NCBI RefSeq assembly: GCF_002266465.3
Contig: NZ_CP029427.2
Coordinates: forward strand, 5,210,501 to 5,274,500
Length of the DNA: 64,000 nt
Direction of reading: 5' to 3'
Origin: Bradyrhizobium symbiodeficiens
GTDB lineage: Bacteria > Pseudomonadota > Alphaproteobacteria > Rhizobiales > Xanthobacteraceae
In this document: in pieces, positions 1 through 64,000 of the stretch
Numbering within the stretch: position 1 is the first letter of the stretch
Layout of the letters: each line of letters begins with the position of its first letter
Translations under genes and position numbers: made by a program
The notes under the pieces: model-generated
Databases searched by the model: none
What the model was told of the DNA's origin: nothing
The model's input: the letters and a program-made list of their open reading frames with translations, nothing else

Positions 1-358
1 CACGGATGGCGTGGACCACGCCCATGAAATTGACATCCATCATGCGCGCAAAAAGGGCGGCGTCCGACTTCGCGAATGGCGCGGATTCGGCGCTGCCTGC
101 ATTGGCAATGAGGATATCAATCGGCTGCCGCGCGCTCGCCTCGGCAATGGCGGCCTTCAACGACGCTTCGTCCGAAACATCGGCGACGGCCGCGAAATGC
201 GCGGCGCCGGAATCGACCGCCTCTGCGAGAGTCGCCGCATTCCGGCCAAGCACGGTTACGGTGGCGCCGGCACTGACGAGAGATGCCGCGATCGCGCGGC
301 CAATGCCGCGACCGCCACCTGTCACCAGCGCGTGCGGCGAGTGCGGCAATCCGGACAT
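1..358 (-). CDS. SDR family oxidoreductase (N-terminal part, runs off window)
   Basis: The reverse strand encodes about 119 residues from an ATG at 358 to the window edge. They show the N-terminal half of a short-chain dehydrogenase/reductase: a nucleotide-binding TGGGRGIG motif near residue 15, an acidic residue after beta-3/4 (ADVSD), and the IANAG motif near residue 88. The catalytic Ser-Tyr-Lys lies outside the window, so activity cannot be judged. SDRs of this kind reduce or oxidise an alcohol/ketone with NAD(P)H in the cytoplasm. The gene is divergent from the 552-6277 operon, with about 190 bp between them that probably hold both promoters. A role in the same catabolic island is inferred from position only. 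Confidence 0.85.
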   Translation of the reverse strand, partial: MSGLPHSPHALVTGGGRGIGRAIAASLVSAGATVTVLGRNAATLAEAVDSGAAHFAAVADVSDEASLKAAIAEASARQPIDILIANAGSAESAPFAKSDAALFARMMDVNFMGVVHAIR

Positions 359-551
359 GCGCTGGCTCCCTGAGATCTCGTGATCGTTCTTCCGATATAT
401 TTTAACCTTCAAATTTTTGCAACGAAAGCGGCGATCGCCGCCGCGAACGTCACCCGAGAGCGCGGCCCGAAAATTGCTTTAAGTATAAAATTATCACTTC
501 CCATCCCCCACAGGCCTGTTAGCATCAAAGGGCCAATCCAAAGGATGTCGC

Positions 552-1367
552 GTGTCGCAGCCTGCGCCAAAGATAACAAGGGACGGACGCTTCGCCTATG
601 AAGCCGCGGGCAATCCGAACGCGACACCTCTGATCTTCCTGCATGGCATCGGTGGCGCAGCGCGGGCCTGGCGGCGGCAACTCGCCACGTTCAGCGACCG
701 CTTCCGCACAGTCGCATGGGATATGCCGGGCTACGGCAGATCGGCGCCGCTCGCCAGCGTCAGCATCGCTGCCCTGGCGGAGGCGCTCCAGCAATTCATC
801 GAACAACTCGGCGCAGCCAGACCCATCCTGGTCGGTCACTCGATCGGCGGCATGATCGTGCAGAAGTGGCTGGTGCGGTCTCCAGAGCTGGCACAGGCCG
901 TCGTGCTGGCACAAACCAGTCCGGCCTTCGGCAAGGCTGACGGCGACTGGCAAAAATCGTTCATCGCGGCGCGGCTCGGGCCGCTCGATCGCGGCGAGAC
1001 GATGAAGTCGCTGGCGCCTTCACTGGTGAAGGAGCTCGTCGGCGACGATCCCGATCCGAACGGGATGGAACTTGCACGCGAATGCATGGGAAGCGTGCCG
1101 GAGGCGAGCTATCGCGCCATGATGCTGGCTCTCATCGGCTTCGATCAGCGCAGCACGCTCGGGAATATTTCCGTCCCTACGTTACTGCTGTCGGGATCCA
1201 AGGACAACAATGCGCCCGCGCCCATGATGGCGAAGACGGCAACGTACATTCCTGGGGCTGAATATGTCGAGCTCGCCGGCGTCGGCCATCTCGCCAACCT
1301 TGAACGCCCCGACGCCTTCGACGAAGCCCTTGGCAAGTTCCTGAACTCTCTCGCGACCAAAGCGTAA
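552..1367 (+). CDS. alpha/beta-fold hydrolase
   Basis: 271 residues. The alpha/beta hydrolase signatures are present: oxyanion-side HG at residues 31-32, nucleophile elbow GHSIGG with Ser97, a late SGSKD acid and a C-terminal GVGHLAN histidine. Start chosen as GTG 552, which has AAAGGA at 540-545 as ribosome-binding site; the ATG at 545 is out of frame. It is the first gene of a plus-strand operon that continues into an acyl-CoA dehydrogenase (stop and next start nearly touch). The substrate is not identifiable. Because a NicX-like dioxygenase is encoded nearby, a role in hydrolysing a ring-cleavage product (as NicD does) is possible, but the sequence does not look like NicD itself. Confidence 0.85.
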   Translation: MSQPAPKITRDGRFAYEAAGNPNATPLIFLHGIGGAARAWRRQLATFSDRFRTVAWDMPGYGRSAPLASVSIAALAEALQQFIEQLGAARPILVGHSIGGMIVQKWLVRSPELAQAVVLAQTSPAFGKADGDWQKSFIAARLGPLDRGETMKSLAPSLVKELVGDDPDPNGMELARECMGSVPEASYRAMMLALIGFDQRSTLGNISVPTLLLSGSKDNNAPAPMMAKTATYIPGAEYVELAGVGHLANLERPDAFDEALGKFLNSLATKA

Positions 1368-1377
1368 GGTGACTGCA

Positions 1378-2667
1378 ATGACCATGCAAGTCAGCAAGAC
1401 TATCGGCACGACTGACAAGGTCGCGCTGGACGCTCCGATCTTCGATCCCGTTGCATTCCGCTTGAGCGACGAGCAGGCCGGCATCATCACACGGGCAAGG
1501 GAGATCGGCCAGAGCGTGTTCGCCGGTCGCGCCGCCACTTACGATCGCGAGGCGGCCTTTCCGGTCGAGAATTATCGCGACCTGCATCGCGTCGGCCTGC
1601 TCGGCATCGCCGTTCCGAGGAAACACGGCGGGCTCGGCGCGAACTACCAGACCTATGCGCTGGCGGCGGCCGAGATCGGCCGCTATTGCGGCGCAACCGC
1701 GCTGACGTGGAACATGCACGTGTGCTCGACCCTGTGGTCTGGCCCGCTCGCCGACGATCTCGACATGGACGCCGAGACCCGCGCGGAGCACGAGCGGCGT
1801 CGTGCGGTCCACTATAAGCGCATCGTCGATGACGGCGCGATCTATTCGCAGCCCTTCTCGGAGGGTGGTGCGGCCGCCGCCGGCGGCGTCGCGTTCGGCA
1901 CGGAAGCAAAACCCGTGGAAGGCGGCTGGATCGTCAGCGGCAAGAAAATCTTTGCTTCGCTCTCCGGTCATGCCGACTATTACGGCGTGCTCTGCACCGA
2001 GATCGAGGAAGGCGAGAAGGCGTCGCGCCGCAACACGCTTTATCTCGCCATCTCGGCCAAATCCGAAGGCGTCTCGGTCGTCGGCGACTGGGACCCGCTC
2101 GGCATGCGCGGCACGGTTTCACGCACGTTGCTGTTCAAGGATGTGTTCGTGCCGGACGATTCTGCGCTGATGCCCCGCGGCGTCTATTTCCAGGCCGCGA
2201 TGCGCTGGCCGCACATGTTCCTGACGTTGTCGCCGACCTATATGGGCCTGGCGCAAGCCGCCTATGACTTCACCGTACGTTATTTGCGCGGCGAAGTGCC
2301 GGGAATGCCGCCGGTCAAGCGTCGGATGTATCCGACTAAGCAGATCGCGGTCGCGCAGATGCAGATCAAGCTGGAGCAGATCAAGGCGATCTGGTTCCAG
2401 GCCGTCACCGAGGCCTGCGCCAATCCGAGCAAGGAACAGGTGCTGCGCGCCTATGCCGCGCAATATTCGGTGATGGAGGGCGCCAACGAGCTCGCCGCGC
2501 TCGCGATCCGCACCTGCGGCGGCCAGGCCATGCTTCGCTCGCTGCCGCTGGAGCGGATCTACCGCGACAGCCGCTGCGGCTCGCTGATGCTGCCCTGGAC
2601 TGCCGAATTGTGCCTCGACCGGATCGGACGCGAGGCGCTGTACGAGACCGGCGAGACGGACGACTGA
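1378..2667 (+). CDS. acyl-CoA dehydrogenase family protein
   Basis: About 429 residues with the acyl-CoA dehydrogenase layout: helical N-terminal domain with LGIAVPRKHGGLG, a middle beta domain with QPFSEGGAAAAGG (usual FAD/substrate loop) and GWIVSGKKIFASLSG, then the C-terminal four-helix domain ending in CGGQAMLRSLPLERIYRD. These enzymes oxidise acyl-CoA thioesters with FAD, passing electrons to ETF. Start: ATG 1378 with AAGGTG at 1366-1371; GTG 1369 is an alternative. The next gene starts 2 bp after the stop, which argues for co-transcription with the acyl-CoA ligase, so it probably oxidises the CoA ester that ligase makes. Precise substrate unknown. Confidence 0.88.
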   Translation: MTMQVSKTIGTTDKVALDAPIFDPVAFRLSDEQAGIITRAREIGQSVFAGRAATYDREAAFPVENYRDLHRVGLLGIAVPRKHGGLGANYQTYALAAAEIGRYCGATALTWNMHVCSTLWSGPLADDLDMDAETRAEHERRRAVHYKRIVDDGAIYSQPFSEGGAAAAGGVAFGTEAKPVEGGWIVSGKKIFASLSGHADYYGVLCTEIEEGEKASRRNTLYLAISAKSEGVSVVGDWDPLGMRGTVSRTLLFKDVFVPDDSALMPRGVYFQAAMRWPHMFLTLSPTYMGLAQAAYDFTVRYLRGEVPGMPPVKRRMYPTKQIAVAQMQIKLEQIKAIWFQAVTEACANPSKEQVLRAYAAQYSVMEGANELAALAIRTCGGQAMLRSLPLERIYRDSRCGSLMLPWTAELCLDRIGREALYETGETDD

Positions 2668-2669
2668 CG

Positions 2670-4196
2670 GTGGACCTCTGCAGTCTGATCGACCGCAACG
2701 CGGCGTTTTCGCCAGACAAAACGGCCATTGCCTTCGAGGAAGAGCGGCTCAGCTATGCCGCGTTCGCCGCACGCATCGAACGCACCGCGACGGCATTGAA
2801 GCAGGAGCTCGGCGTCGGCCGCGGCGACCGCGTTGCCATCCTCAGCCTGAACCGGCCGGACTATCTGGTCCTGCTCTACGCATGCGCACGGCTGGGTGCG
2901 ATGCTCGTGCCGCTGAACTGGAGGCTCGCGGTCGCCGAGCAACTCTTCATCCTCGCCGATGCGGGCGCCAAGGTGCTGGTGCTCGAGCAGGCATTCGAGG
3001 GCGTTCTCCCCGAGCTAGCGCCGGGGACATCCGTTGTCGGCCTTGGCTTCACGCCGCCTCATGGCACGACATTCGAAGGCCTGCTGGCGCGCAGCGACGG
3101 CAGCAGCCGAAATCCACACACCGATCTCTCCTGCCCGCTTCTGATCGTCTACACATCGGGGACAACCGGGCGGCCGAAAGGCGCGGTGCTGCGCCAGGAG
3201 GCGCTATTCTGGAACGGCGTCATGAGCCAGCACATGCATAACATGACGTCCGACGACCACGTGCTGACCGTGCTGCCATTTTTCCACGTCGGCGGCCTCA
3301 ACATCCAGACAACGCCGGCGCTTCAGTTGGGCGCAACTGTCACAATCCACGCCCGCTTCGCGCCGGACACCGCGCTCGCGGCCATTGAGCACGAGCGGCC
3401 GACGCTCACGGTCATGGTACCTGCGATCATCCAGGCCGTGAGCGAGCATCCTGCCTGGGCGGCGGCCGATCTCTCGTCACTCAAGGCCGTCGCGACAGGC
3501 TCGACCATCGTACCCTCGCATCTGATCGAGCGTTTCGTCGCGCGCGATGTCCCGGTGCTTCAGGTTTACGGCTCGACGGAAACCTGCCCGATCGCCGTCT
3601 ACACACGGCTCGGCGGTGACCTTTCGCGGGCGGGATCGACCGGGCTTGCTGGCCTGTGCTGCGAAGCGAAGGTGGTCGATCATTCCAGCAATGAGGTGCC
3701 GGCTGGCACGCCGGGCGAAATCGCGGTGCGCGGACCCAATGTGTTCTTCGAATATTGGGGCAACGAGGCCGCAACGCGCGATGCGTTGCACGACGGCTGG
3801 TATCGCACCGGCGATATCGGCCTGTGCGACGCCGACGGCTATTTCTGGGTCCGCGACCGCAAGAAGAACATGATCATTTCAGGCGGGGAAAACGTCTACC
3901 CGGCAGAGGTCGAGCGCGTCCTGCTCGAACATCCCGACGTCAGCGAATGCGCCGTGATCGGCCGGCCGGACCCGCGGTGGGACGAGGTGCCGATCGCCTA
4001 TGTGATCCCCCGATCCGGCTGCCGGCTCGAAGCGGACGAACTCAGAACGCACATCCAGGTGCAACTCGCGCGCTACAAGGTGCCGCGCGACATTATCTTC
4101 GTCACCGACCTGCCGCGCACGGCGCTGGGAAAGGTCCAGCATTTCCTGCTGAGGCAACTCGATGCGCAGTCCCGCGCGCAAGGAGAAGCATCTTGA
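2670..4196 (+). CDS. AMP-forming acyl/aryl-CoA ligase
   Basis: 508 residues, class I adenylate-forming enzyme. The P-loop-like YTSGTTGRPKG motif, the YGSTE motif, GWYRTGDIG and the hinge/catalytic region ending in a C-terminal lysine (RTALGKVQ) are all visible, so it should be active. It converts a carboxylic acid, ATP and CoA to acyl-CoA, AMP and PPi. Start chosen at GTG 2670, 2 bp after the upstream stop; an in-frame ATG at 2610 would overlap the upstream gene by 58 bp and add a non-conserved extension. It lies between an acyl-CoA dehydrogenase and an opine-dehydrogenase-like gene, with a 3-hydroxyacyl-CoA dehydrogenase further downstream, consistent with CoA activation at the head of a beta-oxidation-like branch. 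Confidence 0.9.
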   Translation: MDLCSLIDRNAAFSPDKTAIAFEEERLSYAAFAARIERTATALKQELGVGRGDRVAILSLNRPDYLVLLYACARLGAMLVPLNWRLAVAEQLFILADAGAKVLVLEQAFEGVLPELAPGTSVVGLGFTPPHGTTFEGLLARSDGSSRNPHTDLSCPLLIVYTSGTTGRPKGAVLRQEALFWNGVMSQHMHNMTSDDHVLTVLPFFHVGGLNIQTTPALQLGATVTIHARFAPDTALAAIEHERPTLTVMVPAIIQAVSEHPAWAAADLSSLKAVATGSTIVPSHLIERFVARDVPVLQVYGSTETCPIAVYTRLGGDLSRAGSTGLAGLCCEAKVVDHSSNEVPAGTPGEIAVRGPNVFFEYWGNEAATRDALHDGWYRTGDIGLCDADGYFWVRDRKKNMIISGGENVYPAEVERVLLEHPDVSECAVIGRPDPRWDEVPIAYVIPRSGCRLEADELRTHIQVQLARYKVPRDIIFVTDLPRTALGKVQHFLLRQLDAQSRAQGEAS

Positions 4197-5281
4197 AGAT
4201 TGCGGTTCTGGGTGGGGGAAACGGCTCTTTCGCGGCCGCTGGCGATTTTGCGCTGTCGGGGCATGAGGTGCGGCTCTGGCGCCGCGATGCCGGTCAGGTC
4301 ACGGCGCATCGCGCTGCCGGCTCGCGCATCCTGGTGAGGGATCACAACGGCCGCCACGACGTGAAGCTCGCGCTGGTCACGACCGATATCGCCGAGGCCG
4401 TCAACGGCACGGAGCTGATCTTGTGCCCCGCTCCTGCCTTCGCGCAAACCGATATCGCTCGCCTGCTCGCCCCGCATCTGCGGGACGGTCAGGTCGTATT
4501 CCTGCCGCCGGCGACATTCGGCTCGATGATCTTCGCGCAAGCTGCGCGGGACGCCGGCAACCAGGCCAAGGCAAGCTTTGCCGAAACCGGCACGCTGCCG
4601 TGGCTGACCCGCAAGCACGGACCGTTCGAGGTCGCGATCACCATCCGCGCCAAACGGCTTCCGGTCGGGGTGTTCCCGCTCGATCACGCACCGCACGCGC
4701 TTGACGTGATCGGACGCGCTTTCCCCGACGCGATCGAGCCGTGCGGAGACGCGCTGTCCGGGGCGTTGATGAATGCCGGCCCGATCATTCATCCACCGCT
4801 GATCGTGATGAATGCAGGTCCAATCGAGCATTTCGAGCGCTGGGACATTCACAAGGAAGGCACCCAGGCCGCGATCCGCCGGGTGACCGACGCACTTGAC
4901 GCCGAGCGGATCGCCGTGCGCGAAGCGCTCGGTTACCGCGCACCGCATTTCCCGCTCGCTCATCACTATGCGAAGGAAGGCGAGATCTGGATGTATGGTC
5001 GCGGCTCGCATGACCGGCTGACCGAATCAGGCGACTGGCGCGAGCGGATCGTGCTGACGGAGCACCGTTACATGCGAGAAGACCTCCGGCTTGGGCTGTC
5101 GCTGCTGGTGTCGGTTGCCGGCCTGGCTGGCGTGGCCACGCCGCTCGCCAAAGCGTTCCTGTCGATCGGCGGCGCGATTTGCGGCGAGGATTTTGCGCAA
5201 GGTGGCCGAACGCTCGAGACGCTGGGGCTCGACAATCTCAGCAAGGCCGAATTGCAGACGGTGCTTCGCAATGGATTCTGA
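4193..5281 (+). CDS. NAD(P)-dependent octopine/nopaline dehydrogenase family protein
   Basis: 362 residues beginning at TTG 4193, which overlaps the stop of the ligase (4194-4196) and has AGGAGA at 4181-4186. The N-terminus is a Rossmann fold with GGGNGSFAAAG; the middle has an NAGPIIHPPLIVMNAG segment and a helical C-terminal domain containing HHYAKEGE, as in the octopine/nopaline dehydrogenase family. Family members reduce the imine formed between an amino acid and an alpha-keto acid, or the reverse. No signal peptide. Its place inside an acyl-CoA catabolic operon is unusual; it might open an N-substituted amino-acid substrate or act as a different 2-hydroxyacid-type oxidoreductase. Family call firm, substrate unknown. 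Confidence 0.82.
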   Translation: MKIAVLGGGNGSFAAAGDFALSGHEVRLWRRDAGQVTAHRAAGSRILVRDHNGRHDVKLALVTTDIAEAVNGTELILCPAPAFAQTDIARLLAPHLRDGQVVFLPPATFGSMIFAQAARDAGNQAKASFAETGTLPWLTRKHGPFEVAITIRAKRLPVGVFPLDHAPHALDVIGRAFPDAIEPCGDALSGALMNAGPIIHPPLIVMNAGPIEHFERWDIHKEGTQAAIRRVTDALDAERIAVREALGYRAPHFPLAHHYAKEGEIWMYGRGSHDRLTESGDWRERIVLTEHRYMREDLRLGLSLLVSVAGLAGVATPLAKAFLSIGGAICGEDFAQGGRTLETLGLDNLSKAELQTVLRNGF

Positions 5282-5284
5282 TCG

Positions 5285-6277
5285 ATGACCAATCGCGCCA
5301 ACATCGTCTGTCTGGGGGCTGGCCGCATGGGGCGCGGCATCGCGGTCGCGTTCGCCTACGCTGGGCACAAGGTTACGATGATCGACGTCAAGGCGCGCTC
5401 CGCGGAGGAGTTCGCCAAGCTGGAGGCGGACGCGCTGGGCGAAGTCGGCAAGACCTTTGCCAGCCTGTCGAAGCTGGGATTGCTGACCGAAGCGGATGTT
5501 GACCCGCTCGTCGCGCGCGTCTCGGTGGTGCCCGCCAGCCAGAGCGGGGCAGCCCTCTCCAGGGCCGGTATGGTCTTCGAGGGCGTTCCCGAGGTCGTCG
5601 AACTCAAGCGGGAGGTGCTCGGGGCGGCTTCAAAGCAGGTCGGTCCGGATACAATCATCGCCTCGACGACATCTACCATCCTCGTCGACGATCTATCCGG
5701 CGCGATCGTGAACCCCCGCCGCTTTCTCAACGTGCACTGGCTCAACCCGGCCTATCTGATCCCGCTGGTCGAGGTTTCGCCCGGCCGAGCCACCGACCCC
5801 GCCATCGTCGAGGACGTCAAGACGCTGCTCGAAGGCATCGGCAAGGTACCCGTGGTCTGCGCCGCCACACCCGGCTTCATCGTTCCACGCATCCAGGCGC
5901 TGGCGATGAACGAGGCCGCGCGCATGGTCGAGGAAGGCGTCGCCAGTCCCGAGGAGATCGACAAAGCGATCCGCTATGGCTTCGGCTTCCGCTATGCCGT
6001 GCTCGGACTGCTCGAGTTCATCGACTGGGGTGGTGGCGACATCTTGTACTATGCCAGCCGCTATCTCGAAGGCGCGCTCGGCAGCGACCGCTATCGCGCG
6101 CCGGACGTCATCTCACGCAACATGCATGAAGGCCGGATCGGCTTGCGCACGGGCGCCGGCTTTCTCGACTATTCGGGCATGGACGTCGATGCCTATCGCG
6201 TAAAACGGCTTCAGGCCATGGTGGACCTGCTGCGCCACTTCGACCTGGCTCGCCCACCCGTGCTCGACCGCGTTTAG
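5285..6277 (+). CDS. 3-hydroxyacyl-CoA dehydrogenase family protein
   Basis: 330 residues. N-terminal NAD-binding GAGRMGRGIA motif at residues 11-20, followed by VFEGVPE and STTSTILV stretches, then the conserved NVHWLNPAYLIPLVEV containing the catalytic histidine and the CAATPGFIVPRIQ turn into the C-terminal helical domain. Such enzymes oxidise (S)-3-hydroxyacyl-CoA to 3-ketoacyl-CoA with NAD; a related group acts on lambda- or gamma-hydroxy acids. It starts 3 bp after the opine-dehydrogenase-like gene and is the last gene of the plus-strand operon. Its 3' end overlaps the 3' end of the convergent NicX-like gene by 4 bp. Confidence 0.88.
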   Translation: MTNRANIVCLGAGRMGRGIAVAFAYAGHKVTMIDVKARSAEEFAKLEADALGEVGKTFASLSKLGLLTEADVDPLVARVSVVPASQSGAALSRAGMVFEGVPEVVELKREVLGAASKQVGPDTIIASTTSTILVDDLSGAIVNPRRFLNVHWLNPAYLIPLVEVSPGRATDPAIVEDVKTLLEGIGKVPVVCAATPGFIVPRIQALAMNEAARMVEEGVASPEEIDKAIRYGFGFRYAVLGLLEFIDWGGGDILYYASRYLEGALGSDRYRAPDVISRNMHEGRIGLRTGAGFLDYSGMDVDAYRVKRLQAMVDLLRHFDLARPPVLDRV

Positions 6278-7320
6278 CCGAATACGTCCTGGAGCACGCC
6301 TCCCCGGACCACGGCAACGCCATCGAGCTCGATCGTCGTTCCCATCATCGGCAGATCGAAATGCCCCGCCGTGTAGCGGCCGGCGAATTCGTTGGCGCCG
6401 GTCGAGAACAGGAAATTACCGGAGACGGCTCGGATCTCCGTGCCATTGGTGTCGCGCTGGTCGTACATCGACAGCGCTTCATAACGCGCACCCGGGTTCA
6501 TGCCGAAACCGACATGCGAGACCGCATAGGCCTCGCGATCGCCCCAAGCCGCAAGATAGGCACGCATCATTGCGGCGTCCGTGCCTTCGCCTTCGAGTTC
6601 GACGACATAGTCGTCTTTCAAGGTCATCGTCACCGGCGACGTCAGATAGCGCTTGAAGGTCAGGTTGATGTCGCCTGGCGCCATCACCAGCGTTCCGTTG
6701 ATCGTCCCGCTTTTGGGGAAGCTGACGACGATTCCACCGGGCCAATGCGCCAGCGTGCCGGGCTTGTCGGTCCAGCCCCATACACCGACCGTGGACGCAC
6801 CGACCATATCGACATCGAGCGCGGTGCCAGCCTTCGAGGTCACCCGCATTCGCTTGGTCCCGCGCAGCATCTTGGCCGCCGCCCGAACGCGCTTCTCGAG
6901 CGCTGTATCCGGCACCATCCGCTCCAGCGCCTCGGGATGTTCGTTGGAGATCACCAGGATCCGCGCGCCGGCCTTGAGGATCTCCGGCGTCTCCACCGCG
7001 TGCATCAAGCCCTCGATGGTGCAGTCCACCACGAAACCAGCCTGCTGAAGCGCACTGATGACCGGACCAAGCTTCTGGATCGCCTCGCTCGCCCCCGTCG
7101 AGCGAACCGGAACGATATGCCGGTTCCGCGGTGTCGGCATTACCACGTGAAACGGCCGCGCGCCCATGCGCAGCAGCGCAAGCTCCGCCAGATGCACGTT
7201 CAGCGCACGCGACTGGGTTTCGGAGAGGATCGCCGCGGTATCGCCGGACTTGACGGCGCAGCGTTCAAAGATCTCGCAGAATGCGTCGATCCATTTTGCC
7301 TCAATGCGATCAGCCAGCAT
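6274..7320 (-). CDS. NicX-like ring-cleaving dioxygenase (2,5-dihydroxypyridine 5,6-dioxygenase family)
   Basis: 348 residues, close in length to Pseudomonas putida NicX and alignable by eye over most of its length: HWPGG near residue 192, GDINLTFKRY near 216, SHVGFGMNP at 268-276, GNFLFSTGAN at 301-310 and GHFDLP at 319-324. The mononuclear iron ligands reported for NicX (two His and one Asp, in SHIGWG and CHLDIP) correspond here to His269, His320 and Asp322. NicX opens 2,5-dihydroxypyridine to N-formylmaleamate with O2. Last gene of a minus-strand operon behind a NitT/TauT-type ABC transporter. The true substrate may differ, because other nicotinate-pathway genes (hydroxylase, maleamate amidase) are not recognisable here. 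Confidence 0.8.
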   Translation of the reverse strand: MLADRIEAKWIDAFCEIFERCAVKSGDTAAILSETQSRALNVHLAELALLRMGARPFHVVMPTPRNRHIVPVRSTGASEAIQKLGPVISALQQAGFVVDCTIEGLMHAVETPEILKAGARILVISNEHPEALERMVPDTALEKRVRAAAKMLRGTKRMRVTSKAGTALDVDMVGASTVGVWGWTDKPGTLAHWPGGIVVSFPKSGTINGTLVMAPGDINLTFKRYLTSPVTMTLKDDYVVELEGEGTDAAMMRAYLAAWGDREAYAVSHVGFGMNPGARYEALSMYDQRDTNGTEIRAVSGNFLFSTGANEFAGRYTAGHFDLPMMGTTIELDGVAVVRGGVLQDVFG

Positions 7321-7357
7321 GGTTCACTCCCGGTCTTCCGGTTTCTTCTTGGTCAGT

Positions 7358-8122
7358 TCAGGCCTCGGGAAAGCCCCGCAGCAAGTATGAGCGCAGCGCC
7401 CCGAGCAGGCCATTCAGGATCAGGCCCAGCAGCGAGATCGTGATCAGAGGCACGAACATGTCGACGGCTTGAAAAGTCCGCGCCGCGGTCACGAGCGCAT
7501 GCCCCAATCCGTCCGTCGACGTGATCATCTCGGCCAGAAACACCACGATGCAGGAAATGACAAGCCCGATCCGGCAGCCAGTCAGGATCGACGGCATCGC
7601 CGCCGGCAGCACCACCTTGAAGAGGATTTCGTAGCGTGGCGTTCCCGCTGCCATCGCCGACCAGATCAGCTTTTGTTCGACGGTCGAGGCACCATAATAG
7701 GTCGAGAGCAGAATGGGAAAGAGTGCGTCCGCAGCCACCAATGTGATCTTCGACCCGTGGCCGAAGCCGAGCAAAAGCAGGAGTGCCGGATAGAGCGCAA
7801 CCTTGGGCAGCGGGGCCAATACGCGGACGATCGGCCGAACCACGGCATTGATCGCCGGATTTGCGGCGGCGGCAATGCCGATGCTGACACCCAGCACGAC
7901 CGCAATCGCGAACCCTGCAAACAGCCGGATCAGGGTTGCCGCGATCTCCTGCTGAAACGTCCACGTCACGAGCTGCTGGAGCAGCCGGCTGAAGACGAAG
8001 CCCGGCGGCGGCAGCAAGACCGCGGGCGCGAAGCCAAATGACACCAGGCCTTGCCATAAGGCGATGACCAGCGCGATCGGGGCAATCCCAAGTAGGACGT
8101 TTGCGGAGAGAAGGCGCGACAT
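7358..8122 (-). CDS. NitT/TauT-type ABC transporter permease (second copy)
   Basis: 254 residues from ATG 8122, whose first bases overlap the TGA of the preceding permease gene (TGATG), so translation is probably coupled. Six hydrophobic segments and the EAA-like cytoplasmic loop (AAGTPRYEILFKVVLPAAMPSILTGCRIG) mark it as an inner-membrane permease of the SsuC/TauC/NrtB type. It follows a paralogous permease, so the transporter may use a heterodimeric channel, whereas many relatives use two copies of one permease. It is followed 37 bp later by the NicX-like gene. The imported ligand is unknown; small anions such as sulfonates, pyrimidine precursors and aromatic acids are typical for the family. 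Confidence 0.88.
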   Translation of the reverse strand: MSRLLSANVLLGIAPIALVIALWQGLVSFGFAPAVLLPPPGFVFSRLLQQLVTWTFQQEIAATLIRLFAGFAIAVVLGVSIGIAAAANPAINAVVRPIVRVLAPLPKVALYPALLLLLGFGHGSKITLVAADALFPILLSTYYGASTVEQKLIWSAMAAGTPRYEILFKVVLPAAMPSILTGCRIGLVISCIVVFLAEMITSTDGLGHALVTAARTFQAVDMFVPLITISLLGLILNGLLGALRSYLLRGFPEA

Positions 8123-8904
8123 CACGAGAAGCTCAGCGGCATGTCGAACTGAGGTTCGGACCAACGCACGAGTCTGGCACGAACCCTTTCAAAAATTGCG
8201 TCGAGGCAAATTCCCATCGCCCCCACGATGATGATCATAGCAAAGACGGTGTCGTACTGGCCCATGTCGAGCGCATTGAACAGAATGTTGCCGGCGCCGG
8301 ACTGGCGGGCGATCATCTCACTGGTGATCATCGTGATCAGCGCCAGCACCAGCCCCGTGCGGCAGCCGGTCAGGATCTCCGGCAGCGCTGCGGGCAACAC
8401 GATCCGCACCAGGCGTTGTGCGGGCGAAAGCCCCATCGCAGCACCCGACCACAGCATCTTCTCTTCAACAGCCTTGGCGCCCTCGAAGCTGTGATAGATC
8501 ACGGGGAGGCTGACGCCCAGGAAGATCACCAATGTCTTGGTAACATCGCCGACGCCCAGCCAAAGCATGATGATCGGCATCAAGGCGGCCTTCGGCACCG
8601 GATAAATCACCATCAGAAGCGGATTGAAAAAGGCCGCGACGCCCCGGCTGCGTCCCATTAACAGGCCCAGCGGAATCGAAACCAGCACCGCCACACCGAA
8701 CCCGAGCGCCATCCGGCGAAGCGACGCGAGGATGTTGATCAGGGATTCCCTGTCGCCGAGAATATCCGGAATTGCCCGGATCGCCTCAGTTGCCGTCGGG
8801 AAGCTGTCGTTCTTGAGCGCTAGGGATGCAATCTGCCACACTGCCAGCAACCCGATGCAGGCCAGTACCGGGGCGACCCGTCTGAGCAAGGCGGCCGGCG
8901 ACAT
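8122..8904 (-). CDS. NitT/TauT-type ABC transporter permease (first copy)
   Basis: 260 residues from ATG 8904, overlapping the stop of the ATPase gene in a TGATG; GTG 8907 is an alternative. An N-terminal membrane helix, five more hydrophobic segments and the EAA loop (GAAMGLSPAQRLVRIVLPAALPEILTGC) identify a BPD-transport inner-membrane component. It is similar in plan but clearly different in sequence from its downstream neighbour, indicating old duplication. With the ATPase at 8904-9749 and the binding protein at 11645-12628 it forms one transport system. Confidence 0.88.
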   Translation of the reverse strand: MSPAALLRRVAPVLACIGLLAVWQIASLALKNDSFPTATEAIRAIPDILGDRESLINILASLRRMALGFGVAVLVSIPLGLLMGRSRGVAAFFNPLLMVIYPVPKAALMPIIMLWLGVGDVTKTLVIFLGVSLPVIYHSFEGAKAVEEKMLWSGAAMGLSPAQRLVRIVLPAALPEILTGCRTGLVLALITMITSEMIARQSGAGNILFNALDMGQYDTVFAMIIIVGAMGICLDAIFERVRARLVRWSEPQFDMPLSFS

Positions 8905-9749
8905 CACGAGGCAGGCCCGACTTCGTCGCTTTCATCGAACATGCGCTCGATATCGACGACGTATTTCTGATAGCTCGGATCGAGCAACAGCTCGTTGCGG
9001 CGACGCGGCCGTGGTAGATCAATGTCGATAACCTCGCGGATGCGGCCGGGTGATTTCGACATCATCACGATTTTATCCGAGAGAAAGACGGCTTCGTCCA
9101 CCGAGTGGGTGACGAACAGCACCGTCTTGCGGTCGCGCTCCCAGATGTTGAGAAGGTCGTTCTGCAGGCGCGTCCTCGTGTGCGCGTCGAGCGCGCCGAA
9201 CGGCTCGTCCATCAATAGCACTTCGGGATGGTAGGCAAGTGTCCGCGCCAGCGCCACGCGTTGCTTCATACCGCCCGACAATTCCTTGGGGTAGAAGTTC
9301 TCGTAGCCCTCGAGGCCAACCATCTCGATCAAGGCCCGGCTCTGCGCTTCCGCCTCGGCGGCGCGCACGCCCTGCTGACGCGGGCCGTACATCACATTGC
9401 CCAGCACGGTCTTCCAGGGGAAAAGCGCAAACTCCTGGAACACCGGTCCGCGATCCGGACCGGGCCCCGTGATCGCATGTCCCTTGATCTTCGCCGAGCC
9501 GCTGGTTGGGCTGACGAAACCGCCGACGATATAAAGCAGTGTCGACTTGCCACAGCCGGACGGCCCAAGGATGGAAACGAAGGCGCCCTCCTCGATCGTC
9601 AGCGAGATGTCCGAAAGCGCCACATGATTCTTGCGCGCCGAAGTCTGAAAGACCTGCGAGACGCGATCGATCTCGATAATCGCAGAAGCCGGCTCTGGTG
9701 ATGTCACCGGTCTCACCCATTTGCTCGATCTCGCAGGCACTACCGTCAT
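8904..9749 (-). CDS. NitT/TauT-type ABC transporter ATP-binding protein
   Basis: 281 residues. Walker A GPSGCGKST, Q-loop FQEFALFPW, signature LSGGMKQR, Walker B LLMDEPFGALD and H-loop VTHSVDEA are all intact, so ATP hydrolysis is expected. The short length without a regulatory domain fits the SsuB/TauB/NrtD class. Start ATG 9749 is used; GTG 9716 would remove a non-conserved leader. The gene is 122 bp downstream of the IlvD-like gene and overlaps the next permease by its stop codon. Confidence 0.9.
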   Translation of the reverse strand: MTVVPARSSKWVRPVTSPEPASAIIEIDRVSQVFQTSARKNHVALSDISLTIEEGAFVSILGPSGCGKSTLLYIVGGFVSPTSGSAKIKGHAITGPGPDRGPVFQEFALFPWKTVLGNVMYGPRQQGVRAAEAEAQSRALIEMVGLEGYENFYPKELSGGMKQRVALARTLAYHPEVLLMDEPFGALDAHTRTRLQNDLLNIWERDRKTVLFVTHSVDEAVFLSDKIVMMSKSPGRIREVIDIDLPRPRRRNELLLDPSYQKYVVDIERMFDESDEVGPAS

Positions 9750-9871
9750 CCCGTCTCTCGCCTCACTCGCGCGAACATTGCCGCCGAACCTGCTGAACGT
9801 CCTCCGTCAGCCGCTCGAGCTTAGCAAGAAGCCTGCCAGACAGGCGGTCGTTTTCGCACCCGTGCGGTGCG

Positions 9872-11566
9872 TCATTCGAACCACGGCCATTCTGCCGGGC
9901 CTTCATGCGTCACGGCTCCGCCCGGCGCCTGCCCGACCAGTCGCGCATACTTGGCAAGCGCACCCGCACGGTGGCGCGGCGGACGCTGCTTCCAATCTCG
10001 TCGCCGCGCGGCGAGCTCCTGCTCATCGAGCAGGACGTCCATCTGCCGGTTTCCGGCATCGATCCGAATCCTGTCGCCGTCGCGAACGAGCGCGAGCGGA
10101 CCGCCGACAAATGCCTCGGGGGCCACGTAGCCGATGCACATGCCACGGGTCGCGCCGGAGAACCGGCCGTCGGTGATCAGCGCCACCTTTTCGCCCATAC
10201 CCTGTCCGTAGATCAGCGCGGTAACGCCGAGCATCTCACGCATGCCGGGGCCACCGACCGGCCCTTCATTGCGGATCACGAGAACCTCGCCCGCCTTGTA
10301 GCTACGGTCACGAACCGCTTTGACGCAAGCCTCCTCATCCTCGAAAACGCGCGCCACGCCTTCGAAGAACTGACTCTTCAAACCTGCGACCTTGATCACC
10401 GCACCGTCAGGACAGAGATTTCCCTTCAGCACCGCCACGCCGCCGTCAGGCATGATCGGCGCGCGGGCTGCATACACAACTTCTCCATCGGGTGCGCGGG
10501 CCCCGCTATATTCTTCGGCAAGTGTGCGGCCGGTAATGGACAGGCAACCGCCGTCGATATGCCCGCTCTGGATCAGCTCACGGATCACGACCGCCGCACC
10601 TCCGATGTCGTAGACGTCCTTCGCGGTGTACTTGCCCCCGGGCCGCAGATTCCCGATCAGCGGCGTCCGGGCAAAGACCTCGCCCACATCGTCGATCGTG
10701 AATGCGATGCCGGCCTCGTTCGCGATGGCCGGCAGATGTAGCGCGGCGTTGGTAGAGCCCCCCGTCGCCGCCACGATCGCCGCGCCATTCTCGAGGGACT
10801 TCCGCGTCACGATGTCGCGAGGCAATGGTCCGCCGCGGGCCAGCATCTCCATGATCAGGCGTCCAGCGCGTCGCGATATCTGCGCACGCTCGGCATAGAC
10901 ACCAGGCACCATCGAGACGTTGGGAATCGTCAACCCCATCGCCTCGGAGACCATTCCCATTGTGTTGGCGGTGAACTGGCCGGCACACGCGCCGATCGTC
11001 GGCAAGCAGGCACGCTCGATCCGCTCGAGCGTGGCGCCGTCGATCTCACCGGTCATGAAGCTGCCGACAGCCTCATAGGAATCGAGCACCGTCAGCGTGC
11101 GCCCATCCACGCGGCCCGGCAGCGAGCTGCCGCCGTAGATGAAGATGGAGGGCACATTGCAGCGAACCATGCCCATCATCACGCCAGGCAACGTCTTGTC
11201 GCATCCGCCGTATCCGATCAGCGCATCGTAGGCCAGACCGTGGATGACCGCCTCGATCGAGTCGGCGATCAGTTCACGCGAAAACAACGAGAACTTCATT
11301 CCCTCATGGTTCATGCTGATGCCGTCAGAAACCGACACGGTCGAAAATTCACGCGGCGTGCCGCCGGCCTCCTCGATACCCGTCTTGGCCGCGGCCACCT
11401 GAAAATCGTGAGTCATGTTGCAGGGCGTCTGCTCGCCCTTCATGCTGACGACGCCCACCATCGGCTTGGCGATCGCGGCGTCGTCGAGCCCCATGGCGCG
11501 CATGAACGCGCGGTGCGGGGCCCGGTCGAGGCCGTCTGTCGTGACTCGTGATCGCAACTTCTTCAT
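9872..11566 (-). CDS. IlvD/Edd family dehydratase
   Basis: 564 residues. Dihydroxyacid dehydratase/6-phosphogluconate dehydratase family: cysteines in [17 protein letters not shown] and [13 protein letters not shown] are the expected Fe-S cluster ligands, and [25 protein letters not shown] and [10 protein letters not shown] are family motifs. Such enzymes dehydrate 2,3-dihydroxy acids (IlvD) or sugar acids to 2-keto acids. A housekeeping ilvD would not be expected between a binding protein and an ATPase of an ABC importer, so a catabolic role on an imported hydroxy acid or pathway intermediate is inferred. Confidence 0.9.
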
Positions 11567-11644
11567 ACGTGCATCTTCTTCGTGCCTCGTCCCGGATTAC
11601 CCGGGGACGCCGCGAGCACTGGTTCGGATCATCCGCCTGGCCGC

Positions 11645-12628
11645 CTATTGCAGCGGCGCGACGATCGTCGGATGCTTGAACTGCGCGACATCCAGTTTCG
11701 GCAGCATTCCGGTCTCGGCGTAGATGTCCAGCATCTTCTGGATTGCCGGGAAGTTCGGCGCCGCACCTGGATCACGGCCGAAATCGTTGTCCTTGAGCAG
11801 GTAGGTCTCGAGCACCGGGATGGGCGCCTTCAGCACTTCGTTGACGACCTTGAGAGTCTCCTCGCGGTTCGCCAGAGCCTTCTTCATGCCAGAGGTAATA
11901 TCGCGGACATAGGCGTTGACCAATTCCGGGTTCTTGTCGACGAAATCGGCGCGGCAGGCTTCCAGGATGTGCACGATGTTCGGCATGGCCTGGGACAGCG
12001 AGAAGAGCTTCCTTGTGCCGCCCTTTGCCTCCGCCCGCGCGGCGAACGGCTGGTTCATATTGACCGCATCGACGCGGCCCTGGCGCAGCGCATCCTCGGA
12101 CACGGCGAAGCCGACCTCGACCAGCTTGATATCCTTGGCTGGATCGACACCATTCTGCTTCAGGAGCAGGTTGAACGGGCCTTGCGTGCCGCCGCCGATC
12201 ACGGAGATGCCGACCGTCTTGCCCTTGAGATCAGCGATCGTCTTGATGGGCGAGTCATTCATGACGGCCCAGTAGACCGAGAAGCCACCGGGCTTCTCGA
12301 ACACGTGCTGGGCTACGATGTAGGCCTTGAGATTGCCGCCGACCACACCATTGGCGAGCGACAGCGGCGCCTGCGTCGCGCAGTCCAGCGCGCCGGCTGC
12401 CAAGGCCTGCGTCATCGGCGCAGTGCCCTGGAATTGGGTCCATTCGATATTGTAGGCCTTGCCGATATTGGGGAATTCGGCCGGCCTGCGCATCATCCAG
12501 TACTTGGATTCCTCGGCCGGGATCGTCCAGCCGACGCGGATCGTCTGCTGCGCCCTTGACGGGCTTGCCCCGGCGCTCACCGCCGCCACCGCCCCCAAAG
12601 CCAGGATCCATCTCGAAACGGTTCGCAT
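11645..12628 (-). CDS. NitT/TauT-type ABC transporter substrate-binding protein
   Basis: About 327 residues from ATG 12628. A signal peptide is clear: MRTVSRWILALGAVAAVSAG followed by a likely cleavage after the Ala in SRA|QQ. The mature part has the SsuA/THI5-like pattern (IRVGWTIPAEESKYW, ALAAGALDCATQAPLSLANG, DLKGKTVGISVIGGGTQG). It would capture the substrate in the periplasm for the two permeases and ATPase downstream. An upstream in-frame ATG at 12670 adds a charged, non-signal extension and was rejected. First gene of the minus operon; divergent from 12797 with about 170 bp between, where the promoters should lie. Confidence 0.9.
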   Translation of the reverse strand: MRTVSRWILALGAVAAVSAGASPSRAQQTIRVGWTIPAEESKYWMMRRPAEFPNIGKAYNIEWTQFQGTAPMTQALAAGALDCATQAPLSLANGVVGGNLKAYIVAQHVFEKPGGFSVYWAVMNDSPIKTIADLKGKTVGISVIGGGTQGPFNLLLKQNGVDPAKDIKLVEVGFAVSEDALRQGRVDAVNMNQPFAARAEAKGGTRKLFSLSQAMPNIVHILEACRADFVDKNPELVNAYVRDITSGMKKALANREETLKVVNEVLKAPIPVLETYLLKDNDFGRDPGAAPNFPAIQKMLDIYAETGMLPKLDVAQFKHPTIVAPLQ

Positions 12629-12796
12629 CGTGCCCACTCCGCTGCTCCGGCGCCGACAAGCGCCACCCAACCCCGACTGGGCTCAAATCTTTCATGGTTC
12701 AAACAATCAGGCAAGCCATGCGAGCCCAGCGGTTTTGCCGTCCGATGCGCAATGTATGGTAAAGCGGCGTCGCGCTGCGACAGAAGGAGGCAACCT

Positions 12797-13705
12797 ATGG
12801 CTGATGCGAGCAAGACAAACCCGCAAGACGTCGAGAGACTCGGCTATCTCGGCCTTGGCCTGATGGGAACGCCGATGACGCGACGCCTGCTCAAGGCCGG
12901 CTATCAGGTCACTGTCTGGAACCGTTCGGAGCGCAAGGTGGCCCCGCTCGCCGAGGCCGGAGCCAGGCGCGCAGCCACGCCTCGTGATCTCCTGACGAAC
13001 GTCGATATCGCCTTCATGTGCGTGACGGATGCCGCGGCCGTCGAGGAGGTGATCTTCGGGCCTGAGGGGCTGGCAGCGGCGCCCGGCGCAGGCAAGCTTG
13101 TCGTCGACTTCTCGTCGATACATCCCGACGCCGCGCGCGATCTGGCAAAGCGACTGAAAGCCGCCAATGGCGCCGGCTGGATCGATGCGCCGGTTTCCGG
13201 CGGAACGAAGGGCGCCGAGGAAGGCACCCTTGCGATCATGGCCGGCGGAGAAGCAGACGAGATCGAGAGGGTACGCCCCTACGTGCTGGCCATGGCGCGC
13301 AGGTTCACCCACATGGGCCCGACCGGCGCCGGCCAGACCACGAAACTCTGCAATCAGGTGATCGTGGGATGCGCGATGGCCGTGCTGGCAGAAGCCACGC
13401 GCCTGGCCGTCAACGCGGGGATTGACGCCAATCGCCTGCCCGAAGCGCTCGCCGGCGGCTTCGCGGACTCGATCCCGCTTCAGCTTTTCGTCCCGAGAAT
13501 GGTGCAAGGCATTCACTCGCCCCCGCTCGGTCACATTGCCACGATGCTCAAGGATCTCGATACGGTCGCCGACGTCGCGCAGGCGACATCGACGCCGGTG
13601 CCGATGGCCTCGCTAGCGGGGCAGCTTTTCAGGCTGGCCAAGGTCGCACGCGGCGCGGAAGCGGACGCGCTGGAGATTTACAAGCTTTCAGTGGCCGAGC
13701 GCTAA
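12797..13705 (+). CDS. NAD(P)-dependent beta-hydroxyacid dehydrogenase family oxidoreductase
   Basis: 302 residues from ATG 12797, preceded by AAGGAGGC. The N-terminal GYLGLGLMGTPM is the NAD(P)-binding signature of the 3-hydroxyisobutyrate/2-hydroxy-3-oxopropionate dehydrogenase family. The DAPVSGGTKGAEEGTLAIMAGG substrate loop and the catalytic lysine in GAGQTTKLCNQV are present. These enzymes interconvert beta-hydroxyacids and semialdehydes. The gene is single, convergent with the flavin reductase and divergent from the ABC/dehydratase operon, so it could handle a three- or four-carbon product of the island's pathway. Confidence 0.88.
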   Translation: MADASKTNPQDVERLGYLGLGLMGTPMTRRLLKAGYQVTVWNRSERKVAPLAEAGARRAATPRDLLTNVDIAFMCVTDAAAVEEVIFGPEGLAAAPGAGKLVVDFSSIHPDAARDLAKRLKAANGAGWIDAPVSGGTKGAEEGTLAIMAGGEADEIERVRPYVLAMARRFTHMGPTGAGQTTKLCNQVIVGCAMAVLAEATRLAVNAGIDANRLPEALAGGFADSIPLQLFVPRMVQGIHSPPLGHIATMLKDLDTVADVAQATSTPVPMASLAGQLFRLAKVARGAEADALEIYKLSVAER

Positions 13706-13730
13706 GCTGTCGAGCGCGATCTGGGGCACG

Positions 13731-14294
13731 TCAAGGCGACGTCTTGCGCTTGTCATCTGCGAGGAAGCGGCCGAATGTCCCTCGCGCGAAGAGCAGCGGC
13801 TCCTTCGCACCGTAGGTATAGGCCTCGACCGCGCCGAGGAAGATCACGTGGTCGCCGCCATAGTAGCGATTCACGGAGCGGCATTGAAAATTCGCGACGC
13901 TCTCCGCAAGCACCGGCGCTCCGCCGAGGCCCGGCGTCCAGTCCACACCCGTGAACTTGTCGTCCGACGACTTGGCAAATTTCGTCGCAAGCGCCTGTTG
14001 CGAAGCTCCAAGCACGTTGACAGTGAAATGGGTGGCATTCTGGAAGATGGTGAGACTCGAGGAATAGACGACCAGGCTCCATAGGACCAGCGGAGGGTTC
14101 AGCGATACGGAGGCGAACGAATTGCAAGTCAGTCCGTAGGGCTTGCCGTCAGGCGCTGCGGCCGTGATGATCGTCACGCCCGTTGCATAGGTTCCGAGCG
14201 CATTGCGAAAGTCGCGAGGATCGATCGAAGAGCTGTCGCTCGCGAACTCGTTGGCGGGATCGGGAGCGCCGGGCTGCTGCGGCAGGTCATTCAT
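13731..14294 (-). CDS. flavin reductase family protein (reductase of two-component monooxygenase)
   Basis: 187 residues from ATG 14294, ten bases after the stop of the monooxygenase gene. The flavin-reductase-like domain shows FRNALGTYATGVTIITA, GLTCNSFASVSLNPPLVLWSL and the C-terminal GDHVIFLGAVEAY histidine region typical of HpaC/HsaB-type NADH:flavin oxidoreductases. It supplies reduced FMN/FAD to the partner oxygenase encoded immediately upstream. A longer frame upstream is inside the monooxygenase gene and is not real. Confidence 0.9.
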   Translation of the reverse strand: MNDLPQQPGAPDPANEFASDSSSIDPRDFRNALGTYATGVTIITAAAPDGKPYGLTCNSFASVSLNPPLVLWSLVVYSSSLTIFQNATHFTVNVLGASQQALATKFAKSSDDKFTGVDWTPGLGGAPVLAESVANFQCRSVNRYYGGDHVIFLGAVEAYTYGAKEPLLFARGTFGRFLADDKRKTSP

Positions 14295-14304
14295 CGGCCA
14301 GCCC

Positions 14305-15534
14305 TCACAGCGTGAGATTCTCGGACGGCAGGCCCAGCGCCACCCGTCCATAGTTCGTGCCTGCCGCATCGAAGTTGAATGCGAGATGCGAGTTGATCGC
14401 GTGCGCATCGCGGAATTGCCGCTGCAACACGCCGGTCGTGAACAGACCGCGCGCGCCACTCGCGGCAAACAGCATCGAGACCGCGTCCGTGCACAAATTC
14501 ACCGAAAAAGATCCGTCGCGCCGATAACGGGTCTTGGTCGCCATGTCAGGGATGTGACCGCGCCGCGCTTCCTCCATGGCGTCGAGGCAGGCCGATCGCA
14601 TGATCAGGCGCGCGGCGTCAATCTTCGCAGATGCCTCCGCGATCTTGATCTGGGTGCTCTGGAAATCGCTGAGCTTGGCGCGATTGTAGGTCGAAATACG
14701 GTGACGTGCGACCTCCGTGTAATCGTCGAGGCACGCCTGCGCATTCCCCAGCGCGACACCGGAGAGGACGTATGGGAACAGCGAGAACACGGGCAGCGCA
14801 TATAGCGGATTTGGATTGGCCGTGCTTCCCGGCGTCGGGCCGCCTGAGAGGTCACCGACGGCGACCGTCATGTGGTCAGCCACGAAGGCATCCCTGACCT
14901 CCACGTCGCAAGACCCCGTCCCGCGCAGTCCCGCGACATTCCAGGTGTCCAGCACCTTGTAATCGACCTTGGGCAGCAGAAAAATCCGATACTCGATACC
15001 GTCCGCCTCGTCGTCGGAGTAGACCACGCTTGCAAGCATGTTCCATTCGCAGGAGGCGACGCCGGAGGAGAACGGCCAGCTGCCGTGCAATTGGTATCCG
15101 CCCTCGACTCGCGTGGCGCGTCCGGCGGGAAAAATGAACGAGGATGCGATCAGCGCGTCCGGATCACGACCCCAGACCAGATCCTGCGCCCGCTGCTTGA
15201 ACATGCCGAGCATCCAGTGATGGCTCGCCAGATTGGCGAGATTCCAGGCTACAGACGCATCCGCTTGTCCGAGCAGCTCAGCGCAGTCGACAAGAGCGAC
15301 ATAGTCAAGCTCGGCGCCGCCAATCCGTGCCGGTTGGAGCATCCGGAACAGGCCGGCTTCATGGAGATCCATCTCGGTTTCCGACGGAAGATGCCGCAAC
15401 TCCTCCGTTCGCACCGCCCGCTCTCGTAGTCGCGGCAGGAGGGCCCGGGCTTTTGCGATCATTGCCGCATAGGCGCTTTCGCCGGCTTCCGGCCCGGTGG
15501 GCTTACCCATGCTCGGCGTTCGACGAGGCGCCAT
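14305..15534 (-). CDS. flavin-dependent monooxygenase, acyl-CoA dehydrogenase fold (group D, HsaA/HpaH-like)
   Basis: 409 residues. The acyl-CoA-dehydrogenase-like fold is seen in LHEAGLFRMLQPARIGGAELDY, ASVAWNLANLASHHWMLG, GGYQLHGSWPFSSGVASCEW and WNVAGLRGTGSCDVEV; a C-terminal ARGLFTTGVLQRQFRDAHAINSH helix holds the histidine region typical of two-component oxygenases. Its partner reductase follows directly. Such enzymes ortho-hydroxylate phenolic or heteroaromatic rings using reduced flavin and O2, or desulfurise. It could make the dihydroxylated ring that the NicX-like dioxygenase at 6274-7320 opens; that link is inference. ATG 15510 is an alternative start. Confidence 0.87.
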   Translation of the reverse strand: MAPRRTPSMGKPTGPEAGESAYAAMIAKARALLPRLRERAVRTEELRHLPSETEMDLHEAGLFRMLQPARIGGAELDYVALVDCAELLGQADASVAWNLANLASHHWMLGMFKQRAQDLVWGRDPDALIASSFIFPAGRATRVEGGYQLHGSWPFSSGVASCEWNMLASVVYSDDEADGIEYRIFLLPKVDYKVLDTWNVAGLRGTGSCDVEVRDAFVADHMTVAVGDLSGGPTPGSTANPNPLYALPVFSLFPYVLSGVALGNAQACLDDYTEVARHRISTYNRAKLSDFQSTQIKIAEASAKIDAARLIMRSACLDAMEEARRGHIPDMATKTRYRRDGSFSVNLCTDAVSMLFAASGARGLFTTGVLQRQFRDAHAINSHLAFNFDAAGTNYGRVALGLPSENLTL

Positions 15535-15658
15535 TCGTGTCCCTCACTTTCGCGTATTTATGCGGCCGGCCCTCCACCAAATCAAGCCAATGCGGCCCGC
15601 ATCACAAAGCATCGATTCCCATGCCGCGCGGTGCCTGTTGCCTGGGGACCGACCGCGC

Positions 15659-16927
15659 CTAGACCGGCGTCGAGGGTTTACCCGAGCCAAAGACGCCCTT
15701 CCGGGTAAACTCCGTGATCCGACTCTCGTCATAGCCGAGCATGCTGCGCAAGACGTCCACGGTATGCTCACCTAACAGAGGGGCCGCGACGGGATCGATC
15801 GCGCCGGTCAGGCTCATGGTAATCGGCGGCTCGATATTCGGCACCCATTCCGCTGTACGGTGCGGAATGCGGCTCAAGCGATGTCGCTCGCGAGCCTCTG
15901 GCGCATTGAACCCTTCCTCGACCGTCCGGAGGTAACCGACCGGAATATTGGCCTGCTTCATCTTCGCCATCCAGTTCTCGAGCGTATCGCCGGCAAAGAC
16001 CTCTGCAATGGCTGCCCGCAAAAGCTCCTTGTTCTCGGAACGAGCCTTGCGCGTGGCAAACTGCGGATCGGTGATGAGATCAGGCCGGTTCAGCACCTCG
16101 ACCACCAGCCGGCGATACAGCCGATCGTTCGCGCAGGCCATGTAGAGCGGCCCATCGGAGGCCTCATAGACGCCGACGGTGGGAGACCCGCTCGGTGAAT
16201 TGCCGAACCGGCCGGGGTTTTCGCCGTTGATGAGATACGCCATGCCGTAGAAGCCGGTCATCCCCATCGCAACGTCGAACAAGGCGACTTCAACGCGCTG
16301 CCCGCGGCCGAGCCGGTCCCGCGCCAACAGCGCCAGCAGGATGGCGTTACAGGCAGACATCCCCGTCGCCATGTCCACGATGGGTGGGCCGGTACGAACC
16401 GCCGGGCCGTCGGCAAATCCATTGAGCGACATGAAGCCGCTCTCGGCCTGCGTGATGGGATCGAAGCCGGGGCGCGAGGCGAACGGCCCGGAGCGCCCGT
16501 AGGCGGAGATCGAGCAATAGACCAGGCGGGGATTGAGCGGGGCGACAGCCTCATAGTCGAGCCCGAACTTCTTCATGACGCCGCTCGAGAAATTTTCCAC
16601 GACCACATCCGCCTTGCGGATCAGATCCAGCGCGATCTCGCGGGCCTCCGGTACGGCAAGATCGAGCGCAATACCGCGCTTGTTGCGGTTCAGGCTGAGA
16701 TAGGCGGCGCTTTCACCACCAATTTCTGCGTGCTCGTACGCGCGGGTGTCGTCACCGCCATCGGGATTTTCGATCTTGATGACGTGCGCGCCAAAATCCG
16801 CGAGCGTCTGCGTGCAGGCCGGGCCGGCGACGACACGCGTGAAATCGATGACCAGCAGACCGTCGAGCGCACTCGGCCCTTCCGTCGCTCGCGACGAACG
16901 TTCCGGCAATTGAGGCTTGGTCGGCAT
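15659..16927 (-). CDS. CaiB/BaiF (class III) CoA transferase
   Basis: 422 residues from ATG 16927. Family III signatures: LLVIDFTRVVAGPACTQTLADFGA, VIKIENPDGGDDTR (the conserved Asp is expected in the downstream FDPITQAESG/NRNKRGIALDL region), NRNKRGIALDL, VVVENFSSGVMKKFGLDY and RTGPPIVDMATGM. It moves CoA between acyl donors and a carboxylic acid without ATP. It sits upstream of the monooxygenase/reductase pair on the same strand and may activate a pathway acid or hand CoA from succinyl-CoA. The longer in-frame upstream extension to 17104 runs into a terminator and was rejected. Confidence 0.88.
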   Translation of the reverse strand: MPTKPQLPERSSRATEGPSALDGLLVIDFTRVVAGPACTQTLADFGAHVIKIENPDGGDDTRAYEHAEIGGESAAYLSLNRNKRGIALDLAVPEAREIALDLIRKADVVVENFSSGVMKKFGLDYEAVAPLNPRLVYCSISAYGRSGPFASRPGFDPITQAESGFMSLNGFADGPAVRTGPPIVDMATGMSACNAILLALLARDRLGRGQRVEVALFDVAMGMTGFYGMAYLINGENPGRFGNSPSGSPTVGVYEASDGPLYMACANDRLYRRLVVEVLNRPDLITDPQFATRKARSENKELLRAAIAEVFAGDTLENWMAKMKQANIPVGYLRTVEEGFNAPEARERHRLSRIPHRTAEWVPNIEPPITMSLTGAIDPVAAPLLGEHTVDVLRSMLGYDESRITEFTRKGVFGSGKPSTPV

Positions 16928-17037
16928 CTCTAGCGCTCCCTTACATCGGCTTGTGGCCGCCGAATTTCCTGCAAGAGCAAACTTAAAGCCCGGCGCCGCC
17001 AACTTCGCAAGGGTCTCGCTCGCTCCGCCTGAAACGC

Positions 17038-17074
17038 AAAAACGGCCCGGCAGCTGCCGAGCTGCCGGGCCGTT
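17038..17074 (-). terminator. Rho-independent terminator on the minus strand
   Basis: A perfect 14-bp inverted repeat (AACGGCCCGGCAGC at 17041-17054 and its complement at 17061-17074) with a six-base loop. On the minus strand it is followed by five T, so it would end transcripts of the acetyltransferase gene that stops at 17187, before the CoA transferase promoter. Confidence 0.85.
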
Positions 17075-17186
17075 AGTATTTGAGCGTATGGAGGCTGCGC
17101 GCATCTTGCGCAGCCACTCTCGTCTGAGAAAGTCACGTCAGTCTGAGAAGGTTACGTTCCGCATCACGGGAAACCACTCCTATTGC

Positions 17187-17615
17187 TCAACGCAGCCACT
17201 TTCGCCAGTAAAGCGTATGCGACCAGGCCCAGGGGGCTTCAGGCTCGTACAGCCGATAACCCGCATGGATGAAATTATTGGCAGATACCGGATTGTCCGT
17301 CGTATCCGAGACGATGCTGTCCCATCCGAGACGCCGCCCTCGCGCCTCGATCGCTCGCATCAGCCTGAGCTGAAGTCCCCGCCCCCAATGCCGCTGCAAG
17401 ACCCCGACCCGGCAAAAATATCCGCTGTTTCGCGCATGCGTCGACGGCACGACGCCGGCGAAGGCCACCGCATCATCATCGTGGTGGGCGAGCCACCACG
17501 TACCCGATTCGAACTGCGGCAGGGACGCCCCGCCGAAGAATGTCAGCCGGTGTAGATCGCCGAGAATTTCAGCAGTCTCATCGTCGTCCGCATCGGCGAT
17601 ACGAATTCTGTACAT
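17187..17615 (-). CDS. GNAT family N-acetyltransferase
   Basis: 142 residues. The acetyl-CoA-binding pattern is visible as RVGVLQRHWGRGLQLRLMRAIEARGRRLGW (Q/R-x-x-G-x-G/A region) followed by the NFIHAGYRLY beta-bulge segment. Substrate unknown. The gene stops 113 bp before a strong minus-strand terminator and lies next to prophage remnants on the same strand, so it may be cargo of the former prophage; there is no direct proof. Confidence 0.8.
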   Translation of the reverse strand: MYRIRIADADDDETAEILGDLHRLTFFGGASLPQFESGTWWLAHHDDDAVAFAGVVPSTHARNSGYFCRVGVLQRHWGRGLQLRLMRAIEARGRRLGWDSIVSDTTDNPVSANNFIHAGYRLYEPEAPWAWSHTLYWRKWLR

Positions 17616-17676
17616 GGGATACCTATTGGCGGGCGCAATCGGGAGTGAGTGACCTGCGATTCCGTTGCGTCGCGGC

Positions 17677-17976
17677 TCACTTGCCCAGCACGACCTTGAC
17701 GCCGAGCCAGACCGCCCCCATCAGACCGGTCGCAATCACCGTGATCACCGCCTTGAAGGTGTAGCTCTGCGCCTGTTCCACGCTCTTTCGCCAGCGCCGC
17801 AGGTGCTGGAAGTCCGCTCTGAGCTCTTTCCGGTCATCGTCTTCGATCCCGAACGAGGCCAGGACCGACGCCACCGCTTTCAACACGATGGCGTCGACGC
17901 TCTCCTGCTGAACTCGGTGCTGCTCGGCCAGTGTCTCCGCGACTATCGCCCGGATCTCCTCGTCTTGAATCTTCAC
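17677..17976 (-). CDS. small phage-remnant protein with C-terminal membrane segment
   Basis: 99 residues. The first 70 residues are charged and helical (EEIRAIVAETLAEQHRVQQ and following), with coiled-coil character; the last 25 form one membrane helix (AVITVIATGLMGAVWLGVKV). Its ATG overlaps the stop of the terminase fragment (ATGA), typical of phage gene packing. No enzymatic motif. It resembles small membrane-anchored proteins found in prophage lysis or tail-end regions, but I do not recognise a named family. Confidence 0.6.
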   Translation of the reverse strand: MKIQDEEIRAIVAETLAEQHRVQQESVDAIVLKAVASVLASFGIEDDDRKELRADFQHLRRWRKSVEQAQSYTFKAVITVIATGLMGAVWLGVKVVLGK

Positions 17977-18356
17977 CGCTTGATGATCCTCGCAACATTC
18001 TCGAAGCCGCGCTTGGCGAAATAGAAAGAGACAACCAGATTGGCCTGAAGTCCGCGGAAGATGATCAGCCCGTCGCCGGGCGTCTCGATCTTGTCGCTGA
18101 ACAGCCTGAAGCCGTGACCAAGGCGCAGGCTCGCGATCTTGCCTTCGATCAGCCGCTTGGAGGATTGCGCCAGCGAACGCTGCGCCTCGCGGATGCAGAC
18201 CGCGAGCGTGCCGCGCTCGGCCTGGCAGGTCTCGACCAGCAGCTCGCCGAAGAAATGCGATTTACCCGAGCCGCGTCCGCCGTACACCCCCTTGTAGCGC
18301 GCAGGTTTGAGCAGTGGCTCGAAGATCTTCGCCGTTGGAATTTTCAGAATGGACAA
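17973..18356 (-). pseudogene. phage terminase large subunit, N-terminal remnant (probably fused to another gene's 3' end)
   Basis: 127 residues. Residues 1-100 match the start of a phage terminase large subunit: a Walker A-like GGRGSGKS at about 27-34, then LAVCIREAQRSLAQSSKRLIEGKI and GDGLIIFRGLQ, in the expected order. A full protein is over 400 residues, so the nuclease and most of the ATPase are missing. After FRGLQ the sequence changes to NLVVSFYFAKRGFENVARIIKR, which looks like the C-terminal tail of a small membrane protein rather than terminase. I read this as an internal deletion joining two phage genes. Confidence 0.7.
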
Positions 18357-18517
18357 TGGCTACGCTCGCTCGCCCTTAGGGCAGGCCAGTGCGCCTGCGC
18401 CACATCGCGGACCAGTCTTCGGTCGCGGCCCTATGAAAGAGCTAGGACCAGCAAGCGAATCGCGGCCCTCGGCACCAAACGAAATCGAGACGACCCCAGA
18501 TCGGGATATACCGCATC

Positions 18518-18856
18518 TCATACCTTCGGACCGGCATCGCCCCCGACGGCGTCTTCCGGACGCACGATGACGCGCTCGACCCGGTGGACCAGTTCCGGCG
18601 GGCCGTCTTCGGCGTTCTCGATCGGCTGCGCGGCCTTGCCCCATCCGCGATCGAGGATGGCGTTGGCCGCCGAGAGGCGCACGGCCGGCGTGGCTTCGTC
18701 GCTGCGCATGATGCCGACGAGAACCCTGAGAGCCGTCCTGGTGTGGCCGCGCGCCAGCGAGCGGATCTCGGTCAGGGTTCGTGCCCTCGACGTCTTCCTG
18801 GCCGCGGGCTGGGGGGACCGCTCGCTCGCGAACTCGCCTTCGACTTGCTCGTTCAC
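18518..18856 (-). CDS. phage-type conserved protein, possible terminase small subunit
   Basis: About 112 residues from GTG 18856, which overlaps the TGA of the tiny membrane-peptide gene; ATG 18871 is the alternative. The centre (LTEIRSLARGHTRTALRVLVGIM and AVRLSAANAILDRGWGKAAQ) is a helical module seen in phage proteins encoded just before terminase large subunits. The position directly upstream of the terminase fragment supports this. Function in DNA packaging is inferred from context; the partner is broken, so the protein probably has no packaging role now. Confidence 0.6.
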   Translation of the reverse strand: MNEQVEGEFASERSPQPAARKTSRARTLTEIRSLARGHTRTALRVLVGIMRSDEATPAVRLSAANAILDRGWGKAAQPIENAEDGPPELVHRVERVIVRPEDAVGGDAGPKV

Positions 18857-18924
18857 GACAGCGTCTCCCACAGCACGATTGCGATCAGGCCCGCGAGCGC
18901 GAGCGATATCAGATAGGCGGTCAT
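18853..18924 (-). CDS. 23-residue membrane peptide
   Basis: A short frame from ATG 18924 (or ATG 18927) encodes MTAYLISLALAGLIAIVLW and five more residues, one hydrophobic helix. A strong GGAGGG Shine-Dalgarno lies directly upstream on the minus strand (complement of 18928-18933), and its stop overlaps the GTG start of the next gene (GTGA). Those two facts support translation. Function unknown; tiny membrane proteins occur in phage lysis cassettes. Confidence 0.45.
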   Translation of the reverse strand: MTAYLISLALAGLIAIVLWETLS

Positions 18925-19174
18925 CATCCCTCCATGCGAAGAAAATGCGCGGCAGATCGCGCCAGGCGAGGCGCGATCGTTTCGGGCGCGAACCCTATCT
19001 CCGTGTCTTCCGGAGACCGCAGCGGCGGAGGCAATGGGCCCTGCGCCGCGGGCCGGCACGTTCGCGCGTGCGCGGCCAGCAATGGTTCGGACGGCGGCGC
19101 GCCGATCGGCGCTCCAGGTTTGACGAGTGCGTGGCCGTAATGCGCCGCCGCCGTCCGATTCTGAAATCGAGACG

Positions 19175-19263
19175 AAAAAACCCGCGGCGGATGTGCTCCG
19201 CGCGGGTGAACCAAACTCGTCTCGATGATGTCATTATGCCGGTGTTTTGCCCGACGTGTCAAA
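19175..19263 (+). repeat. dispersed repeat copy R1 (hairpin plus GTTTTGCCCGACG core)
   Basis: Starts with an A-run and a GC hairpin (CCCGCG at 19181-19186, CGCGGG at 19201-19206, with ATGTGCTCC-type loop), followed by a GATGATG box and the core GTTTTGCCCGACGTGTCAA ending at 19262. The same order is found at 19298, 20138, 21894 and 24763. The hairpin alone could act as a terminator. Confidence 0.85.
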
Positions 19264-19291
19264 GCCCCGTTGAAGTCAAAGCCCCGTTGAA
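19259..19291. repeat. 17-bp tandem duplication
   Basis: TCAAAGCCCCGTTGAA occurs at 19259-19274 and again at 19276-19291, a perfect tandem copy with one G between. It joins the end of repeat R1 to the start of repeat R2. Confidence 0.85.
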
Positions 19292-19297
19292 ATGAAA

Positions 19298-19384
19298 CAG
19301 CCCGCCGCGGATATTCTCCGCGCGGGCTGAACCAAACTTCTTTCGATGATGTCATTCTGCCAGTGTTTTGCCCGACGAGTCAAA
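19298..19384 (+). repeat. dispersed repeat copy R2
   Basis: Hairpin arms CAGCCCGC (19298-19305) and GCGGGCTG (19322-19329) with inner CGCGGA/TCCGCG pairing, then the GATGATG box and core GTTTTGCCCGACGAGTCAA ending at 19383. Only about 35 bp separates it from R1 in the same orientation. Confidence 0.85.
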
Positions 19385-19432
19385 CGAACTTACCGGCCCG
19401 GAGATCGTTAGCCGATCAGGAGGATCGGTTTG

Positions 19433-19633
19433 ATGACATTCGAGAAGACCTCGGCAGAGACATCGCAAGAATTGCCTGGAGCCAAGCCGCGCATCGACAG
19501 GAAGCGCGAGACGCGAGAGGCGATCATCGAAGACGCTTGCGCGACAAAGGACGGGGATCGCGATCTCGTGCACGGCGATGGCGGCACCATCGACATTCCC
19601 GCCAAACCTGGCGATTTGTCGAAGGACGATTAG
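19433..19633 (+). CDS. small charged hypothetical protein
   Basis: 66 residues from ATG 19433, with AGGAGG at 19418-19423 as a good ribosome-binding site. The sequence is rich in Lys, Arg, Asp and Glu (KPRIDRKRETREAIIEDA, then DGDRDLVHGDGG) and has no hydrophobic segment, so it is probably cytoplasmic and partly disordered. I do not recognise a family. It lies between repeat R2 and a receiver-domain gene on the same strand. Confidence 0.55.
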   Translation: MTFEKTSAETSQELPGAKPRIDRKRETREAIIEDACATKDGDRDLVHGDGGTIDIPAKPGDLSKDD

Positions 19634-19774
19634 AGGATCGGTGCGCGGCGCGCACGTCGATGACGCCGGCGTCTCGCTCGAGGTCTTCAACATCCGTTCA
19701 CGCGGCCGGGCCTTTGCAGGAACTTACCCGACGAGGGCTGCGTTGGTTGCTTTGTCAGAAGGAACGTACCTGCG

Positions 19775-20119
19775 ATGAGCCACACTGTCCTGGTTGTTGA
19801 CGACGATCCCGCCGTCCTCGACGTGCTCGTGGCCATGCTGGAAGATCTCGGTTGCAAACCGATCAGCGCCCAAAGCGGCCGGGATGCACTCGACCGGCTC
19901 GAGCAAAATCAGGACATCTCCATCCTCATCACGGATATCAACATGCCCGGCATGGATGGTCATGAATTGGCCGAGCTGGCCAAGCGCATCCGGCCGGAGT
20001 TGAAGATGCTGCAATTGTCGGGTCGCGAGCCCCGGCGCGGCGGCCTTCCCATGATCCGAAAGCCGTTTTCGTTCGAAGAGCTCGCCGACGTCATGCGGCG
20101 GACCACCGGCGTCTGCTGA
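19775..20119 (+). CDS. single-domain response regulator (CheY-like receiver)
   Basis: 114 residues, one receiver domain only. The acidic pair Asp10/Asp11 (VVDDDP), phosphoacceptor Asp54 in LITDINMPGMDG and Lys96 in MIRKPF are present, so phosphorylation is expected. There is no output domain, and no histidine kinase nearby, so it may act as a phosphate relay or sink, or bind a partner protein. The region around Thr/Ser (LQLSGREPRRGG) contains an insertion compared with classical CheY. Repeat R3 follows 19 bp downstream and could terminate the transcript. Confidence 0.88.
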   Translation: MSHTVLVVDDDPAVLDVLVAMLEDLGCKPISAQSGRDALDRLEQNQDISILITDINMPGMDGHELAELAKRIRPELKMLQLSGREPRRGGLPMIRKPFSFEELADVMRRTTGVC

Positions 20120-20137
20120 CCGTCCAATGCCGCAAAA

Positions 20138-20223
20138 CAAAACCCGCCGCAGATTGCTCCGCACGGGTTGAACCAGACTCCGTCGATGATGCCACCATGC
20201 CGGTGTTTTGCCCGACGTGTCAA
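20138..20223 (+). repeat. dispersed repeat copy R3
   Basis: Hairpin arms AACCCG (20141-20146) and CGGGTT (20164-20169) with a GATTGCTCC-type loop, then GATGATG and core GTTTTGCCCGACGTGTCAA ending at 20222. It stands directly after the receiver gene and may serve as its terminator. Confidence 0.85.
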
Positions 20224-20392
20224 CGTCGCGGACACGGAAGGGGAAGCCCCTCCTCCCAACTCAATATGTGGTGCGCAATGGGCTTGCTTCAAGTCCCCGC
20301 CTCTGCCGTAGAACCCCGACCCCGGAAACATCCAGAGCAACCAGCCGAGGGGTCACGACATGCCTGTACTGCTTCCGACGTCCCGTTCACAC

Positions 20393-20414
20393 CGCCGGCC
20401 ACATGCGGCCGGCG
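20393..20414 (+). promoter_or_regulatory. GC hairpin just before the FAD monooxygenase start
   Basis: CGCCGGCC at 20393-20400 pairs perfectly with GGCCGGCG at 20407-20414 across a six-base loop, ending 11 bases before ATG 20426. No T-run follows. It could slow translation or reflect sequence bias. The rest of 20120-20425 holds repeat R3 and no gene that I can support. Confidence 0.4.
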
Positions 20415-20425
20415 CGGGGAAACAG

Positions 20426-21940
20426 ATGCCGCGCGGCCATGCCGTGGTGATCGCCGGCGGCGGCCCGACCGGGCTGATGCTGGCCGCCGAACTCGCGCTC
20501 GCGAAGATCGACGTCGCCATCCTCGAGCGGCGCGCGAGCCAGGATCTCGTCGGCACGCGCGCCGGCGGGTTGCATGCCCGCAGCATCGAGATCCTCGATC
20601 AGCGCGGCGTTGCCGATCGCTTCCTGCGCGAAGGACAGATCGTCCAGCTCGCGGGCTTTGCCTGGACGCGGCTCGACATCAGCGACCTCCCCACGAGGCA
20701 CGCTTACGGGCTGGCGCTGCGGCAGAGCCACATCGAGCGCATCCTGGCGGACTGGGTCGAAGAGCTCGGAGTGCCGATCTATCGCAACGTCGAGCTTACC
20801 GGCTTCGCCGAGGGCGACACCGGCATCGACGTGACGCTCTCCAGCGGCGCGAGCTTGCGCACAGATTATCTCGTCGGCTGCGACGGCGGTCGCAGCCTGG
20901 TGCGCAAGGCCGCCGGCATCGATTTCCCCGGCACCTCACCGACGCTCAGCAACCTCATGGCCGAGGTCGAGATGCGCGAGGCGCCGGCATGGGGCCTGCG
21001 CCATGACGCGCTCGGCTTTCACGGCCTCAGCAAGACCGAGAGCGGTCGCGTGCTGGTCGTCGTGACGGAAGCAACCCTCGCGCGCACCAGCGAGCCCTCC
21101 TTGCGCGATCTCGGCGATGCGCTCGTCGCGGTCTACGGCACCGACTTCGGTGTCAAAAATCCCGCCTGGATCTCCCGCTTCACCGATGCAGCCCGGCAGG
21201 CCGCGACCTATCGCAAGGGGCGCGTGCTGCTCGCCGGCGATGCCGCGCATATCCATCACTCCGTCGGTGGGCAAGGCCTCAATCTGGGTGTGCAGGACGC
21301 CGTCAATCTCGGCTGGAAGCTGGCGCAGGTGGTCAAAGGCAGCTCGCCCGACAGCCTGCTCGACAGCTATCACGCCGAGCGCCATCCCGTCGGCGCGCGC
21401 GTGCTGAAGAACACCATGGCGCAGATCGCCCTGCTCCGACGCGGCGACGACGGCCGCAAGGCTGCGCGCGAGGTGATCTCCGACCTGCTCGCCATGGACG
21501 CGCCGCGCCAACGCGTCGGCGCGATGATGAGCGGGCTCGACATCGCCTACGATCTCGGCGAAGGCCACGCTTTGCTCGGCCGGCGCATGCCTGATCTCGA
21601 TCTGACGGTCGAAGGACAAGCGCAAAAGCTATTCACGCTGTTGCGCGGCGCGCGGGGCGTGCTGCTCGATTTTTGCAAAGGCGGCGAGATCGACGTCGCT
21701 CCATGGGCGGATCGCGTCGATGCCGTCGATGTCGCCTATGACGGCCCATGGGAGCTTCCGGTGATCGGACGGGTCACTGCGCCCGGCGCCGTACTGGTGC
21801 GGCCTGACGGGCACGTGGCTTGGGTGGGAGACGAAAGCCAGCACGGACTCGAGGATGCGTTGACTCGGTGGTTCGGTCCCACCTCTCTACACAAGAAAGC
21901 CCGCGGCATCCCGCGGGCTCGATCCAAACTCGTCCGATGA
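20426..21940 (+). CDS. FAD-dependent aromatic monooxygenase (group A, rifampicin monooxygenase/PgaE-like)
   Basis: 504 residues from ATG 20426. FAD fingerprint IAGGGPTGLMLAAELA at the N-terminus, the DG motif YLVGCDGGRSLVRKAAGI, and GDAAHIHHSVGGQGLNLGVQDAVNLGWKLA that binds the pyrophosphate are intact; a C-terminal thioredoxin-like domain with GAVLVRPDGHVAWVG follows. Enzymes of this class hydroxylate aromatic polyketides, phenols or rifamycins with NADPH and O2. ATG 20360 is upstream in frame but adds a non-conserved leader. The last 15 or so residues and the stop are encoded inside repeat R4, so the native 3' end has probably been overwritten. Confidence 0.88.
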   Translation: MPRGHAVVIAGGGPTGLMLAAELALAKIDVAILERRASQDLVGTRAGGLHARSIEILDQRGVADRFLREGQIVQLAGFAWTRLDISDLPTRHAYGLALRQSHIERILADWVEELGVPIYRNVELTGFAEGDTGIDVTLSSGASLRTDYLVGCDGGRSLVRKAAGIDFPGTSPTLSNLMAEVEMREAPAWGLRHDALGFHGLSKTESGRVLVVVTEATLARTSEPSLRDLGDALVAVYGTDFGVKNPAWISRFTDAARQAATYRKGRVLLAGDAAHIHHSVGGQGLNLGVQDAVNLGWKLAQVVKGSSPDSLLDSYHAERHPVGARVLKNTMAQIALLRRGDDGRKAAREVISDLLAMDAPRQRVGAMMSGLDIAYDLGEGHALLGRRMPDLDLTVEGQAQKLFTLLRGARGVLLDFCKGGEIDVAPWADRVDAVDVAYDGPWELPVIGRVTAPGAVLVRPDGHVAWVGDESQHGLEDALTRWFGPTSLHKKARGIPRARSKLVR

Positions 21941-21976
21941 TGCTATTCTGCCGGTGTTTTGCCCGACGTGCCAAAC
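21894..21976 (+). repeat. dispersed repeat copy R4, overlapping a gene's 3' end
   Basis: Perfect hairpin GCCCGCGG (21899-21906), loop CATC, CCGCGGGC (21911-21918), then the GATGATG box and GTTTTGCCCGACGTGCCAA ending at 21975. It begins before the stop of the FAD monooxygenase and supplies that protein's last residues. Confidence 0.85.
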
Positions 21977-22005
21977 GACGACTTACTCAACTCCGAGATC
22001 AGTCT

Positions 22006-23649
22006 TCACTCCGGCCGAAGCAACGGCCGTATCCAGCGCGAAAACCACTCCTCGGCGCCATTGCTCGGATTGCCTGAACCATCCACGCCGAATATCGGAG
22101 GTGGAACGAGGTAACCTGGTTCGTCCGCGAACGCGCCGATCGGCTTGCCCGCCTGAGGTTGGCCGCTGTTAGCCGTCGGGAAGGTCCAATTGCCGAACCG
22201 CTCGTTGAATTCCGTGGAAGGCAGATATGGCACCGGAGCACTCCCCGACCTGAACACGCTGCCCGCGTTGGACCCGTTGACCTGCGCGAGGCGCCGAACA
22301 TTCTCGGGCGCGACTGATCCGCGTGTCGGAGAATCCGGTACTTTGGACAAGTCTGCCGGTTCGGCAGGCACAGAGCCGTCTGCCGTGCTGGCATAGTTGC
22401 CAAAGCGATCCGCAAAAGTGCTAGCGCGGGTCTCTGGATCGATCGAGGAAGCCCCGCCCAGCTGCGGCCCGAAGCTCGATGAGGCCGAAGAGCCGCTGTT
22501 CCCGGCCGTGTTGTCGACGTTAAGTCCATTGCCGATGGTGTTGAACGGCGAGGCTCCTGTCGAAAACACTCCTCCGCTAGGAGCGGCGGTGCCCCTCATC
22601 GCGCCCCGCGTGCCCTGGGCGTTGGCAGCGCGCGAAAGCGCCAAGGCGCTCCCTATGGCAAGCAGCCAAGCGGGAACGAAGGGAGCCGCTAAGCCGACGG
22701 CGGCCCCTCCGGCCAACCAAGGGAGGACGCTGCGCTCCGGAGATGTGCCTCCAGCCAACGGATTCTCGTAGTATTGATACGTCACTCCGGAGTGCGGATC
22801 GGATTGGAGCACAAGCGGATCTGATGGAGCGGCCGTTGTCGGAGGCAATTGACCGAGCCGCTGTTCGCCGGGATCAGGCGCGGGAAACGGTGGCAGAACA
22901 CCCGTGAAGCGGGGATCACTTCGCCTGAATCCTTCCTGTTCGTTTAGACCTGCAAGCGAAGGTGAACTGTAGCCCGGCAGCGGCGGGAGATCGCTCGGGT
23001 TGGGTGGCGCGATACCAGGCGTGTGAAGAGTGTCCGAAGAAGGGTCGAACACTTCGAACTTGGACCAATTCGTTCCGCCCAGGTCGCGATTGCCAGCAGT
23101 GAGGTTGACGTCAGGTTTGCGAGCAATTGCCTCGTCAATCAGTTTCTGCCGCTCCGGATGAGCCAGGTAGAGCAACCATTTAATCCAATGATCCTGACCG
23201 GCTTCCGCTCCCCTTCGTTCGACATCTCTGATACTCCTCAATTGATCCGGGTACTGACCGCGGTAAGCCTTGGGATCCTCCAAAACTTCCTTGAGCCATT
23301 GGTACACTTCCTCTCGTGTTTTGCCGATAGGCACATTGGTGTAGAGATGGGCGTTAAGGAAGCCGACGCGCATGGCATCGATAAGAGTAGTGATCTCCGC
23401 AAGTCGCTCGTCTGGATCTTCGATCGTTTCGATCTGCTTGAGCCTCTTGCAAATGAGCCCGCCATACGGCTCCAGGTGTCTGCCCGGATGGGGCGACACC
23501 TCCAACTTTGCAGCGAACTCCCGACTTGCCGGCAGATAGATTCGGTTTGCGGGCCCGTCGATATCAAACGTCTTCTTGTCGATACCGCGAAACGCGGGGT
23601 GATTTTCAAAGCGTTTTGGAATGATGTGGTGATCGAAAAAAATCGACAT
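22006..23649 (-). CDS. putative AHH-family HNH/EndoVII nuclease toxin with membrane segment
   Basis: 547 residues. The first 62 residues match the AHH nuclease pattern: His7-His8 in DHHIIPKRF, FDIDG at 28-32, NRIYLP at 35-40, then SPHPGRHLEPY at 52-62 with His54 and His58. Such domains are DNA/RNA-cutting toxins, normally at the C-terminus of large secreted proteins; here the domain is at the extreme N-terminus with no signal peptide. Residues about 215-300 are proline-rich, about 310-345 form a hydrophobic segment, and the tail is rich in Ser, Gly and Asn with two RFGN(Y/W) motifs. An Imm11-like gene is upstream on the same strand. Toxin activity is inferred. Confidence 0.7.
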   Translation of the reverse strand: MSIFFDHHIIPKRFENHPAFRGIDKKTFDIDGPANRIYLPASREFAAKLEVSPHPGRHLEPYGGLICKRLKQIETIEDPDERLAEITTLIDAMRVGFLNAHLYTNVPIGKTREEVYQWLKEVLEDPKAYRGQYPDQLRSIRDVERRGAEAGQDHWIKWLLYLAHPERQKLIDEAIARKPDVNLTAGNRDLGGTNWSKFEVFDPSSDTLHTPGIAPPNPSDLPPLPGYSSPSLAGLNEQEGFRRSDPRFTGVLPPFPAPDPGEQRLGQLPPTTAAPSDPLVLQSDPHSGVTYQYYENPLAGGTSPERSVLPWLAGGAAVGLAAPFVPAWLLAIGSALALSRAANAQGTRGAMRGTAAPSGGVFSTGASPFNTIGNGLNVDNTAGNSGSSASSSFGPQLGGASSIDPETRASTFADRFGNYASTADGSVPAEPADLSKVPDSPTRGSVAPENVRRLAQVNGSNAGSVFRSGSAPVPYLPSTEFNERFGNWTFPTANSGQPQAGKPIGAFADEPGYLVPPPIFGVDGSGNPSNGAEEWFSRWIRPLLRPE

Positions 23650-24056
23650 GCACCCTCACAAGGGTTTCATTGAGTATAGGAGTTGGCAAAGTGAGCGGAT
23701 CAAGCGCGCAAGCGCGGCCGCGGCGGGGACGCCCGCGCGTTCGTCAACAGGGTTGCAATGTTCCTGAAGTGCTATGGCGTGCAGGCGAGCACTCGATCAG
23801 ACCGCCGGTAGTCGACGCCTACGGAGCGCTGAACTACTCACCGGCCCGAAAGCGCGAGCTTTAATGGATTTGATTTTATCGAGAATACGTACTGTGGGCC
23901 CGCCGCCATGCACTCGCAGGCGCCCCTCTGTGCGCTAGCAATAATTACCAAGCCACTGATCATCGTTGAAGCCAAGGTGGCCGGCGTCATTCACCTTCCG
24001 AGTATGAACTGGCGCCCACGAGCGAACAGACTTCTTCATTTCTCAGATGGCGCGGA
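23650..24056. other. gap between toxin and immunity genes, no gene seen
   Basis: About 400 bp, less G+C-rich than the flanks. A 64-codon frame on the plus strand (23670-23864) lacks a ribosome-binding site and has no recognisable features; I do not support it. It should contain the toxin's own promoter if the two genes are not co-transcribed. Confidence 0.5.
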
Positions 24057-24692
24057 TCAACATATGGTTTTCGAAGGATCGCGAAACCGAATTCGCTTCA
24101 GTCCCGCCGACTTGCAAGCGTCCTTGAACTCTTGATCGCATATGATAGTCCCATTGTCATAGGCCATGCGGAAGATGTGCGCGTTCCCGACCGCGGCCTC
24201 TCTGAAGAACAGTTTGTAGCCGGGAGCGTACCCATAGTATTTCTGACCATGATCTATATAGCGAACGTCGTCCCGGATACCGATGCGCAAACAGGACGCC
24301 GATTCGTCCAGCGCATCGAGGACGCGAACAACATCACAGAGCCAATAGTCCGCGCCGTGATAGCGACCTTGCGGTACGCGCACGTCGCATGGCACGAACA
24401 CGAAAGCCTCCGGATCAATCCGCTCGAAGAGGGCCTTGGTTCGGTCCGAAATGAGCCACCAACGGAAGCAGAGCTCCAGGTCATAGGGCAAACTGCCCTT
24501 GGATTTATCAAACATGTAAGGCACAGGCGGCGTAGAGGCGGGCAGACGATATACTCGGTGGGGAGGAAGGACGCTCTCGTCCAGAAGCGAAAAGCCCGGC
24601 CCCCTTCCGTTGAAATCGGGCCCGATTTCGAAGAAGCGGCGTTTTCGTGCTCGGGGACGCTTTGCAGCAGAAATTGCTTTATCGTCACGCAT
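24057..24692 (-). CDS. Imm11 (DUF1629)-like immunity protein
   Basis: 211 residues from ATG 24692. The C-terminal 120 residues follow the Imm11/DUF1629 pattern: WLCDVVRVLDALDES, YYGYAPGYKLFFREAAVGNAHIFRM, then TIICDQEFKDACKSAGLKRIRF. Members of that family are predicted immunity proteins placed beside polymorphic toxin genes. It is 407 bp upstream of the AHH protein on the same strand. An upstream in-frame extension to 24857 passes through repeat R5, so its first ~35 codons are repeat sequence; the ATG at 24692 or 24755 is preferred, though the ribosome-binding site is weak in both cases. Confidence 0.72.
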   Translation of the reverse strand: MRDDKAISAAKRPRARKRRFFEIGPDFNGRGPGFSLLDESVLPPHRVYRLPASTPPVPYMFDKSKGSLPYDLELCFRWWLISDRTKALFERIDPEAFVFVPCDVRVPQGRYHGADYWLCDVVRVLDALDESASCLRIGIRDDVRYIDHGQKYYGYAPGYKLFFREAAVGNAHIFRMAYDNGTIICDQEFKDACKSAGLKRIRFRDPSKTIC

Positions 24693-24762
24693 GACTGCAT
24701 CTCGTTGAACATCGTGCTCGCGACCGCACGCGGCGGAGACCGCGATCGGCCGCATAACAATA

Positions 24763-24842
24763 AAGCCCGCGGCTTCCCACGAGCTTGATCGGACTGTTTC
24801 GATGATGCCATTCTGCCGGTGTTTTGCCCGACGTGTCAAACG
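24763..24842 (+). repeat. dispersed repeat copy R5
   Basis: An imperfect hairpin (AAGCCCGCGG ... GAGCTT), then GATGATG and core GTTTTGCCCGACGTGTCAA ending at 24840. It lies just upstream of the Imm11-like gene, in the opposite orientation to that gene. Confidence 0.8.
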
Positions 24843-24899
24843 ATCGATCCCGAGCAATTAATTTGGCGGCACGTACCGATTGGACGTTGCTCATCGACA

Positions 24900-25679
24900 T
24901 CAGTGCTTGAACTCATCAACACAGTAAAATACCGGCAGTCCGCCAAACGCATCGGAGCTCTTGTAACGAACCTGGATGCGCTCGCTCGCGCTTGTCCCCA
25001 TCGTGTCGCCGTCCTTCACCACGCTGCCATGCTCGATCAGATAGACGGAAAGCCCTGCCACCTTGTCGAACAACTCCGGAAGCGTGAGCTTGCCGGTCAC
25101 GAACTCGATCTCACGGCCCACGAAGGCGGTCAGCCCCATCGTCACTGCGCCGATCTTGTCGCCTGACCGGAACAGAAGAATGTCGACCCACAGCCTGAAG
25201 GGGTAGTCGGGATACGGTGCGAACGAATAGCTGGACGTCTCGAGCCAGAGGTCGGCGGGCCGCGCGACCCGGCCGGCCCACACAACGCCGCAAGCTTCCG
25301 GCATCGTCGCAATCAACGCGCCGATGACCGCAGTCGTGATGCGCGCCGCGACCAGCGGCTGCTCACTCTTTCCGAGCATCGAGACGATCAGATGACCTCG
25401 ATGCCGGGCTGCCACCGCCTTGCTCTCCGGCCACGTCGTGGCCGCGCGCGCCCACAGTCCGTCATCGTCCGGGATGGGCGCCGGCATCGCCATGACGGCG
25501 ACGAGTTCGTTGCCGCAGCGAATGAGCGGCGAGCTTGCTCGAGCCTGCTGTACACGCCCGTCGTCCATGGACTCCGTTGCCAACTCCGGATGTCGGGCGT
25601 GAAGCACCTCCGCAACTGCCGACATGTCCGGCGTCACCGGATTTTCCAGCAAGACAAAAGCGAGAAGGGAGCTACTCAT
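24900..25679 (-). CDS. DUF4261 domain protein
   Basis: 259 residues from ATG 25679 (the upstream in-frame extension to 25763 is not conserved in character). The order of motifs fits DUF4261: AVMAMPAPIPDDDGLWARAATTWPES, ARHRGHLIVSMLG, ARITTAVIGALIATMPEACGVVWAG, LWVDILLF, AVTMGLTAFVGREIEFV, and the terminal VYLIEHGSVVKDGDTMGTSASERIQVRY. Function unknown; no transmembrane segment or catalytic motif is known. It is on the same strand as, and upstream of, the Imm11/AHH genes, separated from them by repeat R5, so it may belong to the same accessory block. Confidence 0.78.
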   Translation of the reverse strand: MSSSLLAFVLLENPVTPDMSAVAEVLHARHPELATESMDDGRVQQARASSPLIRCGNELVAVMAMPAPIPDDDGLWARAATTWPESKAVAARHRGHLIVSMLGKSEQPLVAARITTAVIGALIATMPEACGVVWAGRVARPADLWLETSSYSFAPYPDYPFRLWVDILLFRSGDKIGAVTMGLTAFVGREIEFVTGKLTLPELFDKVAGLSVYLIEHGSVVKDGDTMGTSASERIQVRYKSSDAFGGLPVFYCVDEFKH

Positions 25680-25838
25680 CGACGACCCACTGAAATTTGG
25701 GGACGAAACGCGATCCTCTGCGATGCTCGCCCAAAAGTTGAAGTATTTTGGAAGATGGAACAAAACAAGAACATTGTCAACCGGCGTTTCGATGGTTCAT
25801 ACTATCCGGGCCAATCCGAGTGCCGACACAGCTCCCAA

Positions 25839-26312
25839 ATGATCCCCATGTTCTCAATCCATCCCGACGATCTCACCTCTGAACCGACTCGCCGCCTGCT
25901 CGCGCTTCATCTCGCCGGCATGCACGCGAACTCGCCGCCGGGCCATGTGTTTGCGCTCGACCTGTCGGGACTGCAGACGCCTGATGTCACCGTGTGGTCG
26001 GTGCGCGCAGGCGATGACGTCGTCGGCATCGGCGCGCTGAAGGAGTTCGGCGACGGCGGCGCCGAGGTGAAGTCGATGCGGACGCACCCCGATCATCTGC
26101 GCCGCGGCATCGCGGCGCTGCTGCTGGACCACATCGTGCGCGAGGCCGGGGCGCGCGGGCTGACCCGGCTGAGCCTCGAGACCGGAAGCGGCCCGGCGTT
26201 CGAGCCCGCGCTCGCGCTGTACCGCAAGCGCGGCTTCGTCAACGGCGAGGCGTTCGCCGATTACCAGGCGAGCGCCTTCAATCAATTCCTGCACCTTGCG
26301 CTTCGCGACTGA
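25839..26312 (+). CDS. GNAT family N-acetyltransferase
   Basis: 157 residues from ATG 25839 (ATG 25848 also possible). GNAT features: VVGIGALKEFGDGGAEVKSMRTHPDHLRRGIAALLLDHI, where RRGIA is the acetyl-CoA pyrophosphate loop, then LYRKRGFV. The plan is that of the YsnE/YedL-like acetyltransferases. A far longer upstream frame to 25392 is the complement of the DUF4261 gene and is not real. Divergent from that gene. Substrate not known. Confidence 0.85.
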   Translation: MIPMFSIHPDDLTSEPTRRLLALHLAGMHANSPPGHVFALDLSGLQTPDVTVWSVRAGDDVVGIGALKEFGDGGAEVKSMRTHPDHLRRGIAALLLDHIVREAGARGLTRLSLETGSGPAFEPALALYRKRGFVNGEAFADYQASAFNQFLHLALRD

Positions 26313-26676
26313 GCCGGCGCGCGGGAGCCGGCACCCAGCGCGTCAGCCGGCATCCGCGTCCCGTCCCTGCTCTTTCACAAGCGTTGCTTGAGACAAAGCC
26401 TTGAGACGACGCCCTGAGACGATGGTGTCGAAAAACGCCCTCCGGGGTCGGCCTTGATTCAAAGTGAACTCAGAAATCGTTCGCACTCAAATTGAGTAAT
26501 TTGCTTAAAAGGCTCGGTCTCCCGCGCGAAATTTAATCTTCACGCATATCAAAAGATACAGACTCTCCGCCGCGGCAGGCCTAGTCTTCATGCATTACCG
26601 CAAGGCCCGTGGCATGAGATCGGTGATGAGAACGCCAATTGCGCTCCCGCCTTTCTGCAGCGAAGGAGAGCACGCC
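26313..26676. other. intergenic stretch before a two-gene unit, no gene seen
   Basis: About 360 bp. The second half (26460-26580) is A+T-richer than the surroundings, which is consistent with a promoter for the small genes at 26677 and 26874. No clear sigma-54 or extended repeat element was seen. Confidence 0.4.
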
Positions 26677-26877
26677 ATGATGAAGCGGCGTCGTCTTAAA
26701 CAGAGCATGACACTCAACGAAAGACTTGCGGAGGAAGCCACGCGCTGTCGCGAGGAAGCGCGCGCGCTGTCGCCGGGGCGGCGCCGCGAGATGCTGCTGC
26801 GCCGGGCGCGGCAGGACGAGACGGCGATGCAGATCGAAGCCTGGCTGCGCTCGCCCGGGCTGAGGGCGCCGACATGA
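26677..26877 (+). CDS. small basic hypothetical protein
   Basis: 66 residues from ATG 26677, preceded by AAGGAG at about 26662. Strongly basic and helical (RRRLKQSMTLNERLAEEATR, then RRREMLLRRARQDETAMQIEAWLRSPGL), without a membrane segment. The pattern of short Arg/Glu-rich helices is typical of small Bradyrhizobium proteins of unknown role. Its stop overlaps the next start (ATGA), so the two genes are co-translated. Confidence 0.65.
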   Translation: MMKRRRLKQSMTLNERLAEEATRCREEARALSPGRRREMLLRRARQDETAMQIEAWLRSPGLRAPT

Positions 26878-27080
26878 TGCAGCAATATCGCGCTTATCTC
26901 GTCGGCGAGAACGGCATCTTCCGCTCGGCCGAAGCGTTCGAGGCCCCGTCGGATTCGTCCGCCCTCGGCTTCGCGCGGCAGTTTACACGACACGGCAAGG
27001 TCGAGGTGTGGCAGCTCGACCGGAAGATCGCCGTGCTTGATCCCGAGCAGCCCCCGCAGGGTCCGTTGACGCGTCAATGA
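26874..27080 (+). CDS. small hypothetical protein
   Basis: 68 residues starting in the ATGA overlap with the preceding gene. Sequence YRAYLVGENGIFRSAEAFEA, then FARQFTRHGKVEVWQLDRKIAVL, resembles short beta-rich proteins often found in Bradyrhizobium near DUF6894 genes. No catalytic motif. Convergent with the DUF6894 gene, four bases apart. Confidence 0.7.
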   Translation: MMQQYRAYLVGENGIFRSAEAFEAPSDSSALGFARQFTRHGKVEVWQLDRKIAVLDPEQPPQGPLTRQ

Positions 27081-27083
27081 TCC

Positions 27084-27341
27084 CTATTGCGATCGCGAAT
27101 CGAAGATCTCGATCGAGAACGAGAACGTCACCTGCATCACGGGCCCCCTGGCGTCGCGAACGTCGATCGCCATCCTCTGCCTTGCACCTGCCGACGGGGC
27201 GGACATGACGCCCTCGCGTGCCATGTCGGCCAGCGACTTGGCGGCCTCCGCCTGGACCGCGCGCGGACTGGACAATTCCAGGCCCTCCTCATCGCGCGCA
27301 ACTCCATTGTCATCGAGAAGATCGAAGTAATAGCGGGGCAT
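27084..27341 (-). CDS. DUF6894 family protein
   Basis: 85 residues beginning MPRYYFDLLDDNGVARDEEG, the hallmark N-terminus of DUF6894, followed by a helix (AVQAEAAKSLADMAREG) and a short C-terminal beta segment (MQVTFSFSIEIF). Function unknown; the family is abundant in Bradyrhizobium and related genera. Single gene, convergent with 26874-27080. Confidence 0.8.
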   Translation of the reverse strand: MPRYYFDLLDDNGVARDEEGLELSSPRAVQAEAAKSLADMAREGVMSAPSAGARQRMAIDVRDARGPVMQVTFSFSIEIFDSRSQ

Positions 27342-27480
27342 TGGCGCATCCTTTCCGTAGAAAGGCGCGGCCCCGCACGAAAGTTGCTGCCGAATGGAAA
27401 TTTTCCGCGGGAATCAATCGGATCCCGGAACCGGGGCGCCGGCCGCTCCAGCGGCCTGACTGCGCCGGCTCGCGCTGCTC

Positions 27481-27729
27481 CTACTCCTCCGCGAGCTTGT
27501 TCTCGATATAGGCATCCACCGTCTCGGCGAACGAGCGCTGCACGCCGACCGCGACATCGTGCTGGTCCAGCGCGTCGCGCTGGAGCACGCGCAGGCCGCG
27601 CCCGCGGGCGCTGAGCGGCGCCGTGTTCAGATACTGATCGATGGCGCCTTTGGCGAGCGGGATGGCCTTGGGATCGCCCCTGGCGATCAGGAGCCTGAGC
27701 AGGCTCTGGCATTCGGCCAAACCTGGCAT
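27481..27729 (-). CDS. small hypothetical protein
   Basis: 82 residues from ATG 27729. AAGGAGG overlaps the stop of the upstream 34-codon gene and lies 8 bases before this start, so the start is well supported. Predominantly helical (AECQSLLRLLIARG, AIPLAKGAIDQYLNTAP, SFAETVDAYIENKLAEE), soluble. I do not recognise the family; likely co-translated with the 34-residue peptide. Confidence 0.65.
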   Translation of the reverse strand: MPGLAECQSLLRLLIARGDPKAIPLAKGAIDQYLNTAPLSARGRGLRVLQRDALDQHDVAVGVQRSFAETVDAYIENKLAEE

Positions 27730-27742
27730 GGGTTCAGCCTCC

Positions 27743-27847
27743 TTAGCTGTGCTGCGATTTCGGCTTCGGCCGCTTCACCGGCTGGGTGTGGGTGCCGAAC
27801 AGCGCCAGCAGGAACGCGACTTCTTCCTTCGAACCGATCTGGATCAT
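27743..27847 (-). CDS. 34-residue peptide gene
   Basis: ATG 27847 to TAA 27743 encodes MIQIGSKEEVAFLLALFGTH followed by a basic tail (QPVKRPKPKSQHS). AGGAGA lies about 6 bases upstream of the ATG on the minus strand, and the stop is embedded in the Shine-Dalgarno of the next gene, a classic coupled arrangement. It has an amphipathic N-terminal helix and a Lys/Pro-rich tail. Function unknown. Confidence 0.6.
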   Translation of the reverse strand: MIQIGSKEEVAFLLALFGTHTQPVKRPKPKSQHS

Positions 27848-28080
27848 GAGTTCTCTCCTCTTCGCTCCGTTGGTCGGAACCGGGCGCGAGGCAGTTCAGG
27901 ACAATCGGGTTTCAGCTCTGTTTCAGCCGTGTTTCGTCGCGCCGAAACGGTGATGACCAGCCTGCCTGTGTGCACAATTGAACTTGAGCGCAACCGGTCG
28001 CGGCGGCCCTCCCGCTTCGCTGTTCTTTAACTGCTGCGCCCTAACGTCCGCATGTTTGAGGGCTGCAGGAGTTTGACGAG

Positions 28081-28851
28081 ATGGGCGTGAAGTGCGCGGG
28101 ATGTGCCGACGGGACGGAACTGCCGTTCGCATTCAAGATGGCGTTCCAGCCGATTGTCGATGTGACCGAGAGCAGGATCTGGGGCTATGAAGCGCTGGTG
28201 CGCGGCCCGAACGGCGAGAGCGCCCACAGCGTCCTCAGCCAGCTCACCGACGATCAACTCTACCGCTTCGACCAGGCCGCCCGCGTCATGGCGATCGAGA
28301 CCGCGGGCAAGCTGTTCGCCGATCCGCGCGCGCGCCTCTCGATCAATTTCATGCCGAACGCGGTGTACGAGCCGCGCGCCTGCATCCAGAAATCGCTCGA
28401 GGCCGCGCGCCGCGCGAATTTCCCTGCGTCCAATCTGATGTTCGAGTTCACCGAGAACGAGCGGATGAGCGATCCCGCACATGTCGAGAACATCGTGCGC
28501 GCCTACAAGGCCCTCGGCTTCTGGACGGCGCTGGACGATTTCGGCGCCGGCTATGCCGGCCTCGGCCTGCTTGCCCGGCTGCAGCCGAACCTCATCAAGA
28601 TCGACATGGAGCTGCTGCGCGACATCCATCTCAGCCATGCCAAGCAGGTCATCGTATCGGGCGTGGCAGCCATGGCGCGCGAGCTCGACATCACGGTTTT
28701 GGCCGAGGGCGTCGAGAACGAGGCCGAACTGACGGTGCTGCGGGCCGCCGGCATCGCGCTGTTCCAGGGTTATCATTTTGCCAAGCCCGGCTTCATGTCG
28801 CTGCCGGCGGTGCGGGGATTTCAGCGCATGGAGGTGTCCCTCGCCGGGTGA
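28081..28851 (+). CDS. EAL-domain c-di-GMP phosphodiesterase (stand-alone)
   Basis: 256 residues, an EAL domain over nearly the whole length. Motifs: GYEALVRG with Glu37, SINFMPNAVYEP with the Asn, FEFTENE, LDDFGAGYAGLGLL, LIKIDMELL, LAEGVE and the final QGYHFAKP. All positions needed for metal and c-di-GMP binding appear to be kept, so hydrolysis of c-di-GMP to pGpG is likely. Two cysteines in a CxxC (residues 5-8) at the N-terminus are unusual for a stand-alone EAL and might sense redox or bind metal; that is inference. No GGDEF or sensor domain. A terminator follows at 28893. Confidence 0.88.
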   Translation: MGVKCAGCADGTELPFAFKMAFQPIVDVTESRIWGYEALVRGPNGESAHSVLSQLTDDQLYRFDQAARVMAIETAGKLFADPRARLSINFMPNAVYEPRACIQKSLEAARRANFPASNLMFEFTENERMSDPAHVENIVRAYKALGFWTALDDFGAGYAGLGLLARLQPNLIKIDMELLRDIHLSHAKQVIVSGVAAMARELDITVLAEGVENEAELTVLRAAGIALFQGYHFAKPGFMSLPAVRGFQRMEVSLAG

Positions 28852-28892
28852 GATCTGCCTCGCCGGGTTCTCTTCGATAACGGTTCATAACC

Positions 28893-28926
28893 AAAAGCCC
28901 GCGCGGATTGCTCCACGCGGGTTTTT
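28893..28926 (+). terminator. Rho-independent terminator after the EAL gene
   Basis: CCCGCG (28898-28903) and CGCGGG (28916-28921) with a GATTGCTCC-type loop and five T at 28922-28926. The hairpin is nearly the same as the hairpin part of the dispersed repeats R1-R3, but the GTTTTGCCCGACG core is absent. Confidence 0.85.
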
Positions 28927-29083
28927 GCTTACCGCTCGAGCAGCGTTCCGCAAGAACTCAGCACTAGGTCCAAGACGTCAATTGGACCTGTCTTCTCTGG
29001 AACATCGTAATATTGCCGCTTATTCCCGGCCTGGCCCGAACCAAGTCGCGCCGCCTGCGTTGATGCGCACAACGGAGGCTTCG

Positions 29084-29278
29084 ATGCTGGATTTGAGACT
29101 TGTGGCGACATCGCTGGCTATGCTGATTGCACTGCTGTCCGTGGCACTGGCCGATCCCGCCAGGGAGCAGGTCCGGCCCGCGGTTCAAGGCGCCACTGAC
29201 GCGCGCCCGATCCGCGTCATCCTTCCCGCACCTTGGGAGCCCGCCACGACGCAGGCCGAAGCACACTCGACGAAGTGA
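29084..29278 (+). CDS. small secreted hypothetical protein
   Basis: 64 residues from ATG 29084, with GGAGG at 29074-29078. A signal peptide is clear: MLDLRLVATSLAMLIALLSV followed by ALA|DP, giving a mature peptide of about 40 residues that ends in a Pro/Thr/Ala-rich tail. A longer frame from 28778 runs through the terminator and is not real. Function unknown. Confidence 0.6.
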   Translation: MLDLRLVATSLAMLIALLSVALADPAREQVRPAVQGATDARPIRVILPAPWEPATTQAEAHSTK

Positions 29279-29730
29279 GGTGCCGGCATAAAGGCAAGCT
29301 CGGAGGAAGACGGCCCTCTATTGCTTGCCGCGCTTCTGCGTAACAAGCTTCAAGCCGATCCCGTGCTACCAGGCGCGCGCCCTCACGGCCGCCCCGCTGC
29401 GATCGAGCTCGAGCGCAATCTCGTCGGGCCGCCGGCCCGCTTCGGCCAAGGCCGCTCGTGGTCTTGCACCGTCCATTTCTTCAACAGCGGGTCGCGGGAT
29501 TGCATGTGGGAGTCGTCTCGCCTGCGCGGCGCGTTGGATTCGGCGACCCCAATCAGCATCAGCCGCAGAGCGCGCATAACAGGACAAACCGGCAAACGTT
29601 CCTAAACTGATTTCGATGCACGCGGCATTCGCATAAGACGAGCTGCGGCACTCGGAAGCTACGAACTCAAAGCAACCAATTCGAATCTCACTTGTTGTCG
29701 CCGGCACATTCACTGCCGGAGGACAAAAAA
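29279..29730. other. intergenic stretch with one probable gene remnant
   Basis: About 450 bp. Apart from the broken small HTH-like frame at 29366-29505 on the minus strand, nothing coding is supported. The last part (29700-29725) carries the GGAGGA ribosome-binding site of the gene at 29731. Confidence 0.4.
29366..29505 (-). pseudogene. frameshifted small SANT/HTH-like protein
   Basis: From ATG 29505 one frame reads MQSRDPLLKKWTVQDHER; a second frame, one base off, continues as ALAEAGRRPDEIALELDRSG and AAVRARAW to a stop at 29366. Joined, they make the familiar short helix-turn-helix plan in which a Trp is followed by IA..L.RS..AV..R. A single-base loss near 29450 would explain the break. 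The family assignment is by pattern only. Confidence 0.4.
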
Positions 29731-30051
29731 ATGCGACGTCTTACTCTACTTGCCACGACCATGTTGCTGCTCGCAGCGGTGCCCGCAAGCGCACAGTCTC
29801 AGCCTGCCCAGAGCGGGCCGGGCAACAACGCCGTCAACAGCGCGGACCAGAACAACTCGAACAAGCCTGTCGCCGGCCGCAACAGCTTCACCGAGGGCCA
29901 GGCGAAATCGAAGATCGAAGAGGCGGGATATTCCAATGTCTCCGGCCTAAAGAAGGATGACCAGGGCGTCTGGCGCGGCAAGGCCGACAAGGCCGGCACC
30001 AAGGCTGACGTCAGCCTGGACTTCCAGGGCAACGTCAATCCCGCCAAGTAA
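29731..30051 (+). CDS. secreted PepSY-like small protein
   Basis: 106 residues from ATG 29731 (GGAGGA at 29717-29722). Signal peptide MRRLTLLATTMLLLAAVPAS with cleavage after SA|Q. The mature part has a Gln/Asn-rich linker (NNAVNSADQNNSNKP) and then FTEGQAKSKIEEAGYSNVSG and GVWRGKADKAG...VSLDFQGNV, a fold resembling PepSY-type domains that bind or inhibit in the periplasm. An in-frame ATG at 29692 lies before the ribosome-binding site and was rejected. Next gene 40 bp downstream, possibly co-transcribed. Confidence 0.75.
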   Translation: MRRLTLLATTMLLLAAVPASAQSQPAQSGPGNNAVNSADQNNSNKPVAGRNSFTEGQAKSKIEEAGYSNVSGLKKDDQGVWRGKADKAGTKADVSLDFQGNVNPAK

Positions 30052-30091
30052 CGCGCCAAATAGCGCGCAAAGCAATCAGGAGACCTGACAC

Positions 30092-30718
30092 ATGACCACC
30101 ACCATCTCTCGCCTCTACGACACTTACTCCGACGCCGAGAGCGCCGTGACCCGGCTCGAAGGCGCCGGCGTGCCGCATTCCGACATCAGCATCGTCGCCA
30201 ACAACTCCGACAATTGGTATGGCTCGCGCTCCGGCAAGGTCGACCGCGATCGCGACGGCGTCGATGATCGTGCCGAAGGCGCCGGGACCGGAGCCGGTAT
30301 CGGTGCGGGCCTCGGCGGCGCGGCCGGCCTGCTCGCGGGCCTCGGCCTGCTGGCGATCCCCGGTCTCGGACCGGTCGTCGCAGCGGGTTGGCTCGCCGCA
30401 ACCGCAGTCGGCGCAGCTGCCGGTGCGGCCACGGGCGGCATTGTCGGTGCCCTGACGGAAGCCGGCGTCTCCAAGGAAGAAGCCTCGCGTTACGCCGAGG
30501 GCGTTCGCCGCGGCGGCACGCTGGTGACCGCGCGGGTGCCCGGCCAGGATCGCGCCCGTCTCGATGCTCTGTTGCACGAGCGCGCCGTGAACCTGCAGGA
30601 GCGCAGCGCGGCCTGGCAGAAGTCCGGCTGGAACGACTTCGATGCCGCGAGCCCGCCGCTTTCGCCGGAAGATATCGGCCGCGAGCGTCAGCTCTACGGC
30701 ACGAGCACGCGTCGCTAA
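30092..30718 (+). CDS. general stress protein 17M-like (YflT domain) membrane-associated protein
   Basis: 208 residues. The N-terminus TTTISRLYDTYSDAESAVTRLEGAGVPHSDISIV matches the heat-induced stress YflT domain. Residues about 65-130 are a glycine/alanine-zipper membrane region (GTGAGIGAGLGGAAGLLAGL, LGPVVAAGW, GAAAGAATGG), and the C-terminus returns to a YflT-like half (SRYAEGVRRGGTLVTARV). Such proteins are stress-induced in Bradyrhizobium; here the Asp-rich KVDRDRDGVDD stretch precedes the zipper. A terminator at 30741 ends the transcript. Confidence 0.8.
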   Translation: MTTTISRLYDTYSDAESAVTRLEGAGVPHSDISIVANNSDNWYGSRSGKVDRDRDGVDDRAEGAGTGAGIGAGLGGAAGLLAGLGLLAIPGLGPVVAAGWLAATAVGAAAGAATGGIVGALTEAGVSKEEASRYAEGVRRGGTLVTARVPGQDRARLDALLHERAVNLQERSAAWQKSGWNDFDAASPPLSPEDIGRERQLYGTSTRR

Positions 30719-30740
30719 GCGTTCTCGGATTGCACGACCA

Positions 30741-30764
30741 GGGCCCCGCGGTGCGGGGCCCTTT
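30741..30764 (+). terminator. Rho-independent terminator
   Basis: GGGCCCCGC (30741-30749), loop GGT, GCGGGGCCC (30753-30761), then TTTCT. Perfect nine-bp stem 22 bp after the stop of the stress protein gene. Confidence 0.88.
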
Positions 30765-30956
30765 CTCATGGGCGAACACGCCGTCAGCCGAGTGCCAAAT
30801 CGTCCCGATGCTCTCATCCGTCCGATGCCTTGCCCGGCAGATCAAAATTTTATCTCAAATGCAACATAGCGGATTTGGCGAAATGCAATCTCTTCGCGCC
30901 ATGCTGGGACATGTGCTTGCGCGAATGCAATCGGGACAACGTCGGAGAAATCGCCC

Positions 30957-31142
30957 ATGTACTACGTCGCCGCTGCATTGCTGGTGCTGTCGGGACTGTT
31001 CTATTCCGCGAGCCATCACGAGATCGGCTCGCTCGGCGTTACGATGTGCAGCTATGGCGGCGCATTCTGCGATAACCCGCTGATCGTCTTTGCCGGCGCG
31101 GCGCTGGCCGCCGCCTGGGGCATGTTCGTCAGCATCAAGTAG
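30957..31142 (+). CDS. small membrane protein
   Basis: 61 residues from ATG 30957 with CGGAGAA about 8-14 bases upstream. Two membrane helices (YVAAALLVLSGLFYSASH and LIVFAGAALAAAWGMFVSI) with a short loop containing two cysteines (MCSYGGAFCDNP). The compact two-helix plan with a Cys pair between helices is conserved-looking, but I cannot name a family. Monocistronic. Confidence 0.65.
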   Translation: MYYVAAALLVLSGLFYSASHHEIGSLGVTMCSYGGAFCDNPLIVFAGAALAAAWGMFVSIK

Positions 31143-31240
31143 CGCGGCGGCGCAGGCTATCATCCCTGGCCCTCGACATCCCCGTCACCTGGCGCGGGCA
31201 AGCCTCACGGACCCCGGCGGTGAGCCGACGCAAACTCTGG

Positions 31241-31280
31241 GATGATCGCAATCTACTCCTGTTTTGCCCGACAGTCAAGC
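31241..31280 (+). repeat. partial copy of the dispersed repeat (core only)
   Basis: GATGATCGCAATCTACTCC followed by TGTTTTGCCCGACAGTCAAG. The GATGAT box and the core are recognisable, the upstream hairpin is missing. It lies in the leader of the NRAMP-family gene. Confidence 0.6.
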
Positions 31281-31385
31281 TGATTTAGGCTTAACCGAAA
31301 TATTGGATCGCCCGCGCGGTGAGGAACTTTCGTTCCCTCGTCAGCATTTGCTATGAAAGTAGCCGCGCCCCGACGAGGTCCGTTC

Positions 31386-32672
31386 ATGAGCGACAGCGCT
31401 CTCACGCCGACGAAATCCGCGCCGACGCTGTTGCAAAGGCTGGGGCCGGGACTGATCACGGGAGCTGCCGACGACGATCCGTCCGGCATCGCCACCTATT
31501 CGCAGGCCGGGGCGCAATTCGGCTACGGTCTGCTGTGGACGGTGTTTCTGACCACACCGTTCATGATCGCGATCCAACTCGTCAGCGCGCAGATCGGCCG
31601 GGTCACCGGCAAGGGGCTCGCCGCCAACATCATGCAGCTCGCGCCGCGCTGGGCGGTATTGGGCCTCGTCGCCATGCTCGTTGCCGCGAACACGTTCAAC
31701 ATCGCCGCCGACATCGCCGCGATGGCCGAGGCGCTCTCGCTCGTGATCGGCGGGCTCAACCACGAGCACGCGCTGATCTTCGCGGCGGGCTCGACCCTGC
31801 TCCAGGTGTTCCTGCCCTATCGCCGCTATTCGCCGGTGCTGAAATTCCTCACCTTGGCGCTGTTCGCCTATGTCGCGACCGCCTTCACCGTCAAGATTCC
31901 GTGGAGTACGGCACTGCTCGCCGCGGTGTGGCCGAAGGCCAATGTCAGCGCCGAGTATTTCATGATGGTGGTCGCCGTGCTCGGCACCACCATCAGCCCG
32001 TATCTGTTCTTCTGGCAGGCCTCGCAGGAGGTCGAGGAGATGAACCAGGGCCGGCGCGACAAGCCGCTCCGCGAGCTCAAGCGCGGCGGCAACCACGAAC
32101 TCGACCGCATCAAGACCGACACCCTCGCCGGCATGCTGCTCTCCAACGGAATTGCCTTCTTCATCATCCTGACCACGGCTTCCGTGCTGCATGCGCATGG
32201 CATCACCAAGATCAATTCGGCGACGGAGGCGGCCGAAGCGCTGCGGCCGCTGGCCGGCGATTTCACCTTCGCTCTGTTCGCGCTCGGCATCATCGGCACG
32301 GGCCTGCTCGCGATCCCGGTGCTGGCGGGCTCGGCCGCCTATGGCGTCGCGGAGATCTTCGGCTGGCGGGCGACGCTGGAGGCCAAGCCCGACGAAGCGG
32401 TCGGCTTCTACACCATCATCGCCGCGGCAACCATCATCGGCTTCGGCCTCGGCTTCACCGGGATCGACTCCATCCACATGCTGGTGTGGAGCGCGGTGCT
32501 CAACGGTATCGTCGCCGTGCCCATCATGGCGATGATGATGCTGATCGTCTCGAGCCGCGCGATCATGGGCCGCTTCAGGGCCCGCTCATGGCTGATCGCG
32601 CTGGGCTGGCTCGGCACCGCGCTGATGGCGCTGGCCGTGCTCGCTCTGCTCGGCTCGTCGGTGTTGGGCTAA
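31386..32672 (+). CDS. NRAMP-family divalent metal transporter
   Basis: 428 residues from ATG 31386 (in-frame ATG 31353 adds a non-conserved basic leader). About 11 membrane helices. The first helix has the unwound GPGLITGAADDDPSGIATYSQAG in place of the canonical DPGN, and helix 6 has TTASVLHAHG rather than the MPH of classical MntH, so this belongs to the NRAMP-related branch whose ion preference differs or is unknown. The conserved SPYLFFWQASQEVEE region is present. Inner-membrane, proton-coupled uptake is the family rule. The partial repeat at 31241 lies in the leader. Confidence 0.85.
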   Translation: MSDSALTPTKSAPTLLQRLGPGLITGAADDDPSGIATYSQAGAQFGYGLLWTVFLTTPFMIAIQLVSAQIGRVTGKGLAANIMQLAPRWAVLGLVAMLVAANTFNIAADIAAMAEALSLVIGGLNHEHALIFAAGSTLLQVFLPYRRYSPVLKFLTLALFAYVATAFTVKIPWSTALLAAVWPKANVSAEYFMMVVAVLGTTISPYLFFWQASQEVEEMNQGRRDKPLRELKRGGNHELDRIKTDTLAGMLLSNGIAFFIILTTASVLHAHGITKINSATEAAEALRPLAGDFTFALFALGIIGTGLLAIPVLAGSAAYGVAEIFGWRATLEAKPDEAVGFYTIIAAATIIGFGLGFTGIDSIHMLVWSAVLNGIVAVPIMAMMMLIVSSRAIMGRFRARSWLIALGWLGTALMALAVLALLGSSVLG

Positions 32673-32677
32673 CGAAG

Positions 32678-32962
32678 CTACGGCGTCACGGGATTGACGG
32701 TCGGGGACGTTTTGGGCCCGGGCCGCGAGGGCTCGATCGGCGATCTCGGGCTGGTCGGGAGCACCGCGGCGCCGGCGGCCCGTGCCGCTTCTCCGGTCGT
32801 TGCATACATCGCAACATGGGCCGGCTGCGTCTTGGCGCGGTTCCATGGACCGTGGTCGACGATCAGCATGGCTGCAATCGTGACACCCGCCACGATGAGC
32901 GCGATCACGCCGGGGTGGCGTAGGGCGATAGATATGGAGCTCGCGAAACGACCATTTGTCAT
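32678..32962 (-). CDS. membrane-anchored Pro/Ser-rich small protein
   Basis: 94 residues from ATG 32962. One membrane helix near the N-terminus (GVIALIVAGVTIAAMLIV, residues about 18-35), then a periplasmic tail rich in Ala, Pro, Ser and Thr (SPRSPIEPSRPGPKTSPTVN). Convergent with the NRAMP-family gene, with stops 5 bp apart. Function unknown. Confidence 0.6.
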   Translation of the reverse strand: MTNGRFASSISIALRHPGVIALIVAGVTIAAMLIVDHGPWNRAKTQPAHVAMYATTGEAARAAGAAVLPTSPRSPIEPSRPGPKTSPTVNPVTP

Positions 32963-33108
32963 CGAAGTATCCGCTATTTTCCCATCGCAGGTTAATTCAG
33001 AGCCGCCCCTCTCGGTTCCCCGCTCCCGTCAGGCGGGTTCCAACAGTGCACAACCCGGGCCCGCGTGGTCGCCCTCCCGCCCATGTTCAGTCAGGAGGAT
33101 GCAAGGCT

Positions 33109-36100
33109 TCAAATCAGCCAGTCATGGGGCGCAGGTCCAACGCCGTGATGCGGATCGGTAATGCCGTGGCTGGCGGCGTGCTCGTCGAATGAACCAGGGA
33201 CAATCTCGGCGATCATCTGGGGGGCATCTTTCTGACCGGGGGTAACGTGGGGATTGCCATGCTCTTTGGACTCGACGACCGCGACGCGCGTGGAAGGAGC
33301 CACGTCGTCATCGAAGCGGAACACTGGTTCTTGATCTGCGCTTCCAAGCTTGAATGCCGCTTTCACCGGCACAGCTTCCGATGGGTTTGCACCGGCATGT
33401 GCTGCCTGCTGCGCGTTGCCATGATCCGTGTTGCCGTGAGTTGCGACGCTCTCGCTTGGGTCCGCTGCTTTGGCTGATGTTGAGCTGGAATTCGTGTGTG
33501 CCGCGCTGCCGGATTCGGCCGTCCTCGCTGCTCCTGGCGAACCGTCCAAAGCCTGAGAATGGCCTTCTTTGCCATCACTGACGCCGTTGCCGGGTTTGGG
33601 CTCCGCCCCGGCCATCTCCACGGCCACCACCTTGATCGGGCCCCGCTCCGCAACCTTCTGTGAGTGGCCGTGCTCCGTCTGCCCGGGCGTTTCGGCGCTC
33701 TCGCCCGCTTCCGCTCCTTTGGCGGAAGCCGATTGGCTCGAGTTGCCGTGCGCGCCACCGCCTGGCTCTGCCGTCTTCGCTGCTCCTTGCATACTGTCCG
33801 GCGCCTGGGAATGGTGGTCATTGCCAAGACCGACGCCCTTGCCGGGTTTGGACTCAGTTTCGGCCTTTTCCGTCGCCTTTTCCGAACCTGGTTCCGGACT
33901 GTGCTCAGAGTTACTGTGGCCGGTCCTGTCGGCGGTGTTGAAGTCCGGCTGGACCATCTCGCTCTGCTTCGTCGACGCAGCCCCGGTATTCGGGTGAGTC
34001 GGCTCATTCTTCCAGGAGAGGTTTTCCACCGTCGGAGGCGACGCACCCTGACCAGGCGCGATTGATGATCCGTAGGCGGGCACACCGGACGCACCCGCAT
34101 TCTCGTCTGCTGCATCCGCAGAATCGCTGCTGTAGGTGCCGGACTTGGCCGCCGTCCCAGAGCCGGTTCGAACGTGCGCGAATTGAAAGCTCAAGCCGTC
34201 ATCGGCCGAAGCGCTCCAAACGCCGGCCTCCCCGAGCGGCTCCTCACTCGCGTGGCTGCTGCTCATACTGGAAGCCGTCTCATCGGTTGCGGACGCCAGG
34301 ATCAGCGCCTGTTCGAGTTGCTCAAGGGTAACCGCGACAGCCGCGCCCCCCGATTGCTGAACGACATCCGACTCCGCAACGGAGACAATTCCCTGCATGT
34401 GGATTTCGAGCAGGCCGCGGTCTCCGACATCGAGGATGTGGTCGGTTGGATTCACATAGACGATCGTTTGATTGCTTGCGGGGTCATAGATCCAGGCGAG
34501 GGTATGTGGCGGGATGGATTTGGCTGCCGCCGTCAGATGCAGCCAGGCGAGTGCCCCGAAAGCCGCAAGATTGAGCCGGCCCGGCCCGGATGCGTCATCC
34601 AGGACGGAATCGGAAGAGGCAGACTTGGCGCCGGTCGGAGAGCGATCAACACCATTCTCGCTGTTACCCCCCAACAGCTGATCGCCGCTGTGTCCGCGCG
34701 GGCGGGGATCGTGACCCGGGTCCACTACGCCGACTAGTGCTTGGAGGTTGTGAGCCGCGGCGTCCGGGCCCTCTTCGCCCCGAACGCGCTCTTGCGCGAT
34801 GTTGTTCGCAGTGGTCACCGAGGCAGAATGCGGACCGAAATCGTGTGAAAGGAAATGAGGTGCTGCGTTGTCTGCGGGATTGGCATCGACATGCGTGATC
34901 GCGGCCAGTTTGGTGGCATTGTCCCCGATGCTAGCCAGGAAGCTGTCGATGGAAGCCTGATCCAGTTCATGCGACTGCGCGGCGTGCTGGACATCGCTCA
35001 GTTCGTAGATCAATGCCCCGGCGAGAGCGGCGAAGGTGCCATAGGCTCCGTGAATCGACATCGGATTCGAAGCAAGCCGCGGAAGGTGATCTTCCCCTGT
35101 ACGGTCACCTCCGCTCAGAGCGTCATTGGTCCCTCGCAGCAAGAGCGCCGGCAGACTTGGCGTGCCCGATCCTGCCACGACATCCTTCCAGGGTTTCGAG
35201 CCCAGGAGTTGCTCCGCTGCGCGCAGCGCTTCCATTGCCGCGGACGGGCTCGCGGCTTGGCTTGCTTTGGCAAGCAGGTCCCTCTCCGTGAATGGTGGCG
35301 TGTCGCCGGATTTCGAGACGATGAGATGCTGGAGAATGGCTTTCTTGCAGACCTCATATTCGGCGTGCTCGCCTTTCTGACCGTGGTCATCATCATGCGC
35401 AAATATGTCGTTGGCTTCCGACGCCTTGAGCTCGTCCGCAATTGCGACCGCCAGAATGCCCAGCGCGAGCACGCTGAAACCAGAGGTGCGTTGCAGCAAT
35501 GAGATGGTCGCGAGCACCGTTCTATTGGTGATCTCGAGCTTCTGAAAGATATTATGCAGATGGACTTTGACCGTCCCTTGGGAAACGTCGAGCTGGCGAG
35601 CGATCTCCTTGTTCGACATTCCTTCCGAGACCAACCGAACGATCTGACGTTCCCGGGGCGTCAACAGCTCGAGCATCTTTTCGATCTTGCTGCCGCCACC
35701 CGCTTCCCTGCCGGCGGGCGAGAGATCGGAGGGCTCCAGCGAGACACCGCTTTTTCCCATCAGCCGCAGTGATTGCAGCATGGTGCCGGGAGCGGCATCT
35801 TTGGAAATTGCGCTGCAAGAGCCGGCAGCGATCGCTGCGGTCAGATCGTGATTGCCGCCGGCTTCGGTAAAGAACACCAGGCGCGTGGAAAGCTTCTCGA
35901 CTTTCGCAATCGCCAGGATGTCGGATGCGGTCAGGTCCGGCAGGGTGTCGGCAATGAGTGCGACGTCGGGCGACAAACTCCTGATAGCTTCGAGGCAGCT
36001 TGTCCCGTCGCTAGCCGAGGCGACGATATCGAAATCCTGCTGTGTCCCGAGGACCGACTTCAGCCCCTGCAGGACGATCGGTTGCCGATCAACGATCGCA

Positions 36101-36186
36101 AGCCGGATGGGTTTGAGTATCCGGTGCTTGGCGGACGCGTCCAACATCGACTTTGCCTCGGCCCGGTCCTCTATGTCCTTCGGCAT
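33109..36186 (-). CDS. receiver-HTH(LuxR)-membrane-long tail protein (degenerate response regulator fusion)
   Basis: 1025 residues from ATG 36186 (ATG 36291 lies further upstream in frame). Residues 25-145 are a receiver domain, but the first acidic pair is D33-R34 and the phosphoacceptor position in PDVALIADTLPD is Ala79 with Asp80 next to it; Lys129 is kept. Residues 175-232 are a NarL/FixJ HTH (LTPRERQIVRLVSEGMSNKE). Residues about 236-251 (FSVLALGILAVAIADEL) form a membrane segment. A tail of about 770 residues follows, with a short hydrophobic stretch near 560 and two ~80-residue repeats of HSQA...GAA.TAE type near the C-terminus. Not a usual response regulator; possibly a membrane-bound transcription factor. 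Confidence 0.75.
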   Translation of the reverse strand: MPKDIEDRAEAKSMLDASAKHRILKPIRLAIVDRQPIVLQGLKSVLGTQQDFDIVASASDGTSCLEAIRSLSPDVALIADTLPDLTASDILAIAKVEKLSTRLVFFTEAGGNHDLTAAIAAGSCSAISKDAAPGTMLQSLRLMGKSGVSLEPSDLSPAGREAGGGSKIEKMLELLTPRERQIVRLVSEGMSNKEIARQLDVSQGTVKVHLHNIFQKLEITNRTVLATISLLQRTSGFSVLALGILAVAIADELKASEANDIFAHDDDHGQKGEHAEYEVCKKAILQHLIVSKSGDTPPFTERDLLAKASQAASPSAAMEALRAAEQLLGSKPWKDVVAGSGTPSLPALLLRGTNDALSGGDRTGEDHLPRLASNPMSIHGAYGTFAALAGALIYELSDVQHAAQSHELDQASIDSFLASIGDNATKLAAITHVDANPADNAAPHFLSHDFGPHSASVTTANNIAQERVRGEEGPDAAAHNLQALVGVVDPGHDPRPRGHSGDQLLGGNSENGVDRSPTGAKSASSDSVLDDASGPGRLNLAAFGALAWLHLTAAAKSIPPHTLAWIYDPASNQTIVYVNPTDHILDVGDRGLLEIHMQGIVSVAESDVVQQSGGAAVAVTLEQLEQALILASATDETASSMSSSHASEEPLGEAGVWSASADDGLSFQFAHVRTGSGTAAKSGTYSSDSADAADENAGASGVPAYGSSIAPGQGASPPTVENLSWKNEPTHPNTGAASTKQSEMVQPDFNTADRTGHSNSEHSPEPGSEKATEKAETESKPGKGVGLGNDHHSQAPDSMQGAAKTAEPGGGAHGNSSQSASAKGAEAGESAETPGQTEHGHSQKVAERGPIKVVAVEMAGAEPKPGNGVSDGKEGHSQALDGSPGAARTAESGSAAHTNSSSTSAKAADPSESVATHGNTDHGNAQQAAHAGANPSEAVPVKAAFKLGSADQEPVFRFDDDVAPSTRVAVVESKEHGNPHVTPGQKDAPQMIAEIVPGSFDEHAASHGITDPHHGVGPAPHDWLI

Positions 36187-36266
36187 ATGGCCGTGGCCGG
36201 GTGGCTTATTAAAATATGACGAGTGGATTTGGTTCCCTTGGCGGAAATCAGTTTGGACGGCAGCAA

Positions 36267-36602
36267 GTGACAAATAGCTCTTTTGACCCAATGGCCGTGG
36301 CCGTGGACTGGCTTGATGCCTACCGCGCTGGCGATATCGAAGCGATCTTGGAGCTTCATGCAGACGATGCCGTAGTGCACTGCGGCTGCAGCGGCGTCCA
36401 GACGATCACCGGCCGCGAAGCCCTTCGTGCCTATTGGATCCAGCACCTCCAAAAATATCCCGCGGGCACGCTGGACGATCTCAACCCTTCAGACCGGGGA
36501 ACCGTGATTTCGTACGTCACCAGTAAGGGCGTCATGAGCGCGAATTTGGCGTTTGACGCCGCCGGGAGGATCAAGGTTCTAGACTGCGGGCGCTTGCACT
36601 AG
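36267..36602 (+). CDS. SnoaL-like (NTF2-fold) protein
   Basis: About 111 residues from GTG 36267; ATG 36216 and ATG 36291 are alternatives. The pattern VDWLDAYRAGDIEAILELHADDAVVHCGC, then ITGREALRAYWIQHLQKYP, fits a SnoaL-like NTF2 fold. Such proteins are cyclases, isomerases or small-molecule binding proteins; the catalytic residues differ between groups, so function is open. Divergent from the receiver-HTH fusion gene with only a short intergenic region, which suggests shared regulation. Confidence 0.72.
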   Translation: MTNSSFDPMAVAVDWLDAYRAGDIEAILELHADDAVVHCGCSGVQTITGREALRAYWIQHLQKYPAGTLDDLNPSDRGTVISYVTSKGVMSANLAFDAAGRIKVLDCGRLH

Positions 36603-36638
36603 AGCGGCCCGGACCGGCCGTCCGCGGCGTGTCGGCAA

Positions 36639-36773
36639 CTAATTCCCAAACGTCGTCCGCAAGGCGGTTACGATGACCGCCGAGATGAGAAACGAAATCG
36701 CGAGCAGCGTCCAACTCGGACTTGTGCTCCCGCGAACTACGCGCGCGACGAACATTTTAATGGTGGTCAACAT
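36639..36773 (-). CDS. small membrane protein resembling a degenerate Flp pilin
   Basis: 44 residues from ATG 36773: a short basic start (MLTTIKMFVARVVRG), then STSPSWTLLAISFLISAVIV and TALRTTFGN. The layout mirrors Flp-type IVb pilins (RGxTAIEYxLIAxxI...TxGxN), but the processing glutamate/tyrosine is replaced by Ser/Trp. The start overlaps the upstream gene's stop by 7 bp, suggesting translational coupling. Too short for the usual annotation threshold. Role as a pilin is doubtful. Confidence 0.45.
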   Translation of the reverse strand: MLTTIKMFVARVVRGSTSPSWTLLAISFLISAVIVTALRTTFGN

Positions 36774-37015
36774 TCGTCTCTGGGAAGCCGGCACAGGTAG
36801 GCTATCCCGAAGCTGGCGAGTTCTTCGGCATCGCTCTCGCGCTCTTCCCTTCTCCTGAGCAAATGGCGTTCCAGCAGGCATCGCCGGCTGTCGAACAGGT
36901 CGACCTCGGGATGACGCGCCCGGTACACCGTCCACGCCGTTTCGGCGGCATTCTTCAAGACGGCGTCGTCCACGATGATGCTCTCCAGACACCTGTATCC
37001 ATGCTGCCAACTCAC
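36767..37015 (-). CDS. small hypothetical protein
   Basis: 82 residues from ATG 37015. Soluble, charged and helical (DDAVLKNAAETAWTVYRARH, RRCLLERHLLRRREERES); two cysteines (Cys9 and the last residue). I do not recognise a family. It overlaps the downstream pilin-like frame by 7 bp and is otherwise isolated. Confidence 0.5.
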   Translation of the reverse strand: MSWQHGYRCLESIIVDDAVLKNAAETAWTVYRARHPEVDLFDSRRCLLERHLLRRREERESDAEELASFGIAYLCRLPRDEC

Positions 37016-37193
37016 GGCATCGTCTATATTTCCACTTTTTCCCGATTAACTTTGGTCGAAACGACCAGATCGTCCGCCATGGCGCCGGCCGTGATGGCGG
37101 CCCCGCCGGATACGATGTGCCGCATCGATGGAGCGGCGGCTCCACCACGACCACCTCGTGGTACGGCAACGGCATCATCGCCATTGGCGAGCG

Positions 37194-37592
37194 CTACACC
37201 TCAAAGGCCGCGCTGCAATAAACGTGGCTTTTTCCTATGAGGCGAGACGTTTCGCTAAGTTCGCGGGGCGGCTGTGACGGCGTAGCAGGTTGCTGCGGAG
37301 ATGCAGCGGGCGACTTGGGCGGCTCTGCCGGAGCAACAGACTCGCCCCCGCCGTGGGGCACACAGGTGCCGACGTTGCTTAGCAGTCTTTTCGCCTCGAG
37401 CTCGCGCGCCTTCTTGTAGTCGCTACGCCGGTCGATTCTTGCAGCGGCCAGCCGGTCCCAGGCATCGAACGCATCGGAGTAATGCTGTCGCATTTGCGCC
37501 TCGGCGGACAGGCAGTCGCTGAACTTGTCGAAGACGAGATCGGTGTTGACGGGCGCGACGCCACCCACGAGGACCACGAGCATCCATTTCAT
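37194..37592 (-). CDS. hypothetical protein with N-terminal signal/anchor
   Basis: 132 residues from ATG 37592. The first 16 residues (MKWMLVVLVGGVAPVN) form a short signal or anchor, then a helical region with two cysteines (Cys28 and one in GTCVPHGG), SDAFDAWDRLAAARIDRRSD, and a Pro/Gln-rich tail ending in an HVYC segment. Reminiscent of small secreted Bradyrhizobium proteins of unknown role. The stop lies next to the open frame described at 37045-37222 on the other strand. Confidence 0.6.
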   Translation of the reverse strand: MKWMLVVLVGGVAPVNTDLVFDKFSDCLSAEAQMRQHYSDAFDAWDRLAAARIDRRSDYKKARELEAKRLLSNVGTCVPHGGGESVAPAEPPKSPAASPQQPATPSQPPRELSETSRLIGKSHVYCSAAFEV

Positions 37593-37653
37593 GGTGTCCG
37601 CCTATTCACGTCTGCATTGGCAAAATGCGGCCGCGTCGCCGCTGGGGTTTGAG

Positions 37654-37704
37654 AAAAAAAGGCCCCAGCTCGCGGGTATATTGGGGGGCATTGGAGCTGG
37701 GGCC
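37654..37704 (-). terminator. terminator on the minus strand downstream of the arginase gene
   Basis: GGCCCCAGCTC (37661-37671) pairs with GAGCTGGGGCC (37694-37704), loop 22 bases; on the minus strand seven T follow (complement of 37654-37660). It is about 210 bp past the arginase stop. Confidence 0.75.
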
Positions 37705-37718
37705 ATGCGGGGTCACCC

Positions 37719-37880
37719 TTGGGGAAGGGCATCGGGAAAACTTGGCAATTGCGAGAATGTTCCCCCGCGCAGCTTAAAGTCTCGCGGAACTCTGAGAAAG
37801 CCCCCTTGCCGGCAGAGCTGCAGTCCGCCATCGATACGGCCCTGTCGCAACTGCCGGGTGACAAGCTGCGCCCCATCTAG
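37719..37880 (+). CDS. possible 53-residue peptide
   Basis: An open frame from TTG 37719 to TAG 37880 reads GKTWQLRECSPAQLKVSRNS, then PAELQSAIDTALSQLPGDKL. The amino-acid pattern is protein-like and helical, but the start lacks a good ribosome-binding site and no family is recognised. It converges on the arginase gene. Confidence 0.3.
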   Translation: MGKGIGKTWQLRECSPAQLKVSRNSEKAPLPAELQSAIDTALSQLPGDKLRPI

Positions 37881-37915
37881 CAGATGGGCGTTCGTAGCCT
37901 TCGTCAGCCGCCGCT

Positions 37916-38893
37916 TCACTCGCCCGGAGCGATCGCATTGCTCGGCGTCGGCCGGTCGGTGATCTGCTGGCCGAACAGGCTACCGATCAGTTCGACGGCG
38001 GTGCGCGCCGTCCGGCCACGCTCGTCCAGGAAGGGATTGAGCTCGACGATGTCGACCGATCCCACCACGCCGGAATCGTGCAGCAGCTCCATGATCAGGT
38101 GTGCTTCGCGATAGGTCGCGCCACCCGGCACCGTGGTGCCGACGCCCGGCGCCACGCTGGGATCGAGGAAATCGACGTCGAAACTGACATGCAGCACGCC
38201 GTTGCTCGCCTTGACCCGTTCGATGACCCGCCGGATCAACACGGCGACGCCAAACTCGTCGATCTGGCGCATGTCGACAACCCTGATCCGGCGTGCGCGC
38301 ATCAGCTCTTTTTCGAGCTTGTCGATCGAACGCGCGCCGAATAGATCGAGCCTGTCAGGGGTGATCGAAGCGCGCGGATCGTCACCGAGCAGGCCGTCGA
38401 GGCCGGGCTCGCCGCACAGAAACGCGGCCGACATGCCATGCATATTCGCGGTAATCGTCGTCTCCGGCGTGTTGTAGTCGGCGTGGGCATCGAGCCAGAG
38501 CACGAACAGCTCGCGTCCCCGGTCCTGCCAATGGCGCGCCATGGCGTTCACCGATCCCATCGAGAGCGTGTGATCGCCGCCGAGGAAGATCGGCAGCGCG
38601 CCGGTTTGCGCGATCTCATGGCCTCGTTGGCTCAGAACGCGCGTCCAGCGCTGGATCTCGCGGTAGTGATTGGCCCTTTCGGGCGGCCTGTCGGTGAGAT
38701 CCCCGACTTCGGCCACGGAAAGATCGCCATAGTCGACGACCTCGAAATCCAGGCTTTCGAGCAATGTCGCAAGGCCCGCGGTACGCAACGCCGCAGGGCC
38801 CATCAAGGTGCCGCGCTGCGACGCCCCCATGTCGATGGGAGCACCGAGTAAAGCGATGCGCCGGGCTCGATCCGTCATGGTTCGATCGGTCAC
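37916..38893 (-). CDS. rocF: arginase
   Basis: 325 residues from ATG 38893 (a second ATG follows at 38878). Arginase motifs GGDHTLSMG, LDAHADYNTPETT, SFDVDFLDPSVAPGVG and ELNPFLDERGRTA carry the His and Asp residues that bind the two Mn ions; residues in NMHGM also fit arginase. It hydrolyses L-arginine to ornithine and urea in the cytoplasm, supplying nitrogen. Agmatinase is less likely because of the NMHG loop and the VGTTVPGGATYREA stretch. Single gene, minus strand, terminator at 37654. Confidence 0.92.
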   Translation of the reverse strand: MTDRTMTDRARRIALLGAPIDMGASQRGTLMGPAALRTAGLATLLESLDFEVVDYGDLSVAEVGDLTDRPPERANHYREIQRWTRVLSQRGHEIAQTGALPIFLGGDHTLSMGSVNAMARHWQDRGRELFVLWLDAHADYNTPETTITANMHGMSAAFLCGEPGLDGLLGDDPRASITPDRLDLFGARSIDKLEKELMRARRIRVVDMRQIDEFGVAVLIRRVIERVKASNGVLHVSFDVDFLDPSVAPGVGTTVPGGATYREAHLIMELLHDSGVVGSVDIVELNPFLDERGRTARTAVELIGSLFGQQITDRPTPSNAIAPGE

Positions 38894-39054
38894 GGCTGTC
38901 TCCTGACGTCAACGAGGTCGAGCCAGCCTAACAGAGATTCGCCCCCGTCGTTTCCCGGGCACAAACGCCTCATCCGACATATCATTCGGAACAAAGGCCC
39001 GCGCGCTGAATTGCTTATCCAAGGCCGGCACCCGCCGTAAACCACGGCGCCTCT

Positions 39055-39119
39055 CGCGGATAGCCAAAGGTCGTCAGACCCGCTGTTCAAAACGAGCGCT
39101 CGCGCGGATAGCCAAAGGT
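39055..39119. repeat. 17-bp direct repeat, 48 bp apart
   Basis: CGCGGATAGCCAAAGGT occurs at 39055-39071 and 39103-39119, upstream of the small gene at 39153. It could be a pair of regulator-binding sites or a duplication scar. Confidence 0.6.
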
Positions 39120-39152
39120 GTCGGCCTCCATTCTCACGCTTGGAGATCGCGC

Positions 39153-39413
39153 TTGAGCACCGAGATACCGCAGTCAGAGCACCAACCCGGCATGGCCGAG
39201 CGCGCCATCGATACAGCGGCGGACGTCTCCCGCACGATTGGTGAAGTGGCCGGAGGGCTGCATTCGGCAGTCGGCCGCCTGACCTCTGCCGTCGAGGAAT
39301 CGCGGAAACCTGGTGGGACTCTCGCGACAGTCGCATCGATCACGCGCGAAGCGCCGCTTGCCAGCCTGTTCGTCGCCTTCCTTTTCGGGGTCGCGGTCGC
39401 CCGCCGCCGATAG
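39153..39413 (+). CDS. small YqjD-like membrane-anchored protein
   Basis: 86 residues from TTG 39153 (GGAG at about 39142); ATG 39192 is an alternative. A long amphipathic helix (AERAIDTAADVSRTIGEVAG, AVGRLTSAVEESRKPGG) is followed by one membrane helix close to the C-terminus and an Arg-rich end (LFVAFLFGVAVARRR). This order resembles the ElaB/YqjD proteins that tether ribosomes to the membrane in stationary phase, but the similarity is of layout only. Confidence 0.65.
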   Translation: MSTEIPQSEHQPGMAERAIDTAADVSRTIGEVAGGLHSAVGRLTSAVEESRKPGGTLATVASITREAPLASLFVAFLFGVAVARRR

Positions 39414-39431
39414 ACAGCGAGGCCACCTGGC

Positions 39432-42215
39432 TCAGGCGGCACTGACCGCGTCGAGTTCCGGCGCCAGGAATTGCTTTTCAAACGACTGCGCAGGCATCGG
39501 ACGGCCGAAGAAGTATCCCTGACCTTCTTCACATCCCATGCTGACCAGGAAGTCGGCGGTTGCACGATCTTCGATGCCTTCCGCCACCACGGTGAGACCG
39601 AGCCGCTTGCTGAGGCCGATGGTCGAACCGACGATCGCCGCGTCGTCGGAATTCGAGAGCAGCCCGGACACGAACGACCGATCGATCTTGAGCCCGTCGA
39701 GCGGAAACTTCTTCAGATAGCTCAGGCTCGCGTAACCAGTACCGAAATCGTCGAACAGGATGCGGACGCCAAGCTCCTGAATGCGCTTGAACATGTCGAG
39801 CACGCGGCGTTCATCATCGAGCAGGATGTCTTCGGTCACCTCGATTTCGAGCAGGGACGGTGTCAGCCCCGTCGATTCCAGCAATGTCGCAACCGAATGC
39901 GCGAGATCGCCGGACTGGAGCTGCGACGGCGACAGGTTGATCGCGACGCGCACGCCGCTTCCGGACAGCTCCCAGCCGCGCGCCTGACGGCAGGCGGTTT
40001 CCATCACCCAGTTCGCGATCCGCTCGGACAAGGCCGAGGTGTTGACCACCGGCATGAACTCTCCGGGCGAGACGTAGCCGCGCACGGGGTGCCGCCAACG
40101 GATGAGCGCTTCGGCGCCGACAAGGCTGCCGTCGGTCAGACGAACCTGGGGCTGGTAGAACAGCTCGAACTCGCCGCGATCCGCGGCGAGCGCCAACTCG
40201 CTCTCCAGCGTCAGCCGGCTCTCCAGTTCCTGCCTGATCGCAGCCTCGAAGATCACATGGCTGCCGCGCCGCGTCATCTTTGCCTTGCTCAGCGCCAGAT
40301 GACCATTGCTGAGAAGTTCGTCGGCGCCCTGTCCGCCTTCGCCATAGACAGCGACGCCGATGCTGATTCTGACGCGATGCTGGCGCGTGCCCGTCGCCAG
40401 CGGCGTTTCGAATGCACGCGCGATCCGCTCGGCGAATTTCACGATCGGCTCACTGCCATCTGCGGCTTCGCGCGCAATGGCGAATTCATCTCCGCCGAGC
40501 CGCGCGACGATCGCCCCATCTCCGGCCTGCCCCTCCAGGCGAATGGCAACCGCCTGCAGTACGAGGTCTCCCGCCGAATGCCCCAGCATGTCGTTGATGC
40601 TCTGGAAGCCGTCGAGCCCGATGACGAGCAACGCGACCTCGCGAGGCTTTCGCTCCGCATTCGCGATCATGCCGACCAGGCGGGCGTGCAGCGTGTTGCG
40701 GTTGGCAAGGCCGGTCAGCGCGTCATGTTCGGCAAGATATTTGACGCGTTCGGCTTCGCGCTTGCGGACCGAGATGTCGCGCAGGATCGCGCCGTACTGG
40801 AAACCCTCCGTTCCCTGCCAGCCCGAAAAGCTCGCCTCGACGGGGAAGGTTTCACCATTCTTGCGCCGGCCCTCGAACTCGACGACGACCGCGCCGCCCG
40901 GAACCAGGAGCGCCTGGCGCGCGGCGTCATGCATGGACGGCCTTGCATCACCGTCCGCCGGCACGACGCACAGCGTTTCGAACGGACGGCCGATCATCTC
41001 CGCCGGCGCGTAGCCGAAGATCGCGCTCGCGCCGGGATTCCAGACCGTGATCCGATGATCCTCGTCGGTGCAGACGAGACCGTCACCAAGCGACATCGCG
41101 ATGCGGTGAAAGCGGCTCTCGGCGATGCGTCCCAGGAGACCACGGAAATCGATCTCGTCCAGCGCAATCGCGGTCAGATAAGCGACGATCGCGATGTGGA
41201 ACAGCGATGTGTCAATGACGAGGGACCATCTTGCCTGCACGAGGGCTGCGACGAGTTCGACAACCGCCCCGGCGGCGACCAGGACCGCGACGCGAATTCC
41301 CGGCGCGAGGCGGCGCCACGAATACATCATCAGCAGGCAGATCACGCCCAGACCCAGGATCATGCCGATATCGGACGTCCAGCGCAGCATCCGGTTCTGG
41401 AGGATCGATTCTGCGGCCAGCGCCTGGAGGACCGGCCCCGAGACGATCTTGCCGTTGGGAACGCTGAAGCGGTCGCCGAGCTCGAGCGCAGTGGCGCCGA
41501 CGATGATCTTCTTGCCTCTCAGCCTGTCGAGAGCAGCGGTATCGCCGCGCAGCACGTCGACATAGGAGACGCTGGGAATGGAGGCTGCACGAATGCTGAA
41601 ATCGATCAGGAAGGGCGGCCGCCGGTTGGCGTCCTGCCCGGCCAGCACGACGGCCATCGACGGCATCACGGCATCGCCAAGCTTCTCACCGAACGGATAG
41701 CGGCGAACGAGTCCGTCGGATTCGACTGCGACGTTGACGACCGCCGGCCACGACTGGTTGCTGAACGATTTCAGGGGACGGTTGATGTGGGCCGCACCGC
41801 CATTCGGCGTCGGCTGCTTGAAGGACGCCAGGATCGTCGAGCCGCCGGCTTCGCGAAGGGCCTGGACGAAGGCCTCGTCCGAAGCCGGATCCGAGGGTGT
41901 GCTGAAATCGACGTCGAAGGCGATATCCGCCGCTCCCGCCGCCTCGAGCCTGTGCAACAGCTCCGCGTGGAGCCGGCGCGGCCAGGGCCACACCCCGATC
42001 CGATCGATGGACGGCGCGTCGATAGCCACCACGACGACATTGCCGCTGGCCGCACGCGATTGCCAGCTGAACCGTAGGTCGGTGAGCGCGTTGCGAAGCG
42101 CACCATGCCATCCCGTGGACAGCACGATCGCAAGCGCGATCGCGACGAGAATATGCGGCCGATAGCGTTTCACCCGATCCTCCCGCGCACCCGCTTCTGC
42201 AGGTGCGTCCCTCAT
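39432..42215 (-). CDS. CHASE2-PAS-GGDEF-EAL dual c-di-GMP enzyme
   Basis: 927 residues. An N-terminal helix (about 21-40) and a CHASE2 sensor in the periplasm (DIAFDVDFSTPS, VGATALELGDRFSVPNG), three membrane helices near residues 285-350, a PAS domain (ITVWNPGASAIFGYAPAEMIG), a GGDEF domain with intact RLGGDEF, and an EAL domain with GAEALIRW, EVTED, DDFGTGYASL, LKIDRSFV and EGIE. Both halves look active, so it may make or break c-di-GMP depending on the signal. It follows the FecR-type gene by 16 bp on the same strand; such pairs are common. Confidence 0.92.
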   Translation of the reverse strand: MRDAPAEAGAREDRVKRYRPHILVAIALAIVLSTGWHGALRNALTDLRFSWQSRAASGNVVVVAIDAPSIDRIGVWPWPRRLHAELLHRLEAAGAADIAFDVDFSTPSDPASDEAFVQALREAGGSTILASFKQPTPNGGAAHINRPLKSFSNQSWPAVVNVAVESDGLVRRYPFGEKLGDAVMPSMAVVLAGQDANRRPPFLIDFSIRAASIPSVSYVDVLRGDTAALDRLRGKKIIVGATALELGDRFSVPNGKIVSGPVLQALAAESILQNRMLRWTSDIGMILGLGVICLLMMYSWRRLAPGIRVAVLVAAGAVVELVAALVQARWSLVIDTSLFHIAIVAYLTAIALDEIDFRGLLGRIAESRFHRIAMSLGDGLVCTDEDHRITVWNPGASAIFGYAPAEMIGRPFETLCVVPADGDARPSMHDAARQALLVPGGAVVVEFEGRRKNGETFPVEASFSGWQGTEGFQYGAILRDISVRKREAERVKYLAEHDALTGLANRNTLHARLVGMIANAERKPREVALLVIGLDGFQSINDMLGHSAGDLVLQAVAIRLEGQAGDGAIVARLGGDEFAIAREAADGSEPIVKFAERIARAFETPLATGTRQHRVRISIGVAVYGEGGQGADELLSNGHLALSKAKMTRRGSHVIFEAAIRQELESRLTLESELALAADRGEFELFYQPQVRLTDGSLVGAEALIRWRHPVRGYVSPGEFMPVVNTSALSERIANWVMETACRQARGWELSGSGVRVAINLSPSQLQSGDLAHSVATLLESTGLTPSLLEIEVTEDILLDDERRVLDMFKRIQELGVRILFDDFGTGYASLSYLKKFPLDGLKIDRSFVSGLLSNSDDAAIVGSTIGLSKRLGLTVVAEGIEDRATADFLVSMGCEEGQGYFFGRPMPAQSFEKQFLAPELDAVSAA

Positions 42216-42231
42216 CCCCTAGTAAACCGCC

Positions 42232-43455
42232 TCAGCGCCTGCCATAGGCGTGGCCATGGCCGTTGCTGCCGTTACCGCCGCCGTTCCCATTGCCGTTGCC
42301 GTTGTTGCCCCTGCCGTTGCCGGTGGCACCGTTATTGCCATTCCCGTTACCGTTGTTGCCGTTACCGCTATTGCCGTTGTTGCCGCCGGAGTTTCCAGGG
42401 CTGTCGCTGGATGCACCTGCTGCCGCTGCCGCGATCGCCGCACTCGCAGCCGATGCGCTGCTGCTAGCAGTTGCCGCACCGCTCGTCGTTGCCGCAGTCT
42501 GGACGGAGCTGTTGGATGCCGGGGCATTCGATTTGCCGTCGCTCCAGACCGTCTCAGAACCGGTGTTGGCGTTCGCGTTGCGCACCTGTCCGGGAGCAAC
42601 CGCGCCGCGGGCGAGCCCATTGGTGACCTTGTGGACATTCAGCTTGACCTCGCCGAGCGAGTTCGAAATGCGCACGACGCCGGCCTTGGAAACATGACCT
42701 CCGGCCGCCTGATGCGATGCCTTCGGCACGCCAGCCGCCTTGGTCCCCTTGTCGATCGGACCGAGCGCATGGATCGCATGGCCGCTCGCGGCATTGCGCG
42801 GCGCTGACAGGCCCGATTTCGGCACGGGGACACGCTCGATCGTCGAGGCGCGCGGCTTGCCGTGCTCGATCGGATTGAACGTGCCTGCACCGCTCAGGCT
42901 GAGACCGGGCTTGCCGCGCTCAAAGACCGTGGCCGCTTGACCCGGCATGACCTGGGCGATCTGTCCCGTCTTGAAGTCGGAGACTTCGACCTGGCCGCGG
43001 AGCACGCCGACCTTGGTGCTGCCAGCTCCCACCGTGACGCTGAACTGCGTTCCTTTCACCACGGCGGCGAGATAGGGCGTCTCGACCTCGAAATGCTTGA
43101 CGTTGCGCTTCTCGACCTCGAGCAGGATCGATCCCGCCTGCTGGACGATGGTGGTCGAAAGCCCATCCTTCTTCTCGGCCGGCAAGCCGACCACGGAGTT
43201 CGGAGAGATCAGAATGGTTTCCTCGCCGCGGACGAGCAGCACCCGGCCATTGCGTCCGGTGCGGATGGTATTGCCGGGCTTGAGCGTCGCTTCCTGGTTC
43301 AGCGACACCTGTTGCGCGCCGTCGGTCGCGACCCATACTTCGCCGGTGGCCTTGCTGACCGACCAGACGCCGTCCTCCGCGGCGAATGCACCGGAAGCCG
43401 CTCCGAGGGTCAGCGCCACCACGAAGGCCCACCGCATTCCAATTCTGCCAAGCAT
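42232..43455 (-). CDS. FecR-domain periplasmic protein with Asn/Gly-rich tail
   Basis: 407 residues from ATG 43455 (or ATG 43437). A signal peptide (FVVALTLGAASGAFAA|ED), then a FecR-like domain: GEVWVATDGAQQVSLN, GNTIRTGRNGRVLLVRGEETILISPNS, SILLEVEKRNVKHFEVETPYLAAVVKGT and VLRGQVEVSD. The last 60 residues are almost only Asn, Gly and Ser repeats. FecR domains without a partner sigma factor commonly precede CHASE2 enzymes, as here, and are thought to be periplasmic sensors or surface-linked. Divergent from a TpsB gene. Confidence 0.88.
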   Translation of the reverse strand: MLGRIGMRWAFVVALTLGAASGAFAAEDGVWSVSKATGEVWVATDGAQQVSLNQEATLKPGNTIRTGRNGRVLLVRGEETILISPNSVVGLPAEKKDGLSTTIVQQAGSILLEVEKRNVKHFEVETPYLAAVVKGTQFSVTVGAGSTKVGVLRGQVEVSDFKTGQIAQVMPGQAATVFERGKPGLSLSGAGTFNPIEHGKPRASTIERVPVPKSGLSAPRNAASGHAIHALGPIDKGTKAAGVPKASHQAAGGHVSKAGVVRISNSLGEVKLNVHKVTNGLARGAVAPGQVRNANANTGSETVWSDGKSNAPASNSSVQTAATTSGAATASSSASAASAAIAAAAAGASSDSPGNSGGNNGNSGNGNNGNGNGNNGATGNGRGNNGNGNGNGGGNGSNGHGHAYGRR

Positions 43456-43585
43456 GACGATCCTCAGTCCGCGTTACAGCCCGATCTGAGGAGTATCCGA
43501 AATCACTCAAGAGAGGATTAGCGGCAAGCGGCCAGCCAAGAGGGTGCCTTAACCAATCATTGACCATAAAAAACTATGAAAAATC

Positions 43586-45382
43586 ATGCGGCTAACGAAG
43601 CCTTACCGTTCCATCAGAGAATCTCCGCCAAACTACGGGGGCAGGTTCGCTGCGCGGGCTGAGAGGCGGCATCTCCTTACCGCGCTGGTGTTGATGGCAC
43701 CGATTTTTGCGGGTATTCCGCAGGCCTTCGCCCAACAGGCGAACCAGCCGGGCTTCGATCCGCGCCAGCCCGAGAAATATTTCGATAACCAAACCGAGCG
43801 AGAATCGCTGAGCCGGCCTCCGGTTCAGCTTCCGAGCGTCGGGCAGCCGAACACCGGCGGGGATACCAAGCCGCAATTCGTGCTGCGCGGCGTCACCGTC
43901 AGCGGCGCCCACGCTGTCTCCCAGGATCGTATCGCCACGGTCTATCAGTCCTATCTCGGCAAGCAGGTTTCGCAGGCGGATCTCGCTGCGATTGCCGGCG
44001 CGATCAGCGAGCTCTACCGCGCCGACGGATTCCATCTGAGCCGGGCCATCGTGCCGCCGCAGGACATTGCCGATGGCCGCGTCCGGATCCAGGTGATCGA
44101 AGGCGCCATCGTGCAGGCCGAGCTGAAAGGCGACGGCGCCGAGCAGTTCGGCGTAAGGCCGATGCTTGGGCCGATTCTAGCCGAGCAGCCGTCGCGCCTG
44201 CCGACACTCGAACGTCAGCTCTTCCTCATCAACGGCAGGCCGGGCGTCCGGATCACCGATACCGCGCTGGAGGAGATCGGTGGTACGACCGGCCGCTTCC
44301 GCCTCATCGTCTTCTTGAAGACCTGGCACGTCTTCTCCTCGTTCGGCTTGGACAATCTCGGATCGTCATCGGTCGGCCCGTGGCAGACCTACGCGACCGG
44401 CGCCTTCAACTCCTACCTCACGCCTGGAGACACGCTGGCAGTCAACCTGTCGACGATTGCCAACGACCCGCGCCAGCTCGGCTTCACCCGTTTGTCCTAC
44501 GACGCGCCGGTCGGCATCGACGGCCTGCGCCTCGGCGGGTCGGTGCTGTACAGCGCGGTCAGGCCGGGCGATGCCCGCCGCCTCGACAACGACATCACGA
44601 CGACCGAGGCGTTCGAGCTGCGGGTCAGCATCGTCCCGCTCCAGTCGCAATCCTCCACGCTCACGTTGACTGCGGCGACGACCTTCAGCAACGTGTCCGA
44701 GCACGACCGTTACGGTCCCTGGTACAACGACCATATCAGGACCGCGAGCCTGACCGCCGATTACCGGCTGCAGGATCGCTTCGGCGGCACCAATCTTGCG
44801 ACGCTGACCTACCGCCACGGCCTCGACATCTTCGGCGCCTCGCATTTCGACGACGAGCTGTTGTCGCGCGCCGGCGCCTCCTCGAACTTCTCGGTGCTGA
44901 ACCTCTGGTTCACGCGCTACCAGACGCTCAGCGATGCCTGGTCGCTCAAGCTCTCCGCGGCGAGCCAGACGGCATCGCGGCCGCTGTTCACCTCGCAGCA
45001 ATTCTATCTCGGCGGCGCGGCCTTCGGCCGGGGCTATGGCGCGGCCGAGATCAGCGGCGACAATGGCCTTGCCGGCTCGCTCGAACTGCGCTTCGACCAG
45101 AAGCTCAATTTCCGCTACTGGACCGGCTATCAGCTCTACGCCTTTGGCGACGCTGGCGCAGTCTGGAACGACGGTTACCACCTGAGCGACAGCCTGTCGC
45201 TGACGTCGGCCGGAGCCGGTGTGCGCTTCTTCATGCCAGACGATCTCCAGGCCGATCTCGCCGTGGCCGTGCCTCTGAGCTACCGGGCGCCGGACAACCA
45301 GCGCCGCAGCCCGCGCTTCCTGCTCACCCTGTCGAGCGCATTCCGGCTCTGCCCCGAACGCGGCAACTCCGGCTGTCTCTAG
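43586..45382 (+). CDS. ShlB/FhaC/HecB-type two-partner secretion transporter (TpsB)
   Basis: 598 residues from ATG 43586. An extended signal peptide (long basic start, then LLTALVLMAPIFAGIPQAFA|QQ), a POTRA_2 domain (FVLRGVTVSGAHAVSQD, SELYRADGFHLSRAIVPPQ, IQVIEGAIVQAEL), then a beta barrel with the VRGY-like motif seen here as FGRGYG and ending with a Cys-containing tail. It would export a filamentous hemagglutinin-like TpsA through the outer membrane. No TpsA gene is present in the window. Divergent from the FecR-CHASE2 pair, with about 130 bp between, hinting at co-regulation. Confidence 0.87.
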   Translation: MRLTKPYRSIRESPPNYGGRFAARAERRHLLTALVLMAPIFAGIPQAFAQQANQPGFDPRQPEKYFDNQTERESLSRPPVQLPSVGQPNTGGDTKPQFVLRGVTVSGAHAVSQDRIATVYQSYLGKQVSQADLAAIAGAISELYRADGFHLSRAIVPPQDIADGRVRIQVIEGAIVQAELKGDGAEQFGVRPMLGPILAEQPSRLPTLERQLFLINGRPGVRITDTALEEIGGTTGRFRLIVFLKTWHVFSSFGLDNLGSSSVGPWQTYATGAFNSYLTPGDTLAVNLSTIANDPRQLGFTRLSYDAPVGIDGLRLGGSVLYSAVRPGDARRLDNDITTTEAFELRVSIVPLQSQSSTLTLTAATTFSNVSEHDRYGPWYNDHIRTASLTADYRLQDRFGGTNLATLTYRHGLDIFGASHFDDELLSRAGASSNFSVLNLWFTRYQTLSDAWSLKLSAASQTASRPLFTSQQFYLGGAAFGRGYGAAEISGDNGLAGSLELRFDQKLNFRYWTGYQLYAFGDAGAVWNDGYHLSDSLSLTSAGAGVRFFMPDDLQADLAVAVPLSYRAPDNQRRSPRFLLTLSSAFRLCPERGNSGCL

Positions 45383-45536
45383 TTGGCCTGTGGTTCGCGC
45401 GGCGGCGCGACATGCGGCCCTTTTGCGGCCTTGCTCACAGACTTGCCTAAATTTAATCCAGTAACCTGCTCACGGTCGCTCGATCCGGGAGTTACCAATG
45501 GCCATGTTCAGCGGAACGTGATTTGAGACGAGACGA

Positions 45537-46367
45537 ATGAAGCGAGTTTTTGCAGTCCTGGCGTTTCTCTGCATCCTCGGCGTCGGGGAATATTTCGTCG
45601 TCAGCCGGTTCGCGATCCGCCACGAAACTTTGGCCCTGTATGACGCGGCGCGGCAGCGGCCGATCTCAGTCGAGGTGGCGGTGCGGCGCGATTACGAGAC
45701 CAAGGCCAATCTCGGCCTCTGGAAACTCCCGCTCGCCATCATCAGCAACGGCAACACCGTCAAGGCCACCGAATATTCCTTCCTCGCCAACGTGCTCGCC
45801 GCGCGCGGCTATATGGTTGCCAGCATTCAGCAGGACCTGCCGAGCGATCCGCCGTTGATGACCCATGTCGGTCAGCCATATGTCGGCCGACGCGAGGTCT
45901 ATATCCGCTGCGAAGCCAACATTCTTTTCGTGCTGGACAAGCTGAGGAGGCAGCAGGAGAACGTCGACTACGACCACATCACCCTCGTCGGCCATTCCAA
46001 CGGCGGCGATGTCTCCATGTATGTGGCCCATCAACACCCGGAGCTGGTGTCGAAGGTGATCACGCTCGACAATCTGCGGGTGCCTTTCGTGCTCAGCGAC
46101 GGCCTGAAGATCCTGTCCTTCCGGTCGAAGGACCCGCATTTCGTGACCGATCCCGGCGTGCTGCCGACACCGGAAGAGGCCAAGGCGCGCGGTATCGACA
46201 TCGTCCATACCGGCGCGCAGCACACGGAAATGAGCGATCGTGGGCCCAACGCGGTCAAGGAGAAGATTCAGGAGACGCTCGACCGCTTCCTGCGTGACAG
46301 CGCCAGCAGCGCGCTCGCGCCGGCCGATACGAAAAGCCCGATGATCATGAATCCGGGCGACTATTAG
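45537..46367 (+). CDS. secreted/membrane-anchored alpha/beta hydrolase
   Basis: 276 residues. An N-terminal hydrophobic segment (RVFAVLAFLCILGVGEYFVV) anchors or exports the protein. The alpha/beta hydrolase core shows the nucleophile elbow GHSNGG and a late His in VHTGAQHTEMSDRG; LKLPLAIISNGNT and YSFLANVLAARGYMVASIQ are beta-strand/cap regions. The substrate is unknown. Monocistronic, about 150 bp after the TpsB gene. Confidence 0.8.
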   Translation: MKRVFAVLAFLCILGVGEYFVVSRFAIRHETLALYDAARQRPISVEVAVRRDYETKANLGLWKLPLAIISNGNTVKATEYSFLANVLAARGYMVASIQQDLPSDPPLMTHVGQPYVGRREVYIRCEANILFVLDKLRRQQENVDYDHITLVGHSNGGDVSMYVAHQHPELVSKVITLDNLRVPFVLSDGLKILSFRSKDPHFVTDPGVLPTPEEAKARGIDIVHTGAQHTEMSDRGPNAVKEKIQETLDRFLRDSASSALAPADTKSPMIMNPGDY

Positions 46368-46426
46368 CCGGGAACGCCTTGCGGCAGATCAAGGCGGCTC
46401 CGAGGCACGAGGCTAAAAAAGGTGAT

Positions 46427-46636
46427 ATGGCCCCGGAGAGACACGTGTCGAACTATATCGAAAGTCTTGAAGCGAAAGGTCTCGATACGAGAAGTCTCGT
46501 TACAAAGAGCCTTGGCCTGCCCGCGGCGAGAATGCCGGCCTTCGCAAGGCATCTCTATCGTTCCGTCCGCAAGCTGCTGCGGTCCATCATCGGCCGCATT
46601 GATCTCTCGCAATTTCCGGGATCGTGCTGCGGATAG
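46427..46636 (+). CDS. possible small basic protein
   Basis: 69 residues from ATG 46427 (AAGGTG about 8 bases upstream). Basic and helical (NYIESLEAKGLDTRSLVTKS, AFARHLYRSVRKLLRSIIG), with two Cys near the C-terminus. No family recognised. It overlaps a longer frame on the opposite strand, so coding is uncertain. Confidence 0.3.
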   Translation: MAPERHVSNYIESLEAKGLDTRSLVTKSLGLPAARMPAFARHLYRSVRKLLRSIIGRIDLSQFPGSCCG

Positions 46637-46672
46637 CATGGCGATCGCCAACGAATTCATGAAGGTTGCTCT

Positions 46673-46990
46673 ATGCGTCAGCATTTGAGACGAATTTACC
46701 TGCTGCTAGCCGTAACCTCGAGCTTCGGCACGTCGTCCGCTCTCGCAGCCGATGCCGATCACGGTGCCGACCTCGCCAAGCGCTGGTGCGCAAGCTGCCA
46801 CGTCGTCGCGAACGGCCAGACCCAGGCGAGCGCGGACGTCCCCTCCTTTGTCTCCGTTGCGCTCAGACCGGACTTCAGTCCGGAGAGGCTCGCCTTCTTC
46901 CTGCTCGATCCGCACCCGAAGATGCCGAATTTCCCCCTAAGCCGAACCGAAGCTGGCGATATCGCGGCCTACATCGCATCGCTGCGCTAA
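46673..46990 (+). CDS. small periplasmic cytochrome c
   Basis: 105 residues. Signal peptide (LLAVTSSFGTSSALA|AD), heme-binding CASCH with Cys39, Cys42 and His43, and Met84 in HPKMPNFPLS as likely axial ligand, then the C-terminal helix EAGDIAAYIASLR. One heme, class I. It could shuttle electrons in the periplasm; the partner is not encoded nearby. A ribosome-binding site GAAGG lies upstream. Confidence 0.9.
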   Translation: MRQHLRRIYLLLAVTSSFGTSSALAADADHGADLAKRWCASCHVVANGQTQASADVPSFVSVALRPDFSPERLAFFLLDPHPKMPNFPLSRTEAGDIAAYIASLR

Positions 46991-47225
46991 AGCGAAACAT
47001 CTTTAGGTCGAATCGATCGCTGCGGCTCGTTCACCGCTCGCGGGAGAGGGAACGCACCTCCGTCATTGCGGCAATCGGGGCTCATCTCGTTACGCGCAGA
47101 ACACGACGCTTGCCACAAATGCAAATCCCTGCCGGCGGTCCGACAGGGATCAGCAGAACGGATGACGGACGGCGAACGAGGCCGTTCGGTGGCCCGTCAT
47201 CGACCTTGGGTGCGCACGCAGAGAA

Positions 47226-47567
47226 TCAGGACTTCCCCTTGCCCGGCTGCATGAGACTGCCGGTCATCTGGCGCATGTGATCTCCGGCACTGGTGAACTG
47301 GCTGCGCAGGAAGTCGGACTGGATTCGCATCGCTTCCTGGAGGTCGGTGGCATGAACCAGCTTGCGCGCATGCTCGAAGGCCGACTTCATGTTCTGCTCG
47401 GTGAAAACCAGCGCCTGCTTCGACACCTCCGTCCCCGCTCCTGGAACGGACGACATCGATTTGGTAGCGGCTTCGAAAAACATGCCGAATGCTTTTTCCG
47501 CCTGATCAATTGTCTTCTCGGCCAGGTCGCGCAGTTCGGCCGGAACTTCGAGCTTCGGTTCGATCAT
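47226..47567 (-). CDS. phasin family protein
   Basis: 113 residues from ATG 47567. Helical throughout: LRDLAEKTIDQAEKAFGMFF, TEQNMKSAFEHARKLVHATD, EAMRIQSDFLRSQFTSAGDH, with the alternating hydrophobic pattern of phasins that coat polyhydroxyalkanoate granules. The extension to 47603 lacks a ribosome-binding site. Single gene. Confidence 0.88.
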   Translation of the reverse strand: MIEPKLEVPAELRDLAEKTIDQAEKAFGMFFEAATKSMSSVPGAGTEVSKQALVFTEQNMKSAFEHARKLVHATDLQEAMRIQSDFLRSQFTSAGDHMRQMTGSLMQPGKGKS

Positions 47568-47733
47568 GGTCGCACTCCCTTCGTTTTCCCAATTGAATAC
47601 CACACTTGCCGGATCGCCTTCCAGCGGCCAGGCTCGGGGACACCAGGTTTGGGGACGTCGCCGGCGGTCCGGCTCCGGCGCGGAAACGAACGGGAAAATG
47701 AAAGTGGAGGCGGAAAGCCGGCGCGCGGCCGGC

Positions 47734-47919
47734 TCAGGACAAGGGGTGCTCGGGAAGAGCCTCTTCGGTGGCGAGGTCTTCGACCAGCTTGATGACCTCG
47801 AAACGCTGTCGCGGCGCGAGCTTCAGAAACGCGCGGAGCAAGCGCAGGCTTTCGACGGTGCCGCTCGCGGGCGCACCGACCTTGAGGTGCAGTTCAGCCG
47901 CGAAATTGAGGTTTTTCAT
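47734..47919 (-). CDS. small hypothetical protein
   Basis: 61 residues from ATG 47919 with AGGTG 4-8 bases upstream on the minus strand. MKNLNFAAELHLKVGAPASG, then LRLLRAFLKLAPRQRFEVIK, is a short beta-hairpin plus helix resembling DUF982-like Bradyrhizobium proteins in size and style. I cannot give a function. The longer upstream in-frame extension has no ribosome-binding site and was rejected. Confidence 0.6.
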   Translation of the reverse strand: MKNLNFAAELHLKVGAPASGTVESLRLLRAFLKLAPRQRFEVIKLVEDLATEEALPEHPLS

Positions 47920-48574
47920 CTCGCACCTATTCACAAGCACCGGCTTCGTGAGCCACTCGAGAACCGAACGCCATAACAGGACACGCCATAACGCGCCCCC
48001 TGGCGACGAACTCCCGGCCGGGTGGCCCGGCGGGTTGGCACGCCGAACGACATGTCCAAACGGACGGCTCAACCAGAGGGTTGCAATTATGCCAAGGAAC
48101 AACCCCTCCGGCAAGCCCGACAATGGCTGTAGCGATGCTTCGTCTGCATCGCACCACGGCAATTCCGGATAACAGGTATATCGACCGCCGTCACCCACCT
48201 GCGTCAACAAGCGGCATCAATCACGCCCACAGTCCGGATCGCTGTCAATCGGGACAAACGTTTCTGCTTGTTTCCGACATGAACGGACATTGGCGACGAA
48301 TTGGCGCTTCTCCAGCGCATACACGTAATTGTTGAGTCTCGCCCTGGCGGTTGTACCAGCACGAAACGAAGGTCGATCCGGCAGCCGATCTCCGACGTCC
48401 TGACCCCGGCGCGGCTGCCGCCTCGGGAATTCATCCGGGTTGGATATGCCTCCACCCGTGAACCGTTGTCCGTGACCGAACGACCAAGGCGTTGCGACAC
48501 GGCCACGCAGACAACGGGCGCCTTGGCTGAAAACTCTTCGATTCGGGCGCGCCTCAGCACCAAAGGACGACGGC
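47920..48574. other. 655 bp without a supported gene
   Basis: Frames of 70-160 codons exist on both strands, but none has a ribosome-binding site, a domain or a protein-like composition. Several frames are rich in Arg, Ser and Pro, as expected of G+C-rich non-coding DNA. It may hold gene debris. Confidence 0.4.
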
Positions 48575-48931
48575 ATGCTTTCTCGCTGCGATCTCATCAA
48601 GGGCGCCGCGGTCGCGCTTTTTACCCTCTCGATACAAGGCGCATGGGCGCAGGAGACCAGGATGAACCTGTTCAAGATCGTCACCATCAAGGACGAAATC
48701 GTCGTCGGGTTGTCGGCGGAGGAGCTTCAGGCGCTCGGCGGCAATGATGCGAGCGCGGTTGCGCACGCGCTGGCGCAGAAGGGCGATCTCACGGTCTGGC
48801 AATATAACGTGCATCGCGGCCCGAACGGTGAATTGCAGCAGGCGCCGACAGCCAGGATCGGGCTATTGGCCAACGCCTCGCTCCGCGTCGAGCCCTATAC
48901 GACGCCTTATCAGATTGTGCCGCATCCGTGA
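48575..48931 (+). CDS. secreted small protein of unknown function
   Basis: 118 residues from ATG 48575 with AAGGA 8-12 bases upstream. N-terminal signal (LIKGAAVALFTLSIQGAWA|QE) and a mature domain with beta character (LFKIVTIKDEIVVGLSAEEL, LTVWQYNVHRGPNGELQQAP, LRVEPYTTPYQIVPHP). It resembles a family of small periplasmic Bradyrhizobium proteins that I cannot name. Convergent with 48978-49580. Confidence 0.7.
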   Translation: MLSRCDLIKGAAVALFTLSIQGAWAQETRMNLFKIVTIKDEIVVGLSAEELQALGGNDASAVAHALAQKGDLTVWQYNVHRGPNGELQQAPTARIGLLANASLRVEPYTTPYQIVPHP

Positions 48932-48977
48932 GCGGCCGACTGGCACGCCCGCGGCACAGACCGCAGGCGTGCCGTTG

Positions 48978-49580
48978 TCATCTGCGCCGCCCTGCGTGCT
49001 GTGCCCCCGTTTCCGTCGCAAAGCCGTAGATCAGCGCCAGCCGATCCAGGCACTCGCGAAAGCGTCGCGCGAAATAGTCGTTCCAGCGCTGCGTACGGAC
49101 GGCACGACGCTGCCCGATCTGATCCATGGTCAGGCCCAGCACCAGCACGTCGTGCACCAGCGCCGCGCCGTCGGTCCCGAGTTCGCGCTCGATCTGGTTC
49201 AGCCGCAGCACCGCCTGGCGCTGGCTCTCGGTGACCGGCTCGCGCGTGCGCGCGCCATCGACATATTCGCGGGTCGGGTCCATCGCCTGGGGGCCCCGCT
49301 CCGCTCTCTCCCAATCGTTCTGGAAAGCGCGCCCGCCGAGGTATTGCGCCTCGTCGATTTGGTGGTGTGCGTGCAGCCGTCCCAGCGGATCGCCACGGAT
49401 CGACCGGATCGCCACGATCTTCTCGCCGGCATCGAGCGCCAGCGGATTGTCGACCTCGACCTCCGCCACTTCGGCATTGAACGGCACGTCGCGGGACCGC
49501 CGGTCGTAGATCTGCGCCAATTTGTAGGACTTGTTGCGTCGGACGCGAGCCACCTGGATACTCCTTGCGAGATTGACCAT
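48978..49580 (-). CDS. conserved protein next to a GcrA paralogue
   Basis: 200 residues from ATG 49580. The C-terminal 80 residues (LRLNQIERELGTDGAALVHD, LTMDQIGQRRAVRTQRWNDY, FRECLDRLALIYGFATE) resemble the DUF6456-like module of phage/regulatory proteins. The N-terminal half is charged and flexible. It follows the GcrA-like gene by 15 bp on the same strand. Function unknown; the context suggests the same regulatory cassette. Confidence 0.65.
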   Translation of the reverse strand: MVNLARSIQVARVRRNKSYKLAQIYDRRSRDVPFNAEVAEVEVDNPLALDAGEKIVAIRSIRGDPLGRLHAHHQIDEAQYLGGRAFQNDWERAERGPQAMDPTREYVDGARTREPVTESQRQAVLRLNQIERELGTDGAALVHDVLVLGLTMDQIGQRRAVRTQRWNDYFARRFRECLDRLALIYGFATETGAQHAGRRR

Positions 49581-49595
49581 GGAAAGACTGAGAGC

Positions 49596-50126
49596 TCAGG
49601 CCGCGACGACCAGCTTCAGCACGACGGGACCGGGGACACGGGCGGACGCAGCCCCGGAGCGACGCGTCAGGCCCGCATGCGGCGCGCAATAGCTGGAGCC
49701 CGGCTGGCGCGGATGGCCGCAGAAGGCGATCTCCTCCCCCTCCTTGTCGCCGCCATAGGGATAGCGGCAGTCGGCCGGCTCGAGTTCGACCAGTTGGATC
49801 AAGCGCGGCTGGATGCCGACGCAGCGCAGCTTCAGCGGCGCCGCGGGCTTCATTGCGGACTTCGGCGGCACGTTCAGGTTCGGTAGCACCGCGCGGCGCG
49901 GCGAAACCGGAGCCTCACCCGGCAAATATGGCGCGAGTGATGGGCTCACGATCCATTCCGGAATGACGAGCCCGAGCCGCTTGGCGCGGCCGATCACCGC
50001 ATTGCGCGTGTAAGCCGTTCCAAACCTTGCGTTAATCTGCCTTCCGACCTCCGCATAAGACATGCCCTTGAGGAAATAGTCGCGAAGCGCGTCGGAGTGC
50101 TCCGACGGCCAATGGCCCGGTTCCAT
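49596..50126 (-). CDS. GcrA family cell-cycle regulator paralogue
   Basis: 176 residues from ATG 50126. The N-terminal helix-turn-helix (LRDYFLKGMSYAEVGRQINA, YTRNAVIGRAKRLGL) and the Cys-rich C-terminus (CRYPYGG, FCGHP, SYCAPH) are the two conserved parts of GcrA, which binds methylated promoter DNA and RNA polymerase in Alphaproteobacteria. The middle is a Pro-rich linker. It is shorter in position of its neighbours than the chromosomal gcrA and is divergent from a LexA/CI-like repressor; I infer a cassette-specific copy. Confidence 0.82.
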   Translation of the reverse strand: MEPGHWPSEHSDALRDYFLKGMSYAEVGRQINARFGTAYTRNAVIGRAKRLGLVIPEWIVSPSLAPYLPGEAPVSPRRAVLPNLNVPPKSAMKPAAPLKLRCVGIQPRLIQLVELEPADCRYPYGGDKEGEEIAFCGHPRQPGSSYCAPHAGLTRRSGAASARVPGPVVLKLVVAA

Positions 50127-50177
50127 GCTGCTGTCCTGTGATGCGCCCCTCCGATCGCACGACCGGGGGCGAAACAG

Positions 50178-50257
50178 ACATTCCGGTATTCCGAATCCAA
50201 AGTCAAGCAATAATTCTGATATTCATAATTGCAATAATTCCGAATTTCGGATTACAA
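50178..50257. promoter_or_regulatory. divergent promoter region with repeated operators TTCCG-N5-CGGAA
   Basis: Site A at 50181-50195 (TTCCG-GTATT-CCGAA) lies between a minus-strand -35 TTGACT (complement of 50201-50206) and the GcrA paralogue. Site B at 50238-50252 (TTCCG-AATTT-CGGAT) lies in the 17-bp spacer after a possible -35 TTGCAA (50229-50234) of the repressor gene. A weaker site is at 50214-50228. The same element occurs at 50951. Confidence 0.7.
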
Positions 50258-50289
50258 GAGCGGGACGATGGGTAATCGAGGGAATCACC

Positions 50290-50898
50290 ATGTTGGACGT
50301 TGCAATGATCGAGCGGGGCCTGGAGAAGACGGGCAAGAGCAAGGGCGGCCTCGCGGCGGCCATGGGCGTGCGGCCCGGCGCGGTCTCGGAGATCCTGGGC
50401 GGCGAACGCCTGGTGAAGGCCTCGGAGATCGTTCCGATCATGGAATATCTCGAGCTCAATCTCGCGCCGATCATGGGCCGCGTCGGCGCCGGCGCTGTGA
50501 TCGAGCCGGATTACGAGCAGGTCCCCCCGGAGGGTCTCGGCGATGTCGCGCTGCCCTTCCCGATCATGGAAGAGACCGTCGCCTTCGAGATCGTGGGCGA
50601 TTCGATGCTGCCTAAATACGAGAGCGGCGACGTGATCGTGGCCTACAAGGACCAGCGCCATCCGCTGTCCTCCTTCTACGGCGAAGAGGCCGTGGTCCGG
50701 CTCAAGACCGGCGAGCGCTATTTGAAGACGATCGAGCGGGGAAAAAGCCCCTCCGTCGTCAATCTCACCAGCTTCAATGCCAAGCCGATCGTCGGCGTCA
50801 AGCTCGAGTGGGTCGGTGAGATCTGCCTGTCCATGCCCAAAGGCCAGCTCGAGCGGATGCGCGCCAAGTCGGCGCGCCCCCGCAAGAAGGGCAAGTAA
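50290..50898 (+). CDS. LexA/CI-like self-cleaving repressor (HTH plus S24 peptidase)
   Basis: 202 residues from ATG 50290. Residues 1-60 are an XRE-like HTH (SKGGLAAAMGVRPGAVSEIL). Residues 80-190 are an S24 peptidase domain: Ser105 in GDSMLPKYESGD and Lys139 in VVRLKTGERYL form the catalytic dyad. An Ala67-Gly68 bond in GRVGAGAVIE lies 38 residues before Ser105, the distance seen in phage lambda CI and near that of LexA, so RecA-stimulated self-cleavage is predicted. The far longer upstream frame is not coding. It probably regulates its own, the GcrA paralogue and the 51012 promoters. Confidence 0.88.
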   Translation: MLDVAMIERGLEKTGKSKGGLAAAMGVRPGAVSEILGGERLVKASEIVPIMEYLELNLAPIMGRVGAGAVIEPDYEQVPPEGLGDVALPFPIMEETVAFEIVGDSMLPKYESGDVIVAYKDQRHPLSSFYGEEAVVRLKTGERYLKTIERGKSPSVVNLTSFNAKPIVGVKLEWVGEICLSMPKGQLERMRAKSARPRKKGK

Positions 50899-50941
50899 GG
50901 CTTCGCCAAGGCCAGCGACTTCGATTTTTTCGAAATCGCCC

Positions 50942-50970
50942 TTGACTTGCTTCCGTTTTTCGGAAATAAT
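50942..50970 (+). promoter_or_regulatory. promoter with embedded operator before the 51012 gene
   Basis: TTGACT at 50942-50947, a 17-bp spacer, and AATAAT at 50965-50970. The perfect inverted repeat TTCCGTTTTTCGGAA (50951-50965) fills the spacer, starting at the fourth base, as site B does in the repressor promoter. Confidence 0.75.
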
Positions 50971-51011
50971 CTGCCGCGTGCCCGCAACGGGGGCGCGGCA
51001 GAGTCGTTTTG

Positions 51012-51287
51012 ATGCAGTATTTCGTCGTGATGATCGACTATGGACGGCGGGGCCGCGAGGCGGTCGTCGACCCTGAAATCACGAGGCGCGAGGTCATCTC
51101 CCGCATCGCCTCGGGCGAATACCGGAATGTCTCGTTCATCCACGAGATCGCCGGTAGTTCGATCGAGGACGTCACCGAGGCCATCCTGACCGAGGCCGCC
51201 CTGCCCCAGATCCCGCCAGAGGATATCGACCTGCAGGCAATTCGCCTCGATCACGCCCGCGATCTGCGCAAACACGAACGGACGTGA
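51012..51287 (+). CDS. small protein controlled by the repressor
   Basis: 91 residues from ATG 51012 (TTG 51009 in frame just before). MQYFVVMIDYGRRGREAVVD, then ITRREVISRIASGEYRNVSF and a helical end (SIEDVTEAILTEAALPQIPP). No known domain. Its promoter has a perfect copy of the operator found upstream of the LexA/CI-like repressor, so it is likely induced by DNA damage. A toxin, anti-repressor or inhibitor role would fit, but nothing in the sequence proves it. Confidence 0.68.
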   Translation: MQYFVVMIDYGRRGREAVVDPEITRREVISRIASGEYRNVSFIHEIAGSSIEDVTEAILTEAALPQIPPEDIDLQAIRLDHARDLRKHERT

Positions 51288-51328
51288 CGCAGTCCCGTAG
51301 GGGGCCTGCGTCACCGTCGGGACCGACA

Positions 51329-52303
51329 TCACACCAGAAGGACGGTCGATCCCGTGGTCTTGCGGGCGGCGAGATCGGCGTGCGCCTTGGCAGCGTCCTT
51401 CAACGGATAGGTCTGGTGCACCTCGATCTTCACCGCGCCGGACTTGACGACGTCGAACAACTCGTTCGCCATCGCGACCAGATTTTCGCGCTTGGCGGCG
51501 TAGGTGAACAGCGTCGGCCGGGTGACGTAGAGCGAGCCTTTCTGCGCCAGCAGGCCAAGATTCAGCGGCTCGACCGCGCCGGAGGATTGGCCGAACAGCG
51601 CGGCAACGCCGAGCGGAGCGAGGCAATCCAGCGATTTCAGGAACGTGTCCTTGCCGACGGAATCGTAGACCACGGGGACCTTCTTGCCGCCGGTGATCTC
51701 GTCGACCCGCTTCACGAAATCCTCGCGGGTGTAGATGATGACATGGTCGCAGCCGTGCGCCTTGGCAAGCTTGGCCTTCTCGTCGTTGCTGACGGTGCCG
51801 ATCACGGTCGCACCGAGGTGCTTGGCCCACTGGCTCAGGATCAGACCGACCCCGCCCGCCGCCGCATGCAGCAGGATGGTATCGCCGGCCTTCACCCGAT
51901 AGGTCTGCCGGATCAGATATTGCGTGGTGAGACCCTTCAGCATCATCGCCGCCGCGGTCCTGTCGTCGACGCCGTCAGGCAGCTTCAGCAGGCGGTCCGC
52001 AGGGATCACGCGCGCCTCGGAATAGGCACCGAGCGGCGAGGCGCCATAAGCGACACGATCGCCCGGCTTCAGATCGGAGACACCGGGCCCGATTTCCTCG
52101 ACGATCCCGGCCGCCTCGCTGCCGAGCCCGCTCGGCAGTTGCGCCGGATACAGGCCGGAGCGGTTGTAAATGTCGACGAAGTTGAGACCGACGGCGGTGT
52201 GGCGGATGCGTGCCTCGCCCGGTCCTGGCTTGCCGACGCTGACCTCCTCCCAGACCAGGACTTCCGGACCGCCGGTCTTGTGAAAACGAATGGCATGCGT
52301 CAT
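51329..52303 (-). CDS. qorA: NADPH:quinone oxidoreductase (QorA-type)
   Basis: 324 residues from ATG 52303. Zinc-free MDR/QOR pattern: RHTAVGLNFVDIYNRSGLYP, GLGSEAAGIVEEIG, and the NADPH-binding HAAAGGVGLILSQWAK. DHVIIYTREDF and VVYDSVGKDTFLKSL complete the second half. It reduces quinones, possibly enones, with NADPH. The extended upstream frame to 52588 is not supported. Single gene, convergent with the 51012 gene. Confidence 0.9.
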   Translation of the reverse strand: MTHAIRFHKTGGPEVLVWEEVSVGKPGPGEARIRHTAVGLNFVDIYNRSGLYPAQLPSGLGSEAAGIVEEIGPGVSDLKPGDRVAYGASPLGAYSEARVIPADRLLKLPDGVDDRTAAAMMLKGLTTQYLIRQTYRVKAGDTILLHAAAGGVGLILSQWAKHLGATVIGTVSNDEKAKLAKAHGCDHVIIYTREDFVKRVDEITGGKKVPVVYDSVGKDTFLKSLDCLAPLGVAALFGQSSGAVEPLNLGLLAQKGSLYVTRPTLFTYAAKRENLVAMANELFDVVKSGAVKIEVHQTYPLKDAAKAHADLAARKTTGSTVLLV

Positions 52304-52527
52304 GGGCGTTGCTCCCTTATCGTTGGTTGAGGATCCGGAAAACCGGATTGGCGGCAGAAATAGGCATTCGGTCCGCCCGTTACAGTACAGGCACGTAACA
52401 AGAATGTCACAGCGCGCGACAAACGTCTCCCGTTCCATCTCCGTTCGAAAGAGTTGATGACGCGCCTGGAGCGGCCGGCAGTAGCTTCTGCGCGGGGTTT
52501 GGTTGTCGCCTGCGAAGGAGAACCAAG

Positions 52528-52728
52528 ATGCCAGCTTATGTACAGCATCATCAGGATATCGAGATCGCGCCTGTGAATTGCCCGACATGCATGGGGTTCC
52601 TGCCGATGTATGTACGCGAGGTCGAACCGCATTGGAGCCTCGCCAAGATCGACTTCGTCTATGAATGCGCCGATTGCGGCGCCGAGGTCAGACAGACGAT
52701 CCGCAAGCCGGAGCTGCTGCGGCACTGA
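52528..52728 (+). CDS. small zinc-ribbon protein
   Basis: 66 residues from ATG 52528 with AAGGAGA upstream. Two CxxC pairs, Cys18/Cys21 (NCPTCMG) and Cys47/Cys50 (ECADCGA), form a zinc-ribbon; the remainder is beta-rich. Probably binds Zn and a nucleic acid or protein partner. The MoxR-type gene follows on the same strand about 150 bp later. Confidence 0.75.
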   Translation: MPAYVQHHQDIEIAPVNCPTCMGFLPMYVREVEPHWSLAKIDFVYECADCGAEVRQTIRKPELLRH

Positions 52729-52877
52729 TCCCGCGCAAATATCCGCGACGAGACGTATTTGCGTCGAACGGAAATAGCGCCGTCCGTGCGGGTCTGGTCC
52801 TTCCCAAACGAGGCTTGTTCTTTGCCGGGAACGCAGGCAGAACAAGCCTCAAGCAAGACCTTTGGGAGCGCCCTTTC

Positions 52878-53825
52878 GTGGCTGATCAGAAGGCCTCGAC
52901 CTCGATCGAGGCAGTGCAGAGCGGCCTTGCCGCGCAGGGCTATATCGCGAGCCGGCAGATCGCGACCGCCGTTTACTTGTCGCAACAGATCGAGAAGCCG
53001 ATCCTGGTCGAGGGCCCCGCGGGCGTCGGCAAGACCGAGCTTGCCAAGGCGATCGCCGCCTGGCGCGGCATGAAGATGATCCGCCTGCAATGCTACGAAG
53101 GCCTCGACGAGGCCAAGGCGCTCTATGAATGGAAATACGCCAAGCAGCTTCTCTATACGCAGATCCTCAAGGACAAACTCGGCGAAGTCCTGGGCGGCGC
53201 GCAGACGCTGGATGCCGCGCTCGACCAGCTCCACGATTTCGGCGACGTGTTCTTCTCAAAGGAATTCGTCGAGCCGCGCCCCCTGCTCCAGGCGCTGGAG
53301 CAGCCGGGCGGCTGCGTGCTGCTGATCGACGAGATCGACAAGTCGGACGCCGAATTCGAATCGCTGCTGCTGGAGATCCTGTCTGATTTCCAGGTCACGA
53401 TCCCCGAGCTCGGCACCGTCTCCGCAATCACGCCGCCGACGGTGATCCTCACCTCCAACAGCGAACGCGATCTCGGCGATGCCCTGAAGCGGCGCTGCCT
53501 GCATCTGCATATCGGCTTCCCCGAGCAGCGGCTCGAAGAACGCATCGTCGAGAGCCGGGTGCCCGGCATCTCGCAGGCGCTGCGCCGGCAGATGGTCGGC
53601 TTCATCCACGAGATCCGCTCGCTCGATCTGAAGAAGCTGCCCTCGGTCAGCGAGACCATCGACTGGGCACGCGTTCTGGTGCTGCTCCAGGCCACGGAGC
53701 TCGACACCGAGATGGTCAAGGACACGCTCAACGTGCTCCTGAAATACGAAGCCGACATCGAGGCTGCATCGCCACAGGTGACGACCTTCATTGCCAAGGC
53801 GGCCCGGTCGAACGTCTTCGGTTGA
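52878..53825 (+). CDS. MoxR-family AAA+ ATPase
   Basis: 315 residues from GTG 52878; a longer frame to 52665 is inside the upstream zinc-ribbon region and lacks support. Walker A EGPAGVGKTE at 45-54, Walker B CVLLIDEIDKSD, sensor 1 VILTSNSERDLGDALKRRC and the LHLHIGFPEQRLEERIV segment are present. MoxR ATPases help assemble metal-cofactor or multi-subunit enzymes together with a VWA protein, which follows immediately (stop and start only a few bases apart). This pair resembles CoxD-CoxE. Confidence 0.9.
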   Translation: MADQKASTSIEAVQSGLAAQGYIASRQIATAVYLSQQIEKPILVEGPAGVGKTELAKAIAAWRGMKMIRLQCYEGLDEAKALYEWKYAKQLLYTQILKDKLGEVLGGAQTLDAALDQLHDFGDVFFSKEFVEPRPLLQALEQPGGCVLLIDEIDKSDAEFESLLLEILSDFQVTIPELGTVSAITPPTVILTSNSERDLGDALKRRCLHLHIGFPEQRLEERIVESRVPGISQALRRQMVGFIHEIRSLDLKKLPSVSETIDWARVLVLLQATELDTEMVKDTLNVLLKYEADIEAASPQVTTFIAKAARSNVFG

Positions 53826-53830
53826 CGCCG

Positions 53831-55210
53831 ATGCGCGAGAATCTCCATCGTTTCTTTCGGGCGGCTCGCGGCGCCGGCGTCCACGTTTCGCCCGCCGAAA
53901 GCATCGATGCGATGCGCGCGGTCGCGCAGGTCGGCATCTCCGACCGCGCCGTCCTGCGCGATGCACTGCTCCTGACCCTTGCCAAATCGCAGGACGAGAA
54001 GCTCGCGCTCGGCGACTGCTTCGACCTGTTCTTCAGCCAGCCGGAGCCGCGGCAGGATCAGACCGAAGCCAATAGCGAGGAGAACGCCTCGCAGGATCCG
54101 GATCAGTCGCCCTCCTCCGGCTCGGCCAGCGAAGCGGGCGAAGGCCAGCCTCCCGAAGACTTGGGTCCGCTCGCGCAAATGCTGCTGTCGCAGGACCGCA
54201 GCGCGATCGCGGCGGCCATCGCCAATGCCTCCGGTGCCGCCTCCCTGTCGGACATTCGCTATTCCACCCAGCGCGGGATCTTTTCCAGCCGCATCCTCGA
54301 TGCCATGGGTCTCCAGCGCCTGCGCGACGATCTCGACGCGCTGACCGCGACCAACCCGGCTCTCGCGGAGCGTCTGCGCAGCGCGCTCGACGCGTTGCGC
54401 GAAGCCGTGCGCGACACCGTCTCGCAGGGGCTTGCGCTCTACGCCCGTGAGGAAGCCGAAAACCTCCGCAACGAGATCCTGCGCAACGCGCCGCTCGCGC
54501 GCATCGAGCGGCGCCAGGTCGCGGAGATGCGCGCCCTGATCCGCCAGATCGCGCGCCGCCTGCGCGAGCGCTACTCGAAACCGCGCAAGCGCCAGCGCCG
54601 CGGCCATCTCGATGTCCGTCGCACGCTCCGGCGCAACGCCGCCTGGGGCGGAATTCCCTTCCTCACCGCATGGAAGCGCAAGCATCGCGACCGGCCGAAG
54701 ATCGTGGCACTTTGCGACGTCTCCGGGTCGGTCGCGCAAGTCTCCGATTTCTTTCTACTCCTGATCCACTCGCTGCACGAGGTGGTCGACGACGTCCGCT
54801 CCTTTGCCTTCTCCTCGCACATGATCGAGGTCAGCGAGATCCTGGAAAAGAAGTCTCCCGAGGAGGCGATGGCCGAGATCATGTCCAAGGTCGGCTTCGG
54901 TTCGTCCGACTACGGTTCTTCGCTGGTCGATTTCGAAAAGGACTTCATGAGCGCGCTGACGCCGCGGACCACGGTGATCGTGCTCGGCGATGCCCGCAGC
55001 AACAATCTCGACCCGCGCGCCGACATCCTGCGCCGCATCTCCGAACGCTCGAAGCGACTGGTCTGGCTCAATCCCGAAGGACGGCTCGCCTGGGGCTTTG
55101 GTGATTCCGAGATGCCGCGCTACGCGACCTTCTGTACGGTCGTACGCCAATGCGCCACCGCGCAGCAGCTTGAGCGCGCGGTGTCCGACATCGTGGCGAC
55201 TTATCAATAG
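53831..55210 (+). CDS. VWA domain protein (CoxE-like)
   Basis: 459 residues from ATG 53831 (TTG 53822 overlaps the MoxR stop and is an alternative). N-terminal helical part (ENLHRFFRAARGAGVHVSPA), a flexible acidic linker near 70-110, and a C-terminal VWA domain with the MIDAS motif Asp296-Val-Ser-Gly-Ser and the later LGDARSNNLD. It would partner the MoxR ATPase in maturation of a metalloenzyme that is not encoded here. Conserved pair in Bradyrhizobium-type genomes. Confidence 0.9.
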   Translation: MRENLHRFFRAARGAGVHVSPAESIDAMRAVAQVGISDRAVLRDALLLTLAKSQDEKLALGDCFDLFFSQPEPRQDQTEANSEENASQDPDQSPSSGSASEAGEGQPPEDLGPLAQMLLSQDRSAIAAAIANASGAASLSDIRYSTQRGIFSSRILDAMGLQRLRDDLDALTATNPALAERLRSALDALREAVRDTVSQGLALYAREEAENLRNEILRNAPLARIERRQVAEMRALIRQIARRLRERYSKPRKRQRRGHLDVRRTLRRNAAWGGIPFLTAWKRKHRDRPKIVALCDVSGSVAQVSDFFLLLIHSLHEVVDDVRSFAFSSHMIEVSEILEKKSPEEAMAEIMSKVGFGSSDYGSSLVDFEKDFMSALTPRTTVIVLGDARSNNLDPRADILRRISERSKRLVWLNPEGRLAWGFGDSEMPRYATFCTVVRQCATAQQLERAVSDIVATYQ

Positions 55211-55231
55211 ACGCTCTCGGCGCGGCCAGCG

Positions 55232-55414
55232 TCAGTTTCGCGCAAGCTCCACTTGGCCGACGTTACACTCCCGAAAGTGATAGGCAATTTCGTCGAGCGC
55301 GCGCTGCTCCCATTCTTCGGCTTGCGCGAGCCAGAAATTCCGGCGATCGCAATCGAGCGCCGCACGCTCCCGGCACAGGGATTCCTGACTGCGAATTTCG
55401 ACCAGCCTGTTCAT
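55232..55414 (-). CDS. small hypothetical protein
   Basis: 60 residues from ATG 55414. Helical and charged (SQESLCRERAALDCDRRNFW, AQAEEWEQRALDEIAYHFRE) with three Cys. No membrane segment and no family that I recognise. Convergent with the VWA gene. Confidence 0.6.
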   Translation of the reverse strand: MNRLVEIRSQESLCRERAALDCDRRNFWLAQAEEWEQRALDEIAYHFRECNVGQVELARN

Positions 55415-55438
55415 GCACTCCACTCCTGCAGCGTGAAG

Positions 55439-55702
55439 TCATTCGCCGGGAATCACCGTAACAGACTCCTCGACCTTTCGTCTCACGATATCTGTGCATA
55501 TTGCGACGCAGAATGGGACAGCAGCGCTTCCCGTGCGTCGCAGCAACTTGCCGTGCAACACCAAGCCGACATCATCAATATGTGATCGAAGCTCGGGACG
55601 ATATCCGCAATCCAGCGATCTTTCCTCTTGTGGCGCAATGAAGTGCGGCAATTCGTGAAGAGACGTTCTAAACAGCACACCGGATTCCCGACTCATTGTC
55701 AT
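55439..55702 (-). CDS. hypothetical protein
   Basis: 87 residues from ATG 55702; longer starts (ATG 55777) would overlap the divergent gene. SGVLFRTSLHELPHFIAPQE, then VGLVLHGKLLRRTGSAAVPF and CTDIVRRKVEESVTVIPGE, suggests a small beta-rich fold, but no family is known. Coding is likely, not certain. Confidence 0.45.
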   Translation of the reverse strand: MTMSRESGVLFRTSLHELPHFIAPQEERSLDCGYRPELRSHIDDVGLVLHGKLLRRTGSAAVPFCVAICTDIVRRKVEESVTVIPGE

Positions 55703-55763
55703 CGCATGGTCTTCACGCAGCGCCGCTAACAGAGGCGCGAATGGCACTATCGTTTGAGGCAAC

Positions 55764-55985
55764 ATGAGCAACGACATCGACTTCGATCTTTCGCCGGACC
55801 AATGGGAGGCGCTGCGCACGCTTCGCAATCCGGTGTCGAGCGGTCGCCTCTCGAAGGCCTATCTCGTCGAAAGCCTCGTCAAGCTCGGCCTCGTTGTCGT
55901 CAATGATGGCGTCCCCGTGATGACGCCTACGGGACGCAAGGCACTCGTGCGCGGATCATGCCGGCTGCTGGATCTTGCGGCATGA
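55764..55985 (+). CDS. small winged-helix-like hypothetical protein
   Basis: 73 residues from ATG 55764. DFDLSPDQWEALRTLRNPVS, then LSKAYLVESLVKLGLVVVND and GVPVMTPTGRKALVRGS give a short helix-helix-beta plan like a minimal winged helix (PTGR is typical of wing ends). Perhaps DNA-binding; no stronger evidence. It precedes the dctA leader on the same strand. Confidence 0.6.
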   Translation: MSNDIDFDLSPDQWEALRTLRNPVSSGRLSKAYLVESLVKLGLVVVNDGVPVMTPTGRKALVRGSCRLLDLAA

Positions 55986-56127
55986 CGATGCCGTTCGTTT
56001 CGGCGAAGGCATAACGACTGACGGGTGGGCCCCGCTCCGAACGGGGGACGACGCAAGAAGCGTCGCGTCGCCCCCGCGATACCAGAGTGACGTCCAGCGC
56101 CACTTTCCGGGGTACCCCGCGTCAATC

Positions 56128-56143
56128 TGGCACGGTTGTTGCT
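56128..56143 (+). promoter_or_regulatory. sigma-54 (RpoN) promoter of dctA
   Basis: TGGCACGGTTGTTGCT fits the -24/-12 consensus (TGGCACG-N4-TTGCW) exactly. dctA genes of rhizobia are driven by RpoN with the DctB/DctD two-component system; no dctB/dctD is in the window. Confidence 0.88.
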
Positions 56144-56145
56144 CC

Positions 56146-56172
56146 GATTTGACGTCCAAGTCGCGTCAAATC
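56146..56172 (+). promoter_or_regulatory. inverted repeat in the dctA leader
   Basis: GATTTGACG (56146-56154) and CGTCAAATC (56164-56172) form a perfect nine-bp inverted repeat with a nine-base loop, just before GGGGGA (56173-56177), the likely ribosome-binding site. It could be an operator or an RNA hairpin. Confidence 0.6.
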
Positions 56173-56185
56173 GGGGGAATCTACC

Positions 56186-57505
56186 ATGTCGACCATCGCA
56201 GCGGCGCCCGCCGCCGAGCCGAAGCCGCTCTATACCTCGCTGTTCGTTCAGGTCCTGGCCGCCCTTGTGCTTGGCGTCATCCTCGGGATGGCCGTGCCGG
56301 ATTTCGCGATCGGGCTCAAGATCCTCAGCGACGCCTTCCTGAAGCTGATTTCGATGATCGTGGCACCGATCGTGTTCTGCGTCGTCGTGCACGGGATTGC
56401 CGGCGCCGGCGACCTCAAGAAGGTCGGCCGGGTCGGCGTCAAGGCGCTGGTCTATTTCGAGGTCATGACGACCGTGGCCCTCGTCGTCGGCCTGTTGCTC
56501 GCCTACCTCTTCGGCCCCGGCCACGGCATGAACATCGATCCCTCGACGCTGGATGCCAAGGCGCTCAATACCTACGCCGACAACGCCCACAAGCTGTCAG
56601 GCGGCGGCATCGGCGCCTTCCTGATGAACGTGATCCCGACCACCTCCTTCGATGCGCTGTCGCGCAACGACGTGCTCCAGGTGCTGTTCTTCGCGGTCCT
56701 GTTCGGCGTCGGCCTCGCGCTCGTCGGCGGCGAGAAGGGCAAGCTCGTCACCAGCATGATCGATGCCGCCTCCACCGTGCTGTTCCGCGTCATGGGCCTG
56801 ATTGTCCGCGTCGCACCACTCGGCGTGCTCGGCGCGGTCGCCTACACTGTCGGCAAATACGGCGTCGGCTCGCTCAAGCAGCTCGTCTCGCTGGTAGCGC
56901 TGTTCTACGTCTCGGTCGGCATCTTCGTGCTGGGCGTGCTCGGCGGGGTGATGGCGCTCGTCGGAATCAACATCCTCAAATTCCTCGCCTACCTGCGGGA
57001 AGAGCTGACCATCGTGCTCGCGACCGCCTCCTCCGATGCCGTGCTGCCGCAGATCATGAAGAAGCTGGAGCGGATGGGCGTGAAGGATTCCGTGGTCGGT
57101 CTCGTGATTCCGACCGGCTATTCCTTCAACCTCGACGCCTTCTCGATCTACCTGACGCTCGCTGTCGTCTTCATCGCACAGGCGACCAACACGCCGCTGT
57201 CCTTCGGCGACCTCCTGCTGGTTCTCGGCGTCTCCCTGATCACCTCCAAAGGCGCACATGGCGTGCCGGGCTCGGCCATCGTGATCCTGGCCGCGACCCT
57301 CAATGCGGTGCCCAGCATTCCCGCGATCGGGCTCGTGCTGGTGTTGTCGGTCGACTGGTTCATCGGCATGGCCCGCGCGCTCGGCAACCTCGTCGGCAAC
57401 TGCGTCGCGACCGTCGTGGTCGCGGCCTGGGAAGGCGATCTCGACCGCGCCAAGGCGGCCGAGGTGCTGGAGGGTGGCGAACTGGTGGACGTCACGGCGG
57501 GATAG
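56186..57505 (+). CDS. dctA: C4-dicarboxylate:cation symporter
   Basis: 439 residues from ATG 56186. Dicarboxylate/amino acid:cation symporter family: about 8 membrane helices, LKLISMIVAPIVFCVVVHGIAG, the substrate-binding ATASSDAVLPQIMKKLE, IPTGYSFNLDAFSIYLTLA, and SKGAHGVPGSAIVILAATL. It imports succinate, fumarate and malate, the carbon supplied by plants to bacteroids. A sigma-54 promoter lies about 40 bp upstream. Stops just before the convergent glycosidase-like gene. Confidence 0.95.
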   Translation: MSTIAAAPAAEPKPLYTSLFVQVLAALVLGVILGMAVPDFAIGLKILSDAFLKLISMIVAPIVFCVVVHGIAGAGDLKKVGRVGVKALVYFEVMTTVALVVGLLLAYLFGPGHGMNIDPSTLDAKALNTYADNAHKLSGGGIGAFLMNVIPTTSFDALSRNDVLQVLFFAVLFGVGLALVGGEKGKLVTSMIDAASTVLFRVMGLIVRVAPLGVLGAVAYTVGKYGVGSLKQLVSLVALFYVSVGIFVLGVLGGVMALVGINILKFLAYLREELTIVLATASSDAVLPQIMKKLERMGVKDSVVGLVIPTGYSFNLDAFSIYLTLAVVFIAQATNTPLSFGDLLLVLGVSLITSKGAHGVPGSAIVILAATLNAVPSIPAIGLVLVLSVDWFIGMARALGNLVGNCVATVVVAAWEGDLDRAKAAEVLEGGELVDVTAG

Positions 57506-57517
57506 CGCCCCGCCGGA

Positions 57518-58891
57518 TCAGTCGTTCCATTGGAGGAGCGGCGTTCCATGCGCCCTCCTCCAGACCGACAGGAAGCGTGGAAACCAGGAATGGGCCACGG
57601 CGCCCTTGTAGGCCCAGGTGCGGTACTTCAGCCCCTGTTCCGAGATCAGCTCCTGATATCCGCCGTGGAGTTCGGTCGCGGTGCGAATGTCCTTCAATAT
57701 CCCTTGCGCGCAGGCCCGGTAGTTATCGCCGCCAGAGACCTCGTCGTAGTCGAGCATCCGGTCCGCGAACTCGACGTTGAACGTCGGCCAGGACGAACGT
57801 CCCTGATAGGCGGGAGCCGCAATCTTGTGGATCAATTTGTTCCGGGGATTATCCGCGGACACCAGGAAGTGGAACGTAGAGGGTATGCGGAAGCGCGGCT
57901 CCGCGATGATCAGATCCGTCGTGGCCGCGAACAGCGCCCGCTCGCTCGCATCGGTCATATCCCAGAAGCCGCGATGCACGCCGACGAAATCCAGCGCGAC
58001 CGCGGACACCGGCGGGCCCTTCGGGCCATCCAGGGAATGCCTGATGTAGCCCTCTTTGCCGAACAGACGGAGCAGGTCCTTCTTGTACTGCGCGAGATCG
58101 CGTCCGAGCAGCCGCTTCAGCTCGTTCTCCTCGATGATGCCGAGCTGCACGCTCCACAGGAAGGTCGTGTAGACGCAGGCATTGGTGACAAAGCGCCTGC
58201 GTTCCGCACGGGTATCCGTTGCAGCCGAGCGAGGGCCACGGGCATCACACAACAGATACCTGGTGCCGTCATCGTCGAACGGCTCGAGCTCGCTTGCGAG
58301 CTGCAGGATCGCACGCTTCAGGTCACCACCGTATTCCGCCTGCAGCAGCCGGCCCGCGTGCGCGCATTGTGCCATCACCAGATAGGACGGCGCCCTCTGA
58401 TCCGCCGAGATCATCTGCTGCAGGCCGGCGAGAATGCCGAGCAGCGTGTCCGAAGGCCGCGAGAAATAATTCACGCCGAGATACCGGCCGCGCCCCGCCG
58501 GGACGATGGTCGTCGTGACGACGTCGGCACGAACCGCCTCCAGCAACAAACGGACACTCTTGTCGAGCAGGTGCGCTCGCCGCGCCGCGTCCTGCGCATC
58601 CATGATGGTCTCGGGGTCGAGCACATCAGGATAGAACCAGGCGAAGTCGCGGGGGTAATAGGCGGATGCGTGCGGCGCGCCCGTGACGAGGAAGGCCTCG
58701 GTCACCGAAAAGGCGCTGTCCATCGAGTGCCGGTAAAGGTCCTCGATCCCAGACAACGAATGGTGCGATTTTCTCAGGAATCGATCACCGAGAAAATTGA
58801 CCGCCTGGAGGGCGTTGGCGAAGAAGGTCGCGGCAACGCCTTGGTAAAATCGGTTTCCGCGATCTGAGGGCAACGAGATATCGCAATTCAT
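57518..58891 (-). CDS. possible (alpha/alpha)6-barrel glycoside hydrolase-like protein
   Basis: 457 residues from ATG 58891. YYPRDFAWFYPDVLDPETIM near 79-98 resembles the RDFxW motif of GH15-like and glycogen-debranching enzymes, and GGYQELISEQGLKYRTWAYK near the C-terminus is of the same kind. No signal peptide. Helix-rich throughout. The conserved acids needed for hydrolysis cannot be fixed by eye, so an inactive or non-glycosidic function is possible. Convergent with dctA; the downstream gene (59001) is on the same strand. Confidence 0.6.
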   Translation of the reverse strand: MNCDISLPSDRGNRFYQGVAATFFANALQAVNFLGDRFLRKSHHSLSGIEDLYRHSMDSAFSVTEAFLVTGAPHASAYYPRDFAWFYPDVLDPETIMDAQDAARRAHLLDKSVRLLLEAVRADVVTTTIVPAGRGRYLGVNYFSRPSDTLLGILAGLQQMISADQRAPSYLVMAQCAHAGRLLQAEYGGDLKRAILQLASELEPFDDDGTRYLLCDARGPRSAATDTRAERRRFVTNACVYTTFLWSVQLGIIEENELKRLLGRDLAQYKKDLLRLFGKEGYIRHSLDGPKGPPVSAVALDFVGVHRGFWDMTDASERALFAATTDLIIAEPRFRIPSTFHFLVSADNPRNKLIHKIAAPAYQGRSSWPTFNVEFADRMLDYDEVSGGDNYRACAQGILKDIRTATELHGGYQELISEQGLKYRTWAYKGAVAHSWFPRFLSVWRRAHGTPLLQWND

Positions 58892-59000
58892 ATGTGGCCA
58901 AGTGACTCCGGTGGTGCGGCCACCATCCGAAGCATGGCTGATTCGTATTTCCTCCAGATGACGTGTCGGCTTCCGGCGGGGCTTATCCGACCCGCCCGGA

Positions 59001-60260
59001 CTAGCCTTCTCGTGGTCTGAAATTCTCGATCACCCGCAGCAGCACCCGGGCACCGGCGTCGGCATCGGCGAGCTCTACATGCTCGTCCGGGTGGTGGCTG
59101 ATGCCGCCGCGGCAGCGGACGAAGACCATGCCGACGTCGGCGATGTCGATCATGGCCATGCCGTCGTGCCCTGCCCCGCTCGGAAGCTCGAACACGGAGA
59201 AGCCCTCCGCTCCGATCGCCTGCGCGATCTGCTCCTTGAGCCACGGCGCGCAAGGCGCGGTGCGGTTCTCGTGGGTGACGTCGAGCTGGAGGGCCAGGTG
59301 CCGGCGCCTGGCGATCGCCTCGATCTGGCGGACGATATCGGCGACCGCGCGTTTGCGGTGCATGTCGGTCGGCGCCCGCATGTCGATGGTGAAGGACACC
59401 TCGCCCGGGATGACATTGGTCGCGCCGGGCCTCGCCTGGATGTAGCCGACAGTGCCGACGAGCCCACTCTCGTCGGTGCGGCAAAACTGCTCGATCGCCC
59501 CGATGCATTCGGCCGCTCCCGTGAGCGCATCACGCCGAAGCGCCATCGGCACGGTACCGGCATGCCCGGCCATGCCGGTCAGCCGCGCGGCAAGCCGCGT
59601 GGCGCCGGCAATCGCGGTGACGACACCGACAGGCAGGTCCTGCGCTTCCAGCACCGGCCCCTGCTCGATGTGCAATTCGAGATAGGCAAGCAGCTCACGC
59701 CTCGTCCGCGCGGCCGCTCCGATATGATCGGGGTCGAGGCCGAACTGCACGAGCGCATCGCGCATCGACACACCGTCGCGGTCGCGCACATTCAAGACAC
59801 TCTCATCGAAGGTGCCGGCCACCGCACGGCTGCCGAGCAAGGTCGACGCGAAGCGCACGCCCTCCTCGTCGGCGAAGCCGACGATCTCGATCGCAAACGG
59901 CAGGCGCTTGCCACGGCGATTGAGATCGGCAACGCAGGCAATGGCCGTGATCACGCCCAACGGCCCGTCCCATTTGCCGGCGTCGCGTACGGTGTCGTAG
60001 TGCGAGCCGAGCATCAGGCAAGGCGCACCCGGCCGCTCGCCTTCATAGCGACCGCAGACATTGCCGATCGCATCGAGACGCGCGCTCATACCGGCGTCGC
60101 GCATCCAGCTCAGGAGGAGGTCCGCCGCCTCACGCAATTGCCTGGTGAGATAGATGCGGGTGAGGTTGTCGCTACTTTCCGAGATCGCAGCCAGATCGTT
60201 GATCCGACGCACGATCTCTTCGCCGAGCGATGCATTTTGAACGGCGTTGACGGCACCCAT
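59001..60260 (-). CDS. M20-family Zn-dependent amidohydrolase (allantoate amidohydrolase/N-carbamoylase type)
   Basis: 419 residues from ATG 60260 (the upstream extension to 60338 lacks support). Metal ligands of the M20 hydantoinase/carbamoylase branch are seen: GSHYDTV, KWDGPLGV, FADEEGVRF with its Glu, LELHIEQGPVLE and HHPDEHVELAD. Such enzymes cut ureido groups: allantoate to ureidoglycine or N-carbamoyl-beta-alanine. With the nucleoside deaminase and BMP-type transporter nearby, a role in purine/ureide catabolism (AllC-like) is likely. Confidence 0.85.
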   Translation of the reverse strand: MGAVNAVQNASLGEEIVRRINDLAAISESSDNLTRIYLTRQLREAADLLLSWMRDAGMSARLDAIGNVCGRYEGERPGAPCLMLGSHYDTVRDAGKWDGPLGVITAIACVADLNRRGKRLPFAIEIVGFADEEGVRFASTLLGSRAVAGTFDESVLNVRDRDGVSMRDALVQFGLDPDHIGAAARTRRELLAYLELHIEQGPVLEAQDLPVGVVTAIAGATRLAARLTGMAGHAGTVPMALRRDALTGAAECIGAIEQFCRTDESGLVGTVGYIQARPGATNVIPGEVSFTIDMRAPTDMHRKRAVADIVRQIEAIARRRHLALQLDVTHENRTAPCAPWLKEQIAQAIGAEGFSVFELPSGAGHDGMAMIDIADVGMVFVRCRGGISHHPDEHVELADADAGARVLLRVIENFRPREG

Positions 60261-60627
60261 CTCGACGAGCTCTCTCTTCTCTGGACCGCGGCAGCGGCCG
60301 TCCTGGCGACAATCGTTAGACGTTCGGCGGCCAATCAAGCACCGGCGCCCGTCCCGACCAGCGCGTGATTAGCATGAATGCGCGTACGCGGCAGGCTGCG
60401 TCGCGCCGCTCGTGCACAGGCCCGGCTCAACACCGATGATTTCGTTCTTATCAGGGCCGGGACGGGCCGTATAATCAATATTTTCAATCAATTATCCCGA
60501 AATCCATTCAACGATCACGGGCGGCTGGTGGAGAGGGTCCACTGCGAATTCGTGTATGAAAGGCGGACCAGCGAAGCCGATCTCGCCATGATCGTCTGGC
60601 GCATGGCGGCACCGACCGGGAGGATCA
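60261..60627. other. divergent intergenic region, no gene supported
   Basis: About 370 bp between the amidohydrolase (minus) and the deaminase (plus). An A+T-rich patch at 60470-60500 could carry a promoter. A 90-codon frame at 60378-60650 overlaps the deaminase and is Arg-rich; rejected. Confidence 0.4.
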
Positions 60628-61113
60628 ATGGACGGCGTATCGAAGCGTGACGAGCAGTTTCTGCGTTTGTCCTTCGCGGTCGCGCAGCGCTCCCTCACCC
60701 ATGGCAACCACCCGTTCGGCTGCATCGTCGTCGGTGCGGACGGCAAGGTGCTGATCGAGACCGAGAACGGCTACATGCCGGATCATGACGGCACCGCGCA
60801 TGCCGAACGCCTGGCGGCCACCCAGGCCTGCCGCACACTCGGCCGCGAGGTGCTGGCAACAGCAACGCTCTATTCTTCGGCAGAGCCCTGCGCGATGTGC
60901 GCCGGCGCGATCTACTGGGCCGGCATCGGCCGCGTCGTCTACGGCCTCAGCGAGCATCGCCTGCGCGGCGTCACCGGCAACCATCCTGACAACCCGACCC
61001 TCGACCTGCCGTGCCGCGAGGTCTTTGCCAGCGGCCAGCGTCCGACCGAGGTCGTTGGTCCGCTGCTGGAGGACGAAGCCGAAGCGCTGCACGACGGTGT
61101 GTGGACGAAGTAG
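60628..61113 (+). CDS. nucleoside/guanine deaminase-type zinc deaminase
   Basis: 161 residues from ATG 60628. Zinc-binding HAE (His58, Glu60) and PCAMC (Cys88, Cys91) are complete; RLSFAVAQRSLTHGNHPFGC and the long C-terminal part are of the guanine-deaminase (GuaD-like)/tRNA-deaminase group. Placed by a ureide amidohydrolase and a BMP-type ABC transporter it probably deaminates guanine or another purine, giving xanthine and NH3. Not tadA-like in context. Confidence 0.85.
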   Translation: MDGVSKRDEQFLRLSFAVAQRSLTHGNHPFGCIVVGADGKVLIETENGYMPDHDGTAHAERLAATQACRTLGREVLATATLYSSAEPCAMCAGAIYWAGIGRVVYGLSEHRLRGVTGNHPDNPTLDLPCREVFASGQRPTEVVGPLLEDEAEALHDGVWTK

Positions 61114-61212
61114 ACACAAACTCCGATCAGCAGGGCGGCTTCCGCGCTCGCCAGCCGAAGTGGTGGATGATGCCTTCGGCCAATCCACCTACGACTGCCG
61201 AGCGTCTGGCGA

Positions 61213-61530
61213 TCAGAACTTCACGGTGATACCCGAGTAGAGCGAGGACTCGGTGCACGAACCGGTGCTCACCGTCCGGCCACCGACCGCTGTGGTAAAG
61301 CCTACGGCAAGGTTGTGATCGAGACCGAACTTGTTCTGCCAGGAGCGGTAAGCCACCCGGACGTCCACGAGGTGGGAGTACTTGTCACCCCAAGCGGCCT
61401 TCGAGGCATCGAAGGTCAGGCGGATCGGCTCCGAATTCAATTCGACCGCCGTGTTGTAGACGCCGTTCGCCGGACTGTAGGGAAGCGGTTCGGCTATTGC
61501 CGGACATTGCCGTTTGATTTCGCCCTTCTT
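61213..61530 (-). pseudogene. C-terminal remnant of an outer-membrane beta-barrel-like protein
   Basis: An open frame without an ATG reads LPYSPANGVYNTAVELNSEP, then HLVDVRVAYRSWQNKFGLDH and SSLYSGITVKF. The alternating pattern and terminal phenylalanine look like the last strands of an outer-membrane protein. A stop at 61531-61533 closes it upstream. It appears to be the tail of a deleted gene; ordinary chance is not excluded. Confidence 0.4.
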
Positions 61531-61838
61531 TCATGTCGAGCGGCTGTTTGGGGACGGACGGTCAGGAGCCAATGTCGCGTCGATCCGCATGGCATAATCG
61601 CGATGGCGCAACTCTGCTCACTGCGACATCGGGTCTGCATAGCGAGTTCCGATTTGGCCTGAACCGTCACAAATCTGCAACAGGCGCCGCGGGGAGCCAC
61701 ACCCGCGCGGGCGTTAGAGCAAGGCCTTACGTTCCGGCCGACGCGGGCGCAGTGCCTGCCGAAGCGTTGAGCAAGGGATGACGCATTTTCACACCTTACG
61801 CCGCGGGTCAAACTGGCCCACTATCGGGCCATTTCACC
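61531..61838. other. intergenic stretch before the BMP-type ABC genes, no gene seen
   Basis: About 310 bp; the short frames are Arg/Ser/Ala-rich and have no ribosome-binding site. It should carry the promoter of the transporter operon. Confidence 0.4.
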
Positions 61839-63428
61839 ATGCAAGCGCATCAGCGAATGTTGGATTCGACACCTGACGGCCAAAATTCCGGCGCGCCTCC
61901 GCTGCTGCGGACGATCGGACTCACCAAACGCTATGGCGATTTCCTCGCCAACGATTCCATCGACATCGATATCCGGCCGAGCGAAATCCACGCGCTGCTC
62001 GGCGAGAACGGTGCCGGCAAGTCGACGCTGGTCAAGGCGATCTATGGGCTGATCCAGCCCAGCGCCGGCGAGATTCGCTGGCAGGGCCAGCCGGTCGTGC
62101 TGTCCGGTCCCTCCGAAGCACGCAGCCTCGGCATCGGCATGGTGTTCCAGCACTTCTCGCTGTTCGACAATCTCACCGTCGCCGAGAACGTCGCGCTCGG
62201 CCTCGACGGGAAAGAGTCCTTCAAGGACATGTCGGCGCGACTGGAGCAAGTATCGAAGACTTACGGCCTTCCGCTCGATCCCAGATGCGAGGTCTGGCAA
62301 TTGTCGGTCGGCGAGCGCCAGCGCATCGAGATCGTCCGCGCGCTGATGCAGGATCCGAAATTCCTGATCCTGGACGAGCCCACCGCCGTCCTGACGCCGC
62401 AGGAAGCCGATCAGCTTTTCATCGTGCTGGAGCGGCTTAAGGCCGAAGGCCGCGCCGTCCTCTACATCAGCCACAAGCTCGAGGAGGTGAAGCGGCTCTG
62501 CGACACTGCCACGATCCTGCGCGGCGGCAGGAAGGTCGAGACCTGCAATCCCCGGCGCGAGACCGCCGCTTCGCTCGCACGCATGATGGTCGGCGGCGAC
62601 ATCAAGGAAGTGAAGGCGGCATCCGGCCGGAAGACCACCGTGCCACGGCTCGTCGTCAACGATCTCTCGCTTGTGCCAGCCGAGACGCATGGCGTGCGGC
62701 TCGAGCACATCTCGTTCGAACTGAAGGGCGGCGAGATCCTGGGCATCGCCGGCGTCGCCGGCAACGGCCAGGACGAATTGTTCGCCGCGCTATCCGGCGA
62801 GCGTCTCTCGAAGGATCCCGGCACGGTGGTGATCGAAGGCATTGCCGCCGGCCATCTCTCGATCACGCAGCGACGCAAGCTGGGAGCAGCCTTCGTTCCC
62901 GAAGAGCGGCTCGGCCATGGTACCGCGCCGCGCATGAAGCTGTCGGAGAACGCGCTGCTGACCGGGCACGCGGCCAGCGGCATGGTCCATCACGGCTTTA
63001 TCGACACTGCCGCCACGCTGAAGACGGTGGACCGCGCGACCGAAACCTTTGATGTTCGCAAGGCCAAGCGGGATCCCGAGGCTGCCAGCCTCTCCGGCGG
63101 CAATCTGCAAAAATTCATCGTGGGACGCGAGATCCTGCGCAACCCCGCGGTGCTGGTGGTGAGCCAGCCGACCTGGGGCGTCGATGCCGGCGCCGCCGCC
63201 GTCATACGCCAGGCGCTGCTCGATCTCGCAACCGCAGGCGCCGCGGTGCTCGTGACCAGCCAGGATCTCGACGAGCTCACCGAGATCGCCGACCGCATCG
63301 CCGTGATGTTCCACGGCAAGCTGTCGGTACCGCTCGCTACCCGCGAGGCCAGCCGCGAAAAGCTCGGCCTGCTCATGGGCGGCAGTAGCCTCGAGCCGAA
63401 GGAGGCCGCGCATGCAGCTGGTACTTGA
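61839..63428 (+). CDS. BMP-type (nucleoside/purine) ABC transporter ATP-binding protein
   Basis: 529 residues from ATG 61839 (ATG 61857 also possible). Two fused ATPase domains: Walker A GENGAGKST and signature LSVGERQR, Walker B FLILDEPTAVLTPQEA in the first; degenerate second with SLSGGNLQK and VVSQPTWGVDAGAA, as usual for the YufO/RbsA class. It powers uptake of nucleosides or purines with the two permeases that follow. Stop overlaps the permease start by 17 bp. Confidence 0.92.
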   Translation: MQAHQRMLDSTPDGQNSGAPPLLRTIGLTKRYGDFLANDSIDIDIRPSEIHALLGENGAGKSTLVKAIYGLIQPSAGEIRWQGQPVVLSGPSEARSLGIGMVFQHFSLFDNLTVAENVALGLDGKESFKDMSARLEQVSKTYGLPLDPRCEVWQLSVGERQRIEIVRALMQDPKFLILDEPTAVLTPQEADQLFIVLERLKAEGRAVLYISHKLEEVKRLCDTATILRGGRKVETCNPRRETAASLARMMVGGDIKEVKAASGRKTTVPRLVVNDLSLVPAETHGVRLEHISFELKGGEILGIAGVAGNGQDELFAALSGERLSKDPGTVVIEGIAAGHLSITQRRKLGAAFVPEERLGHGTAPRMKLSENALLTGHAASGMVHHGFIDTAATLKTVDRATETFDVRKAKRDPEAASLSGGNLQKFIVGREILRNPAVLVVSQPTWGVDAGAAAVIRQALLDLATAGAAVLVTSQDLDELTEIADRIAVMFHGKLSVPLATREASREKLGLLMGGSSLEPKEAAHAAGT

Positions 63429-64000
63429 GAAGCGCGCCGAACGCTCTGGCGCGATCGCGCTGGTCTCGCCGCTGATCGCGATCGGCCTCACGGTCGTGAC
63501 CATGGTCATCCTGTTCGCGATCCTCGGCAAGAATCCGCTGCTCGCACTGCATGCCTATTTCATCGCGCCCTTGACCGATGGCTATTCTCTGCAGGAGATC
63601 GCGGTCAAGGCGACGCCGCTGGTGATGATCGCGATCGGGCTGTCGCTCTGCTATCTCGCCAATGCCTGGAACATCGGCGCTGAGGGACAATTCCTGATGG
63701 GCGCGGTTGCCGGAAGCTGGATCGCGGTGAAGACGCAAGGCACCGACGCCGGCGCCTGGGTGCTGCCGGCCATGCTGGTGCTCGCCGCCGCGGCAGGTGC
63801 GCTCTATGCGCTGATCCCGGCGATCTGCAAGGTGAAGTTTGGCGCCAGCGAGATCCTGACCAGCCTGATGCTGGTCTATGTCGCCGACCTCTTCCTCGAC
63901 TATCTCGTGCGCGGGCCCTGGCGCGACCCCAACGGCTTCAATTTCCCGACCACGGCCGAGTTCGATCCGGTGGCGACCGTTCCATTGCTGATCGAGGGCG
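63412..64000 (+). CDS. BMP-type ABC transporter permease (partial, runs off window)
   Basis: 196 residues from ATG 63412 to the edge. Membrane helices (GAIALVSPLIAIGLTVVTMV, EIAVKATPLVMIAIGLSLCY), and NAWNIGAEGQFLMGAVAGSW, the landmark of RbsC/YufP-type nucleoside permeases. GGAGG lies 10 bases upstream inside the ATPase gene, so translation is coupled. The remainder and probably a second permease lie beyond 64000. Confidence 0.9.
   Translation, partial: MQLVLEKRAERSGAIALVSPLIAIGLTVVTMVILFAILGKNPLLALHAYFIAPLTDGYSLQEIAVKATPLVMIAIGLSLCYLANAWNIGAEGQFLMGAVAGSWIAVKTQGTDAGAWVLPAMLVLAAAAGALYALIPAICKVKFGASEILTSLMLVYVADLFLDYLVRGPWRDPNGFNFPTTAEFDPVATVPLLIEG

What the first reader, a model, noticed from the sequence alone, without database searches (positions are those of the whole stretch)
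33109..36186. Response regulator fused to a membrane segment and ~770-residue repeat tail, with a degenerate phosphorylation site
Receiver Ala79 replaces the phosphoacceptor Asp and the first acidic pair is Asp-Arg, yet the LuxR-type HTH is intact; a hydrophobic segment and a long repeat-bearing tail follow. A DNA-binding domain tethered to a membrane with an exported tail would be a one-protein signalling system of the ToxR/CadC kind built from NarL parts.
Basis: partly seen in the sequence, partly recalled or inferred. Interest (0 to 1): 0.75.

Follow-up and report, generated by a model that had tools for sequence, protein, structure and literature searches.

The report
DNA-binding regulator fused to secreted adhesin
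In many soil bacteria of the genus Bradyrhizobium a gene-switch protein that can no longer be controlled by phosphorylation is fused, in one chain, to the tail of a large protein of the kind that cells push out through a type I secretion channel, so the switch may be controlled by secretion itself.

Summary
A single 33109-36186 (-) frame joins a NarL-type receiver (Ala79 at the phosphoacceptor, Asp-Arg for the acidic pair), an intact LuxR-type HTH, a short hydrophobic stretch and a ~790-residue tail with two ~84-residue repeats. It is no artefact: 86 of 266 Bradyrhizobium genomes carry the fusion, from one fusion event (clade support 100/99). The non-phosphorylatable site is fixed (Ala 35, Gly 2 of 37).

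The tail is not a ToxR/CadC-type periplasmic domain. It descends from FecR-VCBS-RTX adhesins of type I secretion (T1SS). Less reduced orthologues still carry VCBS, RTX and serralysin-type C-terminal domains behind the HTH. The tail is nearly Cys-free (~0.2 per 1000 residues; head 11.8), and 29 of 30 complete fusions end in Asp plus three hydrophobics (background 1 of 420). HTH, receiver, RTX-end domain and last five residues are all under purifying selection (dN/dS 0.11, 0.23, 0.22, 0.20).

Best explanation: a pseudo-receiver transcription factor whose cytoplasmic availability is set by T1SS engagement of its C-terminus, by export or stalling, controlling adhesin, exopolysaccharide or T1SS genes. 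Architecture and ancestry are well supported. Export and mechanism are inferred. The start codon is probably 36147, not 36186.

The parts
33109..36186 (-). Whole fusion frame, 1025 codons from the ATG at 36186; likely true start at the ATG at 36147 (1012 aa)
35767..36108 (-). Pseudo-receiver domain, residues 27-140 (Asp33, Arg34, Ala79, Thr107, Lys129)
   Evidence: Pfam Response_reg E 4e-10; NarL alignment; dN/dS 0.23
35950..35952 (-). Codon of Ala79 at the phosphoacceptor position; Ala in 35 and Gly in 2 of 37 fusions
35497..35673 (-). LuxR/GerE-type helix-turn-helix, residues 172-230, the most constrained part (dN/dS 0.105)
35431..35484 (-). Hydrophobic stretch, residues 235-252, homologous to a stretch of stand-alone FecR-VCBS-RTX proteins
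34987..35052 (-). Second hydrophobic block, residues 379-400 (AYGTFAALAGALIYELSDVQ); resembles a degenerate VCBS repeat end (GGYGTFTMTAAGVWTYTLDN)
   Evidence: by-eye comparison of sequences; dN/dS 0.34
34372..34584 (-). RTX-end / serralysin M10_C-type core, residues 535-605 (RLNLAAFGALAWLH..PPHTLAWIYD..TIVYVNPTD)
   Evidence: homology to M10_C domain of less reduced fusions and of tail-only proteins; dN/dS 0.215
33405..33871 (-). Two ~84-residue repeats in the low-complexity Ala/Ser/Gly/Glu/His-rich tail
33112..33123 (-). C-terminal four residues Asp-Trp-Leu-Ile, T1SS (PrtG-type) signal-like motif
   Evidence: 29 of 30 complete fusions vs 1 of 420 background proteins; last five residues dN/dS 0.195
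36148..36216 (-). Conserved non-coding leader (TATTTTAAT..CGGCCATATGCCGAAGGACATAGA..CCGGGCCGAGG), candidate operator or 5' leader
36267..36602 (+). Divergent SnoaL-like small protein that shares the intergenic region; next to the fusion in 32 of 38 named loci

Best explanation
The gene encodes a NarL-family pseudo-receiver transcription factor permanently joined to a reduced T1SS-type RTX/VCBS adhesin tail. Shown here: the head keeps a strongly selected HTH and has lost the phosphorylation chemistry, and the tail descends from T1SS-type adhesins and keeps a selected RTX-end domain and a selected C-terminal Asp-hydrophobic motif. Inferred: the head binds DNA without phosphorylation, probably at its own conserved leader and at adhesin, T1SS or exopolysaccharide genes. 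Its activity is set not by phosphorylation but by whether a T1SS (PrtD/HlyD/TolC) takes the C-terminus, which would pull the regulator out of the cytoplasm or park it in the channel with the tail outside. Transcription would thereby be coupled to secretion capacity or surface state.
For: Fusion in 86 of 266 genus genomes, one origin. Receiver Asp replaced by Ala/Gly in 37 of 37. Less reduced fusions carry VCBS (six, E 7e-137), RTX and M10_C after the HTH. Tail-only homologues are FecR-VCBS-RTX proteins present in 159 of 266 genomes. C-terminal D-hydrophobic x3 in 29 of 30 versus 1 of 420. Cys 11.8 per 1000 in the head and 0.79, 0.11 and 0.09 in successive tail parts, tail pI 4.8. dN/dS 0.105 HTH, 0.215 RTX-end core, 0.195 last five residues. 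Stand-alone sister regulators beside PrtD/HlyD operons; in G005 and G018 the fusion lies ~10-12 kb from PrtD/HlyD and in G019 within 12 kb. The own genome holds PrtD-type exporters, one with HlyD and RTX proteins. C-terminus-first export and stalling by a folded N-terminus is documented for eGFP-HlyA (PMC4648471). How pseudo-receivers are switched off is stated to be poorly known (PMC12632262).
Against: No export, DNA-binding or expression data. The window copy has lost the canonical RTX repeats, and much of the tail evolves fast (dN/dS 0.5-0.7), as a vestige might. In the own genome the fusion is not near a T1SS operon. A few orthologues depart from the C-terminal motif (HWLV, DLLT). Some tail-only relatives contain 7-14 Cys, so Cys avoidance is not absolute in the family. 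A 220-residue folded DNA-binding head may block rather than allow export.
Confidence: 0.45

Rival explanations
1. ToxR/CadC-like one-component regulator: the hydrophobic stretch (235-252) is a Sec-inserted membrane anchor, the HTH stays in the cytoplasm and the tail is a periplasmic or surface sensor; T1SS ancestry is historical only.
For: Hydrophobic stretch conserved in nearly all fusions, flanked by Arg/Lys on the head side and Asp/Glu on the tail side; low Cys in the tail.
Against: The stretch is only ~16 residues with a KD 19-mean near 1.5; it is homologous to a stretch of tail-only T1SS-type proteins without an HTH; its dN/dS (0.41) is close to that of the general tail; a conserved extreme C-terminal motif is not expected for a Sec-anchored sensor.
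Confidence: 0.2
2. Cytoplasmic pseudo-receiver regulator with a mostly vestigial, disordered tail; the C-terminal motif acts as a proteolysis signal or protein-interaction site.
For: RTX repeats lost in the main clade; tail mostly fast-evolving (dN/dS 0.5-0.7); class II fusions have shrunk to ~700 aa; AF2 gives no fold for most of the tail (low confidence).
Against: RTX-end core and last five residues stay under purifying selection; Cys exclusion starts at the end of the HTH; 86 genomes keep the frame open beyond the HTH; one stand-alone copy (L066) shows that the head can exist without the tail, yet the tail is otherwise kept.
Confidence: 0.22
3. Secreted or surface adhesin that merely carries the regulator head as an extra N-terminal module or a cytoplasmic retention plug (as fast-folding eGFP does for HlyA), with no gene regulation.
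For: Adhesin ancestry and C-terminal signal-like motif; stalling precedent PMC4648471.
Against: HTH dN/dS 0.105 with strong conservation across the GerE helices, hard to explain for a plug; a conserved candidate operator-like leader lies upstream.
Confidence: 0.1

Closest known systems
NarL/FixJ-family response regulators (NarL, VraR, DevR)
   Same: Receiver plus GerE HTH over ~215 residues; best solved match NarL 1a04, E 1.8e-27
   Different: Asp phosphoacceptor and second acidic residue lost; ~790-residue exported-type tail follows the HTH
NarL-type pseudo-receiver regulators of biofilm genes (CsgD, VpsT)
   Same: Degenerate receiver with a LuxR-type HTH, phosphorylation-independent class (PMC12632262)
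   Different: CsgD and VpsT end after the HTH (own knowledge); no RTX/VCBS tail
T1SS RTX/VCBS adhesins of rhizobia (Rap proteins, LapA-like; FecR-VCBS-RTX family of Bradyrhizobium)
   Same: VCBS/cadherin-like repeats, RTX, M10_C-type end and Asp-hydrophobic C-terminus in the less reduced fusions and tail-only relatives
   Different: N-terminus is a DNA-binding regulator in place of a FecR or retention module; the window copy has lost the VCBS and RTX repeats
ToxR/CadC-type membrane-tethered transcription factors
   Same: Cytoplasmic DNA-binding head and putatively extracytoplasmic C-terminal part in one chain
   Different: HTH is NarL/LuxR-type not OmpR-type winged helix; tail is T1SS-derived with a C-terminal signal-like motif; hydrophobic stretch borderline
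Secretion-coupled regulators such as FlgM (from general knowledge)
   Same: Proposed logic: export removes or relocates a regulator and couples transcription to secretion
   Different: FlgM is a small anti-sigma factor exported by the flagellar T3SS; here a DNA-binding protein and T1SS are proposed, untested

Membership tests
NarL/FixJ response regulators | Receiver plus C-terminal GerE HTH | tested here: met
   Pfam Response_reg and GerE over cut-off; NarL alignment
NarL/FixJ response regulators | Conserved phosphoacceptor Asp and acidic pair | tested here: not met
   Ala79 and Arg34; Ala/Gly in 37 of 37 fusions
[quoted passage not shown]
   definition in PMC12632262
T1SS RTX proteins | GGxGxDxUx repeats | tested here: not met
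   None in the window copy; present in less reduced orthologues L047, L049, L050, L051
T1SS substrates | C-terminal secretion signal (PrtG-type Asp plus three hydrophobics) | tested here: met
   Sequence motif DWLI; 29 of 30 versus 1 of 420. Function of the signal not tested. No named T1SS C-terminal model matched
T1SS substrates | Export through ABC/HlyD/TolC | not testable with these tools
   needs experiment
ToxR/CadC-type membrane-tethered regulators | OmpR-type winged HTH | tested here: not met
   HTH is GerE/LuxR-type
ToxR/CadC-type membrane-tethered regulators | Transmembrane segment between the DNA-binding and periplasmic parts | tested here: inconclusive
   16-18 residue hydrophobic stretch, KD 19-mean about 1.5

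The most novel reading that the evidence does not exclude
A transcription factor that is itself a type I secretion substrate: the T1SS exports it, or holds it in the channel with its tail on the surface, so the state of the secretion channel directly sets transcription, replacing phosphorylation as the switch of a pseudo-receiver.
Probability: 0.35. Interest if true: 0.92.

Novelty: new variant of a known kind. Interest (0 to 1): 0.75.

Why it matters
I found no described case of a DNA-binding regulator and a T1SS-type adhesin in one chain (open-access papers only). If the inferred step holds, it gives a directly testable answer to an open question, namely how constitutively competent pseudo-receivers are switched off, and it would be, to my knowledge, the first T1SS counterpart of secretion-coupled regulation. 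It also bears on how Bradyrhizobium controls surface adhesins and exopolysaccharide.

Tried and rejected
Sequencing error or chance frame: rejected (86 genomes, one clade, dN/dS below 1). Divergent genes beside tail-only RTX proteins were first taken for stand-alone regulators because of single-linkage clustering; on reading them they are FecR-domain proteins. A first 'PrtD' query was the wrong frame of L192, so its hits were not used; the later labelling uses the right ABC protein. AF2 on residues 1-661: mean pLDDT 37, not used for fold search. Leader RNA hairpin: predicted, but no compensatory changes, inconclusive. Operator CGGCCATATGCCG in the own genome: two sites only, close to chance by my estimate, so no regulon inferred. 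The dN/dS block '561-645' was misplaced relative to the conserved core and was recomputed.

Full report
What is there. The frame 33109-36186 (-) is open for 1025 codons. It lies at G000:C1:5243612-5246686 in a single-contig 7.03 Mb genome whose nearest named relatives are Bradyrhizobium. Pfam finds a receiver (30-140) and a GerE HTH (174-227), and nothing in the tail. Aligned to NarL, Ala79 falls on the phosphoacceptor, Arg34 on the second acidic residue; Thr107 and Lys129 are kept.

It is conserved. At E <= 1e-60, 88 of 266 genus genomes match; in 86 of them the match lies in an open frame of 454-2144 codons, only a few matches being stand-alone. Across a sample of the family, other genera gave only stand-alone heads at about 41-49% identity. 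A tree of the head puts all fusions in one clade (100/99) nested among stand-alone regulators, with one stand-alone copy (L066) inside it next to the fusion of the same genome, most simply a later loss of the tail (one long-branch outgroup row also falls in the clade, flagged by the program as unsure). So there was one fusion, then long retention.

The receiver is a pseudo-receiver throughout. In 37 fusions: Asp33 in 37, position 34 Arg 31/Pro 5/Gln 1, position 79 Ala 35/Gly 2, Thr107 in 35, Lys129 in 37. The shorter class II fusions (~530-730 aa) have Glu there, most stand-alone relatives an Asp.

What the tail is. BLAST of tail parts finds two sets: the fusions, and proteins of ~860-1780 aa without the head. 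Those are FecR-type proteins with VCBS/cadherin-like repeats, RTX repeats and a serralysin M10_C end. The stretch right after the HTH, the hydrophobic segment included, aligns with a stretch in these proteins (L053, 34% over 93 residues, E 7e-9). Less reduced fusions show the intermediate: L050 (2122 aa) has receiver, HTH, six VCBS repeats (E 6.6e-137), RTX and M10_C, and matches the tail-only family at 56% over 261 residues; L047, L049 and L051 keep RTX and M10_C. The tail-only family query matches 159 of 266 genus genomes but not the own genome. In the window copy the VCBS and RTX repeats are gone, leaving the M10_C-type core (535-605), a two-copy ~84-residue repeat and the C-terminus.

Signs of export. 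(1) Of 30 complete named fusions, 29 end in Asp plus three of V/I/L/F/M/W and the other in ELLI; background 1 of 420. The tail-only proteins mostly end the same way (DLIV, DLLV, DLMV). A C-terminal four-residue motif required for T1SS export of PrtG was reported by Ghigo and Wandersman 1994 (cited in PMC5018854 and PMC3430570; the Asp-plus-hydrophobics form of the motif is from my own knowledge). (2) Cys drops from 11.8 per 1000 (residues 1-230) to 0.79, 0.11 and 0.09 in successive tail parts; background 11.0. Some tail-only relatives do contain Cys, so this is supporting, not decisive. (3) Tail pI 4.8 against head 7.2.

Selection on both halves. Nei-Gojobori dN/dS over 271 close pairs: HTH 0.105, receiver 0.23, RTX-end core 0.215, last five residues 0.195, hydrophobic stretch 0.41, VCBS-like remnant 0.34, remaining tail 0.48-0.68. 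A vestigial tail would not be expected to keep the far C-terminus, and a mere plug would not be expected to keep the HTH.

Start codon and leader. Codons 1-13 give dN/dS 1.3 with dS 0.16, against 0.3-0.65 elsewhere, and the ATG at 36186 is out of frame with the ATG at 36147 in at least 6 of 19 aligned leaders. I place the start at 36147. The ~69 bp upstream is conserved as DNA, even where the neighbouring gene differs. It may be an operator or a 5' leader; a predicted hairpin has no compensatory changes. A SnoaL-like gene is divergent to it in 32 of 38 named loci.

Link with T1SS. Stand-alone sisters lie near PrtD/HlyD operons in G005, G021, G126 and G020, and others near a C39-type ABC exporter. 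In G005 and G018 the fusion lies ~10-12 kb from PrtD/HlyD and in G019 within 12 kb. In five named loci it lies beside the stand-alone regulator of that island. In most genomes, the own included, it is not linked. The own genome does hold PrtD-type exporters, one beside HlyD and RTX proteins.

Mechanism. Shown: architecture, ancestry, loss of phosphorylation chemistry, selection on both ends. Inferred: DNA binding without phosphorylation, recognition of the C-terminus by a T1SS, and control through export or stalling. T1SS substrates emerge C-terminus first, and a fast-folding N-terminal domain stalls the channel with the C-terminus outside (PMC4648471), so either outcome is plausible. The ToxR/CadC reading is less likely because the hydrophobic stretch is short, borderline and inherited from a T1SS-type protein. 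AF2 gave low confidence (mean pLDDT 37) and was not used.

Novelty. No paper describing such a fusion was found (open-access library only). Each half is a known kind; the combination is the new part.

Noticed in passing
window 36148-36216: Strongly conserved non-coding leader upstream of the fusion gene (32 invariant columns among 19 species) with CGGC...GCCG arms; possible autoregulatory operator or translational leader.
   Followed up: partly
window 36267-36602: SnoaL-like small protein divergent to the fusion gene in 32 of 38 named loci; function unknown.
   Followed up: partly
L060, L061, L062, L063, L064: Class II fusions (~530-730 aa) carry Glu at the phosphoacceptor position (possible phosphomimic) and have lost the RTX-end core but keep the C-terminal D-hydrophobic motif where complete.
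   Followed up: partly
L066 (G020:C63:29373-30008): A stand-alone regulator nested in the fusion clade, beside a T1SS operon with a 2449-aa RTX protein, in the genome that also has the longest fusion; looks like tail loss after duplication.
   Followed up: partly
L053-L056, L058, L059: Tail-only RTX proteins have a divergent FecR-domain protein (ending LNICRGC) followed by a TPR protein, a conserved set.
   Followed up: no
L208 6890-8890 (own genome G000:C1 about 3.784 Mb): An RTX protein encoded between PrtD and HlyD has a strong N-terminal hydrophobic segment, unusual for a T1SS substrate; possible membrane-retained RTX protein.
   Followed up: no
window 39432-42215: CHASE2-PAS-GGDEF-EAL protein about 3 kb from the fusion gene; no conserved linkage seen.
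   Followed up: no
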